DNA from: a virus | Virus record (IMG/VR): IMGVR_UViG_3300045120_000422 | Location: 1 to 45,272 of that record | Strand: one strand, 5' to 3' | Length of the DNA: 45,272 bases | Shown here: positions 1 through 45,272 of the stretch, in pieces | How positions within the stretch are numbered: position 1 is the first letter of the stretch | Layout: every line of letters starts with the position of its first letter | Position numbers and translations under genes: made by a program | Notes under the pieces: model-generated | Told to the model about the DNA's origin: nothing | Database searches by the model: none | Seen by the model: only the letters and a program-made list of their open reading frames with translations

Positions 1-127
1 CTCCGCCGTCTGTTTGGCAGCGGGCGTAAGCATTCGTGCCGCACCGACGCGAGGTGACATAGGCGAATAGGCCATAGCCGCCTCGAATGACCGACCTATC
101 GCCTCTTTGCTGTTGGGATCGACGCGG
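1..127. repeat. Terminal redundancy, left copy
   Basis: These 127 bases are identical to the last 127 bases of the window. The gene running off this end continues in frame at the other end, so the sequence is a circle of 45,145 unique bases. A 127-base overlap equals a common assembler k-mer size, so it is most likely an assembly signature of circular or permuted DNA and not a physical terminal repeat. Confidence 0.95.
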
Positions 128-324
128 CCCTCCATCACGTCGCCCATCAGCTTCGGACCTGACATCAAGCCCTCACCGATTGACGAGGCAACGCGACCGG
201 GAATGGTCATCAGCCGGCGGCCGACCGCGGCCCAGCTTTTTTCATGAGGTTCCTCAACCTCATATCCGGGGGGCAGCGCAGCGCCGGAGTCCTCAATCTC
301 ATATCCCTCTGGCAACTCAGCCAT
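1..324 (-). CDS. Putative internal virion (ejection) protein, N-terminal part (gene crosses the junction)
   Basis: First 108 codons of a 541-residue protein that continues at the far right of the window. The start is ATG at 324, which shares one base with the stop of the gene before it (TGATG). The N-terminus opens with two copies of a short LPxGYExE-type motif (residues 4-10 and 17-24), followed by a basic stretch. I do not recognise a family. It is the fourth in a row of large, low-complexity virion-type genes, which in podoviruses usually encode proteins ejected with the DNA; that role is inferred from position. Confidence 0.75.
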   Translation of the reverse strand, partial: MAELPEGYEIEDSGAALPPGYEVEEPHEKSWAAVGRRLMTIPGRVASSIGEGLMSGPKLMGDVMEGRVDPNSKEAIGRSFEAAMAYSPMSPRVGAARMLTPAAKQTAE

Positions 325-1733
325 CACTCAACCCATTTGCCGTCCGTTGTCTCACGCAGCCTATGCCCCGTCTTCCGATTGATAATGGTTTTGCCGGTGA
401 ACTGCTGTCCGCCACCCTCAAGGTTTTCTACATCGATGGGCTCGACCTTGCCGGTTTCCATTTGCTGTCGCGTTTGTGCCGGTGCCTTCAAGAAATTGTT
501 CAACTCTTGCGCTATTGTCTTTACCGCCGAGTTATAGGCTTCCGGCGGCATTTGTGGATTCAATATTCCCCTAGCGTGCTCGGCGCCGGCAACCGTCCAT
601 GTGCCGCCGTTAGAAGCTCGCGCATACATATTGATGAGGGCATTAGTGGAGGCAACGTGCGCTGCCCACTCTTTGCTGCCTGTCTGCACGTCCCACGTAC
701 CTTGTGCCGAATTCCAAATGACCGTCCCGCCCCGATCAGTGCTGGCTGAGTTCTTAAGGGCAAGAGGTATCGCGTTTCGTGCCTCATTTACGAGAAGCCC
801 AAGATTGCCCTCTCTGCCCGCAAGGACGCCTTGGCCTTTCTGTTGCCCCGAAAACTCGGCTCTTTTGATCGCCAGGTCAGCCCCCTTAGTGCCCTGCGCG
901 GCTTCTAGATTTATGACATCAGCGACGGCTCGTTGCCCGGCTGGCCCGCGCCCCAAATTGGATTTCGCGGAAGGATCGCCGGCCTTGTCCCGATCAGCCA
1001 CCATCTGCTTGGCTTCCGGCGTCAGCGGCACACCCGCGGCGTTTTTCTCTTGCTCCCCGTGATGACGCCTAGCTTCGTCAAGCGTTGCCTTAGCTTGCAT
1101 TGCTTTCTGAACTTCTCTTGCGCGAGCATCCTCCAGGGCTGTGATTCTGAAAAGCTCGCCGCTCGACGCCTGCGCGATCATTGCGTCATCGGAGAACTGC
1201 CGCGCCTTGAGATCGATCATCTTCATCTTCATCTCTTGATCGAGCCGCTTGTCCTCCAGAGTCTCCATGTAAGAGTCATGCGCCATTTTCCAATTTTGGT
1301 ACGCGGCCTTATTCTCCTGCTCCCACTTCTGGCTGTCTTGTTGAAACTTGATCTGGTTGCCCTCTTTAACCCCTTGCAACGCGCCAGTGAAAGCGGCTAG
1401 CGCGTTGGTCGCGTGACGGCGCGTCATCGCTCCGGCAATCCCACCGAGTACGGTGGCAGCGGCGAGCCACGTTCCGGCCGCGCCCATGCTGATGCTGTTG
1501 TCCGGCGCCTGCGGCATGCTCGGCGGCTGCGGTCGTGCCTTCGCGGCCTGCTGATAGCCCTGCATACCTTGCTCGAATTGCTGCATCATGCCGCCGCGCT
1601 CTTGCTGCGTCTGCTCCATGCGTTGGCGCGCGCCAGTCAGAGACTGCCCGGCCTGCTGCTTGAGCGGCTCCAAGTCAGCGTTGTCCGTGGCAAGGGCGTC
1701 GGTCTCGTCGGTGACCGCGAGCGGGTTAGCCAT
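324..1733 (-). CDS. Putative internal virion (ejection) protein, 469 aa
   Basis: Starts at ATG 1733, one base overlapping the preceding stop (TGATG); a GTG one codon earlier is possible but less likely. The N-terminal 80 residues are rich in Gln, Glu and Met, followed by a short hydrophobic Ala/Gly segment (about residues 84-103, GTWLAAATVLGGIAGAM) and a long charged helical region (about 125-240) that looks like coiled coil. The C-terminal third is more globular. No catalytic motif is visible. Location between other large repetitive virion genes suggests an internal or ejected protein, as in T7/P22-like particles; this is inference. Confidence 0.75.
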   Translation of the reverse strand: MANPLAVTDETDALATDNADLEPLKQQAGQSLTGARQRMEQTQQERGGMMQQFEQGMQGYQQAAKARPQPPSMPQAPDNSISMGAAGTWLAAATVLGGIAGAMTRRHATNALAAFTGALQGVKEGNQIKFQQDSQKWEQENKAAYQNWKMAHDSYMETLEDKRLDQEMKMKMIDLKARQFSDDAMIAQASSGELFRITALEDARAREVQKAMQAKATLDEARRHHGEQEKNAAGVPLTPEAKQMVADRDKAGDPSAKSNLGRGPAGQRAVADVINLEAAQGTKGADLAIKRAEFSGQQKGQGVLAGREGNLGLLVNEARNAIPLALKNSASTDRGGTVIWNSAQGTWDVQTGSKEWAAHVASTNALINMYARASNGGTWTVAGAEHARGILNPQMPPEAYNSAVKTIAQELNNFLKAPAQTRQQMETGKVEPIDVENLEGGGQQFTGKTIINRKTGHRLRETTDGKWVE

Positions 1734-4192
1734 CACATCGTCCTATGCTGCCAGAACTGCAGGATTTGCTGATCGGTCTGTTGCTGGATCATCTTCATCA
1801 CTTGCGCCCAGGACGGGTCACTCTCGGGATTGAGGCTGCCGCGGTCGATGAAAATCTGCCGCCACTCGTTGATCGTGGCTTGCTGCTCGCCGGCGATCTG
1901 CTGTTGTTGCGCCGGGCTGAGCTGCCACAGCGCTTGCGCGGCCTGCGGGTTGCCACTAACAGCACTCTGTAGGATTTGCGGCGGGTTAGACGAGCCGCCA
2001 CGAGTATCTTTAATGCCCTGCGCCCCCACCTCTCGCGCGCCGCCCGCGCCGCGAGCATCCTGTAGTTGTCCTGACGGGATCGCGTTCGGTGCGTTCCCTC
2101 CGGGAAGCGGCGCAACCGGTCCGGCGGCTCCACCAGGCGGGCCAAACGTCTCTGGAGGCCCTAGAACTTGATCCGGGCCAACCGGCGTCGGTTGCAATTG
2201 CTCGCCTTGCTGAGTGCCCGGCCAAGCCTCCGTAATGCCGAGTTGCGTTCCGGCGAACTGCTTGCCCAGGTCGGCCGGAAGCCCATACGGGCCGGTCACC
2301 TGTTGCCCGCCCGTGCCAAGAGACCCGCCAGGCCCAAGGGGAAACAAGTCGTTGCCGGGAGCGCCTGAGGGGGTGAATCTTCCGGGGGTAATGTCGCCTA
2401 GCTGTGTGGGCGCTCGTGCTCCGGCAACCGCTTGATCTGGAAACTCGGCGAACCGCTCCGCATCTAACTCGGCCATCGTTGCATCAGCGGCGTTCTGTTT
2501 CTGCACATTGGCCGTTTCATCAGGGGCTGCGGGAGCGAACCGCTCCGCAAACGTCGTGGCCGGGTCTTGAGTTGCCGATGGGGGAAGATTTCCAAACCGG
2601 TCCGAAAACGCGGCATTGGGGTCCGCAGGTGCGGCAGACGGTGCATCAAAGTGAAATCGATCCGCAAACGGGTCCGATCCCGTTAACGGCGCGTTCTCGA
2701 CCGCCGTTTCTGGGGACGACACCGTGCCTGTCGGGCCAAACGGCATATCGCGAGACAGAATGTCGTCCAGCGATACCGCTTCACTACCAGGCGGGCCGAG
2801 CGACTTGAGCGGTTCGGACGGCTTATCTAATTCGTTGCTGGCTAGGCCGCCGGCCGGACCTGGACTTGGAGCACCAAAATTCGGGCTCTCGCCGCCAAGG
2901 CCGGCATCGGCGAACCCGCCCACATCGGCTGAGGCAGGCGCGGAGGGCGGCCCCATGTCCTTGGTCCCGACGAAGTTCAAATTCGAATCCAGCCCCGCAC
3001 CGCCCGTTATGGACTCCGTCTTGACGCCTGACCCGAAGTCGCTAGGAAAACCCGCCTCTCCCCCGGTTCCTCCCTTGAGGGCCGACACTCTTTCGCCGGT
3101 CGGCATAAAAGTGGTTGGGGCATTCATGTCGGCAAGCGATCCCGGCTGCATCATCGTGCCAAAGTCCGGGCTTGGAGTAGGGAATTGCAGCGGATTGTCC
3201 CCGGGCGCGTTAATTTGCACCGAGTAATCTCTCGGCTTCGTCGGATCGCCTGGGGGCACGTTGAAGATGTCTTGGCTGAATGGGTCAGCATTTGTCGCCC
3301 CGGCCCCCGCATCAGCGTTTCTCGGACGCGGGTCCGGCGTTGGCGTTGGAACACCAAGGCTTTGTCCAATCCCTGGCGACTGCCCGGTGCTTGGGTCGAT
3401 GTTTGGCACAGTGACGCCGCCGCCCAGGCTTGTCCCTGGCTCCAATGGACCGCCGGTTATGTTGCCCTTAGAATCGACGCTATATCCCTGACTTCGCAAA
3501 TCGTCTATGCGCCGTTGCTCGGGCGATCCCGGTCTGAAGGCAATGTCCTGCGGCGATTCTGATTGATCAACGGGAGCAGGAAACGCCTCTGCAAAGCTTG
3601 GCTCTCCGCCGCCGGACACGGCTTGTTGCGGCGCGCCGCCGATAATATCCGCCGGACTGCCGGGAATTGTGGTGGTCGCAGCGGTGTCGAACGCGGATTG
3701 ATCCTGCGTTAGCGGGTCCGCCCCGATGCCGGCGCCGCCACCCTGAACGGCATCTTTTGGCGCAGCGTCTTGAACGGCATTCGGATCGCCCCCTCCCGTA
3801 CCGAGAAGATCGCCGCCACCGACGGACAAGATGTCGCCGACACCAAACCCGGCGCCGCCTCCGGCGTCTCCGCCTCCGCTGCCACCAACATCGGCTGCCG
3901 CAACGGCGGCCGCCTTATCAGCAGACCCTGCATCGGTCGCGGCGGCAGGCCCAGCTCCTCCGCTATCTGCGCCCCCACCGGCGCCGCCACTATCTCCACC
4001 TCCACCACGATAATTACCGCCACTGCCGTAACCGATCTGGGAGTCCCCGCCTCCTCCGCCGCTATAACGGTCGCTGCCGCCGCTGCCATACCCCTGGGCG
4101 CGGTCATTGCCACCATAGCCGCCGCCTTCGTCGCGACCGCCGCCGCTATCGCCGCCGCTGCTGTCCCCGCTGCCGCCGGAATAGCCGCCCAT
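1733..4192 (-). CDS. Large Gly/Pro/Asp-rich virion protein, 819 aa (putative ejection protein)
   Basis: ATG at 4192 overlaps the previous stop by one base (TGATG); the frame is open further upstream but that part lies inside the neighbouring gene. The first 130 residues are almost pure Gly/Ser/Asp/Tyr, then about 600 residues of Gly/Pro/Asp/Ala-rich sequence with recurring FxxRFxxxPPxA-type segments (DRFHFDAP, DRFGNLPP, ERFAPAAP, ERFAEFPD). The last 70 residues are Gln-rich and helical and carry a WRQ...G...NP..D..W.Q pattern that recurs at the C-terminus of the next gene. Mostly disordered by composition. I infer a virion-internal or ejected protein from context. Confidence 0.75.
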   Translation of the reverse strand: MGGYSGGSGDSSGGDSGGGRDEGGGYGGNDRAQGYGSGGSDRYSGGGGGDSQIGYGSGGNYRGGGGDSGGAGGGADSGGAGPAAATDAGSADKAAAVAAADVGGSGGGDAGGGAGFGVGDILSVGGGDLLGTGGGDPNAVQDAAPKDAVQGGGAGIGADPLTQDQSAFDTAATTTIPGSPADIIGGAPQQAVSGGGEPSFAEAFPAPVDQSESPQDIAFRPGSPEQRRIDDLRSQGYSVDSKGNITGGPLEPGTSLGGGVTVPNIDPSTGQSPGIGQSLGVPTPTPDPRPRNADAGAGATNADPFSQDIFNVPPGDPTKPRDYSVQINAPGDNPLQFPTPSPDFGTMMQPGSLADMNAPTTFMPTGERVSALKGGTGGEAGFPSDFGSGVKTESITGGAGLDSNLNFVGTKDMGPPSAPASADVGGFADAGLGGESPNFGAPSPGPAGGLASNELDKPSEPLKSLGPPGSEAVSLDDILSRDMPFGPTGTVSSPETAVENAPLTGSDPFADRFHFDAPSAAPADPNAAFSDRFGNLPPSATQDPATTFAERFAPAAPDETANVQKQNAADATMAELDAERFAEFPDQAVAGARAPTQLGDITPGRFTPSGAPGNDLFPLGPGGSLGTGGQQVTGPYGLPADLGKQFAGTQLGITEAWPGTQQGEQLQPTPVGPDQVLGPPETFGPPGGAAGPVAPLPGGNAPNAIPSGQLQDARGAGGAREVGAQGIKDTRGGSSNPPQILQSAVSGNPQAAQALWQLSPAQQQQIAGEQQATINEWRQIFIDRGSLNPESDPSWAQVMKMIQQQTDQQILQFWQHRTM

Positions 4193-5700
4193 CACGCCCT
4201 CGCGCCGCTCATGGCAGTCATTGCGGCAACTATCCCGAGTGCCTTGGTCGCCTCGGCGATCGCGTTGGAAAAAGCCGTATCTTGCTGAATCTGCATGTTT
4301 GCCAGCGCGATGAGGTTCTGCGACGCCAGCCCGGACGCGCCGAGCGCAGCGTTGAGATTTGTCTGAATCATGGCCTGCGAGGCCGCGGTCTCCGTTTGCG
4401 CAATCTGGGCCTGGATTTGCGGCCACCGCGAGTCTTTCGACGGGTCCTGCACGCCTTGATTGAACAGTGCTTGCCTCCATTGGTTCTGGAGCGTTTGCGT
4501 TTGCTGCGCGATCTGCGCGGCCTGCCCGGTCGTGAGCTGGTTGGCCGAGACCGAAGCCAACTCTTGGTTGGCGAAGTTGCTCAGGTTCTGGTTGTTGGCG
4601 GCGAGTTGGCCGGCCTGCGGTGGCAACTGTGCCTCGCCTCGTGCCAGCGTCAGAGCCAGCGGCGCGGCGCCCAAGGCGAGCATGCCTCCCTGCATCCAAT
4701 TAAACCCGCCGCCACCTTTTGAGGCGGCGGCGGCTGGAGCGGCACCACCGGACGGAGACGTTGCCGAGGCAAATCCTGATGTCGGCGCGTTTACCGCGTC
4801 CTGTCCACTCCCGATCCATGGTTCGCCACTATCCGCCGGCGTGGGAGGCATGTTTGCCGGAGCGCCGGCGTCGGGCATCATCTGCGGGTTGGGCTGGAAC
4901 GCGGAATCAAAAGCTCCCGGAGTAGGCGCAGGGACAGCATCCGCGACCGCCGCGGGCTGCTCGTCGAAAGGCGCCATGTCGCCGATGAACCTCTGAGAGA
5001 ACGTGTCGCTTTGCGGCACATTACCGCCAAGATCGGCCACGTTTGTGCCGCCGGCCAAGCCCTGAGCCTCACCCGTCTGCGCGCCCGTCTGTAAGGCGTC
5101 TTGAATACCGCCGCTGCTGACATCCAGAAGATCGGTGCCCTGGTTCAAAACCGAAGTTGGAGTTGCTGCCGCGCCTGTCGCCGGCGCCGCGCTCGCCGCA
5201 GGCCCTGCCCCTGCTAAGCCTTGCGAGGGGAGCGCCTCGCCGACAGTGCCTAGGGAGCCAAATGTGTTTGCTGTCGCACCCGTCGCACCGCCCAGGTCGG
5301 CCGCGCCCGATGCGCCTGCCAGCTCCGCCCCGCCAAAGCCGAACGTTCCGGCCGCTGCGTCAGCGGCTCCGACAGAGGTTGCCGTCCCGGCATCCGCCAG
5401 GAACGGAGCGGCCTCGATGCCGCCAGCCCCTATCTCAGCCCCACCTGACAGGCCGGCGGCGGCATCGGCGGCAAGGGGGGCTCCTGCAAACAGGTCCGCC
5501 CCCGCTCCAGCCGCTAGAGCATCCGCTCCGCCGAACAATCCGGCGTCGGCCCCGAGCGCTCCGGCTCCGAACAGGTCGGCTCCAGCCAGGCCAGCATCAG
5601 CGGCCAGCGCGCCCTCACCGACAGCGGCGCCAAGACCGACATCGGCCGCTACTTCACCGCCGATCGCGGCGTCGGCCGCAATAGCACCCGTAAACGCCAT
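4192..5700 (-). CDS. Ala/Gly-rich virion protein, 502 aa (putative ejection protein)
   Basis: ATG at 5700 has GGAG about 9 bases upstream and lies 3 bases after the previous stop. Residues 1-330 are Ala/Gly-dominated with recurrent ADAG/GADLF units. A hydrophobic helix follows near 345-360 (GGMLALGAAPLALTLA), then a Gln/Ala/Asn-rich helical C-terminus. That C-terminus contains WRQALFNQG..DPSKDSRWPQI, matching the pattern at the end of the 819-aa neighbour, so the two share a C-terminal module. The hydrophobic segment could be a membrane-inserting helix used during DNA ejection (inference). No enzymatic motif. Confidence 0.75.
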   Translation of the reverse strand: MAFTGAIAADAAIGGEVAADVGLGAAVGEGALAADAGLAGADLFGAGALGADAGLFGGADALAAGAGADLFAGAPLAADAAAGLSGGAEIGAGGIEAAPFLADAGTATSVGAADAAAGTFGFGGAELAGASGAADLGGATGATANTFGSLGTVGEALPSQGLAGAGPAASAAPATGAAATPTSVLNQGTDLLDVSSGGIQDALQTGAQTGEAQGLAGGTNVADLGGNVPQSDTFSQRFIGDMAPFDEQPAAVADAVPAPTPGAFDSAFQPNPQMMPDAGAPANMPPTPADSGEPWIGSGQDAVNAPTSGFASATSPSGGAAPAAAASKGGGGFNWMQGGMLALGAAPLALTLARGEAQLPPQAGQLAANNQNLSNFANQELASVSANQLTTGQAAQIAQQTQTLQNQWRQALFNQGVQDPSKDSRWPQIQAQIAQTETAASQAMIQTNLNAALGASGLASQNLIALANMQIQQDTAFSNAIAEATKALGIVAAMTAMSGARA

Positions 5701-5703
5701 GGA

Positions 5704-6084
5704 TCATTGCTCCGGTCCGGCAACAAAGCACCGTATGAAATAGCGATCGGGCGTGTCCGCACTGGCGCCTGGGTTGTTGTCCACATACCAGACCACGGCA
5801 TCCCCGGTCGGATTGGCATGGTCAGTGACAACGGCAACAGTCGGCACCTTTCGCCAAGCCTCTGCAATGAATACCCAAATTTCAGTGCCGCGGCGCTCCC
5901 AATCCGTTCGATAGCCATCCGCAATATCGCAACACGGCACACCTTGCGGGCTGCGGACATGCTTGAACCACTCACGCACGTCAGCCGGAACATCCTTGTA
6001 TTTGTCGGGGTTGCCTCCGTTGCCGGCCAACGCAGCAGATAGGCTAGCTACTAGGCATCCCGTTACCAGGAGGTGTTTTTTCAT
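5704..6084 (-). CDS. Small secreted protein with CCD motif, 126 aa
   Basis: The start is ATG 6084 (MKKHLLVTG), preceded by GGAG at 6-nt spacing and lying 41 bases inside the end of the previous gene. Residues 1-21 form a classical signal peptide ending near SAALAG; VTGC at residues 7-10 could pass as a lipobox, but the hydrophobic core continues beyond it. The mature part has DVREWFKHVRSP, GVPCCDIADG and a late IRCFV, giving three Cys. From memory, similar short exported proteins are common in Bradyrhizobium-type genomes and their phages, with no known function. Its place among virion genes suggests a role at the cell envelope during late infection. Confidence 0.8.
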   Translation of the reverse strand: MKKHLLVTGCLVASLSAALAGNGGNPDKYKDVPADVREWFKHVRSPQGVPCCDIADGYRTDWERRGTEIWVFIAEAWRKVPTVAVVTDHANPTGDAVVWYVDNNPGASADTPDRYFIRCFVAGPEQ

Positions 6085-6595
6085 ATGGGCTCCAATTCTT
6101 GAGGTCCAGCCCGTAGACTCTATCCATAGGCTCATAGCCAACGGCGCGCAACGTCGCGTCGTGCTGATGCCCTTCCTTGGTGCGGGCTGTGACGAAATCG
6201 ACGCCCTTCTCTTTAAGAGTTTTGAGGGCGAACACGCGCATTTCCTCGTGCAATCCGGAGCCGCGATAGGCTGGCGCGATGTAGTGGATGTCATCCTCCG
6301 CCCATACGAGCTGGCGATAGTGCAGATGACCGTGCACGATGATGTGCACGCTGTAGCCGATCAGCTTGCCGTCGAGTCGCATGGTGATGAAGTGGAGCCT
6401 GCCTGCCCTGGCAAAGTCCACATACTTCTGCATGTTCGGAGCGAGCGAAAGAAGGTGCTTGAACTTGGCAACCTCTTGCCAGTGCTCCTTGAAGATCGGC
6501 ATTATCTCGTCAACGGCCGCCTTGCCGGACGAGTTTGGCTTCAGGAAAGAAGCCAGCTCCTCGACCTGGAAGATTGGCGCAGGTGAACCGTGCAT
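6044..6595 (-). CDS. GNAT-family acetyltransferase-like protein, 183 aa
   Basis: ATG 6595 has GGAGG exactly 6 bases upstream; the GTG one codon earlier would be too close. Residues 70-90 form the beta strands typical of the GNAT fold (FITMRLDGKLIGYSV), followed by YIAPAYRGSGLHEEM at 105-119, which fits motif A (Q/RxxGxG/A) for acetyl-CoA binding. A later strand, VGYEPMDRVYGL, fits the C-terminal beta strands. Proteins like this lie next to tail genes in many podoviruses, where their substrate is unknown. It sits between the tailspike region and the ejection proteins and may be packaged or act on a virion protein; that is inference. Confidence 0.75.
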   Translation of the reverse strand: MHGSPAPIFQVEELASFLKPNSSGKAAVDEIMPIFKEHWQEVAKFKHLLSLAPNMQKYVDFARAGRLHFITMRLDGKLIGYSVHIIVHGHLHYRQLVWAEDDIHYIAPAYRGSGLHEEMRVFALKTLKEKGVDFVTARTKEGHQHDATLRAVGYEPMDRVYGLDLKNWSPYEKTPPGNGMPSS

Positions 6596-6607
6596 CACGT
6601 GCCTCCA

Positions 6608-6955
6608 CTACAGCCCAAATGCGGCGTCTATCAGCGAATGCTCAAGCGAGTGGCTGTCAAGCCATACGTTGAATTCCTCTGGATTCTCGAAATCAACCTC
6701 AGACAAGTCGATGCCGGACACATTGGCTAGCTCACGCAACGCGCCGTGCGTCGCGGCATGATCTTCGAGCCACACCCGCCGCTCAAGATCGGTGGTCCCT
6801 ATTACCATCAGAGGATGGTCCGGGATCAGAACAGGATTGGCGCGCGTCGCCAGATGAGTCACGTAGGTCACATGCTGGCGATAGTGGCCGATCTCCCACC
6901 GCCCTTGCCCGGCGCGATCGCCATAGAGAAAAATGGATGGAACAAATTCGGTCAC
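6608..6955 (-). CDS. Hypothetical protein, 115 aa, downstream of tailspike
   Basis: ATG 6955 overlaps the tailspike stop by four bases (ATGA), so it is translationally coupled. Soluble, His- and acid-rich protein with no recognisable motif: RWEIGHYRQHVTYVTHLATR in the N-terminal half and an acidic, Leu-rich C-terminus. Position directly behind the tailspike suggests a spike chaperone or accessory tail protein, but nothing in the sequence proves it. Confidence 0.7.
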   Translation of the reverse strand: MTEFVPSIFLYGDRAGQGRWEIGHYRQHVTYVTHLATRANPVLIPDHPLMVIGTTDLERRVWLEDHAATHGALRELANVSGIDLSEVDFENPEEFNVWLDSHSLEHSLIDAAFGL

Positions 6956-9186
6956 GGCACCACAGGCCCCATCACGTAGTTATTGTACGTGTTCCCGGTC
7001 AGCGTCACGCTGTTGGGCTGAATGTCCCACACCTTGAGGACGTCTGCGGCATGGATCGTGACGCCGGAGACATCCATGAAAGCTCCGCTCGCTCCATCGC
7101 CGATGATGCTTGTCACTGTGCCGGTAACCGAGGTGGTTGAATTGGTTATGTTCTGCCCTGGAACCGCAGCTCCCAAAAGCTGCCATGACCCAGTTACATC
7201 CGCGTTGACGATATGCAGCCTTGTCGTAGAGGTGGCTATATAGTTTGTGCCATCGATGGTTGTCGTGATGAGCCCTGCTCCAAAGCCTACCGTGACGCCG
7301 AAGCCTACAGGGTTGTTCTGGACGCCATTTCCATTGAATGTCGAATTAGAGATGGTCATGACTGTCGGAGCGGAGAAATTGTTGTTCAGGCTAACGTTCG
7401 GGTGTGTGACACCTAGACCTTCACCGATGAACGTGGTGTTGTTGAAGATGCCCTGTTGAGGCGTGCAATTGATGACCCCATGCGTGTAGAGGTTGGCCGT
7501 TCCCACCGGATAGGCCCTGAACGTCGAATTCTGGACATTGAGAAGCTTGACGGCTGAGCACCCGCCGAACTCAAACTGAAATGTGCTGTTCGTGATGTTT
7601 ATCGCATCTATGATCTTGTCTGGCTCGGCTCCTAGGAAAGTTGAATTGAGCAGGCTAACGTTGGCTACCGCGCTTGGGACAAAAAATGTTGCCGTGACAT
7701 TTGTGAACGACGCATTGTAAACGCCGGCTGGCTGGAAGTAATTATGAGAATGTATCCACTCCAGGTTGTTGGGCGAGTCGCTGCCATATGTAGGGTTTGG
7801 CCCGCCGGAGATATCGCTGGTCCGGCCGGAATAAGGATTCACGGCGAATGTCACGTTGTCCATGGCAAGTGAATCAGCAAATGGCACCGACGGTGACTGG
7901 CTGTTCAAGGGATCGCCGAGCGCAATGATCTTGGCCGGACCCATGCCGAAGTTCAGCGAGCTGGAAGTCGGCACGGAAAAATTTGTGCTCACGTGCGTTC
8001 GCGTCAATGGTCGATCGAGCTGGATAACTCCTGTCGTCGGGTCGGCCGATACGATCTTGACGTAATCCCAATATCTCGCATTTATCGGGTATGTGTTCGG
8101 CCCTTCCATCGCGTAAGACGTGACAAGAGCCCATTGGCCTGGCGGGAACACGGCCGGATCGGCTCCCGAGGGAACGATCGTGGTGACGCTTGATCCTCCG
8201 GAGACGCTTTGAATATACGGCCCGTACGGCTTGGCCCTGGCCTGAAAGCCGATGTTGCCGGTCAATGGCGTCGCCTCGATGAAGCTCCGATTGGTGATAA
8301 GTTGGTAGGCGCCGAACACTCCGCGCCCTACAGGATTAGCCCCGGTCCAGACCAAGGATTGCAAACCAGTCGTTGCATTCCATGTGTATGTTCCTCCCTC
8401 AGAAGGCGTCGTTATTGGTGTGGCGTAACCGGTTCCGGAGCCTGGACCGGTTGCCGTGAATGTGGTTCCGACAGTATTGTTAGCCGAGCCGATCAGCGTA
8501 AAATCAGTCGTACCGACAAAGTAAATCTGATATTGGCTGTTTGTTATAAAGGAGCCCGCCGCCACCAACTGAACATAAGTAGCAGGGTATTTGAGCTGCA
8601 TCGTGGCGTTGTTGCCGTGCAATGTGAGGTTTTTCAATCCCCAGAAAATGCGGTTGTCCGTGTAATAGTAGCATGACCCGGCATTGAGATTAATTGTGAG
8701 CGCGACCGGGACAGGCGTAAGCTTGTCCTGTAATGCACGCAACCCGCTACGCGCATTCCAAATCGCTTGCGTGTCCTCGGCCACACAATCTCCGACCGCA
8801 CCGTACTGCTCATAGGTGACGCTCATGGTCGGCGGATAGTCTATCTTGCTGGCCAGCACGGTATTCAGCTCGGCCGCAGTCAGGCAGAACTCAGCCTGGT
8901 TGGGCGCAGGGCATGGATTGGTGAATGTTCCTGTGCTCTGCGCCCCAGCGGGAGCGTCCGTTTTCTTCGCGAGCACCGCATTCAGCTCCGCAGCGGTGAG
9001 CCGCTGCCCTACTGTAAATCCACCTGAACTTTGCGGCTGCTGACCAGCCACCACATCCATTTTTTTGGCGAGGGCGGCCATCAGCGATGCCGTGGTCAGC
9101 ACCGGCCCATCAACAAAGGTTCCGGGGGTTTGCGACCACGCGGGCGCCATAAGGCTGAAAAAGACGATCACTCTAACTAATGACAT
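6952..9186 (-). CDS. Tailspike-like right-handed beta-helix protein, 744 aa
   Basis: ATG 9186 has a strong GGAGGACCAG leader. Residues 1-19 look like a signal peptide (MSLVRVIVFFSLMAPAWSQ), unusual for a tail protein. Residues 30-116 hold three copies of an LTAAELNxVLAxKxD unit. From about 120 there is a pectate-lyase-like start (YEQYGAVGDCVAEDTQAIWNA), as in phage tailspikes that unfold into parallel beta helices. Residues 430-690 are dense in Asn/Thr/Ser ladders (ITNSTFQF, NVSLLNSTF, LNVQNSTF, ISNSTFNGNG), fitting beta-helix rungs. Likely role: binding and perhaps cleaving host surface polysaccharide; no catalytic residues can be assigned by eye. Confidence 0.85.
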   Translation of the reverse strand: MSLVRVIVFFSLMAPAWSQTPGTFVDGPVLTTASLMAALAKKMDVVAGQQPQSSGGFTVGQRLTAAELNAVLAKKTDAPAGAQSTGTFTNPCPAPNQAEFCLTAAELNTVLASKIDYPPTMSVTYEQYGAVGDCVAEDTQAIWNARSGLRALQDKLTPVPVALTINLNAGSCYYYTDNRIFWGLKNLTLHGNNATMQLKYPATYVQLVAAGSFITNSQYQIYFVGTTDFTLIGSANNTVGTTFTATGPGSGTGYATPITTPSEGGTYTWNATTGLQSLVWTGANPVGRGVFGAYQLITNRSFIEATPLTGNIGFQARAKPYGPYIQSVSGGSSVTTIVPSGADPAVFPPGQWALVTSYAMEGPNTYPINARYWDYVKIVSADPTTGVIQLDRPLTRTHVSTNFSVPTSSSLNFGMGPAKIIALGDPLNSQSPSVPFADSLAMDNVTFAVNPYSGRTSDISGGPNPTYGSDSPNNLEWIHSHNYFQPAGVYNASFTNVTATFFVPSAVANVSLLNSTFLGAEPDKIIDAINITNSTFQFEFGGCSAVKLLNVQNSTFRAYPVGTANLYTHGVINCTPQQGIFNNTTFIGEGLGVTHPNVSLNNNFSAPTVMTISNSTFNGNGVQNNPVGFGVTVGFGAGLITTTIDGTNYIATSTTRLHIVNADVTGSWQLLGAAVPGQNITNSTTSVTGTVTSIIGDGASGAFMDVSGVTIHAADVLKVWDIQPNSVTLTGNTYNNYVMGPVVP

Positions 9187-11020
9187 CTGGTCCTCCTAAC
9201 TTGCTCACGTCCAGAATAAATGGCCCGGGGGGAGGCGGGGGCGGCGGAGGCGGGCTGGGCGGCAGCGGCGGGTTGAGGGTTGTCGGACCCCAGAGCGCCC
9301 GTTCCTGGTACTCTATGGCGATCAGGTTCAGCACGGAATTTGAGACCGTCCCTGTCACCGTAGCACCAAGAAATTTGCCTTGTCCATCTACATCCGTATA
9401 GGGAAACTGGAAGCCACGACCGATCCAGGTCACTACGCCACCGACATTGTTGATCCAATTCACCACGCCGCCAACGTTGTTGATCCACGTCACGGGGGCC
9501 GCACCGGTAAAACTATACTGTCGGCTGAAGTTCTCATTGTCCACAGAGAACGTCAGAGGCGTAACGCCCTGCATCACGGCACCGATGCCGGCCCGGATAG
9601 GCTGCTTCGCCTGAACCTGATTACCGTGCGGGGTAAGAGCTGTCGTCAGCGTGATTTTAACGGAGGCGGAAGGGTCTTGAAGCAGTTGCGTGATGTCGGC
9701 TCCCGAGCTGCCGTATGTCTCGACCTGAGTCGTGGCCGCCAACTGCGCCGCGACAATGCTGCGCAGCCCGTCGCCCTGCGAAGTGATAAACCACTTTTTC
9801 TCTTGGAAGGCGCAGATGATGCTCCGCTCGCCCGCAATCGGGTCGATGTACCGCACGAGCAGCAAGTAGCAGTGAATGTCCCTGATGTCGTTGAGCGCGG
9901 CGGATGGAGGAAACGAAAAGTTGATCTTGCCGCTGAAAATGCCATCAAGATCGTCGCTTATTTTCTCAACGCTGGCGCCGAAGATCGCATAGACGCCGTT
10001 CTTGTTGGCAAACAGCACCAGGCGATTGTAGCTCGCGATCGTGAGCGGGAAGGACGTTCCGATGTCCGAGGCGAGAATGAGCGGCGTGAACAGCGTGATA
10101 GTGGACACGACGCTGATGCTGCCGATCTGCCTCACCGACGAATCGCCGAAGATATAAAGGTAATTGTTGAGAGTGCGCAGCGCCGTTATATTGTGCGACA
10201 AGTCCGCATCGGTGATCGTCGTCGTGCCGGCCGCGTTGGTTGGATTGGTGTCGTCATAGCCGGCCGTGCCGGTGAATTGCAAAACACGCCCATTGGCCCA
10301 CCACACCCTCCCCGCGAAGACCGCGATTGTGGTGCCGAGCTGAATGGGCCAGATGATGGCCGTGGCCGCCGCATTGGCGCCCCCGCCGCCGGAGAAGGCC
10401 ACCGTCAGGGTATCGCCAGCTTTGTACCCGGTGCCGGCCGTATCAAGAACAACCGAGATGACCACCTTTCCGGCCAGCACGGCATGAGCCGTCGCTCCCG
10501 TTCCGCTGCCGCCGTTTATCTTGACGGTCGGAACGCTTGTGTAGTTAGAGCCGCCGTTGGTGACCTTGATGTTGGGGCTGACGCCGCCGCCTGTGACAAA
10601 AACATGCCCATCCCATTGCGAGTATCCGGCGATCGGGTCTTGTATGAGAATGCGCGCCGAGGCAAACACCGTCATGTCAGGCGCGGTGAACGTCCCGTCC
10701 GGCGCAAATACAGTCTCCAATCCTGTTGCGGTATCCACCGCAATGCCGGCACCGGACACCGCGAAAACGATGATGTAGTCAATCGTCCCGATGTTCGCGA
10801 AAAACATCGAGTTCACGGTCTCCATCGTAAGCGCCGTGAGCGCGGCAATAGGACCAGGCGTCGGCACGAGGTTGTTAGCCGCGATCGGCTGGAGATTCTC
10901 CATCCACGCCGCCTCGGTCTCCGGGAGAGACCGGCGATCCAGCCGAGTGTTCATCTTCTCGAACTGAGAGAAGATGATGAACTTGGTCGCTTCGCGCTGC
11001 TTTGCCCCTACGTCTGGCAT
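9173..11020 (-). CDS. P22 gp10-like tail accessory / stabilisation protein, 615 aa
   Basis: The N-terminal LDRRSLPETEAAWMENLQPIA stretch and the long run of short beta repeats that follows resemble podoviral packaged-DNA stabilisation (gp10-like) proteins. ATG 11020 is the only ATG near the conserved N-terminus; a TTG at 11068 would add 16 residues, so the start is uncertain. An inserted GG.(N/G)YTSVPTV..NGGSGTGATA module occupies about 150-225. Near the C-terminus a 30-bp tandem repeat encodes WINNVGGVV units, and there is a run of ten Pro close to the end. It follows the adaptor and precedes the tailspike, as expected for a tail plug. Confidence 0.75.
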   Translation of the reverse strand: MPDVGAKQREATKFIIFSQFEKMNTRLDRRSLPETEAAWMENLQPIAANNLVPTPGPIAALTALTMETVNSMFFANIGTIDYIIVFAVSGAGIAVDTATGLETVFAPDGTFTAPDMTVFASARILIQDPIAGYSQWDGHVFVTGGGVSPNIKVTNGGSNYTSVPTVKINGGSGTGATAHAVLAGKVVISVVLDTAGTGYKAGDTLTVAFSGGGGANAAATAIIWPIQLGTTIAVFAGRVWWANGRVLQFTGTAGYDDTNPTNAAGTTTITDADLSHNITALRTLNNYLYIFGDSSVRQIGSISVVSTITLFTPLILASDIGTSFPLTIASYNRLVLFANKNGVYAIFGASVEKISDDLDGIFSGKINFSFPPSAALNDIRDIHCYLLLVRYIDPIAGERSIICAFQEKKWFITSQGDGLRSIVAAQLAATTQVETYGSSGADITQLLQDPSASVKITLTTALTPHGNQVQAKQPIRAGIGAVMQGVTPLTFSVDNENFSRQYSFTGAAPVTWINNVGGVVNWINNVGGVVTWIGRGFQFPYTDVDGQGKFLGATVTGTVSNSVLNLIAIEYQERALWGPTTLNPPLPPSPPPPPPPPPGPFILDVSKLGGPDVIS

Positions 11021-11024
11021 ATCA

Positions 11025-11165
11025 TCACGGCCAGGCTTGCGTAAAAACGTACCATCGTTCGATATCAAAATTTACGGAAACCCATATCATCGCTGCCGCC
11101 CACAGCACCGTTGGAGACAGCAAGCAGGCCACTAAAAGCCAGGATTTCCAGGATTTATAGTTCAT
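11025..11165 (-). CDS. Small membrane protein, 46 aa
   Basis: ATG 11165 shares a base with the sulfotransferase stop (TAATG), and the stop lies 4 bases before the next gene's ATG. The product starts MNYKSWKSWLL and has one hydrophobic segment of about 23 residues (WLLVACLLSPTVLWAAAMIWVSV), so it is a single-pass inner-membrane peptide or an uncleaved signal anchor. Function unknown. It fills what would otherwise be an empty gap in a fully packed operon. Confidence 0.6.
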   Translation of the reverse strand: MNYKSWKSWLLVACLLSPTVLWAAAMIWVSVNFDIERWYVFTQAWP

Positions 11166-11929
11166 TACTTCCTCCAGAAGCAGTCATTCTCGAAGCGCTT
11201 GAACAGCTCCGGCGGCAGGATCGTCTTGCGTTCGATAAACTCCACTTTCCCGCGCACGGTATGGAGGCCGGGGGTGCCCAGCTCGCGGTCATATTCCTCG
11301 GCGCTGTACTCGACGTTATCGAAGTCGTGCTTGAAATAGTCTTTTTCCAGGAATCTGTATATTCTCCTTATCGTGGTCTCCGGATATGCTGCCAAGTCCC
11401 GGTATTCCACCATGATCAGCTTGCCGGATTGCTCGCCGTAATACGCCTCTTTGATAGCGTCCAATGCATGGCCGACCACGCCATCGCTTGATGCGAGCTG
11501 GTTCACGCGGGTGAAGACCGTGCCGCCTGGCTTGTAGTCGAATATCCCGGATAGCTCGAAGGCGTTCTTTCGCATCAGGCGCTCGAACGAATCCATAATC
11601 CATGAGACCTCGCGAACACAACAAATTACGCGCGCCTTTGGGAACAGTTGAGTCAGGGCCGGAAGCTTCGCGCACCAACCTCGATTGGTGTCGAATACCA
11701 CCATGTGAAGTTTTGTGTCGTAGTAGCTCTCAAACAGTTGCTCCAGGACATCACGCCGCTGTTCATCTGTGATTGCCCCATTGCGATGATTCATGGCTCC
11801 TTCAAGAGCCTTGTACATGGCAAAAACCGGGCTGGTCATGGCGGCGTGGAAGCTGGGGTTTTGCCGCAGGATGCCGGCTAGGAGCGTCGATCCCGATCGC
11901 GGCAGGCCGGAGATGAAATGAATGTTCAT
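11165..11929 (-). CDS. PAPS-type sulfotransferase-like protein, 254 aa
   Basis: Residues 5-16 (FISGLPRSGSTL) are the 5'-phosphosulfate-binding loop of PAPS-dependent sulfotransferases. Residues 100-117 (RVICCVREVSWIMDSFER) fit the 3'-phosphate-binding strand and helix, with RE in place of the usual RD/RN. A later YRDLAAYPETTIRRIYRFL fits the C-terminal helix of the family. Predicted reaction: transfer of sulfate from PAPS to a hydroxyl of a carbohydrate or protein. The start overlaps the adaptor stop by 4 bases (ATGA), so it is made with structural proteins. Plausible targets are the host surface polysaccharide or a virion component; the sequence does not say which. Confidence 0.88.
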   Translation of the reverse strand: MNIHFISGLPRSGSTLLAGILRQNPSFHAAMTSPVFAMYKALEGAMNHRNGAITDEQRRDVLEQLFESYYDTKLHMVVFDTNRGWCAKLPALTQLFPKARVICCVREVSWIMDSFERLMRKNAFELSGIFDYKPGGTVFTRVNQLASSDGVVGHALDAIKEAYYGEQSGKLIMVEYRDLAAYPETTIRRIYRFLEKDYFKHDFDNVEYSAEEYDRELGTPGLHTVRGKVEFIERKTILPPELFKRFENDCFWRK

Positions 11930-12822
11930 CCGCGCATCACCTTACGCTGGAAGCTGCTGTTGTAGGGGTTGGGTATGCGAATGCCGGCCGCCGTCGTGAT
12001 GTACTGGCGTACCCTCTGCTCATACTTCTTGTCGTAATATTCCGCCTGCTCAAAATTCTGATGCTTCATCAGGCCAATCGCTGCAGCGCGGAACTGAAGG
12101 GCCTTGTTCCACGGCGGCAACACCTGCGCATCGTTGTCAGTGGCATTGACCAGCGGTAGTGGCAGGCTAATCATGTCCCACTCGGACAAATAGAGCTGAT
12201 CCGGCGGCGGCTGTAGATACACGTTCAGGTCCTGGGGGTGGAGGGTCCAAATGCTCGGCCGAGACTGGTACGCTCCGGACGACCAGCCTCGCATGTAAGC
12301 CTGAAAGAGCGTGAAGCCTCGAAACGACAGAAGATAGCGTTGAGTGTTCCAGATGTTTGCGATGGAAAGCACCTGGAAGGCGTTCAGGAACGTCACCGCG
12401 GTCGCCGTCGCTCCCGTGCCGCCGCCGGTGTCGGAAATCGCTATGTTTGGCACGCTTGTGTAGTTATCACCCCACTGCGTCATCGTGATGGAGGACAGCG
12501 TTCCGGCGGTGATGACCGGGACTCCCGTTGCGGTAACTCCGCCGGCCGGGGCAGGGTCGAACGTGACAATCGTGGCCGCCGTATAGCCCGAGCCGCCGGG
12601 GCCGACAATGGCACCCGCCACGGCCCCATCGATAGAATAGATTTCCTGGCCAGGAATAAGTTGCACGCCGGTCGTCAGATGGCGCACGCAATGCGTGTCC
12701 ATCGCGATGTCCTCGCGCGCCTCGTTGATGTAGTCGGTCAGCTCTGAAGTGCTGAAAGTCGCTTGGCTAGCGTCGTGAACCAGCCGCTGGACCTGGGTCA
12801 GGTAGGTTTGGAGCTGGGCCAT
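11926..12822 (-). CDS. Head-tail connector / adaptor protein with inserted beta domain, 298 aa
   Basis: The N-terminus (LTQVQRLVHDASQATFSTSELTDYINEAREDIA) has the helical, Trp-less start typical of podoviral adaptors that dock on the portal, and the C-terminus (FRAAAIGLMKHQNFEQAEYYDKKYEQRV) is the matching helical hairpin. Residues about 67-145 are an insertion of Gly-rich beta sequence (GGSGYTAATIVTF, DNYTSVPNIAISDTGGGTGATA) also found in two other virion proteins here. It lies two genes before the gp10-like protein, in the expected order. The start ATG 12822 lies inside the previous gene by 56 bases. Confidence 0.75.
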   Translation of the reverse strand: MAQLQTYLTQVQRLVHDASQATFSTSELTDYINEAREDIAMDTHCVRHLTTGVQLIPGQEIYSIDGAVAGAIVGPGGSGYTAATIVTFDPAPAGGVTATGVPVITAGTLSSITMTQWGDNYTSVPNIAISDTGGGTGATATAVTFLNAFQVLSIANIWNTQRYLLSFRGFTLFQAYMRGWSSGAYQSRPSIWTLHPQDLNVYLQPPPDQLYLSEWDMISLPLPLVNATDNDAQVLPPWNKALQFRAAAIGLMKHQNFEQAEYYDKKYEQRVRQYITTAAGIRIPNPYNSSFQRKVMRG

Positions 12823-12988
12823 CGCGCTTCGCCTGTTGCAGCCGATCGTTGATCTTCTCGATCATGTCGGCGGCTTGCTTGGCGCGCATAGTAGCGCGTT
12901 TCACGTGCGAAAGCTCCCGCTCATAGGCCCGTTGCTCCCGGGTCTTGCGGGCGCCGGCCAGCTCTTCAATGGCTCGTAGGCTGAACAT
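12767..12988 (-). CDS. Small basic coiled-coil protein, 73 aa
   Basis: ATG 12988 overlaps the preceding gene by 23 bases and the end overlaps the adaptor start by 56 bases. The sequence is strongly helical and charged (EELAGARKTREQRAYERELSHVKRATMRAKQAADMIEKINDRL), with a Pro-rich C-terminal tail. The Shine-Dalgarno match is poor, so coupling to the upstream gene is likely. No known family. Confidence 0.55.
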   Translation of the reverse strand: MFSLRAIEELAGARKTREQRAYERELSHVKRATMRAKQAADMIEKINDRLQQAKRDGPAPNLPDPGPAAGSRR

Positions 12989-13148
12989 TATACCAGACCC
13001 GCATTATGAGCGGTAGGAACGCTCGCCTAGTCACTTCGGTCAATTCCTGGGCGACGGCAGTCGAGACAGTCGGCAGGCAGGGGCCGGCCCTGAGGTCTTC
13101 TCGAAGGGTGAGGTCTTCTCGAGGGGCGATATCATCATCTTCACACAT
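12966..13148 (-). CDS. Hypothetical protein with REDL duplication, 60 aa
   Basis: ATG 13148 overlaps the previous stop by 8 bases. Acidic start (MCEDDDIAP), then a duplicated REDLTLREDL, then a helical C-terminus. The duplication comes from two head-to-tail copies of a dispersed DNA repeat (13088-13126), so part of the protein seems to have been built from non-coding repeat sequence. No family recognised. Confidence 0.55.
   Translation of the reverse strand: MCEDDDIAPREDLTLREDLRAGPCLPTVSTAVAQELTEVTRRAFLPLIMRVWYNVQPTSH
13088..13126 (-). repeat. Dispersed repeat, one and a half copies in tandem
   Basis: Contains the same 21 bases as 22336-22356, followed head-to-tail by a second, slightly shorter copy (13109-13126). 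Both lie inside the 60-aa gene at 12966-13148 and create its REDL duplication. Confidence 0.8.
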
Positions 13149-13686
13149 CAAGACGCCTCGCCGACTTCTTGCTCGCAACAAATCCAGTGCGCTTGCGAAC
13201 GCCGACGTGGGTATCGCCCGCTTCATGGTCCTTGAGCGGCATGGGAACCTCGCTTTCGCCCATCGGCGCCTCTTCCGGATCGCCGGCGTCGGCCGGGATC
13301 GGCGCATCAGGGTCGCGCTCGATCAGCTCGTAGTGAATAGGCGAAATCTCGATCTTGTCCACCCATGTTTCCCAGCGCATCGGGCCGGAACCAACATCAA
13401 CCACGGTTCCATCAGCCGACAGCTTGGCGTCAAGCCTGCGCATGTCGTCCGGGGTGTTCCAGCCGAAGCGCTTGGCAATGTGGCGACGGATGTACTCAGG
13501 CTCGCCAGGCCAGCCGAGAATATGCGTCGCCACCTCGACCGGGATCGACATGGGAACATCGGTCTTGAAGATATAGGGAACGCCGTCAAACCGGTCCGAC
13601 ATCGGGAAGGGGTTGTGGTTTACCACCTTCACCATCTGGAACGGCCCCGGCTGGCCCAACTGGATCGATGGGTACTCCGTCGTCAT
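13141..13686 (-). CDS. Hypothetical virion-operon protein, 181 aa
   Basis: ATG 13686 has GAGGGAG upstream at 7-nt spacing, although the start lies 101 bases inside the preceding gene. The N-terminal part contains PFPMSDRFDGVPYIFKTDVPMSIPVEVATHILG, then a segment with WNTPDDMRRLDAKL, and an acidic Pro-rich linker before a basic tail. Similar proteins lie between capsid and connector genes in other podoviruses, from memory, without known function. Confidence 0.7.
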   Translation of the reverse strand: MTTEYPSIQLGQPGPFQMVKVVNHNPFPMSDRFDGVPYIFKTDVPMSIPVEVATHILGWPGEPEYIRRHIAKRFGWNTPDDMRRLDAKLSADGTVVDVGSGPMRWETWVDKIEISPIHYELIERDPDAPIPADAGDPEEAPMGESEVPMPLKDHEAGDTHVGVRKRTGFVASKKSARRLDV

Positions 13687-13951
13687 GCGTCACTCCCTCG
13701 AACCATGATGCGCCCGCACCGCACAGCGACTCGTTGATCCGCACATCGATGGCGTCGGCAATCTGCCCGCTATGCACCTTGCCGTCAACCATGGCGGCCA
13801 ATTCAGCCAGCTTGGGATTGGTGCAAACAACGCTCGCATCGCGGGGCTGATGATGCTTGCAGTCCGTGCAGAGTGCCGTTCTTCGCTTGAATTGATCGAT
13901 AGCTTGGTAGGCAGCGTTCTGCGCAGCAGCAACATTGGGATCATCAGCCAT
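13586..13951 (-). CDS. Cys-rich protein sharing the scaffold C-terminal peptide, 121 aa
   Basis: ATG 13951 has GAGG 6 bases upstream, just after the previous stop. Residues 8-24 (AAAQNAAYQAIDQFKRR) are nearly identical to the last part of the scaffold-like protein (AAAQNAAYQVITEFKRR). Then CTDCKHHQ...VVCTNP...SLC looks like a metal-binding cluster. The last 33 codons overlap the next gene in another frame. The shared peptide suggests that both proteins bind the same partner, perhaps the capsid protein; function otherwise unknown. Confidence 0.65.
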   Translation of the reverse strand: MADDPNVAAAQNAAYQAIDQFKRRTALCTDCKHHQPRDASVVCTNPKLAELAAMVDGKVHSGQIADAIDVRINESLCGAGASWFEGVTHDDGVPIDPVGPAGAVPDGEGGKPQPLPDVGPV

Positions 13952-13959
13952 TGCAATCC

Positions 13960-14307
13960 TCAGAAGGTCAGGACAGTCAGCGCGCCGCCGGCACTCGCGG
14001 CGATCCCGTTCCATGCCGAGGTGCACAGCATGTTGTCAATGAAGAATTTGTCCCCAGGGTTGATATTCACAGAGCCGGCGCCGTTGATAGCTGCAACACC
14101 GGCCGTGAATCCCGCAAAGACACCGGCGGTCCCAACATTGACGCTCGCCGGGCAAATGGCGATGACAGCCGTTCCGTTGTTGATGAACACCGCCCCATGG
14201 GCCGAACCAACTCCGGGGAATACCGGCCCGGACGTGAGCCCGACCGTCATTCCCCAAGCAACAGGCGATGAGTTGGTGGCTGCGCCGGTAAACGCTCCAA
14301 CCGACAT
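13960..14307 (-). CDS. Small Gly/Ala-rich virion protein, 115 aa (decoration-like)
   Basis: Starts MSVGAFTGAATNSSPVAWG with GAGG about 10 bases upstream. All-beta, Gly/Ala/Val-rich sequence without charged helices, similar in texture to the neighbouring 203-aa protein. This fits a capsid decoration or head fibre subunit. No signature motif, so the role is inferred from composition and from its place just after the capsid genes. Confidence 0.65.
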   Translation of the reverse strand: MSVGAFTGAATNSSPVAWGMTVGLTSGPVFPGVGSAHGAVFINNGTAVIAICPASVNVGTAGVFAGFTAGVAAINGAGSVNINPGDKFFIDNMLCTSAWNGIAASAGGALTVLTF

Positions 14308-14321
14308 GTGTCATTATCCTC

Positions 14322-14933
14322 TTAGGTCGGCCACTCCGCCCAGATGAATGCCGGCAGCGAAACGGCCGTCTGCACCGGCGTCGATGTCACATGGGCCATG
14401 CCGCCTGGCGCGATGCTCACCTTCCCCTCGAACTCCACGTGGGACGGGTTCATGGTGTCGGTGACGGTCGAAGCCGTGATCATCGGAAGATGGGACGTGA
14501 CCGCCGTGACGGTCGCGGCAGTGTAGAACTTGCCCTGCGGAACGCCGCCGCCGCCGATCGGCAACGCCAGCGTGTAGCCTCCGGAGGTGACCGAGGTGGG
14601 TGTCTGCGTGGACATCGACAGAAGAATGGTGCCGACAACGCTTGCCGCAGCCGCCGGCCAACCAACGTCGAAAGACGCCAACTCCAACACAACGCCCGAG
14701 CCGAGCGGATTGTGGATCACGCAGGTCGCCGCGGTCGCTGTGTTGACAGGAATGGTGATGCCGGCGATCAGCGAGCCAGCGACGAACAGTCGGCCCATGA
14801 GAGCGGCCTGCATCCATCTGCCATGCAGCGAGGACGTCAGAAGCTCGCCGTGACGGCCGGCAATCGCCGGAACCGAGACGGAGGCGGGATTGGACGCGGA
14901 AACGACGGTCGGGGTACCATAGATGATAGCCAT
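14322..14933 (-). CDS. Beta-rich virion protein, 203 aa (decoration-like)
   Basis: ATG 14933 has AAGGAGAG upstream at about 7-nt spacing. Thr/Val/Ala-rich beta sequence throughout, with few charges (ASNPASVSVPAIAGRHGELL, then VTSGGYTLALPIGGGG). Size and composition fit a capsid-decorating or head-surface protein. It lies between a 64-aa protein and a second beta-rich protein, downstream of the major capsid protein. Function is inferred. Confidence 0.65.
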   Translation of the reverse strand: MAIIYGTPTVVSASNPASVSVPAIAGRHGELLTSSLHGRWMQAALMGRLFVAGSLIAGITIPVNTATAATCVIHNPLGSGVVLELASFDVGWPAAAASVVGTILLSMSTQTPTSVTSGGYTLALPIGGGGVPQGKFYTAATVTAVTSHLPMITASTVTDTMNPSHVEFEGKVSIAPGGMAHVTSTPVQTAVSLPAFIWAEWPT

Positions 14934-14975
14934 AGCTTACTCTCCTTTGTGGTCCGGCAGAGGCGGCGCCGGGTT

Positions 14976-15170
14976 TTACTGACCGGGAACGGTCGGCGGC
15001 ACGATGCCAAGCCCAAAAGCCTCGTCGTTACGCATGAGCCGCAATTCTTCCTGTGACGGCGCTCCGCCGTTGTAGCTCTGGATCAGGTTCGACAGCACGC
15101 GAAGCTCCACCAGCATGCTGTTCTCTGCCGTGACAGACGACAGTCCGACGCCGGGGATATAGGTGCTCAT
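14976..15170 (-). CDS. Hypothetical protein, 64 aa
   Basis: ATG 15170 overlaps the upstream stop by four bases (ATGA). Short helical protein (SVTAENSMLVELRVLSNLIQSY) with a loop-like C-terminus (GIVPPTVPGQ). Similar small proteins accompany capsid genes in related podoviruses, from memory. Role unknown. Confidence 0.65.
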   Translation of the reverse strand: MSTYIPGVGLSSVTAENSMLVELRVLSNLIQSYNGGAPSQEELRLMRNDEAFGLGIVPPTVPGQ

Positions 15171-16357
15171 TGAACTCGTCCTTGAAGTACCGACACGTCA
15201 TTGACGCCGCCGACCACGGCGGTTCCAATGCCGAGGCTGCTGTTGTCTGCAGTCGTATCAAATACCGAGATGATCGGAACCTTCTGAAAGCCGAAGCCGG
15301 GGTCCTCGATCACGAACGAGGAAATCGCGCCGCCTCCAATCACTGTCGCGCCGCGCGCGGCTCGGGGCAGAGGAATTTGATTGTTGAAGGCACTAGACAC
15401 CAAACCGAGAGACGACTCCCAGATGGGAACCGCCGCGCCCGTGTAGCCGCCGCCGGCGGCCGTCACGGTGACCGAGGTCATCGTGAAGGACATGATGGCG
15501 GTCGCTGTCGCGGAGCCCACGCCGGTGACGGTCACAACCGGAATGGTGGTTCCGGTGTAGCCGAAGCCGTAGTTCATGATGCCGATGCCGGTCAGCGTCC
15601 CGGAGCCGGTCAGTGCAACCGAGGTCAGCTGGCAACCGTTCAGCGAGCTGTTTGCCGTGAACGACGAGCCGCCGGGAAGGTTGGTCGGATACACCAGCCC
15701 GGGCGGCGGAAAAGCGTTTGCCGCCACACCAGCGGTCGGCCCACCCTGATAGTTGGGCGGCTGCGGAATGACGTACCAATTCGGCGTAGAAGCATACCCG
15801 GCGCCGACGTTAACCATCGTGACTGTAGACAGCACTCCGGCCGATGAGATGGCGCCGACCGCAGTTGCCTGAATGCCGCCAACAGGAGGCGGATCGGCGA
15901 TCAGCAGAGGCGGCATAAGAAACCCGGAGCCACCCTGCGTGATGGTCGGGGCCGCAACCGAGCCACCAACGATCGCGTAGCCGGTCGCGGTCGCCAGAGC
16001 ACCGCCAACCGCGGGCGCGCCAAACGTCACAGCCGCGCCCGTTGCCGTGAAGCCGATGCCATTGGTGCCGCCAGAGCCTGCCGCGGTGACAGACGCGCCA
16101 ACCGCAACGCCGGACATGTTCACAAGGCGGAAATTCGTTCCGTCGGACGAAATCCAATTGAGAGCGTCGGAAGGCTGGGTTGTGCGCCACACCAAGCCGT
16201 TCGGATCGAACCACTGCAAATTCGTCTGAATTCCTTGGGTTACGATGAAGTTGCCGGGAGGGAGCATGTAGACGCCGCCGCTCGGCAGAACGATCACACC
16301 GTCGCCGTTTGCAGGCGCCTGAAGTGGAAGGGGAAAAACTCCGCCGATTCGGGACAT
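15167..16357 (-). CDS. Beta-rich virion protein with repeated GGxGY modules, 396 aa (head fibre or decoration)
   Basis: ATG 16357 has GAGG 5 bases upstream, 7 bases after the capsid gene stop. After a short N-terminal part (PANGDGVIVLPSGGVYMLPPGNFIVTQG, which looks like a virion-anchoring motif), the protein is a series of Gly-rich beta units, with QGGSGFLMPP, NVGAGYASTP, NYGFGYTGTT, AAGGGYTGAA and DPGFGFQKVP spaced by 35-60 residues. The same module is inserted in the adaptor and gp10-like proteins. Likely exposed on the head surface; could bind other proteins or sugars. Confidence 0.7.
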   Translation of the reverse strand: MSRIGGVFPLPLQAPANGDGVIVLPSGGVYMLPPGNFIVTQGIQTNLQWFDPNGLVWRTTQPSDALNWISSDGTNFRLVNMSGVAVGASVTAAGSGGTNGIGFTATGAAVTFGAPAVGGALATATGYAIVGGSVAAPTITQGGSGFLMPPLLIADPPPVGGIQATAVGAISSAGVLSTVTMVNVGAGYASTPNWYVIPQPPNYQGGPTAGVAANAFPPPGLVYPTNLPGGSSFTANSSLNGCQLTSVALTGSGTLTGIGIMNYGFGYTGTTIPVVTVTGVGSATATAIMSFTMTSVTVTAAGGGYTGAAVPIWESSLGLVSSAFNNQIPLPRAARGATVIGGGAISSFVIEDPGFGFQKVPIISVFDTTADNSSLGIGTAVVGGVNDVSVLQGRVQ

Positions 16358-16364
16358 GCGCGCC

Positions 16365-17378
16365 TCAGATGTTCAAGAACTGCAAGCCATCAATCTTGGC
16401 GTGAGCCTTGCACTTGACGTTGACCAGCTCCAGCAGCGACAGAATCGCGCTGATGTAGCCGAATTGGTTGTTCGGAAGAGTCGACTCGAAACCGGTGAAC
16501 GCGAACGCGGCGCGCTCGTGAAGGAAGAGGGAGAGATAGTTGGTGTTGATGATGTAGAGCACGCCCTCGGGGCAGTACGGGTCCGCGTAGACCGGAATGC
16601 CGGCAATATCAAGGGCTTGGAACGAGCTGTGCCCAACGAAATTGCCGCTGTTGAGACTGTCTCCCGGCCGGATGTTGTAGCGTTCCTGCGGGGTGAAATC
16701 CTGTGCCAACAACGTCCATGTGCCGAAACCCATGATGCCGATGCTGGGCATCTCGCCGGTGGTCTTCGACACCTGGGCGATATACTGCAGGATCAGGTTG
16801 CGGGTCGGCACGGTCCCGCCGCCGTTGTGGACGTAGACCGATTTCCAGAACTGGTTCGTGTTGCGCGGGATGTTGCCGTAGCTCGCCGAGAACGTGCCGT
16901 CATCGATCGCCGCTGGCAGACCGATCAACTGTTGCGTTTGGGCAACATTGTTGTAGAGCGTGGTAGCGAATGTATCGATGGTTACATTAGTTGCATCGTT
17001 CATCCTTGCATCAATAAGAGGCACGATGGAATAATCCATCTGCACCAAGCCCTCGAAGCCCAGGAATGGAATTGGTGTGCAGTACGCCTTAAGGTTGAAT
17101 TCGGCGTTCTGTAACCCCGGCTGCACGCCCGGTTGATTGAAAGACCCTGAGTAATCGACCCACTGGCCGCTCACCATGGGCGCGCCCTGCAACGGCGCGG
17201 TGATCGGCGAAAGGCCGCCGGTCGCCACCTGAGCCGATGACAGCAAGGCCGCCATCAAGGGGGCGGATTTCCAGAGCTGAACGTACACGCGCGGCATGAA
17301 AGCGCGGCGGACGACGGCACCTAGCTCATTGGCTATTGCACCGGCGGCCGGGACTATGCCTTGACCATAAATGGGCAA
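16365..17378 (-). CDS. Major capsid protein, 337 aa
   Basis: The frame begins with TTG at 17378 (MPIYGQG), with AGGAG 9 bases upstream; no ATG is available nearby, so a TTG start is the best reading. Length, low charge, a helical N-terminal arm (GAIANELGAVVRRAFMPRVYVQLWKSAPLMAALLSSAQ) and a C-terminal region with a nucleotide-free, beta-rich fold (GIPVYADPYCPEGVLYIINTNYLSLFLHERAAFAFTGFE) fit the HK97-fold capsid proteins of podoviruses. It follows the scaffold-like gene, the standard order. Assigned by context and general resemblance. Confidence 0.82.
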   Translation of the reverse strand: MPIYGQGIVPAAGAIANELGAVVRRAFMPRVYVQLWKSAPLMAALLSSAQVATGGLSPITAPLQGAPMVSGQWVDYSGSFNQPGVQPGLQNAEFNLKAYCTPIPFLGFEGLVQMDYSIVPLIDARMNDATNVTIDTFATTLYNNVAQTQQLIGLPAAIDDGTFSASYGNIPRNTNQFWKSVYVHNGGGTVPTRNLILQYIAQVSKTTGEMPSIGIMGFGTWTLLAQDFTPQERYNIRPGDSLNSGNFVGHSSFQALDIAGIPVYADPYCPEGVLYIINTNYLSLFLHERAAFAFTGFESTLPNNQFGYISAILSLLELVNVKCKAHAKIDGLQFLNI

Positions 17379-17409
17379 TTCCGCGCGCTCCTACTGCGCG
17401 CCGCATTAG

Positions 17410-17976
17410 TCATCTACGGGCGTTGGAACCGACGTTCCTTCGCTTGAATTCCGTAATGACTTGATATGCGGCGTTCTGCGCAGCTGCGGTCGGATTCTTG
17501 GCAAAGTCTTCGAAGCTCAGCGGCTTGCCGTCCTTGCCGCTGACCGTCGGGAATTCAAATGTGGCGCCGGAGCGCTCCTCGGGAGGCGGACCTGCCTCCG
17601 GATTAACCGAGGGATTCTCGTGCGCGTACAGCACGGCCGCGGCATCGTAGTCCACGCCGCCATAGCGCTGCATGACCTTCTCGATGTCCTTGACCTGGTC
17701 CTCGTTGTAGCGCTCGAAAAGCTTGGTGCGCTGCGCCTGCATCTTCTCCTGCGCCTGCCGGCCGGCAGCGAGGTGCTTCTCCTGCTCGATCTCGCCGCGC
17801 AACTTCTTGATCTCTTCGGCGTGCTCCACGTCCTTGAAGTGCACGGCCCTGTCCGGGAACTTATGCTTCACCAATTTTGCGATGTACGGACGGGTCTGCG
17901 GATCGTGCACCAGCTCAAAATACTGGCGCGACAGGTCCTCCATCTCGACCGGGGTCAACTGCCGACGCGGTGCCAT
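17410..17976 (-). CDS. Putative scaffolding protein, 188 aa
   Basis: ATG 17976 shares one base with the stop before it (TAATG). Residues 60-110 are highly charged and helical (EEIKKLRGEIEQEKHLAAGRQ... coiled coil); the protein is acidic in the middle and has a basic helical tail ending in AAAQNAAYQVITEFKRRNVG. Size, helical content, basic C-terminus and position directly before the capsid gene fit a scaffolding protein whose C-terminal helix contacts coat protein, as known for P22. The same C-terminal peptide occurs at the start of a later Cys-rich protein. Confidence 0.7.
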   Translation of the reverse strand: MAPRRQLTPVEMEDLSRQYFELVHDPQTRPYIAKLVKHKFPDRAVHFKDVEHAEEIKKLRGEIEQEKHLAAGRQAQEKMQAQRTKLFERYNEDQVKDIEKVMQRYGGVDYDAAAVLYAHENPSVNPEAGPPPEERSGATFEFPTVSGKDGKPLSFEDFAKNPTAAAQNAAYQVITEFKRRNVGSNARR

Positions 17977-18176
17977 TAGATCGGCTTGCCCTTCTTGGAG
18001 GACGGCCCGCCGCTCTCCAGCGTCATCTTGTTGCCCTGAAACTTGCCTTTGGCCGCCGAGGTGAATCCGCCAAATTCGGAAAAGCTGGGCGGGTTGCGAA
18101 ACTGACCATCCTCCATCTTGCGCCTGTCAAGGTTGGCCGTGTCGGTCGGTTTCGGCTTGAGAAAGTCCTGAGACAT
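17976..18176 (-). CDS. Hypothetical small basic protein, 66 aa
   Basis: The start is taken as ATG 18176, which has AAGG 8 bases upstream; GTG codons at 18191 and 18179 are in frame but less well placed. Lys-rich and loop-like, with PPSFSEFGGFTSAAKGKFQGNKM and a basic C-terminus (SSKKGKPI). It lies between a Gly/Pro/Met-rich protein and the scaffold. Role unknown. Confidence 0.65.
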   Translation of the reverse strand: MSQDFLKPKPTDTANLDRRKMEDGQFRNPPSFSEFGGFTSAAKGKFQGNKMTLESGGPSSKKGKPI

Positions 18177-18180
18177 CACT

Positions 18181-18630
18181 TTAACCTTCACTCATAGGCA
18201 TCTGAGGAGGTGGAGGAAGTGGAGCCGAGATTACACCAGGTGGCGGAGCGCCCGCAAGGGGACCGCCGGGCTGCTGCGTTTTTGCCATCTGACGAATCGC
18301 GGCCGGCCCCAAGTCGGCATCTGACGCCTTTCCAAAGAGCGGATTGAGCGACGACAACGCGCGCATGAGGCCCTGAAACTCTTTCGAGCCAGGCTCGTAG
18401 GCCATCATCGACATTTGGAGGGTCCGCATGACGGCCTTCACGTTGGCCATCGCCGCGGCTTTATTGCCAGCCCCGCCTCCGGGGGAAACCATCGGCGAAG
18501 CCCCCGGTCCGCCGGGGCCACCCACTGGCGAGCCAGGCAACTTGGTCTGGGGAGGGCCGCCAACACCGCCGCCACCCATCGGAGGCATTCCGGGGGGAGG
18601 GCCGCCCATTCCGGGCATCATCGGAGGCAT
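18181..18630 (-). CDS. Gly/Pro/Met-rich protein at the head of the capsid operon, 149 aa
   Basis: ATG 18630 has GGAACGAA just upstream and is the first gene after the promoter at 18665-18693. The first 55 residues are Gly, Pro and Met repeats; residues 57-105 form a helical core (KAAAMANVKAVMRTLQMSMMAYEPGSKEFQGLMRALSSLNPLF), and the tail is again Pro-rich. Proteins with this layout are common next to portal and scaffold genes in podoviruses, from memory. It may assist procapsid assembly, but this is inference. Confidence 0.7.
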   Translation of the reverse strand: MPPMMPGMGGPPPGMPPMGGGGVGGPPQTKLPGSPVGGPGGPGASPMVSPGGGAGNKAAAMANVKAVMRTLQMSMMAYEPGSKEFQGLMRALSSLNPLFGKASDADLGPAAIRQMAKTQQPGGPLAGAPPPGVISAPLPPPPQMPMSEG

Positions 18631-18636
18631 TTCGTT

Positions 18637-18665
18637 CCAATAGGTCAGTAATGCTTACCTATTGG
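18637..18665. promoter_or_regulatory. Inverted repeat at the capsid-operon transcription start (operator candidate)
   Basis: Two perfect 9-bp arms, CCAATAGGT and ACCTATTGG, separated by 11 bases, so the half-sites are 20 bp apart (two helical turns). The element begins at the edge of the -10 box and covers the expected start of transcription and the 5' leader of the first capsid-operon gene. It could be an operator for a dimeric repressor or a leader hairpin. Confidence 0.55.
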
Positions 18666-18693
18666 TCATAGGCGCAAAAGATGGCCCGGTCAA
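18665..18693 (-). promoter_or_regulatory. Promoter for the capsid operon
   Basis: On the minus strand, TTGACC (18693-18688), a 17-base spacer, then TATGAC (18670-18665). The start of transcription should lie near 18658, about 28 bases before the ATG at 18630. It lies downstream of the terminator that ends the portal transcript, so it restarts late transcription. Confidence 0.6.
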
Positions 18694-18846
18694 TGGTCCC
18701 AGCAAGCGACCTCCCCCCGAGAGGGTTAGGTGTGCAGTCTGGAGGGGGAGAGCGCGACCGGCTAAATTAGCAATCTTGGCTATTCAGTGAAGGAAGCGCC
18801 CAGGGGCTCTTATCACCAAGCAACGGCCGCTCAGGTAATCAATAAC

Positions 18847-18873
18847 AAAAAAAAGCCCCGGTCAAGCCGGGGC
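18847..18873 (-). terminator. Rho-independent terminator after portal gene
   Basis: On the minus strand a perfect 7-bp GC stem (GCCCCGG / CCGGGGC) with a 5-base loop is followed by eight T residues. It lies about 140 bases after the portal stop. No T run follows it on the plus strand, so it acts leftward only. Confidence 0.9.
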
Positions 18874-18916
18874 AGTTGGGGACTCTGTAAGTCCCTCGGG
18901 AGGTTGGTGAATTGGG

Positions 18917-18964
18917 TTAATGCCGACGACCCCTACGGTGCCGTCTACGTCCACGTCGCGCCAT
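18917..18964 (-). CDS. Arg-rich 15-residue micro-protein
   Basis: Between the portal stop and the terminator, ATG 18964 is preceded by AAGGAG at 6-nt spacing, one of the best ribosome-binding sites here. The predicted product is MARRGRRRHRRGRRH: nine Arg and two His in 15 residues, resembling protamine or the DNA-binding tail of small capsid proteins. If translated it could bind DNA or RNA. No homology can be judged at this length, so coding status is uncertain. Confidence 0.4.
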   Translation of the reverse strand: MARRGRRRHRRGRRH

Positions 18965-19009
18965 TTGAAGCTCCTTTGTGGCAGTTCTTACGCGCAAGCA
19001 GGCCCCAAC

Positions 19010-20731
19010 CTAGCGCTTTTTCGAAGCCCCGGCAAGCTTTTGCGCCAACTCCGGGTGCTCCTTGAGCATCTTCTGCTGCTTGATCCTCGCGGTGCGCTGC
19101 GAATGGATGATGGCATCCCTGTTCGGCGGGTTGAGCATCCGCACCAGCATCTCGTTCTCGATCGCGCCGGCCTTCTTCAGCAAGACGGCGATCTCTCGCG
19201 ACTCGTCGCCGAACAGCGGCGAATGCGAGTGGCCCTCGATCCGCAGCTTCACGTCACTCGCAATCTGCGCGGCCACGAAAGGCTCCGATTTGCCGTCGTC
19301 GGTCGCCTCCGGCGTGATCTCAGAGTCGTCGTTGCGCATCTTGAGCTTCAAGCTCAGGTCGCCGATGCGCACCAGAGACTGCTCCAGCTTCAGCGCCGTT
19401 CGCTTGATTCGTCCGCCGCCGGTTTTTCGCAGCTCTTGGGCGTGCTGTCGAGAACGAACACCCTGCTCGCCGCGTCCAGAAAGAACTTCCGTAAGTCCAG
19501 ACGCTTCCAGAAAGAGGTTGTTGATCTGAGAGAAATCGGCGAAGAGATCCGGCGGCATTTGAGGATGCAATTCCTCGACTTTGGCCTGCGGCATTTGGTC
19601 GAAGAGGTACGTATCTGCTCCGCCAAAGGCTTCCATTTTTTCATCCGTCAACCCCAAGAAACCGCTGCCGATCTTCGGCGGATACGCTTGACGCTCCAGA
19701 ATGTCCGCAATCTGCTCCAGGCGCTCGGTCATCCAGTCCTGCAAGGGGATCAACGTGTCGATGTGAGCCTTGCCCCAGAAGTAGTTGTACTTCGTATAGG
19801 GGCGGATTGGAGTGAAAGGATGGTCCTTCGGCAAGAAGAAGTTGCATTCTGACTTGTACTTGTCGCCGCCCCTGAGCTTGCCAGCCTTCCTCAGCGCATC
19901 GACCGTTTTCTTGGAGTCTCCGATCAGGATATCAGGCTCAACCATGTGGAAAAATCGATAGTCTTGGCAATCGTCGTCCCAGGCCCACAGCTCGTTGAAC
20001 CGCACGACCGGCAAGTTTTCCTTCGGCTGGTAGGTGTCGGTCGGGGTATATGTCGGATTTGACTGCCCAATGATGTTTCCCATCAGGTTCGCGCCGCCGG
20101 TGGCCGAGATGATCATCCGGTTGAGCATCTCAGGGAACGGGCTTATGAACGGTTTGTTCTCGACGGATATTCGTGGAAGGTCACTACCTCGGCCGGCCCG
20201 GATGACGCGCTGGGCAGCGTCGGACCATTCGAGAAAGTAGGTGTGACAGAAGGCTGACTGCGCATCCAAATCGGGTATGCTCTCCCGTAACACACCAAAG
20301 TTGTGCGGCGGGATAAGCTCGGCGGTTTGCGCACCTCTTGCATCGTTCCACCCCTGCTTGTAGATCATCGTATTGTAGGTCAGCGACCACGGTATAGCCT
20401 CGGCGATCAGGTCGCTCAATCCGTCGTCCTGGAAATCGTCGTTCAACTCGTCTTGCAGCGCTATGGCTTGCTTAACGATGGCGTCGTCGGCGTTGCGCTC
20501 GGCAGCGATATTGTAGAAAGCGTGGTCGGGAGCGTACAAGAAAGCGGCGACAAGATCAGTGTGACTCTCCAGCCTGTTGTAGCGGACCATGTCATTGCTG
20601 TCTGTGCCGAATAGGTAATATCGCTCGCGTCGATTGTATAGTTGAGTCCGATCGGCGCGGCTGTCGGTGCACTGGTCAATGATGTACCTGACACGTTTTG
20701 CAAGCCCTTCTTCGTCGGAGGGAAAGATCAT
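19010..20731 (-). CDS. Portal protein, 573 aa
   Basis: ATG 20731 overlaps the preceding stop by 4 bases (ATGA). Length, order (TerL, small genes, portal, scaffold, capsid) and general pattern fit podoviral portals. The N-terminus is helical (EEGLAKRVRYIIDQCTDSRADRTQLYNRRERYYLFG), the centre has mixed beta strands (FRFFHM-like, PDILIGDSKK), then PLQDWMTERLEQIADILERQ and SGLTEVLSGRGEQGVRSRQHAQELRKTGG, which fit the stem and crown helices. The C-terminus is a Lys-rich helix. It would form the dodecameric DNA channel. Confidence 0.87.
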   Translation of the reverse strand: MIFPSDEEGLAKRVRYIIDQCTDSRADRTQLYNRRERYYLFGTDSNDMVRYNRLESHTDLVAAFLYAPDHAFYNIAAERNADDAIVKQAIALQDELNDDFQDDGLSDLIAEAIPWSLTYNTMIYKQGWNDARGAQTAELIPPHNFGVLRESIPDLDAQSAFCHTYFLEWSDAAQRVIRAGRGSDLPRISVENKPFISPFPEMLNRMIISATGGANLMGNIIGQSNPTYTPTDTYQPKENLPVVRFNELWAWDDDCQDYRFFHMVEPDILIGDSKKTVDALRKAGKLRGGDKYKSECNFFLPKDHPFTPIRPYTKYNYFWGKAHIDTLIPLQDWMTERLEQIADILERQAYPPKIGSGFLGLTDEKMEAFGGADTYLFDQMPQAKVEELHPQMPPDLFADFSQINNLFLEASGLTEVLSGRGEQGVRSRQHAQELRKTGGGRIKRTALKLEQSLVRIGDLSLKLKMRNDDSEITPEATDDGKSEPFVAAQIASDVKLRIEGHSHSPLFGDESREIAVLLKKAGAIENEMLVRMLNPPNRDAIIHSQRTARIKQQKMLKEHPELAQKLAGASKKR

Positions 20732-21048
20732 CGCGTCACCATCACCAGATGTCCGGCCTCAAGCCGCCGCTGCCCGCGCTGGAGCTTAGCTCGCCATTTC
20801 CCCATATCAAGATTTCCGGCGCCGAACCTTCGGCGCGCGAAACGACGGGCCTGCTTTGCCGATTTGAACGAGTTGGGAATCCAACTTTGGTCAAAGACAT
20901 ATTGCTCATCAAGAAGGCGCCTAAACCGCTTCCTGTGTTGCCTGGCGGAAAGCCATATCTGACCGGGCGGCAATAGCGCTCGATTCGTCGTGCCGATTAG
21001 CTCGGCGGGATAGTAGCGATCTCCGTGATGGATGATGATGGCAATCAT
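20728..21048 (-). CDS. Hypothetical basic protein, 106 aa
   Basis: Four-base overlaps at both ends (ATGA with the gene before and with the portal start). Basic, with SARQHRKRFRRLLDEQ and KSAKQARRFARRRFG, so nucleic-acid binding is possible. No family recognised. It lies between zinc-ribbon proteins and the portal. Confidence 0.65.
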   Translation of the reverse strand: MIAIIIHHGDRYYPAELIGTTNRALLPPGQIWLSARQHRKRFRRLLDEQYVFDQSWIPNSFKSAKQARRFARRRFGAGNLDMGKWRAKLQRGQRRLEAGHLVMVTR

Positions 21049-21506
21049 CTTCGTGTCGTCGGCACGTGACGCCCGTGTATTTCAGTGTGAGCCTGCGGGC
21101 CGGGAACCGTGCCCGAGGGGCTCAATCTGCGATCGGTCGCCACCTTGCCGCGGAGGTCCACGGAGGCGGCGGACACCTCGCAGGTCGCTCCCTGAGAGGA
21201 CACTGCCGCGCCGAATCCAGGCGCGAAATGCTTCACCGGCATGTCCGGCTGCCTCACCGGAAACTTCGGCATCGCCCGATTCGTCCTCGACGGGGATGGG
21301 GTGTTGATGTCCGCCATGCCATAGTCGCTGGCAAGAGAGCGGACCGTCGCATCCACAGCCGCTGCTTTCGTTCCGATGTGGCCCCCGCCAGGAATCCATT
21401 GGACCCTCGCGCAGCCGCAATGAAGGCAATCAGGGTTGGCTTTCTCAAAACTGTCGAAAGTCTTCCCGCATCTTCGGTTGAGACAACGCCACGTCCTTAG
21501 GATCAA
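21045..21506 (-). CDS. Zinc-ribbon protein, about 153 aa
   Basis: Residues near the N-terminus read WRCLNRRCGKTFDSFEKANPDCLHCGC: two Cys pairs about 20 residues apart, a zinc ribbon resembling FmdB-type regulatory domains, followed by VQWIPGGGHIGTKAAAVDATVRSLA. The start is uncertain: I chose TTG 21506 (GGAG 8 bases upstream), which overlaps the previous gene by 62 bases. The C-terminus is Pro/Arg-rich and probably unstructured. Similar ribbon proteins with a GGGHIG tail occur between terminase and portal in other phages, from memory. Confidence 0.65.
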   Translation of the reverse strand: MILRTWRCLNRRCGKTFDSFEKANPDCLHCGCARVQWIPGGGHIGTKAAAVDATVRSLASDYGMADINTPSPSRTNRAMPKFPVRQPDMPVKHFAPGFGAAVSSQGATCEVSAASVDLRGKVATDRRLSPSGTVPGPQAHTEIHGRHVPTTRR

Positions 21507-22035
21507 GCTTGCGCGCTCCAATTGCGGCGAGGTTGCCGTCCGGCCAGCACTGCTTGCAAGCGTAATGGATCGCGCGATTAACCTCAACCGGCATCCACTT
21601 GTCCCCCTGGCAGGTCCGGCACGGCGCCCACTCCCGATAGTCCTCGGCCCTATGCAGCCGATCCTGCGGAGGCGGGCGCCGAGACGGCGGCTCTATGTAC
21701 TCGACTTCCCAACTGGACCCAAGACCGCGGCCCCACTTCTTGTGAATTTTGAGACGGCCAGCCTCAATCAGCTCTATCACATGCGATAATCTGTCCCTCG
21801 TGGTGTTGCCCATGACCCCGCATTGCGCATGGCGAGCCTCATACCACTCGACGCCGGCCAGCGCCGCCAGGCTTTTCAGTGGCACAGTGCTGTAACCGTG
21901 CCTCGTCTCCGTCTTGTACGCCACCGGCTTGGCCTTGCGCCGCCGCAGCGACGCCTCGCTCGGCTTATAGGCCCACTCAGGGTCGTACCGGTAGCGGCGA
22001 AGCGCCTGCGTCACTTGCCATTTGGAGAGGGGCAT
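21445..22035 (-). CDS. Putative DNA-binding protein with Cys4 zinc motif, 196 aa
   Basis: ATG 22035 lies 25 bases inside the preceding gene. The middle (VIELIEAGRLKIHKKWGRGLGSSWEVEYIEPPS) looks like a winged helix, and residues about 146-167 contain CRTC...YACKQC, a four-Cys zinc site. No catalytic residues. It is the second gene after TerL. A missing small terminase could hide here or in its neighbours, but there is no direct evidence. Confidence 0.65.
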   Translation of the reverse strand: MPLSKWQVTQALRRYRYDPEWAYKPSEASLRRRKAKPVAYKTETRHGYSTVPLKSLAALAGVEWYEARHAQCGVMGNTTRDRLSHVIELIEAGRLKIHKKWGRGLGSSWEVEYIEPPSRRPPPQDRLHRAEDYREWAPCRTCQGDKWMPVEVNRAIHYACKQCWPDGNLAAIGARKLDPKDVALSQPKMREDFRQF

Positions 22036-22418
22036 GGCGATTCCACGATCGGGTAGCCTGGCTCGCTCAGCAATCCCGAAAGACGTGGCTCTTTCACCAG
22101 GATTGCCATTTCCAGGGCGTCAGCCATCTCGGTCAGCACTACCTTGACGGTCGGATCACTCGGCCAAGTGGCCAGCTCGCGCGCCATCGCGATCAGGTCC
22201 GCGTGGCTACGTCTGCCCATGGGAGGCTCCGGCAGTTGCATCCAGTGTGTGACTTCACCTGGATAAGCAAAGTCACCGTCCGGCCATTCTTGCCAATTAT
22301 TAAACTCGCAATGCCACGTCGCAATGACCGGCTGTCCCTGAGGTCTTCTCGAAGGGCCCCAACCAACAAGAATCCGACTACCGTCTCGTGGTGCCGTCTC
22401 GATCGGTTGCCACAGCAT
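22011..22418 (-). CDS. DUF551-like small protein, 135 aa
   Basis: ATG 22418 overlaps the terminase stop by one base (TAATG). The N-terminus (MLWQPIETAPRDGSRILVGW) carries the WxPIxTAPxDGxxIL pattern of DUF551-type proteins, common in phages and without known function. A second protein with the same pattern is encoded at 37564-37806. Codons 20-30 contain one copy of the dispersed DNA repeat, read here as PSRRPQGQ. Confidence 0.75.
   Translation of the reverse strand: MLWQPIETAPRDGSRILVGWGPSRRPQGQPVIATWHCEFNNWQEWPDGDFAYPGEVTHWMQLPEPPMGRRSHADLIAMARELATWPSDPTVKVVLTEMADALEMAILVKEPRLSGLLSEPGYPIVESPCPSPNGK
22336..22356 (-). repeat. Dispersed repeat, copy inside DUF551-like gene
   Basis: 21 bases identical to those at 13088-13108. 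On the minus strand it begins CCCTTCGAGAAG and ends CTCAGGG. Related copies occur at 24775, 25258 and 25426 on the plus strand with CAAG in place of GAAG. Confidence 0.8.
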
Positions 22419-24280
22419 TATCGTCGCCCTGTCGGTTGCATTGCGATATTCGCGCGCTTCAGATAGTCCAGGATCAGCCGATCGACCGGCTGCTCGCCGC
22501 CGGCCGCCTCGATCTGCACAGTCCTCGCCCGCGTCATCGACTTCGCCATCAGGATCGGCTTGAGCCACCGCCGCCACGCCTCATGAGCCAGCGCCGCGGC
22601 AATCACCCGATCGTCCTTCCAGGCCCCTTCCGCGGCTATGCTGCCCTCGTCATTGATAATCCGCCGCATTTCCTCCAGCAATGGCACCGACCGCGGGATC
22701 ATCCGGGACAACTCAAACGAATCCTTGAAATGCGCCATCAAGGTGCGCTTGCGCTCGTCGCTCATCTTCCAGTGAAAGGCAAAATCGCCGCTCGAAAGCG
22801 CATCCGGCTTCGAGTAGAAGAAATGCCTCATGTTGCGGAAGACATTCCGCAGGTCAGGCTCGTCGCTCTCCGGCCGCAACTCCCGCACGTAAGTCTGCAA
22901 CTGCATCAGCTCTTGCCAGACGGCGGTTCCGGGTCCGGTGATCTCGATAATGACTCGGCAGTCCACTGTCCCGTAGAATCCCGCCAGGTGAGCAAGCACC
23001 CAGGCGCATTGATATGTTGAGACCTGTGATGTACAAAATTCTGCAACTTGAACGACGCACTCTGCAAAGCATCGCCAAACGCTAATAACTGTTCGATCAG
23101 CCGTGTCACTGGAACCGAACGCGGGATCACAACCGATAGCGTAATATCCAAACCGGCTGGCGTGCTCCCAGATTCTAAGCTCTGCTCGATGATCCTTGAA
23201 TCCTTGAACACTGGTTTCCTCCCATCGTCTGCCAAGCTTATAGCGATATCCCTGGAAAGGCTGCCGTCGAGCATCCTTGATGCCGGCCGTAAGACTCTCC
23301 GCCGTGAAATACTTGCTCCCCGTGGCCTGGAACGCATCCTCGTCCGTCCATGGGAATTCCTGGTCCATCAACTGTTGGTCGTCACCAAATTCCTCACGCC
23401 GCTTCCACCGGTACCAGGCCACCTGCTGCTGCGAGATCACCACTCCATACCGATCCTTGACCGCGCGAATCCGCTGCTTCTCCAGAACTGACAGCGGCGA
23501 CCCATCCATGAACGTATGGAAGTCGGGATGTCCGACAGGGAACTGATATCTCTCGTCCCTCCACCAGCCTATGAAGATCGATTTGACGACTTGGCTCGTT
23601 TTCGCGTCCTCATACGTAACCTCGAAATGGTTGAACCCGTTTGCGGTCGACTCGTAGATTTGGAGCCGGTGCTCGTACATGGAGGATGTTGCCGCTTTGA
23701 ACGCACGTATATCGTCTTCATTTCCGTAGAAGGCGACCTCGGTGGCATGGACGTAATTTGCCGCACCAGATCGGCCAAGGCCACCCTTACGGTTTTCCTG
23801 AATGCCCGCAATAAGGTAGCGAAATCTCGATCCATTCGAGAAAGACAGGAGATTTCGATTATGTCGAAGCTTTCCCGGCTTGAACTTGAGCTTCCGGCCG
23901 CCGATGAAGACCTTGGAAGGGATTTCATCGTAGAAGACCTCGATCGCTTGCCTCCAATCATCGCGCGCTTCCTCCTTGTGAAGAATGAACACACCCAATA
24001 GTCCCGGATACTCAAATGCCCAAAAGAGGTCGAGCGCCAGGCAGAACGTCGTAGACCCAACTTGACGCGACTTGAGCACGACGAACGTCGTAATGCCGCG
24101 CTCCAGCCCCTCGATCAGCTCGTCCATGAAGTAGCGCTGGCCGCCGAGCAGGTTGAACGGAACCATCCCGAAGTCCTTAGATTGAACCTTCAATCTGGAC
24201 AGGAACATCAGGAACCGCTCACGCGGAAACGGCGCCGCCTTGGAATAGGTTGGGAGAACAAACTGCTCGTTAGCAGTCAT
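22418..24280 (-). CDS. terL: Terminase large subunit, 620 aa
   Basis: ATG 24280 has AAGGA at good spacing. ATPase part: FVVLKSRQVGSTTFC (about 66-80) is the Walker A variant, YVHATEVAFYG (176-186) has Walker B with its catalytic Glu, and YESTANG (209-215) is the coupling motif. Nuclease part: AIGCDPAFGSSD (Asp385), VIIEITG (Glu446) and KDDRVIAAALA (Asp556/557) are the three acidic clusters of the RNaseH-like headful/cos nuclease. This motor cuts and pumps concatemeric DNA into the procapsid. The leader carries a candidate promoter at 24402-24430. No small subunit is identifiable next to it. Confidence 0.97.
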   Translation of the reverse strand: MTANEQFVLPTYSKAAPFPRERFLMFLSRLKVQSKDFGMVPFNLLGGQRYFMDELIEGLERGITTFVVLKSRQVGSTTFCLALDLFWAFEYPGLLGVFILHKEEARDDWRQAIEVFYDEIPSKVFIGGRKLKFKPGKLRHNRNLLSFSNGSRFRYLIAGIQENRKGGLGRSGAANYVHATEVAFYGNEDDIRAFKAATSSMYEHRLQIYESTANGFNHFEVTYEDAKTSQVVKSIFIGWWRDERYQFPVGHPDFHTFMDGSPLSVLEKQRIRAVKDRYGVVISQQQVAWYRWKRREEFGDDQQLMDQEFPWTDEDAFQATGSKYFTAESLTAGIKDARRQPFQGYRYKLGRRWEETSVQGFKDHRAELRIWEHASRFGYYAIGCDPAFGSSDTADRTVISVWRCFAECVVQVAEFCTSQVSTYQCAWVLAHLAGFYGTVDCRVIIEITGPGTAVWQELMQLQTYVRELRPESDEPDLRNVFRNMRHFFYSKPDALSSGDFAFHWKMSDERKRTLMAHFKDSFELSRMIPRSVPLLEEMRRIINDEGSIAAEGAWKDDRVIAAALAHEAWRRWLKPILMAKSMTRARTVQIEAAGGEQPVDRLILDYLKRANIAMQPTGRR

Positions 24281-24401
24281 AGGGGATTCCTTCGAGGAAG
24301 TGGCAGGTCTAGGTCACCATTTATTCCCCGGCAGGGGCGACTCCACGGGCGCCGGGCCAGATGTCCCCATGTCAACCTGCCTGGAGGACCAACGGACGGG
24401 C

Positions 24402-24430
24402 GTCATGCACCTCTTGACTTGGGATGTCAA
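24402..24430 (-). promoter_or_regulatory. Leftward late promoter candidate for terL
   Basis: On the minus strand TTGACA (24430-24425), 17 bases, CATGAC (24407-24402). Its -35 area (GCTTGACATCCCA) is identical over 13 bases to that of the early promoter at 26262-26290. The leader to the TerL ATG would be about 115 bases. Confidence 0.5.
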
Positions 24431-24431
24431 G
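24413..24431. promoter_or_regulatory. Palindrome over two nested -35 boxes (operator candidate)
   Basis: CTTGAC and GTCAAG arms, 7 bases apart. The left arm contains the -35 of the rightward promoter and the right arm the -35 of the leftward promoter, so a protein bound here would block both. The adjacent XRE repressor-like protein is the obvious candidate ligand, by inference. Confidence 0.5.
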
Positions 24432-24442
24432 CAGGCTAGCAT
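24414..24442 (+). promoter_or_regulatory. Rightward promoter for the XRE regulator
   Basis: TTGACT (24414-24419), 17 bases, TAGCAT (24437-24442). Transcription would begin near 24449, leaving a 100-base leader before the ATG at 24548. The leader includes a perfect 12-bp palindrome CCGGTGCACCGG (24462-24473) and a small CCGGG/CCCGG hairpin. Confidence 0.55.
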
Positions 24443-24461
24443 CCAACTTGTGCTGTTAGCG

Positions 24462-24473
24462 CCGGTGCACCGG
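24462..24473. promoter_or_regulatory. 12-bp palindrome in the XRE leader
   Basis: CCGGTGCACCGG, perfectly symmetrical, about 13 bases downstream of the predicted transcription start of the XRE gene. Position suits a repressor site that blocks elongation or clearance. No second copy was noticed. Confidence 0.35.
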
Positions 24474-24547
24474 GAACCGCTGGCACACGCTAGGGGCAAG
24501 CGATAGCCGGGGTTGAAATCCCGGCAGCCACCAACCAGCCAAAGCAT

Positions 24548-24766
24548 ATGGTTCGAGAAAACCTCACCACCATCGGAACCATCATCGGCCGCGCCCGCAA
24601 GCAGCGCAAATGGTCGCTCCGCGAACTCGAAAGACGCAGCGGCGTCCATAACTCAATCATCTGTCAAATAGAGAACGGCCACATCAAAGACCCCAGCTTC
24701 CGCAAGGTCGTCAGGCTGGCCAGGGCGCTCGACCTCCGCCTCTATCCCCTCGCGGATGAAATGTGA
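24548..24766 (+). CDS. XRE-family helix-turn-helix regulator, 72 aa
   Basis: Compact lambda-repressor/Cro-type domain: RKQRKWSLRELERRSGVHNSIICQIENG (about residues 17-44) gives the classic helix-turn-helix with the IxxIENG end, and the five-helix domain fills the whole protein, with no cleavage or dimerisation domain. No clear Shine-Dalgarno sequence precedes the ATG. It is transcribed away from terL from nested divergent promoters, so it probably represses its own promoter and the late one. With no integrase in the genome it is better seen as a timing switch than as a lysogeny repressor. Confidence 0.88.
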   Translation: MVRENLTTIGTIIGRARKQRKWSLRELERRSGVHNSIICQIENGHIKDPSFRKVVRLARALDLRLYPLADEM

Positions 24767-24774
24767 GCCATTAC

Positions 24775-24795
24775 CCCTTCGACAAGTGCTCAGGA
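24775..24795 (+). repeat. Dispersed repeat, intergenic copy
   Basis: Begins CCCTTCGACAAG and continues TGCTCAGGA, just after the XRE stop. Matches the family found at 13088, 22336, 25258 and 25426. Confidence 0.7.
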
Positions 24796-24841
24796 TGGGA
24801 CCGTAACCCCGTGCAGTAGAGTATCCTACGCTACGTTACGG

Positions 24842-24869
24842 GTGGGGCCGGGAGACGTTCCGGCCCCAC
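24842..24869. terminator. GC-rich hairpin between convergent genes
   Basis: A perfect 10-bp stem (GTGGGGCCGG / CCGGCCCCAC) with an 8-base loop sits between the end of the XRE gene and the end of the leftward 90-aa gene. There is no T run on either side, so it is only a candidate bidirectional terminator. Confidence 0.5.
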
Positions 24870-24872
24870 AGA

Positions 24873-25145
24873 TCATTGCGTCGTGCCGCTGCGCTCATGC
24901 TCCGGCGCCGGCCGCATCCCCTCCCACGTCGGAGCCCCACCGGTCAGCTCCCTAAGCTTGTCTCCAATCGCCTCCTTCATCAGATCAATAAACACCGCCT
25001 TGCGATCCAGGTCGCGCACGAACTCCATCCTGATCGAGCCTAGAAACAGCGCACCCTCCATCGTGTTCGGCAACGCATAATAGGCAACCCACAAGCTGCC
25101 TTCCTCACGCATCGCCAGTCGCCCAGACCGCTTCTTGATCTTCAT
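24873..25145 (-). CDS. Hypothetical protein, 90 aa
   Basis: ATG 25145 has GGAGG at 7-nt spacing. The sequence (MREEGSLWVAYYALPNTMEGALFLGSIRMEF) forms a small beta sheet followed by a helix (AVFIDLMKEAIGDKLRELTG) and a C-terminal APEHERSG tail. I recall similar small proteins from rhizobial phages, without function. The 37-bp inverted repeat at 25171-25207 lies 25 bases upstream and probably controls it. Confidence 0.75.
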   Translation of the reverse strand: MKIKKRSGRLAMREEGSLWVAYYALPNTMEGALFLGSIRMEFVRDLDRKAVFIDLMKEAIGDKLRELTGGAPTWEGMRPAPEHERSGTTQ

Positions 25146-25170
25146 CGCCGTTCCTCCGCAATCCTTCGAA

Positions 25171-25207
25171 TATTGGAGAATAAATCAGTCAGATTTATTC
25201 TCCAATA
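25171..25207. promoter_or_regulatory. 37-bp inverted repeat with 16-bp arms
   Basis: TATTGGAGAATAAATC and its exact reverse complement flank a 5-base centre (AGTCA). It lies 25 bases upstream of the leftward 90-aa gene. Because of its symmetry it contains TTGGAG-N17-TATTCT on both strands, a weak promoter in either direction. The AT-rich arms stand out from the GC-rich surroundings. Candidate roles: operator, symmetrical promoter or recombination/replication site. Confidence 0.65.
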
Positions 25208-25257
25208 ACACGAGTTCTCTCGGAAATTACTCCCGACGTGCCGCAACAAGTGCTCAT

Positions 25258-25280
25258 CCTTCGGCAAGTGCTCAGGAGGG
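25258..25280 (+). repeat. Dispersed repeat, variant copy
   Basis: CCTTCGGCAAG then TGCTCAGGAGGG; a partial AAGTGCTCATCC duplicate lies directly upstream. Part of the repeat family described at 24775. Confidence 0.6.
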
Positions 25281-25425
25281 TGGGATGGCAGGACACACAT
25301 TATCATCCTACGTTGAGCGCCGAGGTAACCTCACGGCTACCCCCATCCGCATCTTTTGTGGCGGCCCACTCGGCTCTCCCCGGGGCCGCCTCGCACGGGG
25401 GCAAGGTCACAGAGCCGTATTCAAA

Positions 25426-25447
25426 CCCTTCGACAAGTCCTCAGGAG
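25426..25447 (+). repeat. Dispersed repeat, intergenic copy
   Basis: CCCTTCGACAAG followed by TCCTCAGGAG in the gene-poor region. Close to the widespread CCCTTCGACAAGCTCAGGG-type repeat of bacterial chromosomes, as far as I remember. Confidence 0.65.
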
Positions 25448-25710
25448 CCCGGGCTGCGGTGTCCTACATTAGACGACGGCCCGAAGGCCGGCGGGCCTCC
25501 ATACCCGCGTCTCCGCAGTGCTCCACCGGAGGTTCAGTCCAGCCAGACACATTGATCACCAAAAACCCCCGCTGAACAGCCTCTCCTTAACAATCGCCCA
25601 GAATTTTTTTGGGGTGAACCGCGTGGGGGGTCCCTGACCTAGTCACCCTCGAGGCCATCGGCTGGCGCGCCTCGCGGGGTCCTCAGGGGGGGGGTCGGGA
25701 GAGTGGATGC

Positions 25711-26061
25711 TTACACTACGCTTACACGGTGTTTAGCCTGGTAGCCTACTTCCTTGCAATTGCTGTGGTTTTCCGTCTCAGACTCGTCATGACATATGAC
25801 AGTGCCCGGCGATTGCCTATTCCTATAGCATGTATTGGCGTGTTCTATTTCTTGATCACGTTCTCTAATTTCGTCATCGGCTGGTCGTTCAACTTCGTCC
25901 ACAAGGAACGGGCGCTCCATCCAGGCGAGGCGAGGGAGAGTGATGGGTCGCTTGGAAGTGGCTTGCTGTTGCTCGTGCTTGATGGCTTGTCGGATGGCTC
26001 GCCGGGTTAGTACCCGTTGATGCTCGGTGGCGGTGGCGACCTGCACTTGCTTGGTTGTCAT
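25711..26061 (-). CDS. Hypothetical protein, 116 aa (strand uncertain)
   Basis: ATG 26061, polar helical N-terminal half (QRVLTRRAIRQAIKHEQQQATSKRP) and a Cys/His/Glu-rich C-terminus. The ribosome-binding site is weak and no -35/-10 pair is evident upstream. On the opposite strand a 93-codon frame (25729-26010, GTG start) would encode a hydrophobic protein; the two cannot be separated confidently by codon bias. I favour the minus strand because of the ATG start and the better third-base GC in the N-terminal half. Confidence 0.4.
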   Translation of the reverse strand: MTTKQVQVATATEHQRVLTRRAIRQAIKHEQQQATSKRPITLPRLAWMERPFLVDEVERPADDEIRERDQEIEHANTCYRNRQSPGTVICHDESETENHSNCKEVGYQAKHRVSVV

Positions 26062-26081
26062 GGAGGAAGCTCTCTAAGCCT

Positions 26082-26093
26082 GCGCACGTGCGC
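26082..26093. promoter_or_regulatory. 12-bp palindrome GCGCACGTGCGC
   Basis: Perfectly symmetrical, about 20 bases upstream of the leftward 116-codon frame. Could be an operator; no second copy noticed. Confidence 0.3.
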
Positions 26094-26185
26094 GAGGGGG
26101 GTCGCGTTGCATAGCACGACTTTTCTGTGTGTATCTCACTTATTGCTGTGGCTGTAGGGCTTGACCCCCGCTTGACAGCCAAATT

Positions 26186-26230
26186 GTCGCACCCCCCTTG
26201 TTTTATCGATTTGCGGGGGGAGGGTGCGAC
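26186..26230. promoter_or_regulatory. Inverted repeat upstream of early promoter
   Basis: Perfect 9-bp arms GTCGCACCC and GGGTGCGAC, 27 bases apart, with further C/G pairing inside and an AT-rich centre (TTGTTTTATCGATTT). It lies 32 bases upstream of the early promoter -35. Three GCTTGAC direct repeats (26159, 26170, 26260) surround it. Candidate regulator site or insulating terminator. Confidence 0.45.
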
Positions 26231-26261
26231 ATCTTGTCCTATGTGCTGATAACATTCCCGC

Positions 26262-26290
26262 TTGACATCCCACGCACTGCCGCTCATATT
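26262..26290 (+). promoter_or_regulatory. Early promoter for the rightward small-gene operon
   Basis: TTGACA (26262-26267), 17 bases, CATATT (26285-26290). Transcription should start near 26297, about 22 bases before the first ATG. Its -35 and following bases are identical to the leftward terL promoter candidate, suggesting a common controller. Confidence 0.65.
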
Positions 26291-26318
26291 GCTCCCATCG
26301 AAACGGAGGACTTGCGAC

Positions 26319-26513
26319 ATGACACGCCAGGAATTTGACAACGCCTTCCGCGCACACATCGACAACACTGCCGGTTACACGCGACGGGAACTCACCGCAA
26401 TCAATGACGCTGTGTTTGCGATGACAAGGGACTTGGACTTGGACGACGACAGGACAAAGAGCTTCGTTGATTACAAATTTGAGCGCGCGTTTGAGTGGGT
26501 TGATCTTTCTTGA
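26319..26513 (+). CDS. Early protein, 64 aa
   Basis: First gene after the early promoter; ATG 26319 has GGAGG 9 bases upstream. Small helical acidic protein (FDNAFRAHIDNTAGYTRRELTAINDAVFAMTRDLDLDDDRTK). Its size and place suggest an early host-takeover factor; no family recognised. Confidence 0.75.
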   Translation: MTRQEFDNAFRAHIDNTAGYTRRELTAINDAVFAMTRDLDLDDDRTKSFVDYKFERAFEWVDLS

Positions 26514-26576
26514 CGCGCGACGGGCGTCCCACGGGGCGCCTATCGGGCCTCATGCCCACAACAAGGAGATGCGACA

Positions 26577-26765
26577 ATGACCCTTAATGGCTTTGATTAC
26601 CCGGCATACCCTGATGACATAAACGCTTACGAAATGGGCTGGATGGATTGCGAACGTGGCAATGGCCAAAACCCATGGTCGCGAGGCACAGTTGAGGCGA
26701 TGGGCTGGCGCGACGGATATACTCATGCCTGCCAAACTTACGAAGTAGACCATGCTCACGCTTGA
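26577..26765 (+). CDS. Rmf/CrpP-like small protein, 62 aa
   Basis: AAGGAG precedes ATG 26577. Residues 17-51 (AYEMGWMDCERGNGQNPWSRGTVEAMGWRDGYTHA) follow the GxxxG...NPW/CPY......W.xGW/Y pattern of the ribosome modulation factor / CrpP family. Rmf dimerises 70S ribosomes in stationary phase; phage members are common but their role is not known to me. As the second early gene it could act on host translation. The assignment rests on pattern only. Confidence 0.6.
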   Translation: MTLNGFDYPAYPDDINAYEMGWMDCERGNGQNPWSRGTVEAMGWRDGYTHACQTYEVDHAHA

Positions 26766-27027
26766 CCAGCTGCTCGCCAGCCGCAAGGCCCTGGCGGAGC
26801 GCCGCAGCCGGGGTCGCTGCGAGGGCAACCATGGGTTGCGCCGATTGACCAAGACCGAGAAATCATCCCGCGATGGTCGCTGGCGCGGCTATGACGGCGA
26901 GCTTGAGATGGAGATCGCCGAGATCGTGGCTCAAGTGGCGTACCGCGTTAAGGATGAGCGTGAAACCCTCAACCTGTACCTCTTGGAGAATGGTGAGCCA
27001 AATTGGCGACTCGAAATTCCCTTCTGA
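26752..27027 (+). CDS. Early hypothetical protein, 91 aa
   Basis: Overlaps the previous gene by 14 bases and the next by 25. Basic N-terminal half (LASRKALAERRSRGRCEGNHGLRRLTK), then an acidic helix (YDGELEMEIAEIVAQVAYRVKDERE) and NGEPNWRLEIPF at the end. No motif recognised. Confidence 0.7.
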   Translation: MLTLDQLLASRKALAERRSRGRCEGNHGLRRLTKTEKSSRDGRWRGYDGELEMEIAEIVAQVAYRVKDERETLNLYLLENGEPNWRLEIPF

Positions 27028-27215
27028 ACGCGTCGCGGTGGCTTGACTCGATCATAGCGCAACGTTTCGAGGGTGAGATTCAGCGTCGCTGCGATGCGCC
27101 GCTACGTCCCATGGTGCCCCAGCAGCCCGCCGCTACACTCGGCGGACTATTCGGCGACGACTCCAAGCAGATCGACTTGGAGGATTTGATCCACAAGGCA
27201 ATGGAAGGAAAATGA
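27003..27215 (+). CDS. Early hypothetical protein, 70 aa
   Basis: No ATG lies near the N-terminus; TTG 27003 with GGTGAG 5 bases upstream is the best start, and a stop codon three codons upstream excludes a longer form. Contains ASRWLDSIIAQRFEGEIQRRCDAPLRP and an acidic helical C-terminus. Its end overlaps the next ATG by four bases (ATGA). Confidence 0.6.
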   Translation: MATRNSLLNASRWLDSIIAQRFEGEIQRRCDAPLRPMVPQQPAATLGGLFGDDSKQIDLEDLIHKAMEGK

Positions 27216-27595
27216 CAATGCGAAAATATGCCTTACCGGCAGCGGTCATTCTAGGCATCGCTGCTCAATGCGCGCCGGCTTCCGCGTCTGGTTACACAAT
27301 ATGGCAAACCACTTGCGCAACGCTGGGCACTAACAAGTGTGGGCAGCACAGGACTGACCATATCTCTCTGTTTTTCACCACAGCGGGGGCGGCAAGCACT
27401 TACATAAACCAACACATCATCCCGGTTTATCCTTGCTCTCCGACCAGCTGCTTTAACCAGGGCTTAGAAGCAACAAGCTCGGAATGTGCCACCGAGGCGG
27501 CTTCCAACAAGAAAGCGGGCTACTTCTACTGCGTCACACCCTGGGCGGGCGCCGCGCCGACGCCCAGACCTGGCCAAAACCTGTTGAATTGGTGA
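27212..27595 (+). CDS. Early secreted Cys-rich protein, 127 aa
   Basis: GGAAGG precedes ATG 27212. Residues 1-25 form a signal peptide (KYALPAAVILGIAAQCAPASA cleavage region). The mature part has six Cys (TTCATL, NKCGQ, YPCSP, TSCFN, SECAT, FYCVT), likely forming disulfides in the periplasm. Export of an early product suggests an envelope role such as blocking superinfection or altering a receptor, which is inference. No family recognised. Confidence 0.8.
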   Translation: MTMRKYALPAAVILGIAAQCAPASASGYTIWQTTCATLGTNKCGQHRTDHISLFFTTAGAASTYINQHIIPVYPCSPTSCFNQGLEATSSECATEAASNKKAGYFYCVTPWAGAAPTPRPGQNLLNW

Positions 27596-27831
27596 TGTGC
27601 ATGAGCAGCAACTCAGGGATGCATAGGACAATGCCTCACCTGGCAGCTGACTACCGCCCCGCGCCACAGCCCGTCGTCCTTAGCGTCGGGGCCAAGCTGA
27701 TCATCGCAACCGAGGCGCTGGAGCTTATTCGCTGGCGCCTCGGTGATCCCAAGCTCAAGCCCCGCGGTCTGCGCGCTCGCGAGGCCATCGTTCTTGACCA
27801 AGTCATTCGCGCACTGGAGTTAATCCGATGA
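27595..27831 (+). CDS. Early hypothetical protein, 78 aa
   Basis: ATG 27595 overlaps the previous stop (TGATG) and the end overlaps the next ATG by four bases. The second half is helical (SVGAKLIIATEALELIRWRL, REAIVLDQVIRALELIR), with two similar ALELIR segments suggesting a helical hairpin. No separate ribosome-binding site, so translation is probably coupled. Confidence 0.65.
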   Translation: MCMSSNSGMHRTMPHLAADYRPAPQPVVLSVGAKLIIATEALELIRWRLGDPKLKPRGLRAREAIVLDQVIRALELIR

Positions 27832-27983
27832 CAATCGAAGTGATGCTAAATCTTGAAGGATTGGTGGGTCGGTTGAAACGGGCAAAGGGCAATCGCAACT
27901 CATGGTTGGTCGCCATGAACGACATCGACATCGCGATATTGGAAGCGGCCATCAAGGCCTTAAAAAAGGAGGGATATCAATGA
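27828..27983 (+). CDS. Early small protein, 51 aa
   Basis: ATG 27828 overlaps the preceding stop by four bases (ATGA). Helical, basic protein (LVGRLKRAKGNRNSWLVAMNDIDIAILEAAIKALKKEGYQ). Good fit to the packed operon; function unknown. Confidence 0.65.
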   Translation: MTIEVMLNLEGLVGRLKRAKGNRNSWLVAMNDIDIAILEAAIKALKKEGYQ

Positions 27984-28030
27984 CCCCAGAGGACGAGGAC
28001 AAATTGGAGAAATTCACCAACTTTGCGTAG
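27980..28030 (+). CDS. Early micro-protein, 16 aa
   Basis: AAGGAGG at 7-nt spacing before ATG 27980, the best ribosome-binding site in the early operon, drives only MTPEDEDKLEKFTNFA. The ATG overlaps the previous stop (ATGA). It may be a real acidic peptide, a translation-coupling device, or the remnant of a truncated gene. Confidence 0.4.
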   Translation: MTPEDEDKLEKFTNFA

Positions 28031-28038
28031 GCGACCAG

Positions 28039-28140
28039 ATGATCGACAAATCAGAGATTGAATTCTTTGTCTTGATCGGCCTCTTGATCATGTTTTTCTT
28101 TGCTTGGGTGCTGATCGGCCTATGGGGATGGTACGCATGA
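28039..28140 (+). CDS. Early small membrane protein, 33 aa
   Basis: Acidic start (MIDKSEIEFF) followed by one transmembrane helix (VLIGLLIMFFFAWVLIGLWGWY). The stop overlaps the next ATG by four bases (ATGA). Single-pass inner-membrane peptide of unknown role. Confidence 0.6.
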   Translation: MIDKSEIEFFVLIGLLIMFFFAWVLIGLWGWYA

Positions 28141-28349
28141 GTCTTCGGGAAGACCTCAGACGCAAGGAAGCCTTTGAGCAGGCGATCCGCCGCAACTGGC
28201 CCGGCATCGGCAATGCTGCCGTCAAGGAGCTGGCGGCTGCCTTGGCCAGAACGCCCCGGATCGGGCTGTCGGATTTTGTCTTTTCAGATAACGAATATCC
28301 GGCCGACCACCGGCTGTATTGCCTGTGCCGGTATCTGATACCCCTATGA
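28137..28349 (+). CDS. Early hypothetical protein, 70 aa
   Basis: ATG 28137 overlaps the previous stop and the end overlaps the next ATG (both ATGA). N-terminal charged helix (LREDLRRKEAFEQAIRRNW), then a helical segment and a C-terminus with two Cys (LYCLCRYL). Function unknown. Confidence 0.65.
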   Translation: MSLREDLRRKEAFEQAIRRNWPGIGNAAVKELAAALARTPRIGLSDFVFSDNEYPADHRLYCLCRYLIPL

Positions 28350-28600
28350 CCCCCACCGAGTTCCGCGCCGCCCTCACCGTGCTGGAAGTTCCGGTGAGCC
28401 GTTCCGCCGCCTTGCTCGGCGTATCGCTTCGCACAGCCTACGGTTGGTCCCGCGGTGAGTGGCCTATCCCGGATAGTGCTGTGATGCGTCTGTGCCACAT
28501 AATGCTCGTGCACGATGGCCAAACGCGCCAGAAGGCCGCTGATGCGTCTTTCGACGGGAGGCTGTGTCGGTACCTCTCAGGACGAATCTCTTACCAGTGA
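28346..28600 (+). CDS. Helix-turn-helix protein, 84 aa
   Basis: MTPTEFRAALTVLEVPVSRSAALLGVSLRTAYGWSRGEWPIPDSAVMRL matches small phage/prophage helix-turn-helix proteins in which the second and third helices read AALLGVSxRTxxxW..G..PIP (about residues 20-42). Likely a DNA-binding regulator of early or middle genes. ATG 28346 overlaps the previous stop by four bases. Confidence 0.8.
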   Translation: MTPTEFRAALTVLEVPVSRSAALLGVSLRTAYGWSRGEWPIPDSAVMRLCHIMLVHDGQTRQKAADASFDGRLCRYLSGRISYQ

Positions 28601-28637
28601 GCTTCCCAGCCACGTGGCAGGCCATAACAGGTGAAGA

Positions 28638-28772
28638 ATGACCAAGCGCAAACCTAAGACTCTACAGGACAAGCTCAAAGCCATCATCAAATGGGCCAGG
28701 CAAATGGGCTACGGCGAAGTTGCCGCCGACCTGACCGAGATTCTCGGGGAAATCCATGGCGAGCGAAGCTGA
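28638..28772 (+). CDS. Early small protein, 44 aa
   Basis: AGGTGAAGA precedes ATG 28638. Basic helical protein (TKRKPKTLQDKLKAIIKWARQMGYGEVAADLTEILGEI). It overlaps the next gene by 17 bases. No family recognised. Confidence 0.65.
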   Translation: MTKRKPKTLQDKLKAIIKWARQMGYGEVAADLTEILGEIHGERS

Positions 28773-29187
28773 GATCGAGGCGGCGGCCCGGGCGGCGTTT
28801 CAATTGTGCGACCGGACCGGGAAATGGGAAACCGTCCAGGACAAAGAGGCTTGGCGAAGGATTGTACGTGCCGCACTCGAAGCCGCGAGGGGGGTTCATT
28901 GCACCGAGGCGGCGGATTGGCCCACTAAGGCAAAGGCGGATTATGTTTGTGGTCAGAGTCAATCGCGTTATCATGAATGCCACTGGCCGGGGTGCAATAA
29001 ACAGGTTCCTCCGGCGATGTGGGGTTGTAAGAAGCATTGGTTCCTGCTTCCTCGGGACCTGCGTAATAAGGTTTGGCATACATACCGGCCGGGGCAGGAG
29101 ATTACTTTGACGCCGAGCAAGGAATATGTGGCGGTTGCTCGCGAGGTTCAGGATTGGATTAGGCGCAGCGAAGGGCGTGATCCTTGA
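28756..29187 (+). CDS. Zinc-binding hypothetical protein, 143 aa
   Basis: GGGGAAATCC precedes ATG 28756. After an N-terminal helix (EAEIEAAARAAFQLCD) comes HECHWPGCNKQVPPAMWGCKKHWFLLPRDLRNKVWHTYRPGQE, a Cys/His site typical of a small conserved phage protein I know from rhizobial phages. Residues C-W-P-G-C and C-K-K-H are likely metal ligands. Last gene of the rightward early operon; function unknown. Confidence 0.75.
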   Translation: MASEAEIEAAARAAFQLCDRTGKWETVQDKEAWRRIVRAALEAARGVHCTEAADWPTKAKADYVCGQSQSRYHECHWPGCNKQVPPAMWGCKKHWFLLPRDLRNKVWHTYRPGQEITLTPSKEYVAVAREVQDWIRRSEGRDP

Positions 29188-29209
29188 TGAGTGCCATGCT
29201 TTATCGGCC

Positions 29210-29299
29210 CTAGCCTGGAAATTCGAACGGGGCGTCGTCCTCCGGGAAATTCCCTTCCTTGCTTGCTATCTCGGCAGCCGCTTTCTTTACCTTTTCCAC
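29210..29299 (-). CDS. Small acidic-tailed protein at the end of the leftward early operon, about 29 aa
   Basis: The frame reads helix (VEKVKKAAAEIASKEG) then an acidic FPEDDAPFEFPG end. GTG 29299 is the only standard start; an ATT at 29320, overlapping the stop of the gene before (ATTGA), with GAGGAG upstream, would give 36 residues and may be the true start. The DDAPF-type tail recalls the acidic tip of single-stranded DNA-binding proteins that recruits partners. Coding status moderately supported. Confidence 0.4.
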   Translation of the reverse strand: MEKVKKAAAEIASKEGNFPEDDAPFEFPG

Positions 29300-29315
29300 A
29301 GTAATCCACAGGGCT

Positions 29316-29786
29316 TCAATCGCTCTGAATCTCCTCAGAGAGTCTATGTGGTTGTGACTGTGTGTGCTTTTGCTGGGCATTAGCTGGTGACATTTTTGTC
29401 ACAGTAAACCTGCCGATGTTGTCCCTTCCGCGTGTCACAGGAATGCTCTTTAGAGCAGCTATCCTTCTCTTTGTGCTTATGTTTTCTGCTTTTTCCATTT
29501 CCAGGTCGATGCGTTTGTGGCGTAATTGTCCATCCAGCAATTGCTGGCTGTTCATCTTTACGGCGGATCTGAGGAAAAACGATTTGACAGTCTCCCGGAC
29601 GGCAAGCCACTGCTTGAGCGAGAGGCCGACAATTTGTGCAAGCCGGCGATCATCGTCCGGCAAGGGGCCGGTTTCCCAATAGTGCATGATGAGAAGCAAA
29701 TATGCGCCGTGTTCCAGCGTCGTCAAATGCGCGGTATCGCGGCGGTAGTCCCCCACATAGAGCGGCATCCAAGGACGTGATGGCAT
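29316..29786 (-). CDS. YdaU/DUF1376-family protein, 156 aa
   Basis: MPSRPWMPLYVGDYRRDTAHLTTLEHGAYLLLIMHYWETGPLPDDDRRLAQIVGLSLKQW is the DUF1376 (YdaU) signature, found in phage replication-type operons. ATG 29786 follows the previous stop by 5 bases with TAGGGAT as leader; an ATG 30 bases upstream is less likely. The C-terminal half is basic and probably unstructured. The family is thought to bind DNA by its winged-helix-like N-terminus; mechanism unknown. Confidence 0.85.
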   Translation of the reverse strand: MPSRPWMPLYVGDYRRDTAHLTTLEHGAYLLLIMHYWETGPLPDDDRRLAQIVGLSLKQWLAVRETVKSFFLRSAVKMNSQQLLDGQLRHKRIDLEMEKAENISTKRRIAALKSIPVTRGRDNIGRFTVTKMSPANAQQKHTQSQPHRLSEEIQSD

Positions 29787-29791
29787 GATCC

Positions 29792-30193
29792 CTACCACGT
29801 GCCAATGGTGGCCCATTTTCGCATGTGATCGACCGCTCGCACCAACTCGGTCGCCAATAAATACGGGTTACGGTTGATGTCCGAACCGCGGTAGCGCAAG
29901 CAATACGATCCTGCCGCAACCGCCGCTTCGTCCTTGGCAAGGTCGTTGCGAAGTTGCTTGTTGCCGTGAAATTGCTTGCCGTCACACTCGATCAGAAAAA
30001 CCGGCCTGTCGCCGTAGGTCTCAACCAGAGAGCCGCCAAATTTAATAGCGAAATCATATCGAAAGTTGGCTAATGCATATTGCGGGATTATCCTGACGTC
30101 ACCCGGAGGGAAAGAGCATTCGAAAACGAATTGCATTGCCTCGCCCAGTTTGAATTCAATCGGGCTCTCACAAAGAGAGAGATCAATTTCCAT
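29792..30193 (-). CDS. DUF559/VSR-like endonuclease, 133 aa
   Basis: CESPIEFKLGEAM at the N-terminus, then FRYDFAIKFG (Asp47) and VFLIECDGKQFHG (Glu69, Asp71) form the acidic core of the PD-(D/E)xK fold, and LRYRGSDINRNP is the conserved C-terminal strand and Arg. These match VSR/DUF559 nucleases. A 10-bp hairpin lies just upstream and its 3' arm contains the only GGGG that could serve as ribosome-binding site. Role could be nicking, restriction-like or concatemer processing. Confidence 0.8.
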   Translation of the reverse strand: MEIDLSLCESPIEFKLGEAMQFVFECSFPPGDVRIIPQYALANFRYDFAIKFGGSLVETYGDRPVFLIECDGKQFHGNKQLRNDLAKDEAAVAAGSYCLRYRGSDINRNPYLLATELVRAVDHMRKWATIGTW

Positions 30194-30201
30194 TTTGGGA
30201 A

Positions 30202-30236
30202 CCCCAAGAGCGGAGCTGCGCGGCTGGCTCTTGGGG
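30202..30236 (-). promoter_or_regulatory. Leader hairpin covering the nuclease ribosome-binding site
   Basis: On the minus strand CCCCAAGAGC and GCTCTTGGGG form a perfect 10-bp stem with a 15-base loop. The 3' arm ends in GGGG, 8 bases before the nuclease ATG, so the fold would hide the ribosome-binding site. No T run follows. Confidence 0.5.
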
Positions 30237-30293
30237 AGTGCAGCCGCTAGCCCGTTTTCGTGCCGGTAGCTACTCCGGCAACCAAAACCTAAC

Positions 30294-30530
30294 TCACCTT
30301 GTGATTGTAGGCAACCGCCTCGGCGGCAACGGCCATAACTTTTCCGGCAACACTCGCATGACCACGCAATCGTACATCGCCCCGGTGCTTGGCCATTCCG
30401 CCCGGCACTCGCGATAGAACCGCGCCACCCGCAAAGGGTCTGAAGTCCCCGATCCGCCCGGCCCGACGCGGCAAAGCTCGACCAGCCTTTCCTCGCCCTT
30501 CAAGCGTCCTAGGATCGCAAAGCGTTTCAT
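30294..30530 (-). CDS. Hypothetical protein, 78 aa
   Basis: ATG 30530 has GGAAGG at 7-nt spacing and overlaps the RusA stop by four bases (ATGA); the in-frame ATG two codons earlier lies too close to that site. Mixed sequence (RFAILGRLKGEERLVELCRVGPGG) with a basic, Pro-rich end. No family recognised. Confidence 0.65.
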   Translation of the reverse strand: MKRFAILGRLKGEERLVELCRVGPGGSGTSDPLRVARFYRECRAEWPSTGAMYDCVVMRVLPEKLWPLPPRRLPTITR

Positions 30531-30961
30531 TTCCATTCCTTCCCGTTAACGATCACCCTGCACCCGTCAGGCGCGTCGCCCCATCCCCACATCCCGCCGT
30601 CGCAAAGGTTGTCATTGTGAATTATTTCAACGCGTTGCAGCCAATCAATCACGCCCTTGATGAAGTTGTCCGCGTCTTGAGTCGGACGGCGAAGCTTTTC
30701 CGATAAGATGATGCAAACAACGCACTTTCCGAGCGTCTTGACGGCCAGCTTGCGTTTTTGCGCCAAGTACATCACGTCGGCCATGCGTTTCCACCGCACG
30801 TATTCCTCCGACAGGCAGACGGCACGCCGCCTATCGTGGCGCATGCTGCCGCGGTAGCGCCAGAGTCGGTTTGCCGACACGGGGAACGGCAGGTCTATGG
30901 TGTAGCTAAGCCACGCTTGTTTCTGCCGGGAATCCGACGGTTCTCTCGTGTCTTCTTGCAT
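30527..30961 (-). CDS. rusA: RusA-family Holliday-junction resolvase, 144 aa
   Basis: LPFPVSANRLWRYRG at about 24-38 is the N-terminal RusA strand; QDADNFIKGVIDWLQR (Asp96, Asp98, Asp106) and IIHNDNLCDGG (Asp117) supply the acidic metal-binding residues of the RusA family. RusA dimers resolve four-way DNA junctions, and in phages they clear recombination intermediates before packaging. ATG 30961 has GAGGACAG upstream, though it lies 67 bases inside the previous gene. Works logically with the RecE/Sak4-like genes to the right. Confidence 0.88.
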   Translation of the reverse strand: MQEDTREPSDSRQKQAWLSYTIDLPFPVSANRLWRYRGSMRHDRRRAVCLSEEYVRWKRMADVMYLAQKRKLAVKTLGKCVVCIILSEKLRRPTQDADNFIKGVIDWLQRVEIIHNDNLCDGGMWGWGDAPDGCRVIVNGKEWK

Positions 30962-31236
30962 CCTGTCCTCATGAGCCGATAGGTTCCGCCGCGTCCATAA
31001 ATGAAGAAACCAGATGCGCGGATGACTTTATTGATCTGAAACACGTGCGCCTTGAGCGTCCGGCGCCCGCCACGCCCAAAGAACGAATAATCATTGGATA
31101 TTTCCTGCCAGAGAATCCCGTCCGGGCCGGCGCGGTGAATCCTGTCAAAGATCAATGCCTTGAGCGGGGTAAGGCGCGCGCCCAGCCTGATCTCGGGCAG
31201 CGGCGAGCCGCACATCTTGCATATTTTGTCCGCCAT
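30895..31236 (-). CDS. Winged-helix regulator with CxxC start, 113 aa
   Basis: Starts MADKICKMCGSPLP with a Cys pair, followed by LTPLKALIFDRIHRAGPDGILWQEISNDYSFFGRGGRRTLKAHVFQINKVI and GTYRL, which reads as a winged helix similar to the OmpR/PhoB-type C-terminal domain. Basic C-terminal tail. There is no Shine-Dalgarno sequence, and the -10 box ends only 8 bases before the ATG, so the mRNA is probably leaderless. First gene of the leftward early operon and likely its own regulator. Confidence 0.75.
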   Translation of the reverse strand: MADKICKMCGSPLPEIRLGARLTPLKALIFDRIHRAGPDGILWQEISNDYSFFGRGGRRTLKAHVFQINKVIRASGFFIYGRGGTYRLMRTGCKKTRENRRIPGRNKRGLATP

Positions 31237-31238
31237 GA

Positions 31239-31251
31239 GGTAAAAATTACC
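31239..31251. promoter_or_regulatory. Palindrome over the leftward early -10 box
   Basis: GGTAAAAATTACC: arms GGTAA/TTACC around AAA, covering the -10 of the leftward promoter and ending next to the -35 of the rightward one. A good place for autoregulation by the winged-helix protein. Confidence 0.45.
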
Positions 31252-31272
31252 ATTGACTTCCAGGAAATGCAA
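31244..31272 (-). promoter_or_regulatory. Leftward early promoter (leaderless gene)
   Basis: On the minus strand TTGCAT (31272-31267), 17 bases, TAATTT (31249-31244). The start of transcription would fall at or next to the A of the ATG at 31236. Confidence 0.55.
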
Positions 31273-31281
31273 GGGTAGAGA
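31253..31281 (+). promoter_or_regulatory. Rightward promoter of the recombination operon
   Basis: TTGACT (31253-31258), 17 bases, TAGAGA (31276-31281). It overlaps the leftward promoter, so the two are mutually exclusive unless regulated. Leader to the first ORF about 114 bases. Confidence 0.55.
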
Positions 31282-31401
31282 CTGTCCCGTTCTTTTTCCA
31301 ATTCCCCTGGGTGTGCACTCTAGAGGGCCATCTGAGCACATTGACATCACGCGGGGCCGCCCGTGACAGGGAAAGGCGGCCCAACCCAAGGGAGCCTGAA
31401 C

Positions 31402-31440
31402 ATGGATGGCGAGCTACAGGTCCGAGAGGAACTGACATGA
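31402..31440 (+). CDS. 12-codon leader ORF before the RecE-like gene
   Basis: GGGAG at 7-nt spacing precedes ATG 31402, which encodes MDGELQVREELT and stops with a four-base overlap (ATGA) at the start of the nuclease. It may load ribosomes onto the nuclease by coupling. It could be a real peptide or only a translational device. Confidence 0.45.
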   Translation: MDGELQVREELT

Positions 31441-32549
31441 CGGTACTCAGCGAGCCTGGATTCTATGAGATCGACCCCGCGGATTACCGCAGCGACCCCG
31501 CGCCGGAGACTTCGCTGAACCAGTCGCGCGGCAAAATCCTGCTGGAGCAATGCCCGCGCGCCGCTTGGTGGTCGCACCCGCGGCTGAACCCGCAATATGT
31601 CCAACATAGGCGCGGCGAGGCCAAATTTGACCTCGGCATTGTCGCCCACACACTGTTTCTCGGTGAGGGTCAAGAGTTCCAGATTGTCGATGCGCCGGAT
31701 TACCGGAAGGGGCCTGCCCAGATTGCCCGCGACACCTACCGTGATGCCGGCTTTATACCGATCCTCAAGCATCAGCACGCGACCGCGAAATCAATGGTGA
31801 CCGAGGCGCACCGGCAATTGACCGATATCGATGGAGGCGCCGAGGCGTTCAACCCAGCGTTTGGCAAGATGGAGCTTTGCGCTCTTGCGAAAGACCCGGT
31901 CGGCTGCTGGACGCGCACGCTGATCGACTTCTACGGCTCAAACGTGAGCACCGGCGTCACGTGCTGGGATTACAAGACAACCACGGGATCGGCCAACCCG
32001 CAAATGATTGCCGGCACGTTCAATCGGTTGGGATGGGCTTTCCAGGCCGCATTTCAGGAGCGCATCATATGCCTTCTGAAGCCCCACCTTGCCGGCAAAG
32101 TGCGGTTCCGATTTTTGGTGCAAGAGGCCGATGAGCCGTATCTCGTGTCGGTCGTCGAGCCGTCGGGACAGGCGATGACCCTCGCGCACAAGATGGTAGC
32201 CGCGGCGATCGCCATCTGGCACCGGTGCGTCAAGACCAACCAGTGGCCAGGCTATCCTAGACGTCCGGTCTCGGTCGGAGCATGGGCCAACATTGAGCAG
32301 GCGTGGCTCACCCGAGAGCTGGAGGACGATCTGGTAGGGCTAGCAGCAAACGATCCGTTCCTTAATACCCATCCCGGATATATCACCCCTCCACCCTTTG
32401 ACTACGACTCGTTCAGGCCTGAACCTGAAGACAAAGAAGGCGAGCCGATCGCCGAGCTGGCCAAACGAAAGCGTGGTCGGCCACCGCTAACGCCGGAGAC
32501 CATAGCAGCGCGTCGCGCGCACCAGTGGAAGGCAAAAGACAAGCCGTGA
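31437..32549 (+). CDS. RecE-like exonuclease (PD-(D/E)xK), 370 aa
   Basis: ATG 31437 has AGAGGA at good spacing. LNQSRGKILLEQCPRAAWWSHPRLNP and FDLGIVAHTLFLG (His71) are the N-terminal features of RecE/DUF3799-type nucleases; KMELCALA (Glu146), TLIDFYG (Asp164) and CWDYKTTTGS (Asp178-x-Lys180) give the active site; then QAAFQERII. Such enzymes digest the 5' strand from DNA ends and partner with an annealing protein. The next gene encodes a Sak4-like ATPase, so the pair fits a two-component recombination system. The C-terminus (AKRKRGRPPLTPE) carries an AT-hook-like GRP motif. Confidence 0.82.
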   Translation: MTVLSEPGFYEIDPADYRSDPAPETSLNQSRGKILLEQCPRAAWWSHPRLNPQYVQHRRGEAKFDLGIVAHTLFLGEGQEFQIVDAPDYRKGPAQIARDTYRDAGFIPILKHQHATAKSMVTEAHRQLTDIDGGAEAFNPAFGKMELCALAKDPVGCWTRTLIDFYGSNVSTGVTCWDYKTTTGSANPQMIAGTFNRLGWAFQAAFQERIICLLKPHLAGKVRFRFLVQEADEPYLVSVVEPSGQAMTLAHKMVAAAIAIWHRCVKTNQWPGYPRRPVSVGAWANIEQAWLTRELEDDLVGLAANDPFLNTHPGYITPPPFDYDSFRPEPEDKEGEPIAELAKRKRGRPPLTPETIAARRAHQWKAKDKP

Positions 32550-33715
32550 CTGCGCAGCGCATTTTCCCAATCGAGACCGAGCCCACGGGGCCGTTCCCTC
32601 TGCTGATCGGACTCGAGGGGCCGCCCGGCGGCGGCAAGACGTACTCCGCTTTGCGCTTGGCGCTAGGAATACAGAGGGTAAGGAAAGGACCAATTGATGT
32701 CATCGACACTGAAGCAGGACGATCTAGCGTATATAGAGAGCACATTGAATTCGGTCTCGTCCGACTTGCTCCACCTTACCGCCCAAGTCGATTCCTTGCA
32801 GCAATCCGCGAATGCATTGCTCTGGACAGTCCGGGGGCTATCATCGTCGATAGCCTCTCTGACGAGCACGAAGGAGAAGGCGGCGTCCTCGAATGGCACG
32901 AGGAAGAAGTCTCTCGCCGCCTTGGCGAGCAAAAAGACGACTGGCGCCGCCGCGAGGCGATGGGGCAAGCGGGCTGGATCATCCCGAAGCAAGACCGGAC
33001 ACGCCTCATCAGCAGCCTCCTGAGAATCACCACGCCGATGATTTTCACCTTCCGCGCTCGGGAGAAGACCAAGCCGATCGCGCAGGAGCGCAATGGCCGC
33101 ACCGTGACCGTGCCGACGCGTATGGGCTACCAGGCGATCGCCCCAGCCGAGATATGCCACGCCATGACCTGCATGTGCCTGCTACCCCCGAACGCGGACG
33201 GCAAGCCTTCGTGGAAGACCGACGAGGCGGGGCAGGATTTTTTGTTGAAACGTCCTAACTTTCTGGCGCAGATTCTGACCGAGGCGCAACTAGACGAGGA
33301 CACCGGAGAAAAACTAGCCATTTGGGCGGCCGGCGGAGGCGCTGAAGCCACAAGCAAGCCTTCCGTCGAAAGGGACGTGTCCCCCCCACGTGTCCCGTCG
33401 CCGTCCGAAGCGGCGGGGGGCGCAGACCCGAACACTGCGCCTCCCGCCGTCACCTCGGTCAATGTCGCTAGCGCCGGAAGTCGCGGCTACCCGGACACCG
33501 ACAAAGTCACGATCAGCGAAAGCGATGAGATTGCTGAGGCCGACGCCCTGCTGGCAGAGGCTGCGGAAACCGGCAGCATGAGCGAGCTGGAAGCTGCCTG
33601 GAAGACGCTGCCGATGGAGGCCAGATATACACTAAAGGCAGCCCTGGACCGGCGCCACAAGCCGCGAGTTCTAGCCTTGTTGGCGTCGAGATTCACAGCC
33701 GGAGCGAAGACATGA
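32546..33715 (+). CDS. Sak4-like RecA-fold ATPase, 389 aa
   Basis: GTG 32546 overlaps the nuclease stop by four bases (GTGA); an earlier GTG at 32525 is possible. LIGLEGPPGGGKTYSALRLALG carries Walker A (about residues 25-33) and GAIIVDSLSDEHEG Walker B (about 98-105), with IFTFRAREKTKP as the following strand. This is the core of phage Sak4-type proteins, which act as single-strand annealing or recombination proteins. The last 130 residues are acidic/Pro-rich linker and a small helical domain. Pairing with a RecE-like nuclease supports the role. Confidence 0.8.
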   Translation: MTAQRIFPIETEPTGPFPLLIGLEGPPGGGKTYSALRLALGIQRVRKGPIDVIDTEAGRSSVYREHIEFGLVRLAPPYRPSRFLAAIRECIALDSPGAIIVDSLSDEHEGEGGVLEWHEEEVSRRLGEQKDDWRRREAMGQAGWIIPKQDRTRLISSLLRITTPMIFTFRAREKTKPIAQERNGRTVTVPTRMGYQAIAPAEICHAMTCMCLLPPNADGKPSWKTDEAGQDFLLKRPNFLAQILTEAQLDEDTGEKLAIWAAGGGAEATSKPSVERDVSPPRVPSPSEAAGGADPNTAPPAVTSVNVASAGSRGYPDTDKVTISESDEIAEADALLAEAAETGSMSELEAAWKTLPMEARYTLKAALDRRHKPRVLALLASRFTAGAKT

Positions 33716-33939
33716 ACACCTGCGGTAACTGCCATTACTTCGAGCCAATCAAAGGACAGCGCGAGCGCGTTGGTCACTGCATGGCCGAGCCGCCGCTTGC
33801 GTTCGCCGGTATGGCACCTGGCCCGCTATCGGTGCTCTCACCAGATGGGTCGAGGCTGCAACCCGTCGTGCAGTCGATGGAGCGGCCGGTAGCGCCGACG
33901 CGGCGCGCGTGCCGCCACTGGGAGACACCACATGGATGA
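33712..33939 (+). CDS. Zinc-binding small protein, 75 aa
   Basis: ATG 33712 overlaps the previous stop by four bases. MNTCGNCHYFEP...GHCMAEPPL...RRACRHWETP has four Cys positioned as a metal site common in small phage proteins (CGNCxYF ... GxC ... C). Function unknown. Confidence 0.7.
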   Translation: MNTCGNCHYFEPIKGQRERVGHCMAEPPLAFAGMAPGPLSVLSPDGSRLQPVVQSMERPVAPTRRACRHWETPHG

Positions 33940-34126
33940 AATCACGAATGACTGGGCACGACTCACGAACAACGCCGAGATCGTTTCCATGGTGACGTAC
34001 AAGGATATGACGCTAGTAGCCACAGCTCACAACATATACGTCATCAGAAATGGAAAACTTGATATTTTGAAATTTGAGGAACCTGGCGAGGTGTGGGTAC
34101 GGCATGGGGATACGCCGGAGACTTGA
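33932..34126 (+). CDS. Hypothetical protein, 64 aa
   Basis: Overlaps the previous gene by 8 bases. Beta-rich: EIVSMVTYKDMTLVATAHNIYVIRNGKLDILKF reads as a small repeat of beta strands. Lower GC than its neighbours. No family recognised. Confidence 0.65.
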   Translation: MDEITNDWARLTNNAEIVSMVTYKDMTLVATAHNIYVIRNGKLDILKFEEPGEVWVRHGDTPET

Positions 34127-34127
34127 A

Positions 34128-34403
34128 ATGAAACTTGAAATGAAGTTCCCTAAAGCAGCAATGATGCTTGTCCATAACGAGCACCTGAACTTCTATGTAA
34201 CCGTGCAGAGAGCAATCGATGCGAAACAGCACGGTTACAGAGACTGGGTAAGCGATGAGCAGAAGCAAAAGGCAATTGACACTAACGAGTGTTGGTACCT
34301 TCAGTGGTATCCGGAAACGTCCGTAGGATTTTGTATTCTAGCGGCGGCTGACTTGGATGTCCTTCTGGAAGGTGCCCAATTCCTGGAGAAGCCGCATGCG
34401 TGA
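34128..34403 (+). CDS. Hypothetical protein, 91 aa
   Basis: ATG 34128 has GGAG 8 bases upstream. Contains MMLVHNEHLNFYVTVQRAIDAKQHGYRDWVSDEQKQKAIDTNECWYLQWYPETSVGF and a helical end. AT-richer than the structural genes. No family recognised. Confidence 0.7.
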   Translation: MKLEMKFPKAAMMLVHNEHLNFYVTVQRAIDAKQHGYRDWVSDEQKQKAIDTNECWYLQWYPETSVGFCILAAADLDVLLEGAQFLEKPHA

Positions 34404-34491
34404 TCTTGTTATCGATGCTGCTCTCGCTGTTGATGGCGCCGTGTTAATTCTCTGTTGCGTCGTCGTATGGAAAACCCTCGTGGGAGATTGA
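34396..34491 (+). CDS. Small membrane protein, 31 aa
   Basis: GGAGAAG precedes ATG 34396, which overlaps the previous gene by 8 bases. One transmembrane stretch (AALAVDGAVLILCCVVVW) with two adjacent Cys. Unknown function. Confidence 0.55.
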   Translation: MRDLVIDAALAVDGAVLILCCVVVWKTLVGD

Positions 34492-34494
34492 AAA

Positions 34495-34713
34495 ATGAAT
34501 GACGCCCAGGTTCAGGCGATGTTCGAGCAATGGAGCGAGAAGTGGCGCCGCCAGCTCGAAGACTTGAAGCTGCGGCAGTGGTGCGTCGAACAGGTAGTAA
34601 AGCACCTTGAGAACAATCACGTCCAAACCAGTGCTGAATTTATCGCGATTGCCGATGAAATTCTGAAATTCATCAGCGCGCCGTTCGCGGAAGTGTTCAA
34701 AGACAAGAACTAG
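34495..34713 (+). CDS. Hypothetical helical protein, 72 aa
   Basis: GGGAG precedes ATG 34495. Helical and Trp-containing (MFEQWSEKWRRQLEDLKLRQWCVEQVVKHLENN). Its TAG stop shares the CTAG palindrome with the stop of the convergent late gene, so both transcripts end on the same four bases without an obvious terminator. Confidence 0.7.
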   Translation: MNDAQVQAMFEQWSEKWRRQLEDLKLRQWCVEQVVKHLENNHVQTSAEFIAIADEILKFISAPFAEVFKDKN

Positions 34714-35246
34714 TGGCTGTGCCCAAAAACAATGGCGATGACTGCCACCGCAACCCCTAGCAGGCCGATCGCGATTCCCCACTTGCTGGCATATTCCTCC
34801 TGGCGGTCGTGCACCACCTGCCTGAAATCGCGACTTCTCGCGTCGTCGAACGTGTATCTCCCGTCACCCGTGTCAAGCCGTGAAGTCAGCCGGTCGATCT
34901 TCTCGTTGACGGCGTCGATCTTCTCGTTGACCGCCGATATCGTGCCATCGAAAGTTACCTTAAGCTGTGTCAGCAACTCTTTCTGGTTCTCCAAAGCGGC
35001 CGTCAGGGCGGTAGCGTTTGCTTGCCCTAATTGATCGACCAGCTCCTTGTTGCCGGTAAAACGATCGTTGATGCCTGCGAATAATGCTTGCAGCTTCTCC
35101 GCCATTTCCTCGCGCGCGAGGACGATGCTGGCCTTCTGATCCGCAAACTTATCCTCAATGGTCCTTACGGCTAGCCGCAAAGCTTCCGTGACCGCAGCAG
35201 TCGGGTCCGGATCGGTGACTACGACAGGACCTCTCGGCGGGACCAT
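34710..35246 (-). CDS. Coiled-coil protein with C-terminal membrane anchor, 178 aa
   Basis: Long helical region (VRTIEDKFADQKASIVLAREEMAEKLQALFAGINDRF...) and a heptad duplicated at DNA level: a 21-bp tandem repeat at 34893-34934 encodes AVNEKID twice. The final 25 residues (WGIAIGLLGVAVAVIAIVFGHSH) form a tail anchor. Last gene of the late leftward transcript, next to holin and endolysin, so a role in lysis or membrane attachment is plausible. Confidence 0.75.
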   Translation of the reverse strand: MVPPRGPVVVTDPDPTAAVTEALRLAVRTIEDKFADQKASIVLAREEMAEKLQALFAGINDRFTGNKELVDQLGQANATALTAALENQKELLTQLKVTFDGTISAVNEKIDAVNEKIDRLTSRLDTGDGRYTFDDARSRDFRQVVHDRQEEYASKWGIAIGLLGVAVAVIAIVFGHSH

Positions 35247-35249
35247 ATT

Positions 35250-35441
35250 TCAAGACTTCTGTTCCCTGGTCGGCGTCCTGGCACTCTGTTTCCATTCCAG
35301 CTCGTTGAGCCGACGCAACAAGTCATTCTGCGCGTCACGGAACAGCGTGAACTCGTTCTCGAGTGATTGCCACGACCCAGCCGCATTGAGCGCCCTGATC
35401 CAGTCCTCAAAGGTCTGACGGTACGGCGCGCGGTACGGCAT
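35250..35441 (-). CDS. Hypothetical protein of lysis cluster, 63 aa
   Basis: ATG 35441 shares one base with the holin-like stop (TAATG). Helical sequence (YRQTFEDWIRALNAAGSWQSLENEFTLFRDAQNDLLRRLNELEWKQ). Small soluble partner of unknown role. Confidence 0.65.
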   Translation of the reverse strand: MPYRAPYRQTFEDWIRALNAAGSWQSLENEFTLFRDAQNDLLRRLNELEWKQSARTPTREQKS

Positions 35442-35662
35442 TAACGAATAGCCCCGAACGTAGGCACGTGGATTCCTGCCATGCCCAAGAGGATCATGGC
35501 GACGTAGATCACCACGATGACGCCGATGACGACGATAAGAACGCGCACAAGCGTGGCGAACGGCTCGGCGAGCGGGACGAGCGCTAACAATTGCTGGAGC
35601 GCCCACCAGATCACCCCGGCGATGATCAGAAAAAATACCAGACCGAAGAGGGTGCCGATCAT
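35441..35662 (-). CDS. Holin candidate, 73 aa
   Basis: Two transmembrane helices: IGTLFGLVFFLIIAGVIWWAL and ATLVRVLIVVIGVIVVIYVAMILLG, with a short polar loop between them. Size and topology fit a class II holin, and it is one micro-ORF away from the endolysin. ATG 35662 overlaps the preceding stop by four bases (ATGA). Another possible holin is encoded at 41146-41475. Confidence 0.65.
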   Translation of the reverse strand: MIGTLFGLVFFLIIAGVIWWALQQLLALVPLAEPFATLVRVLIVVIGVIVVIYVAMILLGMAGIHVPTFGAIR

Positions 35663-35724
35663 AGCGCAAATACCGGATTTGTGTTGCCGTTCGAAATCGA
35701 GAGAATGACGAGCAGGCCTATCAT
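35659..35724 (-). CDS. 21-residue hydrophobic micro-protein between endolysin and holin
   Basis: ATG 35724 overlaps the endolysin stop by four bases and its own stop overlaps the holin ATG by four bases (ATGA at both ends). It starts MIGLLVILSIS and ends PVFAL, so it is a short hydrophobic peptide. The exact coupling on both sides supports translation, at least as a bridge. Confidence 0.45.
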   Translation of the reverse strand: MIGLLVILSISNGNTNPVFAL

Positions 35725-35975
35725 GGCTTGAGCGCCTCGCTGTTCGGCGCGCCTGGCGTGACGTGGTCCGTCGCCTCCTTCACTGCTACCGGATCAAACA
35801 AACCGACAGCGGCGGGTGTCACGCCTAGGTTGTCCTCGATTGTCCTAATAGCCTTAATCGCCTGCAGCACGTAGCTTGCAACTGGCGGATCAACAAAACT
35901 GAGGAACTGGTCAAGCTTCTCGGCCGTGTCGAGGCCAATATTGAGGTCTTTGACGAGAGCCGTGAGATCAAACAT
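35721..35975 (-). CDS. Internal start product: C-terminal endolysin domain, 84 aa
   Basis: Met211 of the endolysin is preceded by GGAAGGA at 6-nt spacing (a better site than most in the genome), so a separate 84-residue protein beginning MFDLTALVKDLNIG is likely made in the same frame. In other endolysins an internal start supplies free binding domains that assemble with the full-length enzyme. Here the domain is helical with no known fold. Confidence 0.5.
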   Translation of the reverse strand: MFDLTALVKDLNIGLDTAEKLDQFLSFVDPPVASYVLQAIKAIRTIEDNLGVTPAAVGLFDPVAVKEATDHVTPGAPNSEALKP

Positions 35976-36605
35976 GATGTGTCCTTCCGTTGTGTGAATG
36001 ATAGGCGACTCGGCCGGAACCGGTTTTGGTTTCTGAGGCGGCAGCGGATCATGTGGTGCCTCTATTGAACCCGCCAATTGCTTGACCAACACCATGACGC
36101 CGCACTGCTTATCGACGGCATTGGCGTCGAACGCTCCGTCTGCCACGTACTTACCACTCGTGTAGTTGTTTGACCAGGACCACACATAGGGCGAGTTGAT
36201 ATCCTTGCTGAAATACCCCTGCCCGTTGTAGCGCTCCGCCTCGTAAGCGATCCGCTCTATCGGCCACTCCTTGACCTCGTCCAACCCGTCGTATCGCAGC
36301 GCATCAATTGCCCCGGCATGCCAGCTTGAGAAAGGCCCGCGGCCTTTGGGTACTTGCGTCGTGACCTGGTCGAGCGGCTGGCCGTTGCCGAGATAGGTTC
36401 CGAAGTTGAGGTCTGATTCTCGGGAATGCAGTCCGGCAACCAGGACCCAAGGCACGCCGGTCGCCGCCTCCACGGCTTGATAGTCCGCCTTGTGGGCGAT
36501 GATGCGCGACACGATCGCGTTGGCAGAATCGACCTTGTCGTCTCGAACGACCATCTTGTTGCAGAGGTTGAGATAGCCCTGCCGCGATTCTTCGAAGGTG
36601 ATCAT
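35721..36605 (-). CDS. Endolysin (lysozyme-like), 294 aa
   Basis: Residues 50-135 (GVPWVLVAGLHSRESDLNFGTYLGNGQPLDQVTTQVPKGRGPF...IERIAYEAERYNGQGYF) match a lysozyme-like peptidoglycan-hydrolase family common in rhizobial phages; Glu63 in the SRES motif is the likely catalytic acid. A Pro-rich linker (about 185-205) leads to a separate C-terminal helical domain. A strong internal start lies at the junction (see 35721-35975). Cuts murein at the end of infection together with the holin. Confidence 0.85.
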   Translation of the reverse strand: MITFEESRQGYLNLCNKMVVRDDKVDSANAIVSRIIAHKADYQAVEAATGVPWVLVAGLHSRESDLNFGTYLGNGQPLDQVTTQVPKGRGPFSSWHAGAIDALRYDGLDEVKEWPIERIAYEAERYNGQGYFSKDINSPYVWSWSNNYTSGKYVADGAFDANAVDKQCGVMVLVKQLAGSIEAPHDPLPPQKPKPVPAESPIIHTTEGHIMFDLTALVKDLNIGLDTAEKLDQFLSFVDPPVASYVLQAIKAIRTIEDNLGVTPAAVGLFDPVAVKEATDHVTPGAPNSEALKP

Positions 36606-37579
36606 GTGACGATGACTATGTTGCCGCGCGGGGCTGTGCCGACAGCCGGCGGGGTGTACCCGATCGCAACAATGCCAGTCGAATAGAGCCCGCCCGCTGC
36701 GCCGGCACCATTGGTTCCGCCGCCGCCACCGCCGCCGCCTCCTGCCCCGTATTTGCCGCCGTTTGATCCCACATGGCCAGCGTGACTGGCAAGCCCGCCA
36801 GCGCCGCCAGGACCCCCGCCGCCAGAGCCGTGCGTTGCGTTGAATTGTGTCCCGTTTGCCCCGGAGGCTACGGCGCCTCCGTCGCCTGTACCGCCAGCTC
36901 CCGCAGCGCCGCCGAGAGAGCCCGCCACGCCGTTACCGCCCGCGCCGTCAGGCCCCGCAGCGCCGCCTCCACCACCCCCTCCGCCACCTGCCGACGAGCC
37001 GGCCCCGCCGAGAGCGCCGTCACCGCCGTCAAAGGTCGTCGAGCCGGTGCTGAGCGCCGCCGTGCCGCCATTGCTCGTATTGGCGATCGCGCCGGCCGCA
37101 AAAACTGTCCCGACCGCATCAAACCAGGTGTTAACACCTCCACCAGTGCCGCCCACCTGACAGGGCACGGCGTCGCCGGCACCGTGAGTATTGTAATTGA
37201 CGATCTGCGCGAACGCCCCGCCGCCGCCACCGCCGCCGCCGGTGCCGCCCGAGGCGCCGGTGCCGGCCCGCCCGGCGAGTCCTTGCTGCCCGAATCCGAT
37301 GCAATTGATCTGATTGCTGGCAACGTTAAAATCGCCGGCCAGCGTGATAGAAACACCGCTCACTGCAAATTGCCAGCTCAGCGCATAGATCACGTCATGG
37401 CGGCTCAAGAACGAGCGCAACTCTTTGTATGCAAACAGGGACGTTTCAACTATGTACTCGCCTGACCGGAACGGGTGCTCCATCGGCACAATGCCGCACG
37501 ACGCGAGGTAGAGCAGCGCCGCAGCGCCCGCGCGAAACGAAACGTAGCGCAGTTCGTCTTTGATCAGATGCCGGACCAT
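36602..37579 (-). CDS. Gly-rich receptor-binding or fibre-tip protein, 325 aa
   Basis: An N-terminal domain of about 90 residues (ELRYVSFRAGAAALLYLASCG...) precedes 210 residues with repeated runs of 6-9 Gly, as in SGGTGGGGGGGG. Such polyglycine blocks form the sandwich folds of T-even gp38-type adhesins, which bind receptors; composition and place beside other fibre-like genes support a similar role here. The last 25 residues (GIVAIGYTPPAVGTAPRGNIVIVT) look like a small beta cap. Overlaps the endolysin gene by 4 bases. Confidence 0.7.
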   Translation of the reverse strand: MVRHLIKDELRYVSFRAGAAALLYLASCGIVPMEHPFRSGEYIVETSLFAYKELRSFLSRHDVIYALSWQFAVSGVSITLAGDFNVASNQINCIGFGQQGLAGRAGTGASGGTGGGGGGGGAFAQIVNYNTHGAGDAVPCQVGGTGGGVNTWFDAVGTVFAAGAIANTSNGGTAALSTGSTTFDGGDGALGGAGSSAGGGGGGGGGAAGPDGAGGNGVAGSLGGAAGAGGTGDGGAVASGANGTQFNATHGSGGGGPGGAGGLASHAGHVGSNGGKYGAGGGGGGGGGTNGAGAAGGLYSTGIVAIGYTPPAVGTAPRGNIVIVT

Positions 37580-37806
37580 GTGTCACTCGGTTCATTCGAC
37601 CCAGGTGCGCGCGTAAGGGTCAGTACGTGCGACTTCCGCCACTGCACCGGATTATGATAAAAAGTCTCGGCATTCCTCCACATACGCCAGTGGGTGTCCC
37701 ACCAAAGGACTAATTTTTCTCCATTCCTGAACTTGACCTCAACGGCAGTGCCGTCATGCGGAGCAGATTCCATTGAATTCCACTTGCCCATTTTTTCATC
37801 ACTCAA
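37564..37806 (-). CDS. DUF551-like small protein, 80 aa
   Basis: KWNSMESAPHDGTAVEVKFRNGEKLVLWWD carries the WxxxxSAPxDGT pattern also seen in the protein at 22011-22418. The C-terminal WRKSHVLTLTRAP follows the family. ATG 37806 overlaps the previous stop by four bases. Unknown function. Confidence 0.7.
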   Translation of the reverse strand: MSDEKMGKWNSMESAPHDGTAVEVKFRNGEKLVLWWDTHWRMWRNAETFYHNPVQWRKSHVLTLTRAPGSNEPSDTWSGI

Positions 37807-38576
37807 TGCGTCACCAGTAGCGAGACGCTCACGCGCTGCACGGTCGCGACGCTATTGATGTTGAATGCCAGGATGTCGCCAGCAGCCAGGCCGGTTGACC
37901 AGCCCGTCAACGTCGAGTCTTGCGCCTTGAGCGCGGCCGATATGGTCAGGGGAGCCGATGCCGTGATCTTGTCCGCCGCCGCCGGATGAGTCGGTGGAGC
38001 AAAAGTCGAATAGGCCGTCCGAAAAACATCCACCACGATAGACCCGGTCTGGTCGGCCAAGAGGGTGCCGCGCGTTATCGTGCATGCAAACGGCACTTCC
38101 ACATAGCCCTTGAGCCCTGTCGTCAGCGCAATTCCGCCGCCGTCAATCACATACTCGATCGTGCTTGTGGTTGCCGAGAGTGACACCGGAATCACATCGG
38201 CGACAAATCCGCCTGCCCCATTATTAAGCGCAGCGAGCGTGTACGCGCGATACACGCCGGCTCCGACAAAGTCTCCGGACCCTGCCGCAACCGTACCGTT
38301 GTGGGTGAAGGCGTTGAGAAACGACAGTCCGGCCACGGCGATCGTCACCGGCCCCGTAGTCGTGGCCGGTTGCTGCCACGAGAACGTCGGCGCCATGTCG
38401 GTGTAGGCCGTAACGGCCGGGGTATTCGCAACGGGGGTCAGGGTGATCGCATTCGTGCCGCTCGCCGTGCACGGGATATCCACGAGCACCCCGATGGCAT
38501 TAAACTGCGAATCAAACAGCGACAGATTTTGATTGCCGGTGGCCAAGGCGGCAAAGGATGGGACGGGAAGTGTCAT
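37803..38576 (-). CDS. Beta-rich virion protein, 257 aa
   Basis: ATG 38576 overlaps the previous stop by four bases. The whole protein is Thr/Ala/Val-rich beta sequence; a stretch such as STIEYVIDGGGIALTTGLKGYVEVPFACTITRGTLLADQTGSIVVDVFR resembles phage fibre or receptor-binding beta domains. Part of a run of fibre-like genes. Function inferred. Confidence 0.7.
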   Translation of the reverse strand: MTLPVPSFAALATGNQNLSLFDSQFNAIGVLVDIPCTASGTNAITLTPVANTPAVTAYTDMAPTFSWQQPATTTGPVTIAVAGLSFLNAFTHNGTVAAGSGDFVGAGVYRAYTLAALNNGAGGFVADVIPVSLSATTSTIEYVIDGGGIALTTGLKGYVEVPFACTITRGTLLADQTGSIVVDVFRTAYSTFAPPTHPAAADKITASAPLTISAALKAQDSTLTGWSTGLAAGDILAFNINSVATVQRVSVSLLVTH

Positions 38577-38881
38577 GCTACCGCCACCGGGGCCGGTGGA
38601 ATGACGCCGGCGCTAGGGATTTTGGAGATCGCCGTCACCAGTTGCGGCAGATAGGTGAAGACCTGTGCGAGATGAGTCTGCTGCCTCGCAATATCGCCCG
38701 CGGTGACCGTCACCGTTGGCGTCAGCGTGACCGGCGTTGCAGTCGGCGGCAGTGCGTTCACGGCGTTCCACGACGTTACCATCGCCAGAAGGTCCGACGG
38801 CATGATGCCGGCCGAGAACGCCTGCACGGCCCCGTTCGGGGCGGTGATCGTGCCGGACCCGTCCGCGTTGAATGTCACCAT
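38573..38881 (-). CDS. Hypothetical protein of fibre cluster, 102 aa
   Basis: ATG 38881 shares a base with the preceding stop (TGATG). N-terminal beta hairpin (VTFNADGSGTITAPNGAV), then helices and a Thr/Val/Pro-rich middle, ending with helix and Pro-rich tail. Could be a fibre chaperone or a tail component. No motif. Confidence 0.65.
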   Translation of the reverse strand: MVTFNADGSGTITAPNGAVQAFSAGIMPSDLLAMVTSWNAVNALPPTATPVTLTPTVTVTAGDIARQQTHLAQVFTYLPQLVTAISKIPSAGVIPPAPVAVA

Positions 38882-40038
38882 CACGCCACCTTATGGACAA
38901 GCATGTGAGACCCAACCAGCACGCTGGACGTGCCGTTGGACGCATTCTGCGCAAATTGGACGGTGAGCGTACCCGCCGCGTTCACGGTGATCAACCCCTC
39001 GATCGTCGTGAAGTCGTCCGTCGATCCGGCTTGCCCGACAGATCCGGCGAGCGCCGTCTGCTTGGACGAAATGACGATTGCGTTTGTGGGATTGGAAACC
39101 GTGAAAACCTCATAGATGATTGCGGTTGCGGTGCAGGTTCCGGCCATTGCGTATTTTTGCCCACCCACAGCGTCGGCCGTGATGAACAGCACCGCACGGA
39201 ATTGGTAGGTGGCGCCAGCAGTCAGCGTCACAGAAAGCCCGGTCACATTTGCAAGCGCTGTGTCGGTCGTTTTGTCGAATTGGGTTGAGACCCTCACAAA
39301 GCCAGCGCTGCCGAGAAAATTAGCGGCAATACAGTCTTGAGTGCCCCCCTGGAACGTCATGGCCGTCGCTAAGACGTTTTGCGTGCCGGACGCGGCAGTG
39401 CTGAGCGTCGTTTGCAATAGCACATCACCGCCACCGGAGCCGTTGGATTTTGAGCCGCCGATCGTGAAAGTGGCGCCGGCGACGTTCGTGTTGCCGGCAA
39501 CCACGCTTTGCGCTTGGATAGTCTGTGCAACGGGTGCAGCCGCATCAGAGCTGCCAAATTGCAGCTTAGCAGTCGTCGTGCTCGTTAAGACCGCACGGCC
39601 GCTCCAAGCAAACTGAGCGGTGGCGCCTAACGTTTGGTTCCCTGTGAAGGTATTTGCCGCGTCGGTCCTGGCGAGCGTGGCGCTAGTGGCGGGAAACGTC
39701 ATCGTCTGGCCGTCAGTGCCAGCAAACGTCAGGGTGTTGTTGAAGGTCGCTATTTTGCCGTCAACGATCGTCAGCGTTGAGCCGGTCGCCGGTTGCGTGA
39801 GCGTGACCTTGCCCACGCCGCCCTGCGCATTGGTAGCCACGCCCGTAATATCGGTGAACGCGGCGGTGACCGTGCCCGTGCGACCGAAGACCGTTTGAAC
39901 GGGCGCCTTCGCCGCAATTTCCAGACCGGTCAGCTTGACGTCGTTGCCGGCTCCGAACGGAGAGCGCGCGGCATAGAACTCGTCCGTGTCAGCAACCGCT
40001 ACGCCGTCCGCCAGAGCATGGACGGTGCTGTCGGCCAC
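38881..40038 (-). CDS. Tail-fibre-like protein, 385 aa
   Basis: GTG 40038 starts the frame, three bases after the previous stop. N-terminal LADGVAVADTDEFYAAR is a motif I know from phage fibres that attach to baseplates; the middle has VQTVFGRTGTVTA and DAANTFTGNQTLGA repeats typical of fibre shafts; the C-terminus is a beta-rich head with a trimer-like tail. Likely trimeric host-recognition fibre. Confidence 0.75.
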   Translation of the reverse strand: MADSTVHALADGVAVADTDEFYAARSPFGAGNDVKLTGLEIAAKAPVQTVFGRTGTVTAAFTDITGVATNAQGGVGKVTLTQPATGSTLTIVDGKIATFNNTLTFAGTDGQTMTFPATSATLARTDAANTFTGNQTLGATAQFAWSGRAVLTSTTTAKLQFGSSDAAAPVAQTIQAQSVVAGNTNVAGATFTIGGSKSNGSGGGDVLLQTTLSTAASGTQNVLATAMTFQGGTQDCIAANFLGSAGFVRVSTQFDKTTDTALANVTGLSVTLTAGATYQFRAVLFITADAVGGQKYAMAGTCTATAIIYEVFTVSNPTNAIVISSKQTALAGSVGQAGSTDDFTTIEGLITVNAAGTLTVQFAQNASNGTSSVLVGSHMLVHKVA

Positions 40039-40041
40039 GAC

Positions 40042-40206
40042 CTAATGCCCCGCGAGAACAATATGTGACGACCCATCGGCTTGCAGGACATAACCAGCCC
40101 CTCCGGCCAGTTGCAGAAAGAAGGTCACGGCGGGAGCCCCGCTTCTAATCGAGAGAACGACCGACGGGCAGGCAACTGTCGAGCCCCCTCCAAGCACGGA
40201 ACTCAA
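40042..40206 (-). CDS. Small beta protein, 54 aa (TTG start)
   Basis: The frame starts with TTG 40206, which overlaps the previous stop by four bases (TTGA), the same coupling geometry as the ATGA junctions here. Product: SSVLGGGSTVACPSVVL...FFLQLAGGAGYVLQADGSS..., beta-rich. It exactly fills the gap before the fibre gene. Function unknown. Confidence 0.6.
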   Translation of the reverse strand: MSSVLGGGSTVACPSVVLSIRSGAPAVTFFLQLAGGAGYVLQADGSSHIVLAGH

Positions 40207-40727
40207 GACGTAGCCTCCCGCAGCTTTGCCAGCCGCCGCGCCAGGTCGGCCGCGTCCATGTCCAATTTGACTTGGAGCTTGGCCAGCTCTTTTTCGCGCT
40301 GGTCCTGCCGCATCTGCCGATCATCCAACTCGCGGCACTGCACAACTATAGCTTCCGATACGGTCTTGTGGTGCGAGCCGACAATCTGCTCTTTCTCGGC
40401 AACCGCCTGCTCGCGTGCCCATATCTCATCCTGCCACCGCGAATACTTCTCTGTTGTCGCAGACCGCATCGCCTCGAACTCGCGTTGTGCGGCCGCCAAG
40501 TGGGAGCGCTCAGCCACTATGCGGACATCCTCTTTCTTCAGAGATGCCATATAATCTTCGGCAAATCTCTGCTGCTCCCGAGCTGCCGCCTCCGCGGCCC
40601 TCAGCTCGTTCACTCGATCGACATATTTAGGGTCTTGGACGAATGCCGCTAGCGCGATCAGCCCGTCCGCGTGAACGGTGGCCGACGGTGCCTGGTTGGC
40701 TGGGGCCGGTGCTCCTACGCCGCTCAT
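40203..40727 (-). CDS. Coiled-coil protein, 174 aa
   Basis: After a short Ala/Pro-rich start, residues 35-172 are a nearly continuous charged helix (RVNELRAAEAAAREQQRFAEDYMASLKKEDVRIVAERSHLAAAQREF...), so a long coiled coil. Lies between a beta-domain protein and the fibre gene. Could be a fibre connector or assembly factor. Confidence 0.7.
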   Translation of the reverse strand: MSGVGAPAPANQAPSATVHADGLIALAAFVQDPKYVDRVNELRAAEAAAREQQRFAEDYMASLKKEDVRIVAERSHLAAAQREFEAMRSATTEKYSRWQDEIWAREQAVAEKEQIVGSHHKTVSEAIVVQCRELDDRQMRQDQREKELAKLQVKLDMDAADLARRLAKLREATS

Positions 40728-40730
40728 TGA

Positions 40731-41063
40731 TCACACCCCCTGCACGTACCAAAGATCGAGACCGTAGGGCGTGGTCCCGCTCTGGACGAACTGAATCCCG
40801 AGCCCAGTGTTGCTGTTCCACCACGGCTCTTGATTGTTAGGCACGTCGATAGTAACGGAGCCGCCGGCCGCGAGCTGGAACGCCTGAGTGAGTGCCACGC
40901 CAGCCGTGTCCTGAATCGTCATGGTGATAGCAGGCGTGCCAATTGTCAGGATCATCTTATAGATGTAGACGCGCAACGTCGCCACCGCCGCGACGACTGG
41001 CGTCGTGCCCGCCGACGAGTTGACGATGACGTGGCTACACTCCTGGCCCTGCCGCAGACTCAT
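40731..41063 (-). CDS. Small beta-sandwich virion protein, 110 aa
   Basis: ATG 41063 overlaps the preceding stop by four bases. Beta strands throughout (ECSHVIVNSSAGTTPVVAAVATLRVYIYKMILTI, SVTIDVPNNQEPWWNSNTGLGIQF). Resembles small tail or decoration beta domains. Function unknown. Confidence 0.65.
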   Translation of the reverse strand: MSLRQGQECSHVIVNSSAGTTPVVAAVATLRVYIYKMILTIGTPAITMTIQDTAGVALTQAFQLAAGGSVTIDVPNNQEPWWNSNTGLGIQFVQSGTTPYGLDLWYVQGV

Positions 41064-41146
41064 GTCACCACCCAAATGATCAGCGCCCAAAGCATCAGCG
41101 ACGGGATCGTCGCGAACATCACCCCGCGCCAGAATCTCTCATCCAT
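41060..41146 (-). CDS. Small membrane protein, 28 aa
   Basis: ATG 41146 shares one base with the previous stop (TAATG), with GGAGG upstream. Product MDERFWRGVMFATIPSLMLW... is one transmembrane helix. Accompanies the two-helix membrane protein before it; a possible holin partner. Confidence 0.55.
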   Translation of the reverse strand: MDERFWRGVMFATIPSLMLWALIIWVVT

Positions 41147-41475
41147 TAGCCTCTCCTCCAGTAGAGGAACGTCAGGGGAAGCACCGTTACGACGGCATAC
41201 GCGCTGGCAGCCGTGATTCGCAACGGAGACGGTTCCCAGGCCGTATACCACCAAATCGGTGCGCCGATAAGAACCGCCATCAGCAGTAGAATTCGGCTAG
41301 CGCATATAGCGGCGATTGCCTTGGCCATCTGAATCAGGGATGGCGTCAAGTCCTGCTCTTTAGGCCCCGGATCGTCCGGCACCATATGGAACTTCTGTTG
41401 CGCCTTCTGCTGCATAGGAGCCGAATTGAACGACTCGCGGGCCTCGTTCCATGGCAAGTTAGGAACCTGTTCCAA
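41146..41475 (-). CDS. Two-helix membrane protein, 109 aa (second holin candidate)
   Basis: TTG 41475 is the start: GGAGG lies exactly 6 bases upstream and no ATG is near. After a 45-residue polar part with QQKAQQKFHMVPDDPGP, two membrane helices follow (AICASRILLLMAVLIGAPIWWYTAW and LRITAASAYAVVTVLPLTFLYW). Could be a holin or a membrane-inserted virion protein. Confidence 0.65.
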   Translation of the reverse strand: MEQVPNLPWNEARESFNSAPMQQKAQQKFHMVPDDPGPKEQDLTPSLIQMAKAIAAICASRILLLMAVLIGAPIWWYTAWEPSPLRITAASAYAVVTVLPLTFLYWRRG

Positions 41476-41647
41476 AGAATTCCTCCGTCGCGTCCGGGCT
41501 AAGTCTGTGCTTGATCTGGGCCAACTTGATCCCGTTGGCGATCGCGTCGTTCTTCTCTTTCTTACTCGCCTTAGGATTGGACAGGATGCGGCGCACCGCC
41601 GCTTCCAGCGCTTCCATCAGAGAGTCACCCTTAGGCTTTGCGACCAT
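41459..41647 (-). CDS. Small helical protein, 62 aa
   Basis: I chose ATG 41647 (GGGG upstream, 17-base overlap); ATG 41692 would extend it by 15 residues. Helical, basic core (SLMEALEAAVRRILSNPKASKKEKNDAIANGIKLAQIKHRL) with an acidic end. No known family. Confidence 0.6.
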   Translation of the reverse strand: MVAKPKGDSLMEALEAAVRRILSNPKASKKEKNDAIANGIKLAQIKHRLSPDATEEFFGTGS

Positions 41648-41804
41648 TGAGCCCCAAAACGAGTTCGTTAACTTTCTCCCATTCGCTCCCATCCCAAGTC
41701 ACCAAGTGCAGGTTCTGCCCGCAGTCGCACTTGGGATGCATCGCAAACGGCACCGGTTCGGTACGCAACCACCCGCAGTTTTTACAATAATACGTTGTCA
41801 TCAT
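41631..41804 (-). CDS. Zinc-ribbon small protein, 57 aa
   Basis: TYYCKNCGWLRTEPVPFAMHPKCDCGQNLHLV carries two Cys pairs of a zinc ribbon. Start taken at the ATG pair near 41804; a GTG at 41837 would add 11 hydrophobic residues. Unknown function. Confidence 0.65.
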   Translation of the reverse strand: MMTTYYCKNCGWLRTEPVPFAMHPKCDCGQNLHLVTWDGSEWEKVNELVLGLNGRKA

Positions 41805-41836
41805 GACGCCGGCCACCCCGACCAGGAGCTGCGACA

Positions 41837-42022
41837 CTACCCTTTTTGGTGGCCGGCGTCACTTGTCCCGCGCGCTTGCGACGGTACACGGGATTCACGA
41901 TGGTCATGATCCAGGTTTTCATGATTAGCTTCTTTACGCCGTGCCTCAGAGTCACGAGCACGGGCAGCAGCCCTTGCCATGTCGCGGATCATTGACGATT
42001 GGAAATAATGGCGTCCTCTCAT
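41837..42022 (-). CDS. Small charged protein, 61 aa
   Basis: ATG 42022 overlaps the previous stop by four bases. Arg/Asp/His-rich, low complexity (ARAAARARDSEARRKEANHENLDHDHRES). Probably unstructured. Coding status supported mainly by coupling. Confidence 0.5.
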   Translation of the reverse strand: MRGRHYFQSSMIRDMARAAARARDSEARRKEANHENLDHDHRESRVPSQARGTSDAGHQKG

Positions 42023-42303
42023 GGCTGATACTCAACACCCTTGAGACGCTCCCCAAACGGGGCCTCTTTCCACAGAGGATGCAAGTCATAAAGCGAGGGC
42101 GCCATCAAGGTTGCGAAGTCCGGCTCAAATCGCTCCTTAAACGTGGCTGGCAGCTGCCACGGAGAGGTGGCCGGCACGATCACTTGGCCAACCGCGCGAG
42201 CCGCCTCTTTTGTCATTTCCCTGTGCTGCCAATAAACGAGAGCAAACGCAGCTCCAAAACACATGAGCGAAGCCGCTGATAAAGCCAAACTAAATCGTAG
42301 CAT
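42019..42303 (-). CDS. Membrane-anchored protein, 94 aa
   Basis: AGGAGG precedes ATG 42303. Residues 3-27 form a signal anchor (RFSLALSAASLMCFGAAFALVYWQ), followed by a soluble part with SPWQLPATFKERFEPDFATLMAPSLYD. Could be an inner-membrane spanin-like or envelope protein; no defining motif. Confidence 0.65.
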   Translation of the reverse strand: MLRFSLALSAASLMCFGAAFALVYWQHREMTKEAARAVGQVIVPATSPWQLPATFKERFEPDFATLMAPSLYDLHPLWKEAPFGERLKGVEYQP

Positions 42304-42321
42304 GATTACCTCCTGTTGTTG

Positions 42322-43521
42322 TTACCACACCTCTAGCACAGTCAGATCGTCGTGAGCGTATAGGCTGACGACCTGGCCGTTCGTTGCAAACTGCGGAATG
42401 TGATGAAGGGTACCACTAACAGCATTGAAACGGTTCCCCATGGCCTGCGTTATCGATGGGAGAGCCAGAAGAACCTTCTGCTGAGGCACCGTGACCCGCG
42501 TGTAGGTCACATCATCCCAGCACGGCATCCCAATCCAGAATGCAATCAGCCAGTGACCGTTGCGCTTCTGGCAGATCATCACCTCAACGTTCTGGAACGC
42601 GCCACCAAGCGTAAAATCAAGCGGCGCCGGCGTGAACGGAGGCCCGGGATCGTTGTAGATGCGAATCAGATTGCTGAGCGCGGTCCATGCTGGTGTCGGC
42701 GCCCCGTTGATATCGAGCAGCCCGTAGCCGTACTCGCTATCCGTTGCGGAGACCTGATGATTCTCGGCAAACTGATGGAAAATGCTGAGCTTCCAGCCGA
42801 TAAGAAGATTGGACAGCACCCAACGCACGATATAGCGAGACCTAACATCAGGAGGAACGCCCGGTACGTGGTTCTGCCCCGCCAATTCACCAGGAGCGAT
42901 CTGACGATGACCTAGCTCGGAGGCGATTGGTGGCTTGCCGGAGTAAATGTTCTGTACCTGGTTGTAGTAGGTGTGCATCCAGCCCGCGGCCTCGGGGTTG
43001 TTCCCATGGATGTAGGTGTGGTCATTGCCTTTGTCGCAATAGGGGGCAAAGTTTGTCTGCAAACACCAACCGCCGACCAAGCCCGGACCAGCTACTGGAA
43101 GGTTCTGGAGAATGGAGCTGGCCTTGACGTTGGCGTATAAAGCCTCCTGCCATGACAACGAGACTAAGCAACCAGCCTCGTTTCTCCCTTCAATCTGGAA
43201 CCAACCATTGTCGGCCTGGGCAAAGTCATACTCCATGGCGCCCGTCGTATTAAGGATCGGCAGGGCGGAAATTTTCACACCAGCGGCGACACAGTCGCGA
43301 ATGCGCTGGTAGACCTCAAGGTGATGAGCCGGACTATCGCCCGAGCCAGCGCGCGAACCGCCTCTCGCGTAAGGAATACCACTTGCTTTTAGCGTTGGGA
43401 TCAGTTTGTCGGACCAATGAGCGAAGTAGGCGCCCTGTGTGGAGGCAAAGTCACCCCACTTGATGTTGACGCCAATTGACGTGCGAACGCTATCGGCCTC
43501 TGTCGTCAGAACAAGTGCCAT
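42322..43521 (-). CDS. Glycoside-hydrolase-like virion protein, 399 aa
   Basis: The sequence reads like a TIM-barrel hydrolase: SIGVNIKWGDFASTQGAYFAHWSDKLIPTLKASGIPYARGG (strand-helix start), KISALPILN, PIASELGHRQ (Glu202, possible nucleophile), and GWKLSIFHQFAENH. This resembles GH39/GH5-type or phage depolymerase barrels. A C-terminal beta domain follows. Likely tail-associated polysaccharide hydrolase, opening exopolysaccharide or capsule. Catalytic residues are tentative. Confidence 0.65.
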   Translation of the reverse strand: MALVLTTEADSVRTSIGVNIKWGDFASTQGAYFAHWSDKLIPTLKASGIPYARGGSRAGSGDSPAHHLEVYQRIRDCVAAGVKISALPILNTTGAMEYDFAQADNGWFQIEGRNEAGCLVSLSWQEALYANVKASSILQNLPVAGPGLVGGWCLQTNFAPYCDKGNDHTYIHGNNPEAAGWMHTYYNQVQNIYSGKPPIASELGHRQIAPGELAGQNHVPGVPPDVRSRYIVRWVLSNLLIGWKLSIFHQFAENHQVSATDSEYGYGLLDINGAPTPAWTALSNLIRIYNDPGPPFTPAPLDFTLGGAFQNVEVMICQKRNGHWLIAFWIGMPCWDDVTYTRVTVPQQKVLLALPSITQAMGNRFNAVSGTLHHIPQFATNGQVVSLYAHDDLTVLEVW

Positions 43522-43533
43522 TTTTCATCTCCA

Positions 43534-43779
43534 TCAATGGTGAGGCCACGCTGCGGCGGCTAAGAGAAAGATGAATCCAGCTCCCACAAGCAGACCGTAG
43601 ATGAATTCCGGGAATTGGAACTTCGCGCTTTCCGGGAATTGGACTTTGCCACTGCCACACTTATCTTGGTTCACAAGACCAATCAGTATCTTTTCAATTT
43701 CGTCTGAAATCGTTCCCGCGCGCCCCGTCAATATCCTCATTGAGAGATCAACTTCCCTCAATTTCTTCTCGATTGTCAT
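43534..43779 (-). CDS. Tail-anchored membrane protein, 81 aa
   Basis: AGGAGG at 7-nt spacing precedes ATG 43779. Helical charged N-terminal half (IEKKLREVDLSMRILTGRAGTISDEIEKILIGL) and a C-terminal membrane helix (IYGLLVGAGFIFLLAAAAWP). First gene after the promoter at 43812-43840. Unknown function. Confidence 0.7.
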   Translation of the reverse strand: MTIEKKLREVDLSMRILTGRAGTISDEIEKILIGLVNQDKCGSGKVQFPESAKFQFPEFIYGLLVGAGFIFLLAAAAWPHH

Positions 43780-43811
43780 GTCGCGGCCTCCTATCTCTAG
43801 TCGTCGGCCCT

Positions 43812-43840
43812 ACTCTACACCCCGCTGCTTTTGTTGTCAA
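43812..43840 (-). promoter_or_regulatory. Promoter for the fibre/lysis half of the late genes
   Basis: On the minus strand TTGACA (43840-43835), 17 bases, TAGAGT (43817-43812). Consensus -35 and the same TAG-type -10 as other promoters here. It lies between the junction-spanning gene's stop and the first fibre-block ATG. Confidence 0.65.
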
Positions 43841-43843
43841 GCA

Positions 43844-45272
43844 CTATTTGCCGCCAGAGGCATCACCTTCGATGGTTCTACCAGCGGTAGCGGGCAGCGC
43901 GCGCTCCAAAGGATGTTCCGAAAAGGTCTTCATGAGATGATCGGCCAGCTTCTCGGCCATCGGCCCCCCACGCTCCATAATCCTAATATTGTTTTGCATA
44001 GCCGCCTCGTTGTTGCCGCCCCTGACATATGCGCTGGCGCGGGTTATTGCTGCCTTTACGGTTGGCGATGACGGTGGGATTACTGTCTGTGGAGTAATTC
44101 CACCTCCACCTGGCGCCTCTCCTGGAATGCGGCCTATCAACGGATTCTTACGGTCTGTGCTCTCCGTGGCCGCCGCCGGCGAAACAAGCAAATCCATGGG
44201 ATTGAAGCTCATGGGGCCCCCCCCGCCGGGCTCCATGGGATTGCCTCCGCCTCCTGGCGACATGGCGGCACCTGCCGCAACGGGAGCAGCGGCAGCGGCA
44301 GCCGGTGGTACCCCATAGGGCATTCGCTGCTTGGGCACAACGCCGCTAGCTACGGACGAGGGCGCACGGGCTCGCGTCATTTCTTCAACACGCTCGAATT
44401 TTCCTACAGTCAAGCGCTCAGACAACCATTGCGACACTGCACCGATAAATAAAGAGCCCGTGGCCATTCCGTGTCCGCCCGTTAGATCGGCCGCGAGAGC
44501 GCTCCCCCATCCAGTCAAGGGATGTTTGGGACCGAGCCGAGCAAGATGACGGGCCAAGTTTGAGAGCGTCGAACCGCGCGAAACCTCTTGCAACAGCTCT
44601 TGTTCCTCAGGATTAAATTTTGCACGCTGTTTTGGATTGACCAATATCGCTTTTGCGCGCTGCTTAATCGAATTGGCTTTGTTAGCTCCCACACCCGACG
44701 TGGCCGCGTTAAGCTCGCCGCGTTCTTGCTCCCCGGTAAGAAGCTCGGAGCGTTTAACAGCCGCCCAATCGCCGCGCGCTTGCTTCGCTTGTGCCGCAAA
44801 TTCCGGGATATTCGAGAGATAATCGTCAATTCGTTCCCGCGCTATGCTGGCGGCGAGTGCGTCTGACGATCCTGGCTTGTCCCGAATGACATGCCCAAGC
44901 TGCTGTCGCACAGAATCAATATCCGCAAACACCACGTGCTCACCTTCCGGCTTTTTCAGTTCTTCCAAAGCAGTAAACGTGCGATCCTGATTGCGCGGTC
45001 GGAAGCCGTACTCGTTTCCGATGAGTTCATCGCGTATTTTTGTGGAGAGGTCTTCGACAACAGCAGGCTGCAATGGAACGCCAGAGTTTCGTAGCGACTT
45101 ATACGCCTCGTTAGAGGACTCTTTAATGGCCTCGCGAGGCAGTGCCTCCGCCGTCTGTTTGGCAGCGGGCGTAAGCATTCGTGCCGCACCGACGCGAGGT
45201 GACATAGGCGAATAGGCCATAGCCGCCTCGAATGACCGACCTATCGCCTCTTTGCTGTTGGGATCGACGCGG
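43844..45272 (-). CDS. Putative internal virion (ejection) protein, main part (gene crosses the junction)
   Basis: Codons continuing from bases 324-1; the last 127 bases repeat the left end of the window. The whole protein is 541 residues. Middle part helical and charged (RDELIGNEYGFRPRNQDRTFTALEELKK, then SIARERIDDYLSNIPEFAAQAKQARGDWAAVKRSELLTGEQ), followed by NPKQRAKFNPEEQELLQEVSRG and a Gly/Pro/Met-rich linker with APVAAGAAMSPGGGG. No catalytic motif seen. Fits the group of four large virion-internal candidates; function inferred from position. Confidence 0.75.
   Translation of the reverse strand, partial: RVDPNSKEAIGRSFEAAMAYSPMSPRVGAARMLTPAAKQTAEALPREAIKESSNEAYKSLRNSGVPLQPAVVEDLSTKIRDELIGNEYGFRPRNQDRTFTALEELKKPEGEHVVFADIDSVRQQLGHVIRDKPGSSDALAASIARERIDDYLSNIPEFAAQAKQARGDWAAVKRSELLTGEQERGELNAATSGVGANKANSIKQRAKAILVNPKQRAKFNPEEQELLQEVSRGSTLSNLARHLARLGPKHPLTGWGSALAADLTGGHGMATGSLFIGAVSQWLSERLTVGKFERVEEMTRARAPSSVASGVVPKQRMPYGVPPAAAAAAPVAAGAAMSPGGGGNPMEPGGGGPMSFNPMDLLVSPAAATESTDRKNPLIGRIPGEAPGGGGITPQTVIPPSSPTVKAAITRASAYVRGGNNEAAMQNNIRIMERGGPMAEKLADHLMKTFSEHPLERALPATAGRTIEGDASGGK
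45146..45272. repeat. Terminal redundancy, right copy
   Basis: Exact copy of the first 127 bases of the window. Joining the two copies restores one open minus-strand reading frame, which supports circular closure. Confidence 0.95.

Follow-up and report, generated by a model that had tools for sequence, protein, structure and literature searches.

The window analyzed here, i.e., the whole stretch of 45,272 nucleotides making up the viral record IMGVR_UViG_3300045120_000422, begins and ends in an exact 127-bp repeat that closes the record on itself, and we therefore take this 45-kb genome as complete. On its minus strand, together with other virion genes, lies an open reading frame (ORF) for a sulfotransferase, preceded by the gene of a SU10-type adaptor (connector) and followed by a 46-residue ORF and the gene of a gp10-like virion structural protein, all on the same strand (Table 1). 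The frame starts with ATG and has no internal stops, and its product matches Pfam Sulfotransfer_3 (PF13469) over residues 5-197 with 70.8 bits against a cut-off of 27 (E 2.6e-19), Sulfotransfer_1 with 39.4 against a cut-off of 22, and phrog_27463 (E 8.8e-44), a PHROGs family without function. The assignment as a sulfotransferase is far above chance, and the complete PAPS-type enzyme proposed in an initial annotation of this DNA is thus confirmed, as is the connector upstream of it within a tightly packed string of virion genes.

Table 1 Features of the window, with positions counted from its first nucleotide
Feature	Position	Strand	Remarks
Terminal repeat, left copy	1..127		exact
GNAT acetyltransferase gene	6044..6598	-	within the structural block
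Spike-like protein, 744 aa	6952..9186	-	start resembles a Sec signal peptide
gp10-like virion structural protein, phrog_3287-type region	9173..11020	-	start at ATG 11020, in agreement with the N-termini of relatives
46-aa ORF, one hydrophobic stretch	11025..11165	-	no PHROG match
Sulfotransferase, RaxST-homologue family (by sequence)	11165..11929	-	254 aa, 29.4 kDa
3' PAPS-binding motif REVSWIMDS, R106 to S114	11588..11614	-	R106 and S114 invariant in 105/105 aligned members
5' PAPS-binding loop GLPRSGSTLL, residues 8-17	11879..11908	-	R11 invariant in 105/105 aligned members
Connector, SU10-type adaptor, 298 aa	11926..12822	-	Pfam SU10_adaptor, E 3e-7
Terminator-like hairpin with eight T	18873-18855		between portal and capsid genes
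Terminal repeat, right copy	45146..45272		exact

The initial annotation further described the gene as coupled to both neighbors by overlapping starts. This holds for the connector gene, the end of which shares 4 bp (ATGA) with the beginning of the sulfotransferase gene, while any coupling to the gp10-like gene is indirect, since the 46-residue ORF lies between them, its ATG overlapping the sulfotransferase stop codon by the final base (TAATG). The gp10-like reading frame is open to 11068, and its start codon lies beyond the small ORF, which is predicted from its hydrophobic stretch (mean Kyte-Doolittle 2.05 over 19 residues) to encode a membrane protein. Late expression of the sulfotransferase is plausible, judging by gene position only. 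No hairpin of a quality similar to that between the portal and capsid genes was found around the sulfotransferase, promoter-like sites occur in the window in a number expected by chance, and tRNA and Rfam scans gave no matches.

Several further observations concern the structural block itself. The spike-like protein begins MSLVRVIVFFSLMAPAWSQ; Sec-like starts of this kind, unusual for a virion protein assembled in the cytosol, are also present in the spike- or fibre-like genes L116:11990-13996 and L030:5208-7211. Repeats of the type GG-x-GYT-x-x-P are common to three virion proteins (9173-11068, 11926-12822 and 15167-16357, all on the minus strand), and matches to phrog_460, 701, 19630 and 5342 span these repeats and thus carry little functional information. 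The GNAT acetyltransferase gene is kept in several relatives of the phage (L108, L117, L118 and L119).

Relationship to RaxST and predicted fold

Alignment of 105 family members shows about 20 strictly invariant positions, including G8, L9, P10, R11, G13, S14, T15, R83, R106, S114 and E116, and further R141, Y176, D214, L222, H223, P239 and W252, and the window sulfotransferase keeps every one of them. It thereby has the residues that define the PAPS site in PF13469, i.e., the Arg of the 5' loop (R11) and the Arg and Ser of the 3' motif (R106 and S114). Its structure is predicted with a mean pLDDT of 95.6 and a pTM of 0.91, and the closest solved folds are those of the animal tyrosylprotein sulfotransferases TPST1 and TPST2 (PDB 5wrj, 3ap1; Z 19.7 for 5wrj_A over 230 residues, rmsd 3.1), followed by the sulfotransferase domains of curacin synthase and olefin synthase (Z 16.7), with heparan/carbohydrate 3-O-sulfotransferases sharing the fold at Z about 14. 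When the family profile is compared with solved chains, TPST1 is likewise the best match (E 1.8e-12), with TPST2 also among the best. However, the window enzyme has only 17% identity to these proteins and no membrane anchor, and their catalytic Glu (in GEETR, after the 5' loop) is not conserved, none of the 105 members having a Glu at aligned columns 31-34. Lacking this conserved Glu, the window enzyme is not a TPST, and its acceptor could differ from tyrosine. R83 was considered as the equivalent of the TPST catalytic Lys and dropped, since two alignments disagree. An export signal is absent, the first strand of the predicted fold beginning at residue 3.

The tyrosylprotein sulfotransferase RaxST, encoded in the raxX-raxSTAB cluster of Xanthomonas, has Arg-11 and Ser-118 as its catalytic residues, and raxST homologues of about 40% identity are widespread outside rax clusters (PMC6637879). 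Relatives of the window enzyme at 45-63% identity are found in bacteria and in unrelated phages, and 51 of 299 genomes belonging to the order of a Lysobacterales genome (L019) hold a match. One of these (L279) has a sulfotransferase gene followed by an HlyD-type gene and the gene of a C39-peptidase ABC transporter, i.e., in the order raxST-raxA-raxB, and its sulfotransferase has Arg at position 11 and Ser at position 118. This protein shares 45% identity with the window enzyme over 258 residues (E 1e-87) and is a presumptive RaxST, recognized from the downstream gene order and residue numbers and not as a named sequence. Compared with this presumptive reference, the window enzyme shows what is expected of a RaxST homologue (about 40% or more full-length similarity, similar length and PAPS motifs), including the same catalytic Arg and Ser motifs and, by prediction, the same PAPS donor, and like RaxST it has relatives beside genes of exported proteins and type I secretion. 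It differs in its setting: RaxST proper is encoded with raxX, raxA and raxB, while the window gene lies in a phage between virion genes, without RaxX, RaxA or RaxB, and has the connector, the 46-residue ORF and the gp10-like gene as neighbors. By sequence, we assign it to the RaxST-homologue family.

The phylogeny of the family pairs the window enzyme with that of the viral locus L028 (99/96) and places the two, with weak support (81/0), beside autotransporter-linked bacterial enzymes, while the RaxST-like protein groups with portal-linked phage enzymes (98/86). A three-residue loop with a Glu, nearly invariant in bacterial members, is missing from the window enzyme. The reading that the window enzyme lost a catalytic Glu was abandoned, as this residue is also missing from the presumptive RaxST and from a whole group of phage enzymes linked to RCC1-propeller genes.

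Distribution and genomic neighborhoods

A search of viral contigs with the capsid protein gave at least 121 relatives of the window phage, the best 80 at 67-93% identity, and two annotated phages from Manatee Spring are also relatives by this protein. The connector and gp10-like genes could be cleanly placed in 42 relatives, abutting in 30 and separated by gaps or inserts in the rest. None of these 42 junctions holds a sulfotransferase, nor does any of 28 whole records of relatives, most of them longer than 30 kb, in a search whose query recovers the window's own gene. Because of this absence from relatives, the sulfotransferase is an accessory gain in the window phage. The junction is an insertion hotspot, inserts of 1.3-4.3 kb being present there in L116, L119, L121 and L156, those of L116 and L121 holding spike- or fibre-like genes. 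The sulfotransferase gene has a G+C content of 0.548, the whole genome one of 0.591, the flanking genes 0.588-0.598 and the spike gene 0.551; in composition, the sulfotransferase gene is not strongly foreign.

Among bacteria (throughout this analysis, genes outside annotated records were called with a simple codon-usage caller), 14 of the 19 genome loci have the sulfotransferase gene directly upstream of a giant protein with an LEPR motif or DUF4347, and genes of the tail-collar-domain and outer-membrane efflux types are often close by (Pfam test covering L006, L007 and L016). In Lysobacterales, it is often found directly upstream of proteins of 1,480-2,730 residues; all four of these giants that were tested have the extended signal peptide of type V secretion (ESPR), and three have an autotransporter barrel or passenger repeats. 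In Caballeronia, the genes encode, in this order, a matrixin-domain repeat protein, the sulfotransferase, an APS kinase, a C39 type I secretion ABC protein, an HlyD protein and an outer-membrane protein, and an APS kinase gene also adjoins the sulfotransferase in Nostoc and Sulfuritalea. What most bacterial loci have in common is a large protein that is made in the cytosol and then exported, by secretion routes that differ. The pairing with adhesins is not universal, since in a plasmid search acetic acid bacteria were found to carry distant members beside an AraC regulator and without an adhesin. As a separate observation, tail-collar proteins, the sulfotransferase, a giant LEPR/DUF4347 adhesin-like protein and an outer-membrane channel-type gene recur together (L007, L009-L012, L014, L015, L017 and L019-L021, around position 10000), a cluster which from its sequences resembles a so far undescribed system of sulfated adhesins.

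The sulfotransferase has relatives in at least 579 viral stretches. Neighborhoods were compared in the best 80 of these, ranked by similarity to the window enzyme and with close relatives included, and many of the marine loci represent one lineage. Within these 80, immediate downstream neighbors (n=78) are APS-kinase-like in 41 cases and collagen-like in 8, and upstream neighbors include 43 phrog_7759-like proteins, 10 SU10-type portals, 8 RCC1-propeller proteins and several tail fibres. Four arrangements can be distinguished: a SU10-type portal gene followed by the sulfotransferase and then by collagen-like or other genes (L034, L035, L037, L038, L045-L047, L052, L075 and L082); a large group with genes for fibre-like, Lcl_C lectin-like and 141-residue phrog_7759-like proteins, the sulfotransferase and an APS-kinase-like protein; an RCC1-propeller gene, the sulfotransferase and glycosyltransferase-type genes; and sulfotransferases within carbamoyltransferase/FkbM clusters. 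Glycosyltransferase or FkbM neighbors occur in a minority of the viral loci; L036, L040 and L048 lie among carbamoyltransferase, FkbM methyltransferase and glycosyltransferase genes. The APS kinase assignment is firm in bacteria and in the record of L059 (E 1.9e-59), and weaker in the large viral group, where the matches are partial with a best E of about 1e-16.

In that group, the sulfotransferase follows the 141-residue protein in all 77 testable relatives (L054:7567-7992; L189-L266), which amounts to a fixed cassette and not to independent events, because these loci form one lineage (at least 76% identity). The 141-residue protein, whose structure is poorly predicted (pLDDT 63.3), contains a conserved YYxTCDxDAD stretch. 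Substrates of TPSTs have a tyrosine next to acidic residues, and a tyrosine beside acidic residues in this stretch may be taken as a lead for a substrate, no more. The window does not belong to this cassette: it has neither the 141-residue partner nor an APS kinase, although the record closes on itself. In L028, the closest viral relative, the sulfotransferase is opposite in orientation to the portal gene.

A putative virion-modifying enzyme

Our preferred reading, to which we give a probability of roughly 0.45, is that the window gene, carried as cargo at a hotspot, codes for a cytosolic protein sulfotransferase of the RaxST-homologue family that depends on PAPS and modifies a virion protein with PAPS of the host. 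The sequence shows an intact enzyme, its family, its place among the virion genes, its absence in relatives and the recurring neighbors of its relatives, while we infer its activity, late expression, substrate, acceptor residue and benefit. The phage would have taken up the gene between the connector and gp10-like genes, and the enzyme would presumably be made together with the virion proteins, PAPS coming from the host because the window has no APS kinase. Since it has no secretion signal, it would meet the virion proteins in the cytosol, and would have to act there, at the site of PAPS and of the folding and assembly of virion proteins. Its target would be a virion protein, most likely a tail-exposed one, which could be sulfated before or during assembly on a tyrosine or on some other hydroxyl group. 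Sulfate on such surface residues would then alter the binding of the particle, an effect that sulfotyrosine has in other secreted proteins. In the window, candidate substrates are the connector, the spike-like 744-residue protein and the gp10-like protein. Sulfation of a co-made surface protein is the simplest reading because RaxST acts on a protein and because genes of the family lie beside those of exported or particle-surface proteins. A comparable arrangement is known from AIDA-I, where a cytosolic heptosyltransferase is encoded directly upstream of its large exported substrate, although that system is bacterial and transfers a sugar instead of sulfate. More tentatively, several unrelated phage lineages may use RaxST-type enzymes, some with an APS kinase of their own, to sulfate their tail or fibre proteins (sulfotyrosine).

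Some observations speak against the preferred reading. Since cargo of every kind accumulates in tail loci, neighborhood alone is weak evidence; the window is without the APS kinase and the 141-residue partner of other phages, and the orientation in L028 is opposite to the portal; and viral relatives among glycosyltransferase, carbamoyltransferase and FkbM genes suit glycan modification. The initial annotation had left open whether the virion or the host surface is modified, with sulfation of host surface polysaccharide as its example. The virion side of this proposal is better supported, given the RaxST family, the TPST folds and the tail-fibre, portal, collagen-like and adhesin neighbors, while the polysaccharide example and the suggested tie to rhizobia find little support, and no result points to a rhizobial host. 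In particular, the NCBIfam model of the Nod-factor sulfotransferase NoeE, the only match to a polysaccharide or Nod-factor family, scores 23.8 bits against a cut-off of 500. This score, the nearer position of protein sulfotransferases in both fold and sequence, and the absence of a glycosyltransferase among the Pfam-tested ORFs of the window make a sugar target—either a precursor of host surface polysaccharide or a glycan on the phage tail—decidedly unlikely, even if rhizobial sulfotransferases for Nod factors and polysaccharides exist, the carbohydrate 3-O-sulfotransferases share the fold, and glycan-modifying genes surround a minority of the viral relatives.

A host protein as the substrate is unlikely as well. 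The enzyme would in this case sulfate an exported adhesin or outer-membrane receptor on its way out, with the effect that released phage or competitors bind less to the infected cell or its debris. Such host proteins can be natural substrates, since giant exported adhesins and autotransporters are the genomic partners of the bacterial relatives, and accessory status fits an exclusion-type gene; however, the gene lies in the virion block and not among early genes (a matter of position, not of timing), and in other phages the relatives form part of a dedicated fibre-type cassette. That the junction is a general insertion hotspot, and that the sulfotransferase domains of olefin and curacin synthases are the second-best fold matches, would fit a sulfation of small molecules (in detoxification or signalling) or a drain on PAPS, with the place in the virion block an accident of cargo insertion. 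This seems very unlikely because, in unrelated phages and bacteria alike, the gene steadily occurs with fibre and adhesin genes, and because the many positions invariant across 18 diverse members suggest a shared type of substrate. Finally, the missing loop Glu might indicate an inactive relic or a non-catalytic component of the virion, a highly improbable explanation given that the presumptive RaxST and the RCC1-linked phage group are without this Glu too, that all residues invariant across the 105 members are kept, PAPS site included, and that the reading frame is intact and the predicted fold confident.

Phage sulfotransferases have been reported before, and their function was called unclear (PMC10580990). 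Those of cyanophages and marine phages (S-SKS1, S-SRM01 and S-SCSM1; OM43 phages, PMC10580990) belong to the same broad family and are likewise phage-borne, but show 24-30% identity to the window enzyme in the phage records found and are annotated without function. In the open-access papers searched, we found no paper linking phage sulfotransferases to RaxST and no description of virion sulfation in phages or of a fibre-sulfotransferase-APS kinase cassette. The kind of enzyme is thus known, while the link to RaxST, the phage setting and the fibre/APS kinase cassettes appear new. The RaxST-family link, together with the company of fibre-type and APS kinase genes, makes the question of what phage sulfotransferases do a testable one, and for the raxST homologues of bacteria it suggests a role in the sulfation of the adjacent giant adhesin or autotransporter.
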